Source of the DNA: a virus
Strand: one strand, 5' to 3'
IMG/VR virus record: IMGVR_UViG_3300050120_000051
Coordinates: 1-31,485 of that record
DNA: 31,485 nt
A program made the position numbers and the translations under genes. The notes under the pieces are model-generated. The model did not search any database. It was not told where the DNA came from and worked only from the letters and a program-made list of their open reading frames with translations. How positions within the stretch are numbered: position 1 is the first letter of the stretch; each line of letters starts with the position of its first letter. Positions 1 to 31,485 of this stretch are shown piece after piece.

Positions 1-50
1 GCGTCCTCGCCGTGCGGCTCGGCCGCGTAGGGGTCGCGGGCGGCGCTCAT
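1..50 (-). CDS. Truncated unknown gene, last visible gene of the leftward operon
   Basis: Only the first 16 complete codons are in the window. The ATG lies at 50-48 and overlaps the stop of the upstream ribbon-helix-helix gene as ATGA, which is the same coupling used by the three genes before it. The visible N-terminus is polar and acidic, beginning MSAARDPYAAEPHGED. No family can be named from this fragment. It could be part of a lysogeny or integration module lying outside the window, which is inference from position only. Confidence 0.6.
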   Translation of the reverse strand, partial: MSAARDPYAAEPHGED

Positions 51-226
51 AGTCTTTCCTGGGGCTGCTCGGCGTCCGCCAGCGCCCGCAACGCGCCGTC
101 CCGCAACAGCCGGCTGATGTTGCTTCCCGCAGCGTCGGCGCGCTCACGCAGCCGCTGGTAAACGCTGGCCGGCATGTGGATTGCGACCTTGATCGAGGGG
201 TCGCTGCTCGGCGGTTTCCCCCTCAT
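47..226 (-). CDS. Ribbon-helix-helix (CopG/Arc-like) DNA-binding protein
   Basis: A 59-aa ORF starts at ATG 226-224 and ends at TGA 49-47. After a basic N-terminus it shows the ribbon-helix-helix pattern: a short strand (SIKVAIHMP, about residues 11-19), then a helix (SVYQRLRERADAAG), then a second helix opening with the typical N-I-S-R-L-L-R-DG. RHH proteins bind DNA as dimers through the strand pair and act as repressors or as antitoxins. Both ends overlap neighbours by 4 nt (ATGA), so it is translationally coupled in a leftward operon. It could be an excision or lysogeny regulator, or the antitoxin half of a pair with the truncated gene that follows. The fold is well supported, the role is not. 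Confidence 0.75.
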   Translation of the reverse strand: MRGKPPSSDPSIKVAIHMPASVYQRLRERADAAGSNISRLLRDGALRALADAEQPQERL

Positions 227-294
227 GCGGCGTACCAGGCGACGGTCGCGAAGATCACAAGGTTGAGGTCGAGGATGATCCAGACCGCGGTCAT
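223..294 (-). CDS. 23-aa predicted membrane micropeptide
   Basis: A 24-codon ORF (ATG 294-292, TGA 225-223) encodes MTAVWIILDLNLVIFATVAWY plus two alanines. It is almost entirely a single hydrophobic segment. It overlaps the upstream 141-aa gene by ATGA and the downstream RHH gene by ATGA, so every base between those two genes is explained by this ORF. That double 4-nt coupling is the main reason to believe it is translated. Function is unknown. A chance ORF is possible because the length is short, but the exact overlaps at both ends make that less likely. Confidence 0.5.
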   Translation of the reverse strand: MTAVWIILDLNLVIFATVAWYAA

Positions 295-716
295 GCTGCC
301 GCCATGGCGTCGGCGACGAGTTCGAGCGTGGCGTCGAGCTCCGGCTCGGTCAGATGGCCGGCGGTAGCCAGTGTTTCGCAGCGGGCGCGAAACGCCTCGG
401 CCTGCTCGCGGGCCTCGTTTTCCGGCACAAAGCGCGCCCAGCGGGCGAAGATCTCGGCGCAGGCGCGGTCGAGCGCGGTTTCGGGGATTATTCCGTCAGA
501 CTTTGGGCAAAGATCTTTCTCTGCTTCGGGTGATCGTCCGTTAACCGCGTCGCGCAACGTGTTTGTTGAAGCGCCGTTGCCACCAAAATCTGCGGTTGCA
601 AATCCGTTGCCGCGTGCTTCTGATGGCGGCGTGCCGGACGTAAGCTTGGTGTAAGCCTCGCGAGCGAAGCCGCACGGCGAATGATCGGAAAAGTCGGCGG
701 CGCCTGGGTAATGCAT
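291..716 (-). CDS. Unknown 141-aa protein, first gene of the leftward operon
   Basis: An upstream in-frame ATG (735-737) would add seven residues. The ATG at 716-714 is preferred because a strong Shine-Dalgarno sequence, GGAGGG, lies a few bases upstream of it. The N-terminal half is polar and low in predicted structure. The C-terminal half, from about residue 75, is rich in Ala, Glu and Arg and looks helical (RACAEIFARWARF, then EQAEAFRARCETLATAG and ELDATLELVADAM). No family is recognised. It heads an operon transcribed away from the repressor region and is joined to the 23-aa peptide by ATGA. Genes in this place in temperate phages often serve integration or lysogeny, but nothing in the sequence shows that here. 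Confidence 0.7.
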   Translation of the reverse strand: MHYPGAADFSDHSPCGFAREAYTKLTSGTPPSEARGNGFATADFGGNGASTNTLRDAVNGRSPEAEKDLCPKSDGIIPETALDRACAEIFARWARFVPENEAREQAEAFRARCETLATAGHLTEPELDATLELVADAMAAA

Positions 717-814
717 CTCGGTCCCTCCAAATCTCAAGGGAACGGTAGTTCATGAGGCGTGAATAATTCAATAAGAAACTTAATGCCGCATGAAGTGCAT
801 TTCGGGGCCATGGG
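717..814. promoter_or_regulatory. Divergent intergenic region with AT-rich palindrome
   Basis: This 98-bp gap separates the leftward operon from the rightward 61-aa gene. It is much more AT-rich than its surroundings. It contains the perfect palindrome TGAAT-A-ATTCA (760-770), next to another TTCA half-site (749-752) that forms TTCA-N7-TGAA. This is a plausible operator and promoter for the leftward genes. No convincing -35/-10 pair can be assigned by eye, so the call rests on composition, position and the palindrome. Confidence 0.35.
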
Positions 815-1000
815 ATGGGTGACGGCGAAAATGATGCTCGGCTGCGCCGCGACGCGTTGCAGATAGCCCTGCAACTTCCGTCAGATATCAACGAAGCGCT
901 GATCGTGCTGAAATACGCCGAGGATCTCGTGCGCGGCTTTTTGGCGGGGGAAAAACAAGATCCTCCGGCGCCTGGTCGGCCGCCGCTCCGGCTGGTCTAG
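815..1000 (+). CDS. Small conserved-looking phage protein, 61 aa
   Basis: The ORF encodes a compact helical protein. An N-terminal polar segment (GDGENDARLRRDALQIALQL) is followed by PSDINEALIVLKYAEDLVRGFL and a short Pro/Arg tail. The pattern of charged helix, hydrophobic helix and FL ending is familiar from short rhizobial prophage proteins near the immunity region, but I cannot attach a family name. A GGGG run 8-11 nt before the ATG may serve as ribosome binding site. Its TAG stop overlaps the stop of the convergent repressor gene in the shared tetranucleotide CTAG (997-1000). It lies between two leftward units, so it must have its own promoter in 717-814. Confidence 0.55.
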   Translation: MGDGENDARLRRDALQIALQLPSDINEALIVLKYAEDLVRGFLAGEKQDPPAPGRPPLRLV

Positions 1001-1332
1001 CCCGGCTTTTTGCGCTTTGGCGCCGTCGGCTGCGGGCCTGATTCGAGCTTGGCAAGCTCCATCGCGACCGTGATGGGGACGTCATTGCGGTTGCCGCGAT
1101 AGATCCAATTGAGGCCGACGCCGGTCGCTTTGCAGACCAGCAGCGCCTGGTCGAGCGCTATTCTGTTCAAGGCAGGCGTGTTTTTAGTTCCCTCAACACC
1201 GCTCCATGCAGGCGGAGATATGTGCACAAAGCGGCACCAGGTGGCCTTGTTCATGTGAAAGGCCTCCCGCGTCAGCCGAAGCCGCTCGGCGACGGCCTGG
1301 GTGCTTTCCGGTGATTCTTTCTTTGAAACCAT
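997..1332 (-). CDS. XRE-family phage repressor (CI-like)
   Basis: The 111-aa protein has one N-terminal helix-turn-helix of the XRE/Cro-CI type. Helix one reads AVAERLRLTREAF, the recognition area spans MNKATWCRFVHISPPAWSGVE, and the domain ends with the motif GVGLNWIYRG, highly typical of alphaproteobacterial prophage repressors. There is no LexA-like S24 peptidase domain, so release would not be by self-cleavage. Longer in-frame extensions exist upstream, to ATG 1644, but they would run across the operator region and the cro-like gene, so ATG 1332-1330 is chosen. No clear Shine-Dalgarno is visible there. Divergent orientation to the Cro-like gene makes it the likely lysogeny repressor acting at 1333-1423. 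Confidence 0.8.
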   Translation of the reverse strand: MVSKKESPESTQAVAERLRLTREAFHMNKATWCRFVHISPPAWSGVEGTKNTPALNRIALDQALLVCKATGVGLNWIYRGNRNDVPITVAMELAKLESGPQPTAPKRKKPG

Positions 1333-1423
1333 GAACGGGATGGTTCCAAAATTGGGGCTGTCCCGCCATAAGTGTGGCAAGAACTCTTGCGTTATTAATG
1401 CCACGTGAACTATTTTCGCCGGC
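1333..1423. promoter_or_regulatory. Repressor/Cro switch region with operator palindrome
   Basis: The 91 bp between the divergent repressor and Cro-like genes hold an inverted repeat GCAAGA-AC-TCTTGC (1377-1390) with perfect 6-bp arms. A wider pair, GTGGC (1374-1378) and GCCAC (1400-1404), overlaps it. A possible rightward promoter is TTGCGT (1387-1392), an 18-bp spacer, then TATTTT (1411-1416). That would start RNA at or next to the ATG at 1424 and place the palindrome across the -35 element. Operator function is inferred from position and symmetry; the promoter is a weak match. Confidence 0.5.
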
Positions 1424-1669
1424 ATGGATGATTCGCCGCGCCTCATTCTCGAGCTTTCTTCCGCCTCTGACGTCATCGACGCCGTTGGCGGCACGTCGGC
1501 CTGTTCGCGGTTAACCGGTAGTTCCATGGCTTCGATCTCCGGCTGGCGCGCCTCTGGGCGACTTCCGCCAGCGACATTCCTGATCATCACCGCCGCGCTC
1601 GAGCAGCTCGGCAAGTCGGCGCCCCCGTCGCTCTGGGGCATCAAGGCCGTCTCGGCCGAGCAACAATAG
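1424..1669 (+). CDS. Cro-like helix-turn-helix regulator (YdaS/Cro type)
   Basis: The 81-aa protein contains a compact helix-turn-helix at about residues 14-60: VIDAVGGTSACSRLTG, then the turn and recognition helix around SMASISGWRASGRLP, then a helix (TFLIITAALEQLG) and an SLWGI ending. The GG-x-SACSRLTG-x-S pattern is characteristic of Cro-like proteins of alphaproteobacterial prophages. No Shine-Dalgarno precedes the ATG. Together with a possible -10 at 1411-1416, this suggests a leaderless message, as known for lambda cI from PRM. It is the first gene of the rightward early operon and probably shuts off the repressor promoter. Confidence 0.7.
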   Translation: MDDSPRLILELSSASDVIDAVGGTSACSRLTGSSMASISGWRASGRLPPATFLIITAALEQLGKSAPPSLWGIKAVSAEQQ

Positions 1670-1679
1670 GGCAGCGTTC

Positions 1680-2075
1680 ATGACGCGTATCAGCGCCAAG
1701 CGCGCCGCCCCCGCAAAACTTTCGACCGAACAAGTCATCGGCGTTTCACGATCAGATCATCGTTGGTTTCTGCCGGTTTTGGCCGAGATCAAGCTGATCT
1801 TCCCGCGCAAGTTAGCCGCGGAATTGGCTGCGATCTCGAATCGGTCGGAGCGAATTTGCCAGGTGTGGATATCTCGCCGCGGCGCGCCCGATGGCGAAGC
1901 GCTGGCGGCGCTAATCAATAGCCGGCTCGGCGATCGGGTACTGCTCGCGCTGACCGGCGCATGCCCGCATCAATGGCGCCGCAAACTCAATCGGCAAATC
2001 GAGATCTCGCGGCTGCGCGACCAGCAACGCGAAACGCAATTGCGTCTTGAGGCCTTGGAACGGGGCGAAACATGA
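1680..2075 (+). CDS. Phage early protein with HTH-like region and C-terminal coiled coil
   Basis: This 131-aa protein lies second in the early operon. After a basic N-terminus comes a helical region with FPRKLAAELAAISNRSERICQVWISRRGAPDGEALAALI, which resembles the helix-turn-helix-like segment of a conserved early protein of rhizobial prophages (a Ser-x-R-x-C/I-Q/R-x-W pattern followed by a Gly-Glu helix). The last 30 residues, EISRLRDQQRETQLRLEALE, form a probable coiled coil, consistent with a dimer. No catalytic motif is seen. A DNA-binding or regulatory role beside Cro is likely but unproven. Its stop overlaps the next start as ATGA. Confidence 0.6.
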   Translation: MTRISAKRAAPAKLSTEQVIGVSRSDHRWFLPVLAEIKLIFPRKLAAELAAISNRSERICQVWISRRGAPDGEALAALINSRLGDRVLLALTGACPHQWRRKLNRQIEISRLRDQQRETQLRLEALERGET

Positions 2076-2212
2076 ATTTTCCGACATCGGATCCGTCATG
2101 GGTGCTGCCGCTTGCGGTTGTGCTGATCGCCCTGTTGCTGGCCTGCCTGATCGGTTTCGTCGCGCTGCCGTTGCGGCGTCCGACGATATCGCGACCGTGG
2201 TGGAAATTATGA
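2072..2212 (+). CDS. 46-aa predicted single-pass membrane protein
   Basis: ATG 2072 overlaps the upstream stop as ATGA, and the TGA at 2210-2212 overlaps the next start in the same way. The short polar N-terminus (MNFPTSDPSW) is followed by a strongly hydrophobic stretch, about residues 11-34 (VLPLAVVLIALLLACLIGFV), and then a basic tail (RRPTISRPWWK). Positive charge after the helix predicts the C-terminus inside the cell. Function is unknown. The ORF accounts for the full space between its neighbours, which argues that it is real. Confidence 0.6.
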   Translation: MNFPTSDPSWVLPLAVVLIALLLACLIGFVALPLRRPTISRPWWKL

Positions 2213-2394
2213 CCTTCACCGCGCCGCTCTGTACGCCGGCCTGGGCGTTTCCGGCCGAGCTGATCGCGCTCGGCCTGCTGTTGGTGCTGCTCGGCCTGGT
2301 CTGCCGGCCGCGCGATCAAATTTCTGACCCTCATGCCGAGCCGTTCGGCGATCAGCCTGAGTTGCCTGGCGATCGCTTTGGGCGACCGTCATGA
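2209..2394 (+). CDS. 61-aa predicted membrane protein
   Basis: Starting at ATG 2209 (ATGA overlap with the 46-aa gene), this protein has one hydrophobic segment at about residues 12-32, centred on AELIALGLLLVLLGLVC. The tail that follows is polar and rich in Pro, Asp and Arg. A longer reading frame opens further upstream at 2047, but that start lies inside two other genes, and the coupled ATG is preferred. Two tiny membrane proteins in a row at the start of an early operon could act in host takeover or superinfection exclusion; that is speculation. Its stop overlaps the next gene as ATGA. Confidence 0.55.
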   Translation: MTFTAPLCTPAWAFPAELIALGLLLVLLGLVCRPRDQISDPHAEPFGDQPELPGDRFGRPS

Positions 2395-2654
2395 GCGCGA
2401 GGGCGGGCGATCGTCATGGTCCGTTAGTGGCCTTCCAGGCCAGCGGCGATCGCCCAGCCTCGCTTCGCTGCATCAACGCCGCCTTGTTCGATCTGGCCGG
2501 CCGGCGCATCGCCCTGGTCGCGATGGTGGTCGACGATCAGCTGCCGGAAATTATCATGTTCGAGGGCGAGCCGTTTCTGTACCGCGCAGGGAATCACTAT
2601 CACCAGGTCCGTCCCTACCGCGCCGATTGCATGGTGGTGGAGCTGCCATCATGA
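2391..2654 (+). CDS. Unknown 87-aa phage early protein
   Basis: This small mixed alpha/beta-looking protein has a central region INAALFDLAGRRIALVAMVVDD with strand-like character and a C-terminal half FEGEPFLYRAGNHYHQVRPYRA. It has no transmembrane segment, zinc site or nuclease motif. It sits between the membrane micro-genes and the GapR-like gene, with ATGA overlaps on both sides, so it belongs to the same transcript. No family is recognised. Confidence 0.6.
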   Translation: MSARAGDRHGPLVAFQASGDRPASLRCINAALFDLAGRRIALVAMVVDDQLPEIIMFEGEPFLYRAGNHYHQVRPYRADCMVVELPS

Positions 2655-2845
2655 AATCCGAAGTCGCCGCCGAGCTGAAATCCTACCTCGAACGCGTCGA
2701 ACGCATCGCCGCCGAGCGCAAAGAGATGGGCGACGAAATCCGCGCCATCTATGCCGAGGCGACGGCGCGCGGGTTCGATGCAAAGGGCATTCGCTCAATG
2801 GCAAAGCGGCGCCAGAAGGATCCTGGCGAGCTGGCCGAGGAATAA
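2651..2845 (+). CDS. GapR-like DUF2312 protein, shortened by an in-frame stop
   Basis: The 64-aa product matches the DUF2312/GapR family: ELKSYLERVERIAAERKEMGDEI, then RAIYAEATARGFDAKGIRSM and RRQKDPGELAEE. GapR of Caulobacter is a nucleoid-associated protein that encircles overtwisted DNA ahead of replication and transcription. Family members normally continue after the DPxExxEE segment with a short helix of the form ILxxYxxALGM. Here a TAA at 2843-2845 stops translation, yet the same frame continues directly with TILETYMHACGM. One base change (GAA to TAA) would explain this. The start overlaps the upstream stop as ATGA. The truncated form keeps the main coiled coil but lacks the last family helix. 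Confidence 0.8.
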   Translation: MKSEVAAELKSYLERVERIAAERKEMGDEIRAIYAEATARGFDAKGIRSMAKRRQKDPGELAEE

Positions 2846-2863
2846 ACCATTCTCGAGACCTAC

Positions 2864-3244
2864 ATGCACGCGTGCGGCATGCTGCCGGAAAACCCGCTGA
2901 CGGCAGCGGTTGCCGCCATGGCAGTCGATACGCTTGCGCGCGATAGCGTCATCGACGCGCTGCAGTCTCTCATTCCGCCGAACGGCGAAATCATCGCCCG
3001 CGTCGGCGGCGCTCCGATGCGGATCTGGCGCGACGAAACCGGCCAGGCCTATTCGGCCGAACACGTCGAACCGAAGGCGGCGGCGGAAAAGCCCGGCAAG
3101 GGCTTGAAGCGATCGGCGACGGTTCTGACCATGGTGCCGAAGGATTCCGTCACCGCCGCGGCCGACAAAGCCGAGGCGCGCAACAAAGCGAAAAAGCCTG
3201 CCGATGAACCGGCCGGCGCCGACGAACCGGAGCCCGTCGCATGA
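2864..3244 (+). CDS. C-terminal part of the split GapR-like gene (possible reinitiated ORF)
   Basis: This 126-aa ORF is in the same frame as the GapR-like gene, 18 nt after its TAA. Its first residues, MHACGM, complete the family's usual C-terminal helix, so it is best read as the downstream half of one ancestral 197-aa gene (2651-3244). The rest is a predicted helical part (NPLTAAVAAMAVDTLARDSVIDALQ), a strand-rich piece ending GAPMRIWRDETG, and a low-complexity Lys/Ala/Glu/Pro tail. No good ribosome binding site precedes ATG 2864. If expressed, this half would need readthrough or weak reinitiation. Its stop does overlap the next gene as ATGA, unlike its start. Confidence 0.55.
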   Translation: MHACGMLPENPLTAAVAAMAVDTLARDSVIDALQSLIPPNGEIIARVGGAPMRIWRDETGQAYSAEHVEPKAAAEKPGKGLKRSATVLTMVPKDSVTAAADKAEARNKAKKPADEPAGADEPEPVA

Positions 3245-3726
3245 TGCGGGCCGAGATCGCGCAGGCCCAAATTATCACCGGCGCGGTCGCGTCGGATTTC
3301 ATCGATCTGTCGGCAACGCCGTGGCGGCGCATCACGCTGTCGGCGCGCGACAACATCTGGTGCCTGGTCGACGCCGTCGATTTCGAATGGCTGTCTCGTT
3401 TCACGTGGAACGTTTCGTTCGGCGGTCGCAATCCCTGGCAGCTCTATGCCAAGCGCAACGTCGGCGCCGATCGCGCGACCTTGCGGATGCACCGCGAGAT
3501 CATGATTCACCGCGATCCGCGCGCCGATGACTTTATGGCCGCTCATCCGGTCGATCACGGCAATGGCCAGACGCTCGACAATCGCGGCGACAATCTCGCC
3601 TGGGTTTCGAAGGCGCAGAACCGCGCCAACTGGCGCCCGCGCGACAAGGTGCCGTCGCTCGAGTCCATCGTGCTCGAGCTGATGCGCTCGCACGGCTTTG
3701 CCCAACCGCAGGAGGTGCCGTTTTGA
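3241..3726 (+). CDS. HNH homing-type endonuclease
   Basis: The 161-aa protein has an N-terminal beta segment typical of phage HNH proteins (LVDAVDFEWLSRFTW then YAKRN, about residues 42-73). The HNH core follows: MHREIM (His84), then HPVDHGNGQTLDNRGDN (His106, Asn114 and neighbours), then LAWVSKAQNRANWR. The pattern VDHxNGxxLDNRxxNLxxVSxxQNxxN is that of HNH_3-type homing nucleases, which nick or cut DNA and often move as free-standing selfish genes. It is nonetheless fully integrated in the early operon by 4-nt overlaps at both ends. It could also serve host DNA breakdown. Confidence 0.85.
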   Translation: MMRAEIAQAQIITGAVASDFIDLSATPWRRITLSARDNIWCLVDAVDFEWLSRFTWNVSFGGRNPWQLYAKRNVGADRATLRMHREIMIHRDPRADDFMAAHPVDHGNGQTLDNRGDNLAWVSKAQNRANWRPRDKVPSLESIVLELMRSHGFAQPQEVPF

Positions 3727-3920
3727 GCAACGCAATAGGCTGGGCAGTCTGGCATCCGACGCGCGGCTTTATGGTGCCGCATCTTTACGAGGGCGCGGTT
3801 GCCTGGGCTGATCTCGATGGCGCCGTGCGCCTGGTCCGCGAGCTTAACGCCGACGATGGCACCAACAATCGCAACGGCTGGCGCGCGGTCAAGGTCGAAC
3901 TCGTCAGGGTGCCGGCATGA
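3723..3920 (+). CDS. Unknown 65-aa protein with TTG start
   Basis: The gene appears to start at TTG 3723, overlapping the upstream stop as TTGA, and is preceded by a strong Shine-Dalgarno GGAGG (3711-3715) seven bases before it. No ATG lies near that site in this frame. The product reads WAVWHPTRGFMVPHLYEGAVAWADLDGAVRLVREL and then a short KVELVRVP ending. Short proteins of this kind, annotating a value and then a helix, are common in phage early operons and have no known function. It is coupled by ATGA to the methyltransferase that follows. Confidence 0.65.
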   Translation: MSNAIGWAVWHPTRGFMVPHLYEGAVAWADLDGAVRLVRELNADDGTNNRNGWRAVKVELVRVPA

Positions 3921-5662
3921 CCGAGCTGATCAAATACGACGCGGCCTGTCGGATGCTGGCTGAGGCCGTCGCGGTCGACGAGGTGCAGGATATCCGCGGC
4001 AAGGCCGAAATGATGCGCGCCTATGCCCGGCAGGCCAAGGACCGCGCTCTGGAAATCTCCGCGGCGCAGATCCGGTTTCGGGCCGAGCGGCGCCTGGGCG
4101 AACTCATCATCGCTCAAAAGGAGACCGTTGGTCTGGCGCAGGGGCGCCGCACCGACTTAGTACCCGCCGGGGACGAAGTGAGCGACGGCAAGGTTTCGCT
4201 CGAGCAGGCCGGGATTGACCGCAAGCTATCATCGCGCGCCCAGCGCATGGCCGATATCCCGACCGAACGGTTCGAGCAGCTGCTTTCCCTGCACCGCGAG
4301 GAGGTGCTCGAGGGCAATAACAAGGTTTCCGTGGATCTGATGCGGACGTCGGCGGAGGCCGAGGGCCGCGAAAAGCGCCGCAATCTGGCGCAGGCGCTGT
4401 CGGATGCCACGGCTGACTTGCCGATCGGGCGGATGTTTCCCTGCGCTTATCTCGACCCGCCCTGGCATCGCAAGCAGGGCGTCACCGACCGTTCTTACGA
4501 AAACCATTACCCGACGATGACCTGGGACGAGATCATCGCCCTTTGCGAGCGCGTCGCCAAGATCCTGTTGCCGGATAATTGGGTGTTCCTGTGGATCCCG
4601 CGGGCGCATCTGCTGGCGCTGCATCCGGTCGATATGGAATTCGCCGACGACGATGGCCGCGTCATCACCCGCAAGGTCAAAATGCCGCTGTCCTGGGCGG
4701 TCGCGCGGGCGCTCGGCTGCGACAATTACTCGACCTGCTACATCTGGACCAAGACCGACGAAGAGCACCCGAACGATCAAGGCGGCGGCGTGCTGGTGTT
4801 CGACCAGGACGAAATCCTGCTGCAATTCAAGCGCGGCCGTGGCCTGCCGAAACCGGCGACCGACGAAAAATTCAAATCCAATCATCGCGAACGCAAGCGC
4901 GAGCATTCCCGCAAGCCCGACCACTATCGCGACATGATCCGGACCATGACCGGCGGCGTGCCCGTGCTAGAGCTGTTCGCTCGCGTCGACGCGGAGCATC
5001 CGTTGCCGCCGGATTGGGAGGCCTGGGGCAATCAGGCGGTCGTGGCGGTCGAGATCGCCGCAGCGGAAATCGACGCATCCGCCGCATTCGTTGCACCCAT
5101 TGCCGAAAATGCCTGCGCCGCAGCGGTTTCTGAAATCGCCGCAGCGCCCGAAATCGCCGCACCCATTGAGCCGCTGCCGCAGCTTTGCGAATTCGACGAG
5201 CTGCGCGCGTTCTCCGATTTCTGTTTTCCCCGGCGGATGGAGATCCTTACCGCGATCGCGCCGGCCTATATCGAGCGCGGGCTAGCCTATTCGATCAAGA
5301 TCGGCGGCAGCGATTGGGGCCTGACCGAGGCGGGCTGGAAACGGTTCTACGCGATCGAAAAGGAACGCAGGGCGCTGGCGCCTGCGCTCGATCAGGAGAT
5401 CGTCGACGGCGCGCTGCAATGCCGGCTACCGTTGTCCGATCATGAAATCGAAATGCAGCGCGCGCTGCATTCGATCGACGCCGGCGAGCTCGTCGACAGC
5501 GAAATCGCCAGCCACCTCGAAAGCGAGGGATTTGTCCGCGTCACCACGACGCGGCTTGTCGTCGCCGATGAGGGCCGCGCCTGGCTCGCCGGCCTGGTCG
5601 ATCTTCCGATAGCCGAGCTGCCCGCGCTCGACCTGCCGCTATTCCTGGCGGCGCGCGCATGA
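3917..5662 (+). CDS. MT-A70 family DNA adenine-N6 methyltransferase with long C-terminal extension
   Basis: The 581-aa protein has three parts. Residues 1-165 are a helical N-terminal domain often found before phage MT-A70 enzymes (KAEMMRAYARQAKDRALEISAAQIRFRAERRLGE). The catalytic domain, about 170-385, carries the signature DPPW at 180-183 and the family's closing motifs SRKPDHYRDMI, LELFAR and WEAWGNQ. It would transfer methyl from S-adenosylmethionine to adenine N6, probably in DNA, to evade restriction or mark phage DNA. After residue 385 comes an Ala/Glu/Ile-rich linker built from repeats of E-I-A-A-A, then about 150 residues of unrecognised helical sequence. This C-terminal part is unusual for phage MT-A70 proteins, which normally end shortly after the WGNQ motif. 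Confidence 0.88.
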   Translation: MTELIKYDAACRMLAEAVAVDEVQDIRGKAEMMRAYARQAKDRALEISAAQIRFRAERRLGELIIAQKETVGLAQGRRTDLVPAGDEVSDGKVSLEQAGIDRKLSSRAQRMADIPTERFEQLLSLHREEVLEGNNKVSVDLMRTSAEAEGREKRRNLAQALSDATADLPIGRMFPCAYLDPPWHRKQGVTDRSYENHYPTMTWDEIIALCERVAKILLPDNWVFLWIPRAHLLALHPVDMEFADDDGRVITRKVKMPLSWAVARALGCDNYSTCYIWTKTDEEHPNDQGGGVLVFDQDEILLQFKRGRGLPKPATDEKFKSNHRERKREHSRKPDHYRDMIRTMTGGVPVLELFARVDAEHPLPPDWEAWGNQAVVAVEIAAAEIDASAAFVAPIAENACAAAVSEIAAAPEIAAPIEPLPQLCEFDELRAFSDFCFPRRMEILTAIAPAYIERGLAYSIKIGGSDWGLTEAGWKRFYAIEKERRALAPALDQEIVDGALQCRLPLSDHEIEMQRALHSIDAGELVDSEIASHLESEGFVRVTTTRLVVADEGRAWLAGLVDLPIAELPALDLPLFLAARA

Positions 5663-5859
5663 AATTTTCCTTAACCGCCCAGATCACCGAGGTCGACCGC
5701 GAGCTGGCGCAGCGCAAAGACGTTTACGCGCGCCTGGTCGCAACGCGAAAGCTGCGGCAATCGCATGCCGATTACCAGATGGAGCTGCTGCGCGCGGTTC
5801 GCGCCACGCTGACCTGGCTCGCCGAAAACGAAACCACCATCAAGCAGAGGCTCCAATGA
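5659..5859 (+). CDS. Small phage protein of the EVDRELAxRKxVY type
   Basis: The 66-aa protein is helical throughout and carries the pattern ITEVDRELAQRKDVYARLV followed by SHADYQMELLRAVRATLTWL. This form (I-x-x-V-x-R-E-x-x-x-R-x-x-V-Y, then a second helix starting with A-D-x-x-x-x-x-x) is common in early operons of rhizobial and other proteobacterial phages, where it is annotated as hypothetical. The family resemblance is from memory and no function is known. ATGA overlaps join it to both neighbours. Confidence 0.7.
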   Translation: MKFSLTAQITEVDRELAQRKDVYARLVATRKLRQSHADYQMELLRAVRATLTWLAENETTIKQRLQ

Positions 5860-6365
5860 AGCAGACCAAGCTGATGTCGATGATCGAGACCGCCGGCGGG
5901 ACGTTGCTCGGATTTGTCGTGTCGCTCGCGATCCAATCTGCCGTTTGCGCCTGGTACGGTCTGCCGCTGTCGATCTCGCAAAACCTCGGGATCATCGGCG
6001 TTTTTACGATCGCGTCATTGATCCGCGGTTATGCGTGGCGCCGGATTTGCGAGGCGTTGCACGTCCGCCGGTCGCTGTCCGCGTTTATGCAGGCGGTAAT
6101 AGCCGAGTGCTTTCGCCAGCGCGAGGTCGAGGGATTTTCGCGAGAACACGACAAGCAATACGAGCGCGGCGTGCTCGGCCGCGCCGGCGCAAGCTATATT
6201 ATCCACGCCGGCACGGAATCGAAAACGCCGCCGCATGATTTCCCGTGGCCGGATTGGTGGAAACCCGCCGGCACTCGCCGCGACCTGGTGCGCGGCGTCG
6301 CGCTGTCGATAGCCGAGGGCGAAAAGTTCGACGACGAGCGCAGTGTCTCGAGGCGCTCGCGATGA
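5856..6365 (+). CDS. DUF7220-like membrane domain fused to a second phage domain
   Basis: The 169-aa protein joins two units usually seen apart. Residues 1-68 look like the DUF7220 membrane domain: MSMIETAGGTLLGFVVSLAIQ, a second hydrophobic stretch (LSISQNLGIIGVFTIASLIRGY) and the closing RRI. Residues 80-165 resemble a soluble phage domain with the pattern AxxRQxEVEGxxxEHDxxY, an alanine-tyrosine helix, WPDWWKP and RRDLVRGVALSIAEGEKFD. The first part would sit in the inner membrane with two helices, the second in the cytoplasm. No activity is known for either. The polar tail after FDDER may be slack. It is coupled by ATGA on both sides. Confidence 0.7.
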   Translation: MKQTKLMSMIETAGGTLLGFVVSLAIQSAVCAWYGLPLSISQNLGIIGVFTIASLIRGYAWRRICEALHVRRSLSAFMQAVIAECFRQREVEGFSREHDKQYERGVLGRAGASYIIHAGTESKTPPHDFPWPDWWKPAGTRRDLVRGVALSIAEGEKFDDERSVSRRSR

Positions 6366-6601
6366 CCGTCTCGACTCGGCACAAGTGGTCCGCGAAGGTT
6401 GAATTCCCGCCTTACAAATCGGAGCGGCAATGCAGCCGCTGCGAGATGGTGCTGGTCTCCCGGCACGAAAACGAAGGCGGCCGGGGCGTCCATTGGAAAG
6501 AGTTTTACCGCGACGGCGACCGCGTCGAGCATGACGCTACGCCGCCCTGCGATTTCCGCCTCGAGCGCGATCTAGCCGACAATCTGGAGGTGACGTCATG
6601 A
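6362..6601 (+). CDS. Small predicted zinc-binding protein
   Basis: Starting at the coupled ATG 6362, the 79-aa product opens with RHKW and has a CSRC knuckle (Cys24, Cys27), followed by His35, His44 (VHWKEFYRDG) and Cys63 in TPPC. These residues could form one zinc site. The arrangement of HKW, CxxC, HW-x-E-F-x-R-DG and TPPC is familiar from short phage early proteins of unknown role. Earlier in-frame starts extend into the upstream gene and are not needed. Confidence 0.65.
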   Translation: MTVSTRHKWSAKVEFPPYKSERQCSRCEMVLVSRHENEGGRGVHWKEFYRDGDRVEHDATPPCDFRLERDLADNLEVTS

Positions 6602-6729
6602 GTTGGGAAGAGGCGCTGTTTTGGTTTTGCGTCGTCATCTACGCAGTTCCGCTCTGCGTCGGCATCGCCGGGATGCTGATCGATGCCGCAATCGCGCTCG
6701 CCTGGCGATGGTGCCGGGGGTTCGCATGA
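6598..6729 (+). CDS. 43-aa predicted two-segment membrane protein
   Basis: A 44-codon ORF fits exactly between the zinc-binding gene and the Myb-like gene, overlapping both as ATGA. It reads MSWEEALFWFCVVIYAVPLC, then a second hydrophobic stretch (GIAGMLIDAAIALAWRW) and a short basic tail. It is the third tiny hydrophobic protein in this operon. The frame ends right at the next ATG. Function is unknown. Confidence 0.6.
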   Translation: MSWEEALFWFCVVIYAVPLCVGIAGMLIDAAIALAWRWCRGFA

Positions 6730-7064
6730 GATGGAGCAAGCGCGATACCGCGGCGATCATCGACATGCGCGACCGCAAGCAGCTCCCCTGGAAAGTGATC
6801 GGCGCGGCGTTTCCCGGCCGCACCGACCATGCCTGCAAAACCCATTATTACCAATCAACCAAGCCGGCCGTTCCGCGGCAGTTGATCTTCGCGATCCAGG
6901 CGCCTGCAGCGCCTGCCAGCGGGCGCACGATGTCGACCGCGGCACTGATCGCCGATCAGGATCTGCGCAACCGGATCGCCGTTCTCGGCCCTAACGGGCT
7001 ATTCGGCGATCCGATGCCAGGCAGATCGGCGCTCGATCGCAAACGCGCTGGCGGGGCCGTATGA
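6726..7064 (+). CDS. Myb/SANT-like DNA-binding protein
   Basis: The 112-aa protein begins MRWSKRDTAAIIDMRDRKQL, then PWKVIGAAFPGRTDHACKTHYY. This is the tryptophan-spaced helix-turn-helix of Myb/SANT domains: W at the start of helix 1, W at helix 2 and an aromatic replacing the last W, with the conserved PGRT-x-x-A-C motif. The remainder is less ordered (APAAPASGRTM and so on). Such domains in alphaproteobacterial phages probably bind DNA as regulators. It starts at the coupled ATG 6726; an earlier frame opening at 6603 lies wholly inside the 43-aa gene. Confidence 0.7.
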   Translation: MRWSKRDTAAIIDMRDRKQLPWKVIGAAFPGRTDHACKTHYYQSTKPAVPRQLIFAIQAPAAPASGRTMSTAALIADQDLRNRIAVLGPNGLFGDPMPGRSALDRKRAGGAV

Positions 7065-7366
7065 CCGCCGTCCAGATCAACATCCTGCAAACCCTGTCCG
7101 CCGGCGGCCAACGCGCCGACGCGCTCGCCAGCGTTGTCTGTCGCCTGGTTACGGAGGGTGCCGAGCTGGGCGCGCTCGAGGAGCGGCAAATCATTGGCGC
7201 TGATGGCGTCCTGGTTCGAACCGTAAAGCTGATTCCGAGGGTCTGGCTGGAGCGGCTCGACCGGGCAGTGGACGTCGGCGCGCTCGAGCGAATGAGCGTC
7301 ACCGACATCGTCGATCGAATTCTCGGCATGCCGCTGCCGGAGCACGTCGAAACCGAAGCCACCTGA
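7061..7366 (+). CDS. Unknown 101-aa protein with winged-helix-like character
   Basis: The protein reads INILQTLSAGGQRADALASVVCRLVTEGAELGALEERQII, then KLIPRVWLERLDRAVDVGAL and a final helix. The alternation of a short helix, a GG turn and two helices, followed by a strand-like piece (VLVRTVKLIPRVW), hints at a small winged-helix fold, but the match is by eye only. It is the last gene of the unbroken chain of 4-nt overlaps; after it a 44-nt gap precedes the replication gene. Confidence 0.55.
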   Translation: MTAVQINILQTLSAGGQRADALASVVCRLVTEGAELGALEERQIIGADGVLVRTVKLIPRVWLERLDRAVDVGALERMSVTDIVDRILGMPLPEHVETEAT

Positions 7367-7410
7367 GTTGCTTGCGCGTCCCGTTTAATTCAACGCATCA
7401 CGAGATTTCA

Positions 7411-8679
7411 ATGTCTGCAAATGACCGCGCCAAGCGGCGGCCACGACGCATCGCTGCGGATGAGGCACACTCCTGGGCGCGCAATCTGCGTCTCGGCAAC
7501 ATTCAAGCCAAGCTGGTTTTGAGCATGCTGTCGCTGTACGTCAACGGCGACGGCATCTGCTGGGTCAGCGCCGGCGCGCTGGCCGAGGATTGCGAGCTGT
7601 CGGATGATACTGTGCGCCGGCGCCTGGCCTGGCTCGACCAGATCGGAGCGGTCGCCAGGGTGCCGCAATGGATCGACGAAAACGGCAGCCGCAACGGCGA
7701 TGGCAAGGGTCGCCGCACCACCGATAAAATCAAGCTGCTGTACGACGCCGACGCCGATGATATCGAGGCGCGCGCCGCCGGCGAAACCGTGCCAGAAAAG
7801 CCAGCGATTTCAACCGAGATTAGCCTCCTCCAGCAGCGGAGGCTAAATGAGCCGGAGGGTCCGGCCGGCACCGGGTTAGCCTCCGCCCAGCATCCGCAGT
7901 GTGGCGGAGGCCTAATCTCTGAACCTGAACCTGAACCTGAATCTCCCCAAACCCCTCCGGGGTCGAAAGAGAGCGACGTTCAGTTTGAAAGCGAACCGGA
8001 GGACTTCGGGCCAGCATGGCAATCCTGGCGCGGTCACGAGATTATGCGGCGCGATCTCGCTCTCGCCGAGTTCCGGCTGCTGTCGATCGAAAAGCAGCGG
8101 CTCTGCAGGGCAGCGATCCCATATTTCAACGCGCTGCAGGCCACGTTCAAGCGCGACACGGTCACTAATTTTCATATCTGGATCCGCCAAAAGGGGTTTG
8201 ACGAGTTTCCGACCGCAACTCTCGGAGCTGCGCCTGGCGCTGTTCCCGATCGCCGCTGGGTTTGCGGCGACGAACTCGCCGGACTCATGGTCGCGCTGCG
8301 GATGGCCGATCGGTCGACGCCTGCGCTGGCTGACCATCCCGAGTTTGGTCGCGGTTACTGGACCACAGCGGGGCCGCGTCCGGATCTCGCCGCGATGGCA
8401 AAATTCCAAGGCGATGATCCCTTGAGCTGGCCGATCGCCGATCGCGGCACAGGCCCGTGTGCTGCCTGGCGCGATCGATTGAAGCTCTGGCTTGGCGGCG
8501 AGGTCGAACCGAGGAAGGTGTTTCTCGAGCCGTTCGATTCCAAGGTTCACGGTCTGCCGCACAACCATCCCGATTTCAAATTCCGCCGTTCGTCGGCTGG
8601 TCTGCCGGCGCCTGCGCCGTGGCCGCCGCATCGCGACGGAACGTGGCCTGAAAATTCCGGCGACAGCGAGGTGGCATGA
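7411..8679 (+). CDS. Phage replication protein with N-terminal winged helix
   Basis: The 422-aa protein begins with RNLRLGNIQAKLVLSMLSLYVN, then a helix-turn-helix with ISxxxLA-like spacing (WVSAGALAEDCELSDDTVRRRL, then AWLDQIGAVAR), the arrangement found in phage replication initiators of the lambda O/DnaD type. A low-complexity acidic linker around residues 165-200 contains a Glu-Pro repeat, followed by a helical domain (EIMRRDLALAEFRLL, YFNALQ, NFHIWIRQKG) and an unrecognised C-terminal part. ATG 7411 is preferred to TTG 7372 because the added 13 residues look non-coding. It probably recruits host replication factors to the phage origin; an origin may lie within the linker-coding DNA as in lambda O. 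Confidence 0.65.
   Translation: MSANDRAKRRPRRIAADEAHSWARNLRLGNIQAKLVLSMLSLYVNGDGICWVSAGALAEDCELSDDTVRRRLAWLDQIGAVARVPQWIDENGSRNGDGKGRRTTDKIKLLYDADADDIEARAAGETVPEKPAISTEISLLQQRRLNEPEGPAGTGLASAQHPQCGGGLISEPEPEPESPQTPPGSKESDVQFESEPEDFGPAWQSWRGHEIMRRDLALAEFRLLSIEKQRLCRAAIPYFNALQATFKRDTVTNFHIWIRQKGFDEFPTATLGAAPGAVPDRRWVCGDELAGLMVALRMADRSTPALADHPEFGRGYWTTAGPRPDLAAMAKFQGDDPLSWPIADRGTGPCAAWRDRLKLWLGGEVEPRKVFLEPFDSKVHGLPHNHPDFKFRRSSAGLPAPAPWPPHRDGTWPENSGDSEVA
7921..7944 (+). repeat. Hexanucleotide tandem repeat coding Glu-Pro
   Basis: Three copies of GAACCT plus a fourth copy with one change (GAATCT) encode the Glu-Pro run in the linker of the replication protein. The repeat is in frame, so copy-number change would only alter linker length. 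Phage O-type proteins often carry origin iterons in this linker region, but these 6-bp units are too short to call an origin. Confidence 0.7.
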
Positions 8680-9287
8680 TGATTCAGCAGCGCGATTATT
8701 TCAGGGGCGAAATCGTCGGCACTGTGGATCTGATGCGGATTTATGGACCGCTCGATGTTCCGGTTTCTCCGCGTCGCTGGTATATGCTGCAGGTCTACGC
8801 GCATCGCGAATTCAAGGTGATGAAGGCGTTTTGCCAACGCAACATCAGCGCCTGGTTGCCTCTGATCAAGACGTCTCAGCAGGTTACGCGCTATCGTCGC
8901 AGCTATGAATACCTGTCACAGCAAAACGTGACTTTGCCTTTGATTTCGGGGGTTATTCTGATTCCTGATTTCGAGGCCAACGGCGGTCGATGGCAAACGG
9001 TCGAAGACATCATCGGCATCTATCACATGGACCAATGCGTGCCGTTTCTGACGCCGGCGATGCTCAATGACCTTCGCAACATCGAGGCGATCGGCAATAC
9101 GCCGAAAAGCAAGCGCGCACACAAATTCGAGATTGGCGAACTTGTCAGGGTCACCAGCGGTCCGTTTCGGTCGTTCTGCGGTCGCGTCGAGCGATTTGAC
9201 TCCAAGGGACGACTCAGCGTAGGCGTGGACATCTTCTCGCGCATCACTCCGGCGGAATTGTCGGAAGATGACATCGAAGCGGTCTAG
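8676..9287 (+). CDS. NusG-family transcription elongation/antitermination protein
   Basis: The 203-aa protein has the two-domain layout of NusG. The NGN domain spans about residues 33-130 (RRWYMLQVYAHREFKVMKAF, then AWLPLIKTS, RYRRSYEYL, LPLISGVILIP, IIGIYH). The KOW domain follows at about 150-203 (FEIGELVRVTSGPFRSFCGRVERF, SVGVDIFSRITPAELSEDDI). NusG proteins bind RNA polymerase across the cleft; KOW contacts Rho, the ribosome or other factors. The N-terminal 32 residues are an extra. It is the last early gene, ATGA-coupled to the replication gene, and is followed by two terminators and the late genes, which suggests a specialised RfaH- or Q-like role. Confidence 0.8.
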   Translation: MMIQQRDYFRGEIVGTVDLMRIYGPLDVPVSPRRWYMLQVYAHREFKVMKAFCQRNISAWLPLIKTSQQVTRYRRSYEYLSQQNVTLPLISGVILIPDFEANGGRWQTVEDIIGIYHMDQCVPFLTPAMLNDLRNIEAIGNTPKSKRAHKFEIGELVRVTSGPFRSFCGRVERFDSKGRLSVGVDIFSRITPAELSEDDIEAV

Positions 9288-9388
9288 CGGCCAAGGTCGC
9301 GTAGACGTTTCGAACGAAGGCGGACAAGGCCTTCGGCGCATCGGTCGGCTCGATCATCGAGTCAACCGTGTGAGTGCGGCGTGAAGCA

Positions 9389-9415
9389 AGCCCTGCAGCA
9401 ATGCGGGGCTTTTTT
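9389..9415 (+). terminator. Intrinsic terminator after the nusG-like gene
   Basis: The stem pairs AGCCCTGCA (9389-9397) with TGCGGGGCT (9402-9410): nine base pairs with one G-T wobble. It is closed by a GCAA loop and followed by a T-run to 9415. This is a textbook Rho-independent terminator, placed about 100 bp after the nusG-like stop. Confidence 0.85.
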
Positions 9416-9460
9416 AATGCCATAGGTTACTCGCCGCTATTGACTGCAGCGGCTTGCTGT

Positions 9461-9481
9461 GAAGTTCGCAAACGAACCTTC
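9461..9481 (+). other. Hairpin between the two terminators
   Basis: GTTCG (9464-9468) and CGAAC (9473-9477) form a perfect stem around a CAAA loop. Outer GAAG/CTTC pairing extends the stem to 9461-9481 with a single bulged C. There is no U-tract, so it is not a terminator. It could be part of an antitermination or recognition element. Confidence 0.5.
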
Positions 9482-9529
9482 ATGACCTGGGAGGCCGATA
9501 TGTAACCGGCATCGCAATGGACGCATCCG

Positions 9530-9559
9530 AAGCCCGGCACGGCAACGTGTCGGGCTTTT
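9530..9559 (+). terminator. Second intrinsic terminator, just before the late genes
   Basis: AAGCCCGGCAC (9530-9540) pairs with GTGTCGGGCTT (9547-9557): 11 base pairs with one G-T wobble, around a GGCAAC loop and followed by TT. The U-tract is short (TTTT, 9556-9559), so it is weaker than the first. It ends only 12 bp before the HNH gene start, so late transcription must read through it or start after it. Confidence 0.7.
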
Positions 9560-9571
9560 GCGTTCATAGGT

Positions 9572-9961
9572 ATGTCGGCGCGCGAACGATCCAACGCTGC
9601 CCATGACCAGCACCGAGGCAACTCCCGCGATCGAGGTTACGACGCGCAATGGGACCGTGCTTCGTTGCTGTTCAAGCGATCTCATCCGTTGTGCCTGGGA
9701 TGCGAAGCGCTGGGCAGGGTGACGGCAACTGCGGTGACCGACCACGTGGTTCCGCATAAGGGCGATGCCGCAAGGTTCTGGGATCAGTCGCTCTGGCAGC
9801 CGGCCTGTCGCTGGCATCACGACGTCGTCAAGCAGCGCCTCGAGTTGATGTTCGAACGTGGAGCGCTGCTGCTCGCCGACCTGTGGCTGGACAGCGCCGT
9901 CGCTGTCGCGCTGTCGAAGCGGCTTGGCTCATCAGTCGGCGCCGATGGCTGGTCGGTCTGA
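9572..9961 (+). CDS. HNH endonuclease of the packaging module
   Basis: The 129-aa protein has the standard packaging-type HNH layout: RGYDAQWDRASLLFKRSHPLCLGC, then VTDHVVPHKGD (the first His pair) and FWDQSLWQPACRWHHDVVKQRLE (final His). The CxxC here is C-x-x-C from LCLGC, paired with the ACRWHH end, a zinc-supported fold. Phage HNH proteins encoded next to terminase, such as HK97 gp74, assist cos cleavage during packaging. The ATG at 9572 has only a weak ribosome binding sequence (AGGT directly before it), and an upstream stop at 9503-9505 rules out a longer product with a better start. Confidence 0.88.
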   Translation: MSARERSNAAHDQHRGNSRDRGYDAQWDRASLLFKRSHPLCLGCEALGRVTATAVTDHVVPHKGDAARFWDQSLWQPACRWHHDVVKQRLELMFERGALLLADLWLDSAVAVALSKRLGSSVGADGWSV

Positions 9962-10064
9962 GCTGCCGGGTGGGGGTGTGCAATTCCTTCGGGCCTGGTC
10001 GCTCCGGACCGGCGCCAAACAATCACACGCAAAAAGTTCGAATTAAATACAAAAAGCCACTTCC
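9962..10064 (+). other. Candidate cos region
   Basis: These 103 bp separate the HNH gene from the small terminase gene, the usual place for cos in phages with this gene order. The segment begins with a G-rich run (CCGGGTGGGGGTG, about 9966-9978), has a GC-rich dyad around TCCGGACCGGCGCC, and turns suddenly AT-rich (AAAAAGTTCGAATTAAATAC) before terS. G-rich tract followed by a GACCGGCG-type core is a layout I recall from related prophages. The cleavage position and overhang cannot be read from sequence. Confidence 0.35.
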
Positions 10065-10532
10065 ATGCGCGGTGCAAAGCCCAAACTCAAAAACGTCATT
10101 CCGATGCGCCCGGATGACGTTGAGGCCGAGCGGCTCCGCAAGAAAGCGACGCGGCGAGCCATCCGGCAGCTGATGCCGCCGGGTCTGACGCCGGACCTGT
10201 CGAAAGAATACCAGCGGGTCGCGAAGATCCTGGCCGATCCGACCGTCGACCGGCTCAAGCCGCGCTACATCGACACCATCATGGAATATTGCCGGGCGAC
10301 GCGGCGGCTGCACTTCTTTCGCGACGCAATGCCGACGCTCAATCTGGAAATCTACCGCGTCAAATCGCGCAACGGCGACCAGGTCAAGAGCCACCCGTAT
10401 GTGGCCCAAATGAACGAAACCTGGCGCCAGTGGCGCTCGCTGGTCGCCATGCTCGGCTTATCGCCGACCGACGAGCGCAATCTGCTACCGGGACAAGGCG
10501 ACCTGTTCGATGAAGCGGAAAAATACTTCTAA
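10065..10532 (+). CDS. terS: Terminase small subunit, P27 family
   Basis: The 155-aa protein matches the P27-type small terminase: GAKPKLKNVIPMRPDD at the N-terminus, PPGLTPDLSKEYQRVAKIL, the helix DTIMEYCRATRRLHFFRDAM, and HPYVAQMNETWRQWRSLVAMLGLSPTDE with a GLSPxxR-like ending. TerS recognises phage DNA near cos and delivers it to TerL. It follows the HNH gene and candidate cos. Its 3' end overlaps the ParB-methyltransferase start by 23 nt. A methyltransferase gene between TerS and TerL is a variation on the usual direct TerS-TerL order. Confidence 0.85.
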   Translation: MRGAKPKLKNVIPMRPDDVEAERLRKKATRRAIRQLMPPGLTPDLSKEYQRVAKILADPTVDRLKPRYIDTIMEYCRATRRLHFFRDAMPTLNLEIYRVKSRNGDQVKSHPYVAQMNETWRQWRSLVAMLGLSPTDERNLLPGQGDLFDEAEKYF

Positions 10533-11913
10533 GGCCGCCGCGGCGCCCGTTGCGCCGCCGGCCGTCGACGTTGCCCAGGAGCCGACGCGGCTTGTGTTGC
10601 GCACCCGCGAGGAAACCTGGCCGATCGGCCGCATCAAGCCTTACGAGCGCAATGCCCGGCTGCATCCGCAGGGCCAGATCGACCAAATCCGCGCCTCTTA
10701 CCGCGAATTCGGCGAGGTGCAGCGGGTGGTGGTCGACGAGTCCGGCGAATTGATCGCCGGCCACGGCCGCCACGAGGCGCTGCGGCAGGAAAACGTCGCC
10801 GATGTCCGCGTGGTGGTGGCGATCGGCTGGACCGACGAGCAGAAGCGCCGGTTCCGCCTGATCGACAACCAGCTCGGGCTCAACTCGACCTGGGACGAGA
10901 AGCTGCTCAAGGCCGAGGTTCTGGAATTGAACGGCCTGGGCGTTGATGTCGGGCTGCTCGGCTTCGAACCGGGCCGCATCGCTGGCTTGCTCCACGAGGC
11001 GCCAGCGGGGCTCACCGATCCCGACGATGCGCCGCCGGCGCCGGTTGTGCCCACCTCCGCCCGCGGCGACGTCTGGCTTCTGGGGCGCCACCGGCTGCTA
11101 TGCGGCGATAGCACCAACCCGGCCGACGCCACCCGCGTCCTGGCCGGCGCCAAGCCGCATCTGATGGTCACGGATCCGCCCTATGGCGTGAAGTATGATG
11201 CCGGCTGGCGCGTCCGCGCCGGCCACGGCAGCGATGGCCAGGCGGTCGGCGTAGTCCTCAATGACGATCGCGCCGATTGGCGCGAGGCCTGGGCGCTGTT
11301 TCCCGGCGACGTTGCCTACATCTGGCACGCCGGCAGCCACTCCGGCGCCGTAGCAAATTCGCTCGAGGCCTGCCGGTTCAAAATCAGGGCCCAGATCATC
11401 TGGGTCAAGCAGCGCCACGTGTTCGGCCGCGGCGATTATCATTTTCAGCACGAGCCGGCGTTCTATGCCGTCAAGGACGACGCCGACGAGCAATGGCATT
11501 TCGTGCCCGAGCACGAGGTGGCGTCCTACACGGTTCGCGACGGCAAGCCGGGCCACTACGAGGGCGGCCGCAAGCAGTCGACCGTCTGGAACATCGAGCA
11601 CATGAAATCCGAAACCGGCCACTCGACCCAGAAGCCGGTCGAATGCATGAAGCGGCCGATCGAAAACAATTCGCAGCCGGGCGAAACGATTTACGAGCCG
11701 TTCTCCGGCTCCGGGACCACGATCATTGCCGCCGAAATCACCGGCCGTAATTGCTTCGCGATCGAACTAAACCCGCTCTATGTCGATATCGACGTGGTGC
11801 GCTGGCAAAATTTCACCGGCCTTGCGGCCACGCTCGAGGGCGACGGGCCGAACCTTCGCCGAAATCGTCGCCGAACGCGCCGCCGAGATCGAGGCCGCGT
11901 TAGATGCCGATGA
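10510..11913 (+). CDS. ParB-domain DNA methyltransferase (beta class), C-terminus frameshifted
   Basis: Residues 37-125 form a ParB/Srx-like domain (PYERNARLHPQGQIDQIRAS, GELIAGHGRHEAL). Residues 185-440 form an N6-adenine/N4-cytosine methyltransferase with DPPY at 222-225 before FSGSGTT at 398-404, the beta-class order, plus GHSTQKPVE. It probably methylates phage DNA before packaging. After Pro447 the frame turns into an Arg-rich tail (RRNRRRTRRR). Skipping one A near 11851-11852 restores TFAEIVAERAAEIEAAL and a TAA at 11924-11926, the ending expected for the family and with normal codon use. The annotated frame ends at TGA 11911-11913, overlapping a possible terL start. Confidence 0.85.
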   Translation: MKRKNTSKAAAAPVAPPAVDVAQEPTRLVLRTREETWPIGRIKPYERNARLHPQGQIDQIRASYREFGEVQRVVVDESGELIAGHGRHEALRQENVADVRVVVAIGWTDEQKRRFRLIDNQLGLNSTWDEKLLKAEVLELNGLGVDVGLLGFEPGRIAGLLHEAPAGLTDPDDAPPAPVVPTSARGDVWLLGRHRLLCGDSTNPADATRVLAGAKPHLMVTDPPYGVKYDAGWRVRAGHGSDGQAVGVVLNDDRADWREAWALFPGDVAYIWHAGSHSGAVANSLEACRFKIRAQIIWVKQRHVFGRGDYHFQHEPAFYAVKDDADEQWHFVPEHEVASYTVRDGKPGHYEGGRKQSTVWNIEHMKSETGHSTQKPVECMKRPIENNSQPGETIYEPFSGSGTTIIAAEITGRNCFAIELNPLYVDIDVVRWQNFTGLAATLEGDGPNLRRNRRRTRRRDRGRVRCR

Positions 11914-13754
11914 GCGGGTCGCCTAATGCCGGCGGCACCGCGTCGGACCAGGTCGACGAGCCCGAGGCCGACGAGGTTACCGCCTACGCCAGCGCGGTCG
12001 TGGCCGGCGATATCGTGGCCGGGCCGCTGGTCCGCGCCGCTTGCGCGCGGCATCTGCAGGATCTGCTGACCGGCGCCGAGCGCGGCCTCTCGTTCAACGT
12101 CGCCGCCGCGCAACGGGCCATCGGTTTTTTCGCGACCGTGCTCACCGTCGAGGTCGAGGGCCGCGACGAATACGACGAGATTGTTACCTGGTCGATTCCC
12201 TTCGTGCTGCAGCCCTGGCAGGCCTTCATTGTCGGCTCGCTGTTCGGCTGGAAAAACGCGCAAGGGTTTCGCCGCTTTCGCCGCGCCTATGTCGAGATCG
12301 GCAAGGGCAACGGCAAGTCGCCGCTCGCCGCCGGCATCGGCCATTACATGATGCTGTCTTGCGGAAAAATCCGCGCCGAAATTTATTCCGCGGCGACCGA
12401 CAAGGATCAGGCCGCCATTCTGTTTCGCGACGCGGTCGCGATGTACGAGCGCTCGCCGGCGTTGCGCCGGCGCCTCAAACCGAAGGGCGCTAATCCGGTC
12501 ACCGAGCTGCTGACCAAAAAGCCGGGCGTTAATTCGTTCTTCAAGACCATTGCCTCGGAAAAGCGCGGCAAGTCCGGCATTCGTCCCTATTGCGCGCTAA
12601 TCGACGAGGTCCACGAGCATCCGGACAATTCCGTTATCGAAATGATGCGGGCCGGAACCAAGGGCAATCAGGAAGCCCTGCTGTTCGAGATCACCAACTC
12701 CGGCTTCGACAAAAAAACCGTATGCGGCCAGGAGCATGATTATTCCGCGCAGATCCTGACCGGCACGGCCGAGAGCGACGCCTGGTTTGCTTACATCGCA
12801 TGTCTGGATGAGGCCGACGATCCGTTCGAGGACGAGGCGTGCTGGCCGAAGGCCAACCCGAACCTTGGCGTCTCGATCCAGCTGCCATTCATCCGCGAGC
12901 AGGTACAGGAAGCCCGCGGCATGCCGTCGAAGGATGGCCTGGTCCGCCGGCTGCACTTCTGCCAATGGACCGAAAGCGAAAACTCGGCGATCCCGCGCAA
13001 GACCTGGATGGCCTGCGAGGGCGCAGTCGATCCCGACAAGCTGACCGCCGATGGCTTTCCCTGTTTCGGTGGCCTCGATATCTCCCGCACCCGGGATTTG
13101 ACCGCGTTCAGTCTGACCTGGTTGCTGGACGCGACCAAGGACCAGTGGCGTTTCGCGCAGAAGACCTGGTTTTGGACGCCAAAAACTACGCTTCGCGAGC
13201 GCGCCAAGTCCGACCGCGCGCCGTATGAGCTTTGGGTGGAGCAAGGGTTTCTCGAGGCCGTACCTGGTCCGCGCATCAAATATTCCTGGCTCGCCGACGC
13301 GCTGCTTGTGCTGAACGCGCGTTTCCATCCGGTCATGATCGGCGGCGATCAATACGGCCTCGAGCAGCTGCAGGAGGCGCTCGGTGCGGTCGGCGGCACG
13401 CTGCCGATCGAGGTGCATCCACAGGGCTTTCAGCGTCGGGTTATGGGTGAACGCTCCGGCGATCACACCAACGAAACCGGCGCCGACGACATCGTGCTGT
13501 GGATGCCGGATTCCATCAACAAGTTCGAGGCCGCGCTGCTCGAGCAGCGGATCACAATCGATCCGAATCCCGTCATGCGCATGTGCGCCGGCGGCGTGGT
13601 CTATGAACAGAACCGAACAGGGCACCGCATGTTTGCCAAGGACAAGGCCACCCAGCGCATCGACGGCATGGTGTCCGGGGCCATGAGCATCGGCATTGCC
13701 ACAACTTCAAAAACTAGCCTGATCACAGGCGCTGACGCTTTGACGGTGATCTGA
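11904..13754 (+). CDS. terL: Terminase large subunit
   Basis: The 616-aa protein is the packaging motor and nuclease. The ATPase domain has a Walker A, GKGNGKS, at residues 133-139 and a Walker B with catalytic Glu, ALIDEVHEH, at about 231-239. The RNase H-like nuclease domain begins at GGLDISRTRDLTAF, with further acidic motifs at GGDQYGLEQL and GADDIVLWM. Length is normal for HK97/P27-type TerL. ATG 11904 has a GAGG nine bases upstream; ATG 11910 is an alternative that would overlap the methyltransferase stop as ATGA. Its own stop shares one base with the portal start (TGATG). Confidence 0.93.
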   Translation: MPMSGSPNAGGTASDQVDEPEADEVTAYASAVVAGDIVAGPLVRAACARHLQDLLTGAERGLSFNVAAAQRAIGFFATVLTVEVEGRDEYDEIVTWSIPFVLQPWQAFIVGSLFGWKNAQGFRRFRRAYVEIGKGNGKSPLAAGIGHYMMLSCGKIRAEIYSAATDKDQAAILFRDAVAMYERSPALRRRLKPKGANPVTELLTKKPGVNSFFKTIASEKRGKSGIRPYCALIDEVHEHPDNSVIEMMRAGTKGNQEALLFEITNSGFDKKTVCGQEHDYSAQILTGTAESDAWFAYIACLDEADDPFEDEACWPKANPNLGVSIQLPFIREQVQEARGMPSKDGLVRRLHFCQWTESENSAIPRKTWMACEGAVDPDKLTADGFPCFGGLDISRTRDLTAFSLTWLLDATKDQWRFAQKTWFWTPKTTLRERAKSDRAPYELWVEQGFLEAVPGPRIKYSWLADALLVLNARFHPVMIGGDQYGLEQLQEALGAVGGTLPIEVHPQGFQRRVMGERSGDHTNETGADDIVLWMPDSINKFEAALLEQRITIDPNPVMRMCAGGVVYEQNRTGHRMFAKDKATQRIDGMVSGAMSIGIATTSKTSLITGADALTVI

Positions 13755-15103
13755 TGGGACTGTTTTCAGGCGTCGGCTCCGCGGTTCGCATTGTAGCGGA
13801 CATGTTCGATCCGAACGGCAAGCGCGACATGTCGAATCCGCAATATTGGGCGGATTTCGGCGGCACGCTCAGTCTGGCCGGCGTCAACGTGACCGAGCGG
13901 CGGGTGTCGCAGCTCGGCGCCGTGCAGGCGGTTCGCTTCGGCCTGGCCGGCGCGATGTCGTCGCTGCCGGTCATGGTCTACAAGCGCGGCAAGAACGGCG
14001 CCCGCAAGGAGATGCCGAAGCATCCCTTGACCGCGCTGCTCGCCAGGCCGAACGGATGGAACACGCAGGCGGAATTTTTCGGCGAGATCGCCTGGCATCT
14101 GTCGTATTGGCGCAACGCCTATTGCGTGATTCATCCCGGCACCGATTATGCCATCGGCTCGCTGGAAATCCTGCACCCGCGGCGCCTGGCGCGGATCTGG
14201 CGCGGCCTCGACGGCCACGTCTATTACACCTTCAATCCGCCGGCGACGATCGCGCAGCCGTCGACGCTGCTCGCTGTCACCTATCGCGATGACTCGATCT
14301 GGCATTTGCGCGCCAATCCATTGAGCGAGGATGGTCTGCTCGGTGTGCCGATCTGGGAAACCTCCCGCGACGTGTTCGGCCGCGCCATCGCCGTGCATGA
14401 ATACGGCGACGTATGGTTTCAGAACTCCGGCCAGTCCGGCGGCACGCTCGAGCATCCCGGCAATTTCAAGGACAAGGCCGACGAAAAGTCTTTTCTCGAA
14501 TCCTGGCGCGAGGCCGGCACGGGTCGCAATCGCCACAAGGATCGGCTGCTCAAATTCGGCGTCAAATATAATCCGATCAAGGTCACCAACGCCGAGGCGC
14601 AGCTGCTCGAGACCGAAAAGAGCGCCGACGTCGATATTTTCGGGCTCTGGAGTTTCCCGCCGCATCGCGCCGCGCGGCTCGACCGCGCCACAAATAACAA
14701 CATCGAGCAGCAATCGCTCGATTTCGTGATCTACAGCCTGGCGCCGCTCGCCATCGCGCTCGAGCAGGGCGCCGAGCGCGATCTGTTGCTGGAAAATGAT
14801 GACGGCCGGCTATTCGTTGAATTCAATTTCAATGCGCTTTTGCGCGGCGATCTGCGCAGCCGTTATGCCGCCTACCTGATCGGCCGGCAGGGCGAGTGGC
14901 TGTCCGCTAACGACGTACTGCGCTTTGAAAATATGAACCCGCGCACCGATCCGGACGGCGACACCTACGTCAATCCGATCACGAAAACCGCGCCGACCAG
15001 CGTCGGCGGCGAGGATGATCCGGCGCAGCAAAATTCCGGCAACAAACCGGGCAATGGCAACAAGGACAAAACCGATGGCGGCAATGGCAACGAAAAGCCC
15101 TGA
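13754..15103 (+). CDS. HK97-family portal protein
   Basis: The 449-aa protein fits the HK97 portal family in length and motifs: AVRFGLAGAMSSLPVMVYKR, the HPLTALLARPNGW segment, FFGEIAWHLSYWRNAYCVI, the DDSIWHLRANPLSEDGLLG loop, and the LETEKSADVDIFGLWSFPPHR region before the wing helices. Twelve copies would form the DNA channel at the capsid vertex. The last 40 residues are a Gly/Asn/Lys-rich tail. The start overlaps the terL stop by one base. Confidence 0.93.
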   Translation: MGLFSGVGSAVRIVADMFDPNGKRDMSNPQYWADFGGTLSLAGVNVTERRVSQLGAVQAVRFGLAGAMSSLPVMVYKRGKNGARKEMPKHPLTALLARPNGWNTQAEFFGEIAWHLSYWRNAYCVIHPGTDYAIGSLEILHPRRLARIWRGLDGHVYYTFNPPATIAQPSTLLAVTYRDDSIWHLRANPLSEDGLLGVPIWETSRDVFGRAIAVHEYGDVWFQNSGQSGGTLEHPGNFKDKADEKSFLESWREAGTGRNRHKDRLLKFGVKYNPIKVTNAEAQLLETEKSADVDIFGLWSFPPHRAARLDRATNNNIEQQSLDFVIYSLAPLAIALEQGAERDLLLENDDGRLFVEFNFNALLRGDLRSRYAAYLIGRQGEWLSANDVLRFENMNPRTDPDGDTYVNPITKTAPTSVGGEDDPAQQNSGNKPGNGNKDKTDGGNGNEKP

Positions 15104-15953
15104 GTTGCGTGACGTGATGCTGCAGCTCGCCGCCATCGATCCGCTGGTCGCGCTCGATGTCGCTTGCCTGTCCGAATATCTGTTGCGTGCCGCCGGCGTC
15201 GAGCCGGCGCCGCGGCTCGCCGCTTCGGCCGCGAGCGGCGGCAAGAGCGGATCAGTCGCGATCATACCCGTGCACGGCGCGCTGTATCCGCGTGGCGGCC
15301 GAAGCCTCTACGGATCCTTTACCGGCATGGACGGCCTGCGCAGCCAGGTCGCGGCCCATGCTGCGGATCCCGACGTATCGGCGATCATCGCGCATTTCGA
15401 CTCGCCGGGCGGCACCGTCGCCGGCACGCCGGAAACCGCCGCGGCCTTCAAGGCGGCGGCAACGCAAAAGCCGGTCATTGCCATGGTCGATAGCCTGGCC
15501 GCGTCGGCGGCCTATTGGATTGCCTCGCAATGCTCTGAAATCGTGATGGCGCCGTCTGCCGATGTAGGCTCGATCGGCGCCATGATCCTGCACGCCGATG
15601 TGTCGGACGCCTTGAGCCAAATGGGCGTCAAAATGACCATGATCCGTTCGGCGCAATCGCCGCAGAAAAACGAGGCGCATCCGTTCGCGCCGCTGTCGGA
15701 TGATGCGCGTTCGTTCCTGCAGGGCCGTGTCGACGAAGCCGGCACCGATTTTATCAAGGCGGTTGCGTCTGGGCGCCGCGTTACCCAGGCCAAGGTCAGG
15801 GACGAATTCGGCCAGGGCCGCGTCTATGGCGCCAAGGACGCGCTGTCGCGCGGCATGGTCGATCGCGTCGCCACGCTGGACGATGTCGTTGGCGGCCTGC
15901 AGCAAAAGCGCGCCGCCACCGGCCGGCGCCGCTCGGCCTTCCTGTTCGAATAG
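15075..15953 (+). CDS. S49-family (SppA-like) prohead protease
   Basis: The protein is a serine peptidase of the S49 clan as used by lambda-C-like proteases: SVAIIPVHGALYPRG, AHFDSPGGTVAGTPETA, then VDSLAASAAYWIASQCSEI (nucleophile Ser in the AASAAYW motif), and the closing GRVYGAKDALSRGMVD. It would cut scaffold and capsid precursors inside the prohead. The start is uncertain: ATG 15075 (292 aa) has AAGGA eight bases upstream, ATG 15084 and 15054 are alternatives. All overlap the portal 3' end. No separate scaffold gene is seen; the capsid's own N-terminal coiled coil probably fills that role. Confidence 0.88.
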   Translation: MAAMATKSPELRDVMLQLAAIDPLVALDVACLSEYLLRAAGVEPAPRLAASAASGGKSGSVAIIPVHGALYPRGGRSLYGSFTGMDGLRSQVAAHAADPDVSAIIAHFDSPGGTVAGTPETAAAFKAAATQKPVIAMVDSLAASAAYWIASQCSEIVMAPSADVGSIGAMILHADVSDALSQMGVKMTMIRSAQSPQKNEAHPFAPLSDDARSFLQGRVDEAGTDFIKAVASGRRVTQAKVRDEFGQGRVYGAKDALSRGMVDRVATLDDVVGGLQQKRAATGRRRSAFLFE

Positions 15954-15994
15954 CCAAACTTTTTCACGCGTTCTCAGTCGCTCCACCCGCGTCC

Positions 15995-16031
15995 GCCCGG
16001 ACAGCGGGGCAATGGGCGCATCTGTCCGGGC
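15995..16031 (+). other. Perfect 10-bp hairpin just upstream of the capsid gene
   Basis: GCCCGGACAG (15995-16004) pairs perfectly with CTGTCCGGGC (16022-16031) around a 17-nt loop. There is no U-tract. It ends seven bases before the AAGGAG ribosome binding site of the capsid gene, so it sits at the 5' edge of that translation unit. Confidence 0.7.
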
Positions 16032-16051
16032 AATCACAAGGAGATGATCCC

Positions 16052-17356
16052 ATGAAGGATCTGAAGAAACTGCGCCAGGCCCGTATCGCCAAGGCCCAGA
16101 ACGGCAAGACCAAGCTGGCGGCGTTGAATGCGTTGCTCGAGAAGGCCGAGCTGACCGAAGCCGAGACCGCCCAGCTGGCGGCGCTCGAGGCCGAAATCGA
16201 CGTTCTCGAGGGCGAAGTGAACGCGCTCGACGTCGAGATCGCCGCCGAGGAAAAGAAGGCCAAGCTCGCCACCCTGTTCACCACCACGGCCGGCCTGATT
16301 CCGGCCCGTTCGATCCAGGTCAACGATCTCAATCCCGAGACCACGGGCGGTTTCCGCAACGTCGCCGATTTCGCGATCTCGGTTCGCAGCGCGCTCACTG
16401 GCGGCGGTTTCGATCCGCGGCTCGGCGCCGCGCCGGCGAATTTCCAGCAGAACCAGGGCGGCGCCGGCGAAGGCTTCCTGACGCCGACCGACTATCGCGA
16501 CCAGATCTGGGCTCTGGCGTTTCCCGACAATGATCTGCTCAGTCTGTGCAACCCGGAGCCGACCAACTCGAATGCGATTTCGCTTCCGAAGGACGAAACC
16601 ACGCCTTGGGGCGCGGCCGGCGTTCAGGCCGGTTGGCGGATCGAGGCTGGCCAGATGTCGGCGACCAAGGCTGCGATCACCGGCGCCATGATGCAGCTCC
16701 ACGAGCTGTATGCCTTCGTGATCGCGACCGACGAGTTGATGAGCGACGCGCCGCGGCTGAATGCCAGGCTCACCGTTCAGTCCGGTCGAGCCATCAACTG
16801 GAAAGCGTCGGACGGCGTCATGTGGGGCGATGGCAACGGCAAGCCGTTGGGCTTCATGAACTCGAAAGCGCTGGTGACCGTTGCCAAGGATGCCGGCCAG
16901 GCCGCCAAGACCCTATCTGTCAACAACATTGCTTCGCAGCTGGCGCGGCTGCTGGCGACCGGCGGCAATCCGGTCTGGATTGCCAACCGGGACATTCTCC
17001 CGCAGCTGATCGCGCTCGTGATCGGCAACCAGCCGGCTTGGGTGCCATTCAATCAGGGCCTCGTCGGCGGTCCCGGCGGCTACCTGCTCGGCTATCCCGT
17101 GTACTTCAACGAGCACGCGCAGACGCTGGGCACGCTCGGCGACCTCGTGCTGGCCGATCTCACTGGCTATGCGCTGGCCAGCAAGATCGGGCAGGGCATC
17201 GAGTTCGCGTCATCGATCCATCTGTTCTTCGACTACAACATGTCGGCGTTCCGTTGGACCTTCCGTCTCGGCGGCCAGCCCTATCTGTCGGCGCCGGTCG
17301 CGCCGGCGAATGGTGCGAACACCAAGTCGCATTTCGTCGCGCTCGCTGCCCGGTAA
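16052..17356 (+). CDS. Major capsid protein, HK97 fold
   Basis: The 434-aa protein has an N-terminal coiled coil, about residues 18-75 (ALLEKAELTEAETAQLAALEAEI and on), which is the cleaved delta/scaffold domain of HK97-type capsids. The shell domain follows, with FLTPTDYRDQIWALA, NPEPTNSNAISLPKDET, the GWRIEAGQMSATKAAI loop, LMSDAPRLNARLTVQSGRAI, DGVMWGDGNGKPLGFMN, WIANRDILPQL, LLGYPVYFNEHAQ and the closing HLFFDYNMSAFRW. It is preceded by AAGGAG (16038-16043), a strong ribosome binding site. The S49 protease directly upstream would cleave near the end of the coiled coil. Confidence 0.93.
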   Translation: MKDLKKLRQARIAKAQNGKTKLAALNALLEKAELTEAETAQLAALEAEIDVLEGEVNALDVEIAAEEKKAKLATLFTTTAGLIPARSIQVNDLNPETTGGFRNVADFAISVRSALTGGGFDPRLGAAPANFQQNQGGAGEGFLTPTDYRDQIWALAFPDNDLLSLCNPEPTNSNAISLPKDETTPWGAAGVQAGWRIEAGQMSATKAAITGAMMQLHELYAFVIATDELMSDAPRLNARLTVQSGRAINWKASDGVMWGDGNGKPLGFMNSKALVTVAKDAGQAAKTLSVNNIASQLARLLATGGNPVWIANRDILPQLIALVIGNQPAWVPFNQGLVGGPGGYLLGYPVYFNEHAQTLGTLGDLVLADLTGYALASKIGQGIEFASSIHLFFDYNMSAFRWTFRLGGQPYLSAPVAPANGANTKSHFVALAAR

Positions 17357-17373
17357 TCCGGCCGCAAATATTG

Positions 17374-17400
17374 GCCCGCGCGCTACGGCCGCGCGCGGGC
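17374..17400 (+). other. Perfect 10-bp GC hairpin after the capsid gene
   Basis: GCCCGCGCGC (17374-17383) and GCGCGCGGGC (17391-17400) form a fully paired stem with the loop TACGGCC. No U-tract follows, so it is not a normal intrinsic terminator. It lies 18 bp after the capsid stop. Confidence 0.7.
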
Positions 17401-17450
17401 TGCTCGTTGCCTTCCGCCCTTCAATTCATTCAAACCGAAAGGGACACCTG

Positions 17451-17906
17451 ATGTCCGAAATCAACCTCAAGCCGTCGCAGCGCGTCGGCATTCTCACTGC
17501 AATCGATCCCGTGTCATCTGCCGCCCTGAAAACCTCGGCCTGGGTCGACGCCACGCTCTACCACAATATTTTGGCGTTGATCGACGTCGGCGTGATCGCT
17601 GCGACCGGCACCCTCGACGCCAAGCTGCAGCAGGCGACCGATAACGCCGGCACCGGCGCCAAGGACATCGCCGGCAAGGCGATTGTGCAGATGACGCAGG
17701 CCGCCGGCGCCGGCAATCAGCAGGCGCTCATCAACCTGAAGCAGGAAGAACTCGACATCAACAACGGCTTCAAGTTCGTGGCGTTGAAGATCACGCCGGC
17801 TGTGGCCGCTTCGCTGATCTCTGGCGCGCTGCTCGGCTTTGATCCGCGCTACGGCTCGGCCTCCGACACCGTCAACGAGAATGCGACGGTCGTCCAGGTC
17901 ATCTAA
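17451..17906 (+). CDS. Probable virion protein (decoration or head stabilisation)
   Basis: The 151-aa protein begins at ATG 17451 with AAAGGGA upstream; longer in-frame starts run into the capsid gene and are rejected. It contains WVDATLYHNILALIDVGVIAAT, LDAKLQQATDNAGTGAKDIAG, then EELDINNGFKFVALKITPAVAA and a GFDPRYG ending. The pattern of VDAKLQQAxDxxGxGAKDI and KFVALKIT is one I associate with capsid-neighbour proteins of proteobacterial siphophages. Position between capsid and connector, and its own strong ribosome binding site, point to an abundant structural protein. Confidence 0.65.
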   Translation: MSEINLKPSQRVGILTAIDPVSSAALKTSAWVDATLYHNILALIDVGVIAATGTLDAKLQQATDNAGTGAKDIAGKAIVQMTQAAGAGNQQALINLKQEELDINNGFKFVALKITPAVAASLISGALLGFDPRYGSASDTVNENATVVQVI

Positions 17907-17915
17907 CGCGAACCC

Positions 17916-17946
17916 GCCGGCGCGCGATTCAAACCCGCGCGCCGGC
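17916..17946 (+). other. Perfect 11-bp GC hairpin after the decoration-like gene
   Basis: GCCGGCGCGCG (17916-17926) pairs perfectly with CGCGCGCCGGC (17936-17946) around a 9-nt loop, ATTCAAACC. No U-tract follows. It sits in the short gap before the connector gene. Confidence 0.7.
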
Positions 17947-17975
17947 GCACTGCCGGCAAACAGACAGAGGCCGCC

Positions 17976-18551
17976 ATGCTCCGCGTCATCACCAAAGCAG
18001 ATGCCGATCCTGTCTCGCTTGAAGAGGCCAAAAAGCATTTGCGCATCGATTATGACGATGACGATGACACGATCGCGGCGCTGATCTCGGCCGCGACGTT
18101 GCAGGCGCAGAGCGTGACGCAACGCCGCTTTGTCACCCAGACCGTCGAATATGTTTTGCAGCACTGGCATCATCCGATCGAGCTGCCGATCAAGCCGGTC
18201 GCCAAGGACGGCGTCGTATCGATCACATATGTCGATTGGGTAACGCAGGCGCCGCTGGTGCTCGACCCGTCGCAATATGTCGTTAAGACCGATGGCGAAA
18301 CGGTCTCCATCATCCGGGCCTATTCCGTAATTTGGCCGCTGGTTTTCAAATTCTCACCCGAGCCGATCGTCATTCAGTTCAAGGTCGGCACCGCCGTTGC
18401 AGATGTGCCGGCCAACGTCAAAGCCGCGATCAAGCTGACGGTCGGGCATCTCTACGAAAACCGGCAAGACGTAATCATCGCATCCACCCGATCGGCGATT
18501 GCTGAATTGCCGCTGGGCGCGATGTCGCTCTTGCTTTCCGAAACTTGGTAA
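17976..18551 (+). CDS. Head-tail connector, gp6-like (phiE125 gp8 family)
   Basis: The 191-aa protein matches the connector family: SLEEAKKHLRIDYDDDDDTI, then LISAATLQAQSVTQRRFVTQTVEY, the beta part LPIKPVAKDGVVSITYVDW, and the closing helix VKAAIKLTVGHLYENRQDV. These proteins form a ring under the portal and start neck assembly. An AGAGG sequence lies 5 nt before the ATG. The late placing after the decoration-like gene is normal for lambda-like phages of this type. Confidence 0.85.
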   Translation: MLRVITKADADPVSLEEAKKHLRIDYDDDDDTIAALISAATLQAQSVTQRRFVTQTVEYVLQHWHHPIELPIKPVAKDGVVSITYVDWVTQAPLVLDPSQYVVKTDGETVSIIRAYSVIWPLVFKFSPEPIVIQFKVGTAVADVPANVKAAIKLTVGHLYENRQDVIIASTRSAIAELPLGAMSLLLSETW

Positions 18552-18576
18552 CTCTCACAAACCCAGGAGGCTGCTC

Positions 18577-19074
18577 ATGTCGCTTACAACCACCATTCGT
18601 TCGTCGATTGCCGGCGAATATATCCGAAGCGTTGGCGGTCGTCCGATCGTCGACGACATTCCGCCGAGCCAGGATTTGCTGCTCGCCAGCGGCACCGGCG
18701 CCGGCGCCGCCGACATTGCGTTTTCCGATCACCGCACCCTGGCGTCGGCGACCAGCGAAAACCTCGATCTATCGGGCTCGCTGACCGACGCGTTCGGCCA
18801 GCTCATCGCGGCCGTGCATGTGAAAGCGATCGAGATCCACGCCGACGAGGCCAACACCACCAACCTGACAGTCGGGGCCTCCGGCGCCAATGCGTTCCAG
18901 GGGCCGTTCGCGGACGTGACCGATGGCCTGGTCATCAAGCCGGGCGGTCGCCTGGTGATCGCGGATCCTGTCGGCTGGCCCGTTGTGGCCGCCACCGGCG
19001 ACATTCTCAAGGTCGCCAACGCCGCCGGCGCCGCGGCGTCGTACACCGTCAAGATCATCGCGGCGTCGGCGTAA
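18577..19074 (+). CDS. Conserved phage structural protein of unknown role
   Basis: The ATG at 18577 has a near-perfect ribosome binding site, AGGAGG, seven bases upstream, indicating high expression. The 165-aa product is strand-rich: FSDHRTLASATSENLDLSGSLTDAFG, then VKAIEIHADEANTTNLTVGASGANAFQGPFAD, IKPGGRLVIADP and ILKVANAAGAAASYTVKII. This pattern is widespread in phage head-neck clusters, where it is usually annotated as a hypothetical or structural protein. Its position between connector and head closure suggests a minor virion component. Confidence 0.65.
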   Translation: MSLTTTIRSSIAGEYIRSVGGRPIVDDIPPSQDLLLASGTGAGAADIAFSDHRTLASATSENLDLSGSLTDAFGQLIAAVHVKAIEIHADEANTTNLTVGASGANAFQGPFADVTDGLVIKPGGRLVIADPVGWPVVAATGDILKVANAAGAAASYTVKIIAASA

Positions 19075-19080
19075 CCGCTC

Positions 19081-19422
19081 ATGACCATCGGCTCCCTTCG
19101 CGAACGTGTCCGCTTTGAAAAGCGCGGCCAGGCCGACGACGGCCTTGGCAACGTGCAATCCGGGCCGTTCGCGGAGGTGTTTACCTGTAGCGCGGAGATC
19201 CTGCCAAGGCTCGGCAGCGAGACCGTGCTGGCGGCGCGGCTGGCCGGCACCCAGCCGATGCTGATCACGGTTCGAATGTGTGCGGCGATCAAGGATATCG
19301 CTGCCGATTGGCGCATCGTCGATGTCAGGAAAAAAGTCGTCTACGACATCAAGGCATTCAGTAATCCCGACATGAAGCGGCAATATCTGGAAATTCTGGC
19401 GGTTGCAGGAGTGGCGACATGA
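19081..19422 (+). CDS. Head closure / head-tail joining protein
   Basis: The 113-aa protein shows the small beta-barrel pattern of phage head-tail adaptors (SPP1 gp16-like): IGSLRERVRFEKRGQADDGLGN, FTCSAEILPRLGSETVLAARLAG, a strand MLITVRMCAAIKDIAADWRIV, and KVVYDIKAFSN. The LRxRVxFEKR opening and the WRIVDxR strand are typical. It joins the connector to the tail. Its stop overlaps the next start as ATGA. Confidence 0.82.
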   Translation: MTIGSLRERVRFEKRGQADDGLGNVQSGPFAEVFTCSAEILPRLGSETVLAARLAGTQPMLITVRMCAAIKDIAADWRIVDVRKKVVYDIKAFSNPDMKRQYLEILAVAGVAT

Positions 19423-19958
19423 GCAACAATCCCAGCGTGCGCCAGTTCCGGACCGATATGCTCGACCTGGTCAACAAGGCCAAATACAATTTCCATCAGG
19501 AAATACTGGCGATGGCCGACGAGCTGGTCGGCAACATTCAGAGCGCGATCGAGCATAGCGTGTCCGGCAATCTTAAAAAGTCGGTTCGCAAAAAGGATGT
19601 GTCAACGGCCGACGAGACCAAGCTGTCGGTCCTGGTGCTGGCCGGCGGGCCGCTGACCACCAAGCGCGAGGCCTCGGGATCCTTCGACTACGCGCTGGCC
19701 GAGGAATTTGGCACCCGCAGGGAAGGACCGCGGCCGTTCTTTTACAACACAGTCCGCTTCTACAAGGCGCAAGCCGAGGAGAAGTACCGCGAGACCCTCG
19801 AACAGACGATCGAGGAAAACAATAAGGTTCGCGGCCTTCGCGCCAACAATTACAACAACGTCGGAGTCAACTCTGTGCGCTTTGGGATAACGATGCAGAC
19901 CAGGACGACAATTTCGTCAGGATATCGCGGCGCCGTCGTCATTCAAAAGCGCAGCTGA
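19419..19958 (+). CDS. HK97 gp10-like neck/tail protein
   Basis: The 179-aa protein has a long N-terminal helix (AKYNFHQEILAMADELVGNIQSAI), the SGNLKKSVR motif, a strand (ETKLSVLVLAGGPLT), and FDYALAEEFGTRREGPRPFFYNTVR, the conserved core of the HK97 gp10 family. These proteins act in tail completion or the neck. The last 40 residues are Asn/Thr-rich and unusual (RANNYNNVGVNSV). It shares one base with the next gene (TGATG). Confidence 0.85.
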   Translation: MSNNPSVRQFRTDMLDLVNKAKYNFHQEILAMADELVGNIQSAIEHSVSGNLKKSVRKKDVSTADETKLSVLVLAGGPLTTKREASGSFDYALAEEFGTRREGPRPFFYNTVRFYKAQAEEKYRETLEQTIEENNKVRGLRANNYNNVGVNSVRFGITMQTRTTISSGYRGAVVIQKRS

Positions 19959-20377
19959 TGCTGACCGATCCAAGCCTCGACATTCAGTCTGCGATCGTTG
20001 CCGCGCTTAAGCCGGTTCTGCCGGATACGCTTGGCGCGCGGATCTATGATTCCGTCCCGGCGCCGGTCGCGCCGGCGACCTTTGTGGCGTTTCCGTATGT
20101 CACCGTTGGCAATGGCGACGTGATGCCGGAGCTGGGCGAGGGTACTGACTCGGCCGACACCATGATCCAGGTCGACGCCTGGTCACGTGAGGTCGGTTTT
20201 GGCGAGGTCAAGACCGTGGCGCGCGCGATCATCGCCGTGCTGCACGATGCCGATTTGCAAGTTCCGAACCAGCGTAACGTGTCGATCCTGCTTCACTCCG
20301 CCACCTACCTCCGCGATCCAGACGGCCTGACCCGTCACGCGGCCCTGCAATTCAAAATTCAAACCGACGCCAACTAA
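19958..20377 (+). CDS. DUF3168 tail terminator/completion protein
   Basis: The 139-aa protein follows the DUF3168 layout: LDIQSAIVAALKPVLPDTLGARIYDSVP, FPYVTVGNGDVMPELGEG, DTMIQVDAWSREVGFGEVKTVARAII and the DGLTRHAALQFKI end. The family forms the tail terminator ring at the tail's upper end. Position directly before the major tail protein agrees. Confidence 0.85.
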   Translation: MLTDPSLDIQSAIVAALKPVLPDTLGARIYDSVPAPVAPATFVAFPYVTVGNGDVMPELGEGTDSADTMIQVDAWSREVGFGEVKTVARAIIAVLHDADLQVPNQRNVSILLHSATYLRDPDGLTRHAALQFKIQTDAN

Positions 20378-20390
20378 GGAGAATGCCGCA

Positions 20391-20810
20391 ATGACCAAGG
20401 CCGCAACCATCAAATTTTCGCAGTTTCTGATCCAGCTCGGCAACGGCGCCGACCCGGAAGTGTTCGCGTCGCCATGCGGATTGAATTCGCGCGGTTTCGA
20501 CCGCACCGCGGCTACCAGCGACACCAACGTGCCGGATTGCGATAATCCCGACGCGCCGTCCTGGCTGGAGCGCGACGTCGTTTCGCTGTCGGCGAGCCTT
20601 AGCGGATCCGGCGTGGTCGCCGACGAGGACTTCGATACCTGGGACGCCTGGTTTACGGCCGCGACGTCGAAAAACGTCCAGATCAAGCTCGGTAACCGCA
20701 CCTGGCTCGGCCCGATGAAGCTGTCCAGCCTCAAGGTGTCTGGCCAGCGCGGCCAGCGCGTGACCTTCACCGCGACGCTGGATTCCGATGGCGAGCTGGT
20801 CCGGCAGTGA
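20391..20810 (+). CDS. Major tail (tube) protein, TP901-1 type
   Basis: The 139-aa protein reads MTKAATIKFSQFLIQLGNGA, then FASPCGLNSRGFDRTAATSDTNVPDCDNPDAPSWLERD, SASLSGSGVVADEDFDTWDAWF and KVSGQRGQRVTFTATLDSDG. The motif TSDTNVPDCDxPDAPxW and the GSGVVADED segment are typical of the TP901-1/GTA-type tail tube protein. An AAGGAGAA ribosome binding site lies just upstream. Stop and next start overlap as GTGA. Confidence 0.88.
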   Translation: MTKAATIKFSQFLIQLGNGADPEVFASPCGLNSRGFDRTAATSDTNVPDCDNPDAPSWLERDVVSLSASLSGSGVVADEDFDTWDAWFTAATSKNVQIKLGNRTWLGPMKLSSLKVSGQRGQRVTFTATLDSDGELVRQ

Positions 20811-21235
20811 GTGCGGACGGCGCCCTTTCGCTGTTCTGGGGTGATGGCGAGCAGCGGTTTCGCTTTGCCATCGGCCAGTGGCGCGAGCTGCAGGAAAAGG
20901 TCAACGCGCGGCGCATCGCGATCGGTGCGCCGGCGATCGGCCCGACCACGCTGCTCAATGCGCTGCGAGCTAAGGATGCGTGGCCGGATGACATCCGCGA
21001 CATCCTCCGCCTCGGCCTGGTCGGCGGCGGCCTGACGCCGCAGGAGGCGCATCGGCTGCTGGCAAACTATTTCGACGGCAAGCCGCCATTCGAGCACATG
21101 CAGCCGGCGTTCCTGATCCTGTTCGCAGGATTGGTCGGCGTGCCGTCCGATCCGATAGGCGCAAAAAAAAAGAGGCCACGGGTAAGGACGAGCCGATCAA
21201 ATTCTCCGTCGTCTACGGCAACGGCGCAGCCATAG
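20807..21235 (+). CDS. Tail assembly chaperone, short form (gpG-like, GTA family)
   Basis: The gene starts at GTG 20807, overlapping the tail-tube stop as GTGA. The 142-aa product contains DGEQRFRFAIGQWRELQEKV, a helix (GPTTLLNALRAKDAW), DIRDILRLGLVGGGLTPQEAHRLL and PAFLILFAGLVGVPSD, the core of the gene transfer agent family tail chaperone (TAC). It binds the tape measure during tail assembly and leaves the finished tail. The sequence after GAKKK (RPRVRTSRSNS and so on) is out of keeping and is the zero-frame ending after the slippery site. Confidence 0.88.
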   Translation: MSADGALSLFWGDGEQRFRFAIGQWRELQEKVNARRIAIGAPAIGPTTLLNALRAKDAWPDDIRDILRLGLVGGGLTPQEAHRLLANYFDGKPPFEHMQPAFLILFAGLVGVPSDPIGAKKKRPRVRTSRSNSPSSTATAQP

Positions 21236-21381
21236 GCTTTACGCCGCGCGAGGTCGACGAGTGCTCGTTCTGGCAGCTCAATGCGGCCATCGACGGTTAC
21301 AATAAAGCCAACGGCGGCGAGGAAAATCTCGATCCGCCGTCTGATGCTGAATTCGATGAACTCTTGGAAATGGCCGCCTAA
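20807..21381 (+). CDS. Tail assembly chaperone, -1 frameshift fusion (gpGT-like)
   Basis: After a -1 slip on the A-run at 21163-21172 translation continues as EATGKDEPIKFSVVYGNG, then AIGFTPREVDECSFWQLNAAIDG, YNKANGGEEN and an acidic end, stopping at TAA 21379-21381. The fusion is about 191 aa. The extra domain with GFTPxEVDxxSxWQ and DGYNKAxGG is the usual second chaperone domain of GTA-type phages. This is the known lambda G/GT arrangement. The TAA overlaps the tape measure ATG by one base. Confidence 0.85.
21163..21172 (+). promoter_or_regulatory. Slippery sequence for -1 ribosomal frameshift
   Basis: Nine A residues (21163-21171) followed by G give zero-frame codons GCA AAA AAA AAG. They contain the canonical slippery heptamer A-AAA-AAG (21166-21172). 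A -1 slip puts the ribosome into the frame of the second chaperone domain. The +1 alternative hits a stop almost at once (TAA about 21 nt after the run). Confidence 0.88.
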
Positions 21382-23402
21382 TGGCTAACGACCTGGTTGC
21401 GCAGCTTGGCGCTCGGCTGGATCAATTCGCCACTGATTTGAATCAGGCCGGCGACATGGCGGATTCCGCCGTGAGCCGGATTGAGGCGTCGTTTTCCAAT
21501 CTGAATCCGAGTTTCGGCGGTCTCGCCAGTCTCGGCGGCATCGCGGCCGGCGCAATCGCCGGCGTCGCTGGGCTGCTGGCGGAGTTGAAGAACGTTAACG
21601 CCGAGCTGGCCCAGATCGGGCAGGCGGCGCAATACCTCAACACCACCACCGATCAGGTGCAGAAATTCCAATTCGCCGGCACCACCCAGGGCATCAGCAG
21701 CGAGGAATCGCTCGCCAACCTGCAGAACGTCGGCCGGCTGCTCAACGATGCCAACGTCAACGAAAATTCGCTGACAAGGCTGCTGGATGAAAACGGCATC
21801 CAGTATAAGAACCAGGCCGGCCAGCTCATCAGCATCAACCAGCTGTTGTCGATCGGCGCCGACCTGGTCAAGAACGCCGGCACCAATGCCGACAAGACCA
21901 CGATTGCGCAGATGCTTGGCCTGACCCAGCAATGGGTTCCCGCGCTCGAGCAGGGCGCCGCTGGCTTCAACAAGATTGCCGAGAGCGCGCAGGCCGCCGG
22001 CGGCATCATCGACAGCGCCACCATTGCCAAGGCGCAGAATTTCGACGCCGCTTGGAAGCAATCGTCGGCGCTGCTGGCTGTCCAGTTCAAATCGGTCATG
22101 GGCGACGTCGCGGGGTATCTCGACGACCTGATTGCCAAGGCGCAGAGCTTCGTCGAGGAACTCAACAAGGCCAACGGCAGCAGCCCTGGTTCTGGCCAGA
22201 CCAAGTTCAACGCCATTGCCGACATGATGCAGGTGGCGTCGAACGATGCGGCAGGGCTCGCCCAGAACCTCGACCAGGTCAATCGGGTGCTGGATTATCT
22301 CAACCAAAAGGGCGCGGATCCGCAAATCATCGCCGGCATCGAGGCTGTGCGAGAGAAGGCGCAGGCCGCGGCCGACGCGCTGATGGCGGCGGGACAAGCG
22401 GAATCTAAGCTGGCGTTTCCGGGCGGCGTTCCGTTGCCGGGCTCACGTCCGGCCGCGGCCAACGCGCCAAACCCGGATCCGACAACCATCCCGAAGCGCA
22501 AGACCGATGATTCTGAGGATGCGTTCACCCGCGCCGAAAATCAGATCATCAAGCGCACCGAGGATTATAAGGCGCAGACCGCGACGATCGGCGAAAACAC
22601 CCAGGCCAAGGTGCAGGCCAAGGCTATCGCGGATCTGCAAACCGCCGCCGATCGCGCCGGCCTTACGCTGACCGACCAGCAAAAGCAGAAGATGCTGGAT
22701 CTCGCCGCGGCCGAGGGCGTCGCCGCGCAGGCGGCGGCCGACCGCAATCAGAAGCTGCAGCAGCAGAACGAGCTGATGGCGGCGATCGGCGATCAGTCCA
22801 TCTCTGTGCTGGATGGCATTCGAACCGGGAGCCTCACCGCGGCCCAGGCCGTCACCCAGCTTACCAACTATCTGATCACGGCGATCGAGAAGGCCGCGCT
22901 GCTCGGCACCGGGCCGCTCGCCGGTTTTTTTGGCACCGCGGCCTCGGCGGGATCCGGAACCACCGGCGGCGCCATCGGGTCGATCGCCAGCATGCTGGGC
23001 TTCAATGGTGGCAGCGGCGTCGGCAGCTATGGGCAGGCCTCGAACGCGACCGGGCTCGGCGCCGGCACCGGCGGCATGTCGTTTCCGATGTTTGCCGCCG
23101 GCACCGATAGCGCGCCTGGCGGCATGTCGCTGGTCGGCGAAAACGGCCCTGAAATCATGAACGTGCCGAAGGGCGCGCAGATCATTCCCAACGATGTCCT
23201 ACGCAAGGGCGGCGGCGGCGACATCACGGTCAACCTGATCGAGGACTCGAGCCGGGCCGGCCAAACCCAGCAGAGCAGCAATTCCGGCGGCGGCATCGAT
23301 CTCGCCGTCTTTGTCGATTCCATCACGGCCAAGAACGCTGCCAATCCCGGCAGCGCGACCAGTGCTGCGCTCAACAGTCGCGGCCGGGTGACGATGCGGT
23401 GA
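21381..23402 (+). CDS. Tape measure protein
   Basis: The 673-aa protein is mainly alpha-helical, with long Ala/Gln-rich coiled stretches (NVNAELAQIGQAAQYLNTTTDQV; RKTDDSEDAFTRAENQI through KQKMLDLAAAEGVAAQAAADRNQ). It has hydrophobic segments near 47-67 and 500-550 and the typical C-terminal phage motif FAAGTDSAPGGMSLVGENGPEIMNVPKGAQIIPN. Tape measures set tail length and pass DNA; at 673 aa this predicts a tail of roughly 100 nm, using about 1.5 angstrom per helical residue. It directly follows the chaperone pair, as expected. Confidence 0.9.
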   Translation: MANDLVAQLGARLDQFATDLNQAGDMADSAVSRIEASFSNLNPSFGGLASLGGIAAGAIAGVAGLLAELKNVNAELAQIGQAAQYLNTTTDQVQKFQFAGTTQGISSEESLANLQNVGRLLNDANVNENSLTRLLDENGIQYKNQAGQLISINQLLSIGADLVKNAGTNADKTTIAQMLGLTQQWVPALEQGAAGFNKIAESAQAAGGIIDSATIAKAQNFDAAWKQSSALLAVQFKSVMGDVAGYLDDLIAKAQSFVEELNKANGSSPGSGQTKFNAIADMMQVASNDAAGLAQNLDQVNRVLDYLNQKGADPQIIAGIEAVREKAQAAADALMAAGQAESKLAFPGGVPLPGSRPAAANAPNPDPTTIPKRKTDDSEDAFTRAENQIIKRTEDYKAQTATIGENTQAKVQAKAIADLQTAADRAGLTLTDQQKQKMLDLAAAEGVAAQAAADRNQKLQQQNELMAAIGDQSISVLDGIRTGSLTAAQAVTQLTNYLITAIEKAALLGTGPLAGFFGTAASAGSGTTGGAIGSIASMLGFNGGSGVGSYGQASNATGLGAGTGGMSFPMFAAGTDSAPGGMSLVGENGPEIMNVPKGAQIIPNDVLRKGGGGDITVNLIEDSSRAGQTQQSSNSGGGIDLAVFVDSITAKNAANPGSATSAALNSRGRVTMR

Positions 23403-23405
23403 ACC

Positions 23406-23762
23406 ATGGTTGATGCGTGGCCCAACACACTGCCACAATGCTTCACGGTCGGTTATGCCGATGGTGAGGGCGACGGCTTGATTGAGACGTCTCCGGATAC
23501 CGGGCCGCCGATCACGCGCCAGCGGTCGTCGGCGGTCGTTCGTCCGCTGTCGGGGTCGATGCGCATGACCACGGCGCAGATCGGGATCCTTCACACGTTT
23601 TTCAAAACGACCATTCTGGGTGGCTCGCTGCCGTTCAATTTTCCGGATCCGACCTTCGGCGGCACCATCCTGGTTAAATTCCCGAAGGGCGGCCAGCCTA
23701 CGTGGCAGCAGACCGCGCCTGGCATCTATGGCGTTAACATCAAGCTGGACGTGTTGCCGTGA
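23406..23762 (+). CDS. Minor tail protein, WPxxLP type
   Basis: The 118-aa protein opens with DAWPNTLPQCFTVGY and continues with ETSPDTGPPITRQRSSAVVRPLSGSMRMT, then FFKTTILGGSLPFNFPDPTFGG and KFPKGGQPTWQQTAPGIYGVNIKLDVLP. The opening W-P-x-x-L-P and the R-x-R/RxS region are typical of small distal tail proteins located between the tape measure and the DUF1833 gene. It probably belongs to the tail tip, in the place of lambda gpM. Confidence 0.7.
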   Translation: MVDAWPNTLPQCFTVGYADGEGDGLIETSPDTGPPITRQRSSAVVRPLSGSMRMTTAQIGILHTFFKTTILGGSLPFNFPDPTFGGTILVKFPKGGQPTWQQTAPGIYGVNIKLDVLP

Positions 23763-24262
23763 GAGTGCTGTCGCTCAACTTCCGCACCGCGCTGTTCTCG
23801 CGGGAAACCGGCGAGATACCGATTTTCCTGCTGACCATCACCCATCCGAGCATGGCCGATCCGATCCTGCTGTCGACCGACCCGACGACGCGGCTTTCGA
23901 CTGATCCGCTGACTTACGGGACCGTCAGCCGTGGCATCACGTTTCAATATGCCGGCGTCAACGTGACATTGCCGGACGAGCAGGACAAATCGCCGCCGGC
24001 GTCGAAACTGACGGTTGCCAACGTGACCCAGAAGCTTGTCCCGCTGGCGCGCTCGGTATCGACGTCGCCATCGGTCAAGATCGAGGCTGTGCTGGCGTCG
24101 GCGCTCGATTCCGTTGAGCTGACTTTTCCGGCGATGGACATGACCAACCTGCAATATGACGTCAATAACCTGGTGTTCGATCTGACCATGGATGCCCTGG
24201 CGACCGAGCCCTATCCTGGCCTGACGATGGGACCGGCGTATTTTCCCGGCCTGTATTTGTAG
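23759..24262 (+). CDS. DUF1833 tail protein
   Basis: The gene starts at GTG 23759, overlapping the upstream stop as GTGA. The 167-aa protein has the DUF1833 pattern: LSLNFRTALFSRETGEIPIFLLTITHP, then YGTVSRGITFQYAGVNVTLPDEQDKSPP, KLTVANVTQKLVPLARSV and VELTFPAMDMTNLQYDVNNLVFDLTMD. DUF1833 proteins lie between the tape measure and the NlpC/P60 gene in many siphophages and take the position of lambda gpL. Confidence 0.85.
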   Translation: MRVLSLNFRTALFSRETGEIPIFLLTITHPSMADPILLSTDPTTRLSTDPLTYGTVSRGITFQYAGVNVTLPDEQDKSPPASKLTVANVTQKLVPLARSVSTSPSVKIEAVLASALDSVELTFPAMDMTNLQYDVNNLVFDLTMDALATEPYPGLTMGPAYFPGLYL

Positions 24263-24670
24263 ATGGGCACGTTCGATCGGTTTGTCGGGCTGCCCTATCT
24301 CGACAAGGGCAGGGATCTCGCCGGCGTCGATTGCTGGGGCCTGGTGTGGATGGTGTACCGCGAGCTGCTCGGCATAGAGCTGCCGTCCTATTCCGACCGC
24401 TATGTAACAGGCTCCGATCGGCGCGCCATCGCGCGGCTGATCGCTGGCGAGCTAGACGAATGGCGAGAAATCACCGTGACGCTGGAGCAGCCGTTCGATT
24501 GCGTATTGATGCGGGAGGGTGGCCTGCCGCGTCATATCGGGATCGTCACCTCGGCTGGCATGCTCTTGCACGTGCAGCCTGGTGCTACCAGCCGGATAGA
24601 ACGCTATCGCCACGGCCTGATCGCTGGGCGCGTCGTCGGGTTTTACCGATTTTCAGGCGGCGATGCATGA
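24263..24670 (+). CDS. NlpC/P60 peptidoglycan hydrolase of the tail tip (gpK-like)
   Basis: The 135-aa protein carries a Cys-His-His site: Cys24 in GVDCWGLV, His91 in RHIGIV and His103 in LLHVQPG. The early KGRDLAGVDCWGLVWMVY motif is that of phage NlpC/P60 domains, which cut the peptide stems of peptidoglycan during DNA entry. The JAMM domain present in lambda gpK is absent. The start directly abuts the previous stop, and its stop overlaps the next gene as ATGA. Confidence 0.88.
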   Translation: MGTFDRFVGLPYLDKGRDLAGVDCWGLVWMVYRELLGIELPSYSDRYVTGSDRRAIARLIAGELDEWREITVTLEQPFDCVLMREGGLPRHIGIVTSAGMLLHVQPGATSRIERYRHGLIAGRVVGFYRFSGGDA

Positions 24671-27600
24671 ACCGGCTCATTCGATCATCGGTAGACGGCG
24701 AGATATTATCGCCGCGCGACAGGGTGCGTGCGGTCGGCAAATCTCACCCGCTCAATGGCGGCCGGATCGATTGCTATCTTCCGGCCGGATCATCGATTTC
24801 GGAAATTCTAACCGAGGCCTTGAGCGAGCGGCCTGGTGCGGTTCTCAATCGGGACTTTGCCGTCCATATCGACGGCCATCCGATCCCGCGCGAAAACTGG
24901 CACCGCGTTCGCGTCAAGAAGGGTGCTACCGTCACATTCACGCCGCGGCTCGGCCATGGCGATATGCTCAAATCGGTTCTGGGCCTGGTCGTGGCGGTCG
25001 GCGCGCTGATTGCTGCGCCTTATCTGGCTCCTGGCCTGGTCTCGGCCCTTGGCGGCATCGGCCTTACGGTATCGACGGGGATTGCGACCGCTCTGGCGAC
25101 AGGCGGCATCATTCTGGCCGGCACGCTGGCGCTCAATGCGCTTTTTCCTGTCGCGCCGGCGCTGGACACCACGTCGACGCCGCTCAATTCAATCCGCGGC
25201 GCCAATAACCAGCTCGGCAGCGTCGACACGCCGGTCCCGGTTGTGCTCGGCAAGAGTCTGCAATCGCCGTTTTATGCGGCGAAACCCTACACCGAGATCA
25301 TCGGCAACGATCAATATCTGCGCATGCTGTTCTGCCTCGGCTATGGGCCGCTGGCGATCGACAGCCTGCAGATCGGCGCCACGCCGCTGGCGAACTATAC
25401 CGATGTAGAGATCGAGGTCCGGCAGGGGTTTCCCGGCGACGCGCCGACCACGCTCTATCCGGGCCAGGTCGATGAAGTTGATCTGGCGATCACGCTGGAC
25501 AATACCGTGGATCCGGCCGGCGTGCAGGGCGGCCATGGCGTCTGGACCAGTCAGTTTACCTCGGCCCAAGCCGACGCTTTTTCGCTGGATGTGACGGCCA
25601 CCCAAGGTGTCACTGCGACCGATGGCCAGGGCAATCCGTATCCCTGGCAGGTCCAGATCGCGACGCGCTACCGCCTGGTCGGCGCTGTCGGCTGGACCGC
25701 CGGGCCTGGCATGACGTTCACGCGCTCCTATAGCCCGACCAGGCAGGGCGTCTACGTCGCGGTCGCGCGCGGCCAGTATGAAGTTGCGGTGATGAAGGTG
25801 ACCGGCAACGGCGATCCCTCGCACGTGCAGGATATCGTCGTTTGGTCCGCGCTGCGGTCGTTCAAGTCCGCGCCGCCGCTGGCATTTCCAAAGCCGCTGG
25901 CGCTGATCGACATGCGCATCAAGGCGACCAATCAGCTCAACGGCGCGCTTAATACATTCAATTGCATCTGCACATCGCTGGTGACCGGCTATTCCGGCGC
26001 CGGAAATGTCTGGAATGCCAACGTCGCGTCGCAAAATCCGGCCGATCTTTATCGCTGGGTATTGCAGGGGCCGGCTAACATGCGCCCGCGCGCCGATTCC
26101 GCGGTTGATTTCGACAGCCTGCAGGGGTGGTGGAACGAATGCACGCTGCAGGGCTGGAAATATAACGGCGTCGTCAACGCCTCCGGCGGTTCAGTCTATG
26201 GCAAGCTGTACGAAATCGCCGCGGCCGGCCGCGCGCGTCCGACCTTCATTGACGGCAAATGGGGCGTGATCTGGGACCAGCCGACGTCCTCCATCGTTCA
26301 GCATTTCACGCCGTGCAATTCCTGGGGCCTGCAGGGCCAGCACGCCTATGCCCAGCAGCCGGATGGCTGGCGCGTGCAGTTCATCAACGAGGCCAACGGC
26401 TATACCCAGGACGAGCGATACGTTTACGACGACGGCTTCGATGTCACCAACGCCACGTTGTTCGAGACTATTTCGTTTCCCGGCGTCACCGATCCGAACC
26501 TGGTCTGGCGCATGGGCCGCTTTCAGATCGCGCAGGCGCGGCTGCGTCCGGAAAAGATCAATCTGTCGGTAGGCTGGGAGCAGCTGATCTGCACCAGCGG
26601 CGACCGCGTCGCGGTTACGCATGACGTGCTGTTGATCGGTCTGGCGTCGGGTCGCGTCAAGTCTGTAGCCGGCCAGGTCATCACCTTCGATGAAACCGTC
26701 ACGATCGTGGACGGAAAAACCTATGCGTTTCGGTTTCGGGTGCCCGACGATGCCAGGTCTATCCTGCGCGCGGTCGATCCGGAGCCGCTCGGCGTCGCGT
26801 TGGCAGAGGGTGATTATAATTCGCTGTCGCTGGTCGGCGATCTCAGTCTGGTCAAGGCCGGCACGCTATTCGGCTTTGGCGAGACCAATCAGGACTCGGC
26901 GATCTATCGCGTGTTCAGTATTGCGCAGCAGAGCGATCTTGTCGCGACGCTGACCCTGGTCGATGATGCGCCGGCGATCTCGCTGGCCGACCAGGGCGCG
27001 ATCCCGCCCTATAATCCCAACATCACCATCCCGCCGGATCCGTTCACGCTGACCGTGCGGGATCTGCGCTACCTCGAGGTGATCGACGGCCAGGGCGCCT
27101 CGGTTCGCGCGCTGGTGCGGCTGATCTGGCAGGTGCCGCGGTTCGGCAGGATCACGGCTTTCGAGATCCAGTCGCAGGATAACGACGTCGGCGCGCCCTG
27201 GGGGACGGTCGACACGGTGCCGGCGCCGCTGACGACGGTCGACATTCCGTTGCTGTCGGCAGGCGTTTGGAGTTTCCGCGTTCGCTGTCTTTTCGATGAC
27301 GGCACCGCCTCGGCCTGGGCGTCGCTGACCGGCCTCAATCTGCACGGCCTGACGTTTGCGCCGGGCGATGTCACCAATCTGCATATGGCGATCGTCGATG
27401 GCCAGACCGTGCTGGCCTGGGCGATCGTCGCCGACCAGCGCACGCTGAATTACGAGATCCGCAAGGGCACCAGCTGGGACGTCGGGCTATTGGTCGGTAA
27501 CGCCGTGGCGCAGCCGCCGTGGCCGACAACCGGCGATGGCACCTATCATGTGCGGGCTTACGTGCTGTCGCCGTTCGGGCTGCGGATCTATAGCGTCAAT

Positions 27601-28494
27601 GACGCCGAGATCACCATCGCCGGCTCGATCATTGCGCGCAATATCATCGTCTCGAAAGACGAACAGGCGACAGGCTGGACCGGCGCGCTCGATGGCGGCG
27701 TGATCGACGGCAGCTTTATCCGAACCGACGTCGCTCACGCGATTGCGACCAGCTGGGCCGCCGAGGTCGTGGCCCAGCTCGGCCTGACCGGCCTGCATAT
27801 TGCGGTCTATCTATCGTCGACCAGGGTCGACATCGGGCAGGCCGCGGCCTGCCGGTTCTGGACCGAATTCGAGGCCGATGGGACTTTGATCGGCGAGGAT
27901 TTTCTCGGCCAGGCCGATGTCTTGGGATCCGGCGACGCGCTCGGCGCCTCGCCGACGCGGTTTATCCAGGCATTTCCGATCTGGCATTTTGCCGCAACGG
28001 GGGTCGATGACGTGTTTGCGCCGGCCGACGTTTTCGGCCCGGCCGACGTGTTCACCGAAAGCGGCGTCGCCTATGATGACTGGGCGGCGGTCGCCACCGG
28101 CACGCGCGTCGCGCGTTATTTTCGACCCGGCTATGTGCTGATCACCTCGGATGCCTCCACCAACGCGACCGGCACCAAATTTTCCTGGTTTGTCGACGTG
28201 CCTGACCGCGAAGACGACTACACCGACCTGGCGGTGCCGAGCGCCGGCCTGAATATCACCTTTTACACCGGCGGTTATAACGCGACGCCGGCCGGCGGCA
28301 CCTCGCCGCTGCCATTCAACGGCGGCCCGAACGGCTCCACTGTGCCGCACGTGCAAAGCGCCATCATCAATCCGACCGATGGCGACAGCATCAACATCAC
28401 CAATCTCACGTCCGCCGGCTGCACCGTGAATGTCGTCAATGCCGGCGCCAACGTCACGCGCACCGGCGTCAATCTTCTGATCCGTGGTTACTAG
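24667..28494 (+). CDS. Tail tip protein: gpI-like domain fused to gpJ-like host specificity protein
   Basis: ATG 24667 (ATGA overlap) gives 1275 aa. An earlier frame opening at 24331 lies inside the peptidase gene and is rejected. Residues 1-100 look like the beta-grasp tail-tip domain of gpI (AGSSISEILTEAL, HGDMLKS), followed by a hydrophobic stretch of about 60 residues. From residue 180 on the gpJ-like body starts (VDTPVPVVLGKSLQSPFYAAKPYTEI, FNCICTSLV, DPADLYRWVLQGPAN). A fibronectin-like part lies around residues 820-910 (FEIQSQDN, WSFRVRC). It is the receptor-binding tip. The C-terminal 150 residues are Asn/Thr/Gly-rich with a small ADVF repeat. Confidence 0.85.
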   Translation: MNRLIRSSVDGEILSPRDRVRAVGKSHPLNGGRIDCYLPAGSSISEILTEALSERPGAVLNRDFAVHIDGHPIPRENWHRVRVKKGATVTFTPRLGHGDMLKSVLGLVVAVGALIAAPYLAPGLVSALGGIGLTVSTGIATALATGGIILAGTLALNALFPVAPALDTTSTPLNSIRGANNQLGSVDTPVPVVLGKSLQSPFYAAKPYTEIIGNDQYLRMLFCLGYGPLAIDSLQIGATPLANYTDVEIEVRQGFPGDAPTTLYPGQVDEVDLAITLDNTVDPAGVQGGHGVWTSQFTSAQADAFSLDVTATQGVTATDGQGNPYPWQVQIATRYRLVGAVGWTAGPGMTFTRSYSPTRQGVYVAVARGQYEVAVMKVTGNGDPSHVQDIVVWSALRSFKSAPPLAFPKPLALIDMRIKATNQLNGALNTFNCICTSLVTGYSGAGNVWNANVASQNPADLYRWVLQGPANMRPRADSAVDFDSLQGWWNECTLQGWKYNGVVNASGGSVYGKLYEIAAAGRARPTFIDGKWGVIWDQPTSSIVQHFTPCNSWGLQGQHAYAQQPDGWRVQFINEANGYTQDERYVYDDGFDVTNATLFETISFPGVTDPNLVWRMGRFQIAQARLRPEKINLSVGWEQLICTSGDRVAVTHDVLLIGLASGRVKSVAGQVITFDETVTIVDGKTYAFRFRVPDDARSILRAVDPEPLGVALAEGDYNSLSLVGDLSLVKAGTLFGFGETNQDSAIYRVFSIAQQSDLVATLTLVDDAPAISLADQGAIPPYNPNITIPPDPFTLTVRDLRYLEVIDGQGASVRALVRLIWQVPRFGRITAFEIQSQDNDVGAPWGTVDTVPAPLTTVDIPLLSAGVWSFRVRCLFDDGTASAWASLTGLNLHGLTFAPGDVTNLHMAIVDGQTVLAWAIVADQRTLNYEIRKGTSWDVGLLVGNAVAQPPWPTTGDGTYHVRAYVLSPFGLRIYSVNDAEITIAGSIIARNIIVSKDEQATGWTGALDGGVIDGSFIRTDVAHAIATSWAAEVVAQLGLTGLHIAVYLSSTRVDIGQAAACRFWTEFEADGTLIGEDFLGQADVLGSGDALGASPTRFIQAFPIWHFAATGVDDVFAPADVFGPADVFTESGVAYDDWAAVATGTRVARYFRPGYVLITSDASTNATGTKFSWFVDVPDREDDYTDLAVPSAGLNITFYTGGYNATPAGGTSPLPFNGGPNGSTVPHVQSAIINPTDGDSINITNLTSAGCTVNVVNAGANVTRTGVNLLIRGY

Positions 28495-28506
28495 GGGAAT
28501 TCCGAA

Positions 28507-28992
28507 ATGGCAGACATCAAGCAGCACGGCACCGCGGCGGTTGTCGCAGCGTTAGTTTCAATCGGCGCGCAGCAGGCGATGCCGCAAAAAACGCGCATCG
28601 TCGAAAAGCCGGTTTACGTCACGATCGGGACCAGCAAGCACGCCTGGCCGGATCTGTCGGATATCGAAAAGGCCGCACTCGCCGGCAAGGTCGGATTCCT
28701 GAAAGGCAGCAAGGTCGAGATCCTTTGCGGCGGCTCGGATTGCCGCGACCTGCAGACCGATCTCGATGACGTGTTCGAGGACGCCGGCGTTTCATCCGAG
28801 CGGGCATCGCCGTTCAACGCGCTGGGTTACGGCATCGCTGTGATCTATGGCGTTGGCGACTATGCCCACGCCTCGGCGCTGGCGGCCGAGATCAAGGCTG
28901 TGACCGCCGGCCGCGTGGCGCCGGCGGTTGAATCCGCAGCCCTGGTGCCGATCGACGGCCTGGTGATCGCAATCGGCAAACGGCCGCGCTGA
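28507..28992 (+). CDS. Unknown 161-aa protein after the tail tip
   Basis: An AGGGGAA sequence lies nine bases before the ATG. The N-terminus has a mildly hydrophobic segment (GTAAVVAALVSIGAQQAM) that could be a membrane anchor. The body has PDLSDIEKAALAGKVGFLKG, VEILCGGSDCRDLQTDLDDVFEDAG and NALGYGIAVIYGVGDYAHASALAAEI. The alternation of strand, helix, strand, helix suggests a small alpha/beta fold. The CGGSDC pair could form a disulfide if exported. It lies where tail fibre or lysis genes begin in related phages. No family is recognised. Confidence 0.6.
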   Translation: MADIKQHGTAAVVAALVSIGAQQAMPQKTRIVEKPVYVTIGTSKHAWPDLSDIEKAALAGKVGFLKGSKVEILCGGSDCRDLQTDLDDVFEDAGVSSERASPFNALGYGIAVIYGVGDYAHASALAAEIKAVTAGRVAPAVESAALVPIDGLVIAIGKRPR

Positions 28993-29038
28993 AACCCGCG
29001 CCAAATCAAAATCCGAAAAAACAAAAAGGGCTAGATCG

Positions 29039-30475
29039 ATGATGGATCGCGCATTTGTGCGGACGCTGGCGCTATGGCTGGCGCTGTGGCCGGCGGCGGC
29101 ATCGGCCACCGTCAATGAATTGGTGCCGCCGACGTCCGGCATTTATACCGGCGTGCAGTTTAGCCAAAAGATCGGCGATGCGTTCCGATCGCTGGCGAGC
29201 TGCAACAAGGGGCCGACCGCGCCGGCCAATGTCGGCGGCGCGAGCGTCGATGGTCTGTGCTGGATCGATGACTCGGTCACGCCGTGGATCAAAAAACGCT
29301 ATGTCAATGGCGGCTGGGCAGTCGAGGGCGCGCTCGATCCGTCTGATAGCTCGTTTGCCGGCGTGATCGGCGGCGGCATTGCCACGATCGCCGCCGGCGC
29401 GACCGTGGATCTCGGCTCGCTGCCGCAGGCCAATGTTTTGATCTCGGGCGCGGCGACCATCACCAGCCTGGGCGCGACGGCCGCGACCGGAATCGAAAAA
29501 ACCATTCGGTTCGATAATTCGTGCGACCTGATTCCGTCGAATGCGCTGCTGGTGCCGGCTGGCTATCCGCTGCGGACGGCCGCCGGCGACCGCGCCAAGG
29601 TCACGCACCTCGGATCCGGCAATTGGGAAATCACGCAATTTACCCGCGCCAATGGGATCCCGATCGATCTGTCGGCGGTCGGAAAGCCCGCTTTCACCTT
29701 TGCGGTTTCGGTGCCGCCGCTGCATGTTGCCGGCTACGGCCAGGCGCTGTCGCGAGCGGCCTATCCCGCCTATTTTGCCCAGGTCACGCGCACGCAGAAC
29801 GGCACCAGGACGGCCGGCAGCGCCACCGTCACCGGCATCGCGGATACCTCCGGGTTTGGCCCTGGCATGTATGTCGAAGGCACCGGCCTGGTTTCGTGCG
29901 TGATTGTCAGCGTTGTTGCCAATAGCTCGATCACGCTCAATTCGCCGGGCTGTGCGACATCATCCGGCACCTCGCCTGTAACCGTGCTTCCCTATGGCAT
30001 GGGGGCGGGAGGCGTCGCCGGGACATCCATCGGCGTGCCGGATTGCCGCGCCAGGGTTATGGCCGGCCGTGACAACCAAAATCCCGGATCGTATGCCAGC
30101 CTGATGTCGTCGGTTTATTTCGGCGCCGATCCCAGCGTGTACGGCGCTATCGGCGGCGCCGAAAGCGTGCCGATGGCCGCGGGCAACCTGATCGCCCATA
30201 CCCACGCCAATACGCTGTCCCTGACCGATCCCGGCCATTCGCACACCTACACCACCTTTGATGCGGTCGGCGTCGGCGCCGCCGGCGTCAGCGCTTACAC
30301 CGCGATGTCGGTCAACAATGCCGGGCTCGGTTCGTCGGGTTTCACGACCAGCAGCACCGGCACCGGAATAACGGTCGGCATCACCAACGCCTCGGCCGGC
30401 AGCGGCTCGCCGACGCCGATGCGCACCGTGCAGCCGACGCTGATCGCCGAATGCGTCGTTCGCGTCACTCCCTGA
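29039..30475 (+). CDS. Tail fibre / collar-like protein with predicted signal peptide
   Basis: The 478-aa protein begins with a basic start, a hydrophobic stretch (TLALWLALWPAA) and an ASA cleavage box at residues 21-23, the form of a Sec signal peptide. The next part, GDAFRSLASCNKGPTAPAN with Cys55 and a second Cys74, is a module typical of phage fibres. Residues 110-200 are the GATVDLGSLP and DNSCDLIPSNALLVPAG domain. The C-terminal third is collar-like, with LIAHTHANTLSLTDPGHSHTY and a GSPTPMRTVQPTLIAECVVRV end. AAAGGG lies upstream of the ATG. A secretion signal on a cytoplasmic virion part is odd and is listed among the findings. Confidence 0.75.
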   Translation: MMDRAFVRTLALWLALWPAAASATVNELVPPTSGIYTGVQFSQKIGDAFRSLASCNKGPTAPANVGGASVDGLCWIDDSVTPWIKKRYVNGGWAVEGALDPSDSSFAGVIGGGIATIAAGATVDLGSLPQANVLISGAATITSLGATAATGIEKTIRFDNSCDLIPSNALLVPAGYPLRTAAGDRAKVTHLGSGNWEITQFTRANGIPIDLSAVGKPAFTFAVSVPPLHVAGYGQALSRAAYPAYFAQVTRTQNGTRTAGSATVTGIADTSGFGPGMYVEGTGLVSCVIVSVVANSSITLNSPGCATSSGTSPVTVLPYGMGAGGVAGTSIGVPDCRARVMAGRDNQNPGSYASLMSSVYFGADPSVYGAIGGAESVPMAAGNLIAHTHANTLSLTDPGHSHTYTTFDAVGVGAAGVSAYTAMSVNNAGLGSSGFTTSSTGTGITVGITNASAGSGSPTPMRTVQPTLIAECVVRVTP

Positions 30476-30504
30476 ATTATAGAAATCAAAAGCAGGAACA
30501 TCCG

Positions 30505-31485
30505 ATGAAACTGCACCGCCTCGCCGGCGCGCTCGCCGCTGCCTTGATGCTTGTCGCGCTGCCGGTTCGCGCGACCGAACAATCGAGCTATGTGGCGCCG
30601 GTCGCCGGCCCGATGTCGATGGCGTCGTTTGTCAGCTCCAGCCTCAATCCGGCGCTGCGGGCGCTGGCGAGCTGCAGCTGGGGGCCGACCGCGCCGGCCA
30701 ACGGCCCAGGTGCCGCGGCGTTGCCGTATCAGTGCTGGGCCAACACCACGGCTAACCCGATCGTGCTTTCGTTCTTCGATGGCACGTCATGGGTAGTTTT
30801 AGGCAAGCTGAATAATTCATCGCACGCCTGGACGCCGTCCTATCAGGGAACCGATCTCGGCACGGCGTCGGTCGCGGCGACCGGGACGTCGGGGCACGCC
30901 GTTCCGTTTCTCGACGGCTCAAACGTGTTCGGCGCCAACACCACGGTTTCAAACGGGGCCGGGACGATTATTTTCACCGTCGCCAATACGACGGCCAGCG
31001 GCAATGCTTACGCCGCCTTGCAGAATGCGACGCGCGAGTGGCTGGTCGGCGCCAATGGTGACGGCGCCTGCGGGCCGGGCGGCACGACCGTCTTTGCGAT
31101 CTATGATTTGACCGCGACCGCGTGCCGCCTATTCGCTGACGCCGCAGGTGGCTGGGTATTCAGCAATGCGACCGGCGGCAGCAAGGGCGCCGGCACCATC
31201 AACTTGCCGACGATTTACGAAAACGGCGCCACGATCGACAGCATGCTGGCGCTCAAGGCGGCGCTGGCCTCGCCGATCTTTACCGGGACGCCGGCGGCGC
31301 CGACCGCGGCGGTCGATACCAACACCACGCAAGTTTCGACCACCGGCTTTGTCATCGGCCAGGCCGCCTCGGCGACGCCGCTGATTGACGGCACCGCGGC
31401 GCCCGGCACCTCGACCAGGTTTGCGCGCGCCGATCACGTCCATCCGACCGACAGCACGCGGGCGCCGCTAGCGTCGCCGGCGTTG
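30505..31485 (+). CDS. Second tail fibre paralogue with signal peptide, truncated by the window end
   Basis: 327 codons are open to the window edge with no stop. It starts at ATG 30505 after AGGAA. A signal-like N-terminus (MKLHRLAGALAAALMLVALP, then VRA at 21-23) is followed by ALRALASCSWGPTAPAN (Cys57) and QCW (Cys77), which aligns with the neighbouring gene's Cys55 and Cys74. Later come TTASGNAYAALQNATREW, GTINLPTIYENGATI, SPIFTGTPAAPTA, and the fibre repeat DGTAAPGTSTRFARADHVHP, TDSTRAPLASPAL. The repeats are those of rod-like tail fibres. Confidence 0.8.
   Translation, partial: MKLHRLAGALAAALMLVALPVRATEQSSYVAPVAGPMSMASFVSSSLNPALRALASCSWGPTAPANGPGAAALPYQCWANTTANPIVLSFFDGTSWVVLGKLNNSSHAWTPSYQGTDLGTASVAATGTSGHAVPFLDGSNVFGANTTVSNGAGTIIFTVANTTASGNAYAALQNATREWLVGANGDGACGPGGTTVFAIYDLTATACRLFADAAGGWVFSNATGGSKGAGTINLPTIYENGATIDSMLALKAALASPIFTGTPAAPTAAVDTNTTQVSTTGFVIGQAASATPLIDGTAAPGTSTRFARADHVHPTDSTRAPLASPAL

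Follow-up and report, generated by a model that had tools for sequence, protein, structure and literature searches.

What turns on the late genes of a phage in which a NusG-like protein is encoded directly before terminators and the packaging genes? The question was raised by an IMG/VR record of a soil-bacterium phage, 31,485 b in length, the whole of which we refer to as the window, and in which ORFs were called mechanically. The gene at issue is separated by a 284-bp spacer (9288–9571) from the gene for an HNH endonuclease (Table 1). Because its position as the last gene before terminators and packaging genes is kept in dozens of distantly related phages, the gene is probably a late-gene switch, and the reading that we prefer, based on sequence comparison and structure prediction, is that its product likely serves as the late-gene processive antiterminator of the phage.

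Table 1 Features of the NusG-paralogue gene, the spacer that follows it and the adjoining late block, in window coordinates
Feature	Position	Strand	Remarks
NusG-paralogue gene	8676–9287	+	203 aa; NGN and KOW-type β-barrel; N-terminal extension of ~30 aa
Hairpin a (CGAAGGC / GCCTTCG), followed by GCGCA	9315–9335	+	From fold and counterpart stems
Hairpin b, with palindrome CGGTCGGCTCGAT..ATCGAGTCAACCG	9342–9368	+	Palindrome at 9349–9361 inside
T1, intrinsic terminator, strong U-tract	9388–9417	+	Stem 9388–9411, then TTTTTT
TAGG box (CATAGG)	9421–9426	+	9 nt past T1 stem; anchors weak 11.5-bit match to RNA model R1
Hairpin after TAGG box (GCCGCT..AGCGGC)	9433–9453	+	Position equivalent to HP1 of relatives
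Second hairpin, GAAGTTCG CAAA CGAACCTTC	9461–9481	+	From fold
Shine-Dalgarno-like GGGAGG and start-stop mini-ORF ATG-TAA (9500–9505)	9489–9505	+	Similar units elsewhere
T2, intrinsic terminator, weak tail	9530–9561	+	Stem 9530–9557, tail TTTTGC
Second TAGG box (CATAGG)	9565–9570	+	After T2, directly before HNH start codon
HNH endonuclease, first gene of late/packaging block	9572–9961	+	PHROG 2323; same slot in relatives
TerS	starts 10065		After HNH gene
ParB/DNA methyltransferase fusion	10510–11913		Between terminase subunit genes
Terminase large subunit TerL	11904–13754	+	PF03354/PF20441; anchor of synteny test

The ORF of the NusG paralogue starts with ATG and overlaps the preceding replication-type ORF by 4 nt. 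Its product was matched by the Pfam NusG family PF02357 (29.6 bits against a cut-off of 22.2) and by PHROG 6386, 'transcription antiterminator' (59 bits), and an AlphaFold2 model for which 54 relatives of the protein served as input (pLDDT 89, pTM 0.65) placed an NGN domain at about residues 35–141 and a KOW-type β-barrel at about residues 155–203. The top PDB matches returned by Foldseek for this model were NusG proteins, which, along with the Pfam match, confirms the two-domain NGN/KOW architecture that the original prediction had assigned to the last gene before the spacer. The score against the NusG equivalog model TIGR00922 fell far below its cut-off (54.5 against 135.7), as expected for a paralogue, and in a phylogenetic tree three host NusG proteins formed a clade of their own, apart from the phage paralogue, with a support of 1.0. 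The protein belongs to the NusG/Spt5 superfamily and is distinct from the host housekeeping NusG. A family-wide motif, Y-x-x-G-x-x-V, sits in its N-terminal extension.

Compared with the C-terminal domain (CTD) of E. coli NusG over 54 columns, the CTD of the phage protein gave a TM-score of 0.81 and 52% identity; it is therefore possible that the protein works with Rho or S10 as NusG does, which counts against the antiterminator reading. RfaH, which uses ops DNA and a fold-switching CTD, differs from the window protein, whose CTD was predicted by AlphaFold2 as a β-barrel, with no RfaH-type α-helical CTD, and the RfaH equivalog model TIGR01955 scored 24.7 bits against a cut-off of 144.5. Both the identity to the E. 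coli domain and the lack of a predicted helical CTD would suit a different role, in which the paralogue is a mimic or competitor of NusG (by binding Rho or S10, shutting off the host or helping terminators), the terminators merely split early from late units, and another factor activates the late genes. We regard this role as improbable, because the position beside terminators and late operon is fixed across divergent phages, as described below, and because no other late activator was recognised among the window proteins scanned, many early ORFs having no assigned function.

Folding of the RNA of 9285–9571 gave −137 kcal/mol, against −106 ± 5 in shuffles (z −5.94). Two intrinsic terminators had been predicted here, and while T1 proved strong, being the sole spacer terminator found in a strict scan, T2 is present in weaker form and was detected with relaxed rules only, which also return 9433–9453. 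Given its weak tail, T2 may be leaky; a near-identical copy of it, followed by CATAGG, occurs in locus L003. The additional hairpins predicted before T1 and between the terminators are both present, as is the palindrome within hairpin b. Counterpart stems of hairpin a in 22 relatives have a mean length of 5.7 bp, against 3.9 ± 0.26 in shuffles, and those of hairpin b are weaker (5.6 against 4.9 ± 0.25). The suggestion that one of the hairpins is the recognition element of the protein gained no support: hairpin a reaches significance in 22 loci, but counterparts of hairpins a and b are present in part of the family only and are missing in L149, L178 and L010, which leaves a universal recognition site in the 3′ UTR hairpins unsupported, and the TAGG box tracks the gene better. 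At window 9315–9368 and in 22 relatives, we also observed a multi-hairpin set at the 3′ end of nusG, arranged around a GCGCA-like joint and with stems longer than in shuffles; this arrangement could be autoregulatory. Further downstream, covariation was seen in the HP1 copies of the relatives. Start-stop units were found in 7 of 81 spacers (the window, L003, L022, L116, L143, L166 and L197), against 1.5 expected from shuffles, and in L003, L022, L143 and L197 a Shine-Dalgarno sequence with a start-stop codon pair lies between the terminators, as in the window.

Past the spacer the late block begins, as predicted, with the correction that its first gene encodes the HNH endonuclease and that the packaging genes proper, for TerS and TerL, come later. 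Separately from the methyltransferase fusion in this block, an MT-A70-type methyltransferase is encoded at window 3917–5662. A check for a late promoter agreed with the original prediction in that no sigma-70-like promoter was found at window 8600–10600, in a scan that may miss non-canonical or activator-dependent promoters. At a match of 9/12, a sigma-70 promoter was found in none of 62 conserved spacer elements of NusG-linked relatives, compared with 5 of 69 copies unlinked to NusG.

We then compared the locus with its relatives. Two annotated Bradyrhizobium phages show the same order of replication-type gene, NusG-like gene (annotated otherwise), spacer, HNH gene and terminase. A scan of IMG/VR, whose records are possibly fragments, with a profile built from a three-row alignment gave 19 loci with a NusG-like gene, and when 391 genomes of one family were searched with a profile, 20 NusG loci turned up in 19 of them. 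In all 27 records where both genes were found, the two Bradyrhizobium phages among them, TerL is encoded on the same strand, 1,049–1,849 nt downstream of the NusG gene. Two or more terminator-like sites lie within 420 nt past the NusG stop at 54 of 80 distinct loci, whereas dinucleotide shuffling, repeated ten times, gave 4–11 such loci and coding sequence gave 6 of 80; the loci are mutually related, so that p-values are inflated and enrichment statistics overstate independence, and clear terminators are missing at some NusG loci. Gene and terminators persist in close relatives, as the original prediction had required: the three nearest by late genes (L242/L201, L243/L194 and L244/L202; TerL 77–80% and TerS about 76% identical) all retain the NusG gene and terminators, and so do the three nearest by NusG (L045, 63%; L099, 57%; L058, 52%), whose anatomy is as in the window.

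A search with the window TerL, in which NusG was not used, returned seven loci at 64–80% identity, in four of which the slot is occupied by a NusG-like gene, terminators and TAGG. L239, one of the four, had been missed by the NusG search. At L239:5392–6000 it encodes a very divergent NusG-like protein (Pfam NusG, 35 bits) whose NGN domain has no clear KOW part beside it, and its spacer contains terminators, a TAGG box and then a match at 57 bits to the small RNA alpha-r8 described below. The remaining three loci are counter-examples: L240 (TerL 66%) has the HNH gene and TerS but neither NusG nor a spacer element, and the upstream regions of L238 (70%) and L241 (64%) are unrelated.

The terminators in these spacers are marked by a short sequence. 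TAGG occurs 5–24 nt past the stem of 72 of 159 terminators in NusG spacers, compared with a mean of 15 (maximum 24) in shuffled tails, and the counterparts of T1 in relatives sit directly before the box. Where no alpha-r8 sequence follows, TAGG was still found past 23 of 100 spacer terminators, against 9 of 434 terminator-like sites elsewhere in the same loci (Fisher p ~1e-11, ignoring relatedness). The window itself carries the box twice, and its tandem unit of T1, CATAGG, hairpins, T2 and CATAGG resembles extra units in other relatives. Judged by these counts, the TAGG box is, among the spacer features examined, the best tracker of the NusG gene that is independent of the sRNA.

In many relatives the spacer has a longer order, consisting of T1, the box YATAGG(G/T)TGTGCGG, a hairpin, CCTCCTTGGGCGTTTCCTCCCTAGACTT and a terminator. 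A DNA scan for 16 bases of this conserved segment, independent of NusG, returned at least 120 IMG/VR stretches. Among the matches listed, with an iterated NusG profile, 57 NusG–element pairs lay within about 1 kb, NusG being upstream on the same strand in every case and usually 80–480 nt away. A new structured RNA element was considered for this segment and rejected, as Rfam assigns it to RF00519 (suhB/MmgR, the alpha-r8 sRNA), whose gathering score was reached in the relatives with 42–68 bits (13 loci tested, including L045, L099, L058 and L239; examples of copies are L010:10702–10800, L045:5532–5612 and L239:6290–6372). Its 5′ hairpin covaries: both sides of the stem had changed in 42 cells, where shuffles gave 12.4 ± 4.9, and the score was 0.256, with no more than 0.109 reached on sliding. 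When genomes of the order were scanned with a covariance model of the element, 301 of 397 proved to contain chromosomal alpha-r8 genes of the host, and the best 30 of these genes have the hairpin and body of the phage copies, lack a phage-type NusG and are preceded by an apparent promoter such as TTGACC-N17-CATATT. The phage copies are nearly identical to those of hosts but lack the host-type promoter. The RF00519 assignment and the absence of a 9/12 sigma-70 match from all 62 elements together indicate that the spacers of most relatives consist largely of a promoterless alpha-r8 copy, whose terminator forms the final barrier ahead of the late genes.

The window spacer, in contrast to those of the relatives, gave no match to RF00519, a relaxed threshold included. 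With filters off, RNA model R1 scored 11.5 bits at 9421–9503, which is insignificant window-wide, and a classification of the window as a relative by this model was rejected. The window has lost the alpha-r8 RNA body that most relatives carry. Also rejected was a general role of alpha-r8 as a phage late leader, as phage copies without NusG occur in mixed contexts. An ops-like sequence, GCGGTAGC, is absent from window spacer 9288–9571; in the relatives it forms part of the alpha-r8 5′ hairpin, is found in host sRNA genes as well and varies with pairing kept. An RfaH/ops reading of this sequence was rejected because the stem covaries and because the same hairpin heads host alpha-r8 genes without a phage-type NusG nearby.

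In another explanation, the spacer is mainly a place where sRNA or cargo genes insert, each with terminators of its own, and the adjacency of nusG reflects modular genome order only. In L004, L012, L013 and L019, the stretch from T1 to the late genes does contain inserted cargo genes, some on the opposite strand and sometimes in place of the sRNA body, and the resemblance of the copies to host chromosomal genes, like the mixed contexts of other phage alpha-r8 copies, would fit such a site. We nevertheless hold this explanation to be very improbable, given that TAGG follows terminators even where the sRNA is missing, as also in the window, and that all 57 pairs among the matches listed have one order and one strand.

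A more serious competitor, and the main one, is a Q-like arrangement, in which a late promoter would lie between T1 and T2 with the TAGG box inside an activator-dependent −10 element, and polymerase that starts there would be modified by the paralogue and thereby pass T2. The box does read TA...T at the positions critical for a −10 (T 98%, A 100%, T 82%), an upstream T1 would insulate a promoter at the box, and lambda pR′-6S-tR′ and StxS share this geometry (PMC12101431). However, a conserved −35 is absent at every spacing and none of the 62 elements reached 9/12, initiation 7 nt past the box would place the start within the 5′ arm of HP1, a hairpin with conserved pairing, the clear promoter of host alpha-r8 genes sits at a different spacing and is missing from phage copies, and the box repeats after several terminators in one spacer. 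We therefore consider the arrangement unlikely, retaining TAGG as a sigma-70 −10 as a rival reading. Like lambda Q and StxS, the window places an early regulator gene beside a short leader that ends in a terminator and precedes the late operon, with the regulator directly upstream of the terminators, as in Q-type systems; it differs from them in the protein family and in that a late promoter just upstream of the leader was not recognised in the sigma-70-like scan.

We return to the preferred reading, late antitermination by the NusG paralogue. It is built on the fold of the protein, its place as the last gene before HNH, TerS and TerL, the terminators after the gene in the window and in most relatives, the TAGG that follows terminators and a spacer in which no sigma-70 promoter is recognisable. 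The link of the gene to the late operon, as originally predicted, is upheld by synteny and by the terminators of relatives, and from these we infer antitermination itself. Early transcription from upstream would cross the replication gene and nusG and would mostly halt at T1 and T2. Once enough of the paralogue had been made, its NGN domain would load on host RNA polymerase crossing the spacer, guided by the TAGG box, as non-template strand or nascent RNA, and/or by a spacer hairpin, and the loaded paralogue would suppress termination at T1, T2 and beyond, allowing the late operon to be transcribed. In most relatives, the second stop would be the terminator of the promoterless alpha-r8 (suhB/MmgR) copy, and a polymerase that passes the first stop and not the second would release a short leader RNA that resembles alpha-r8 and has its parallel in lambda 6S or StxS. 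Such a terminated leader might act in trans, by analogy with StxS. A tentative and rather doubtful extension of this model is that a widespread alphaproteobacterial phage family has its late operon run by a NusG paralogue recruited by TAGG just past each terminator, with the promoterless host alpha-r8 copy between the stops, so that failed antitermination would release a trans-acting sRNA signalling the lysogenic state.

RfaH and LoaP are NusG paralogues documented as activators of long operons. LoaP of Bacillus velezensis binds a leader hairpin, which is all that it needs, and promotes readthrough of the leader terminator (PMC12691694). The likeness to the window lies in a NusG paralogue and in leader anatomy alone, the long operon being preceded in both by a hairpin and then an intrinsic terminator. 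LoaP differs in targeting antibiotic operons, whereas the target in the window would be phage late genes, and a hairpin is known as the protein site for LoaP only. Closer in setting is Sinorhizobium phage phiLM21, whose phiLM21_p034 is annotated as 'NusG-like transcription anti-terminator'; phiLM21-like prophages all carry this gene (PMC12429752). As in the window, the phiLM21 gene follows replication genes and precedes HNH and terminase, but phiLM21_p034 has no detectable BLASTP similarity to the window protein, only 87 nt separate it from the HNH gene, obvious terminators lie past HNH, and no alpha-r8 element was found.

Since phiLM21_p034 is annotated in the same slot, the gene and its position are not new, and the original view of a poorly described system applies in narrower form: a NusG-based mechanism of late control, the TAGG box and the link to alpha-r8 were not found described in the open-access literature, a scope outside which most subscription papers fall. 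In the reviews consulted, no phage late-gene system based on a NusG paralogue is described. Among transcription factor families, NusG is, to our knowledge, alone in being conserved universally, and the operon-specific paralogues known from it serve mainly surface, secretion and antibiotic operons. A member of this family that divergent phages have kept next to tandem terminators and terminase genes would offer a compact, testable system for the gain of target specificity, and a role as terminated leaders of late operons is suggested as the reason for alpha-r8 copies in prophages.

NusG-like genes were also seen in other settings. In L042 and L115, they lie 6–8 kb after an alpha-r8 element and have no unit of T1, TAGG and alpha-r8 behind them. 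The Bradyrhizobium genomes L183–L185 carry a second chromosomal NusG paralogue, which is neither the housekeeping NusG nor a member of the phage family.
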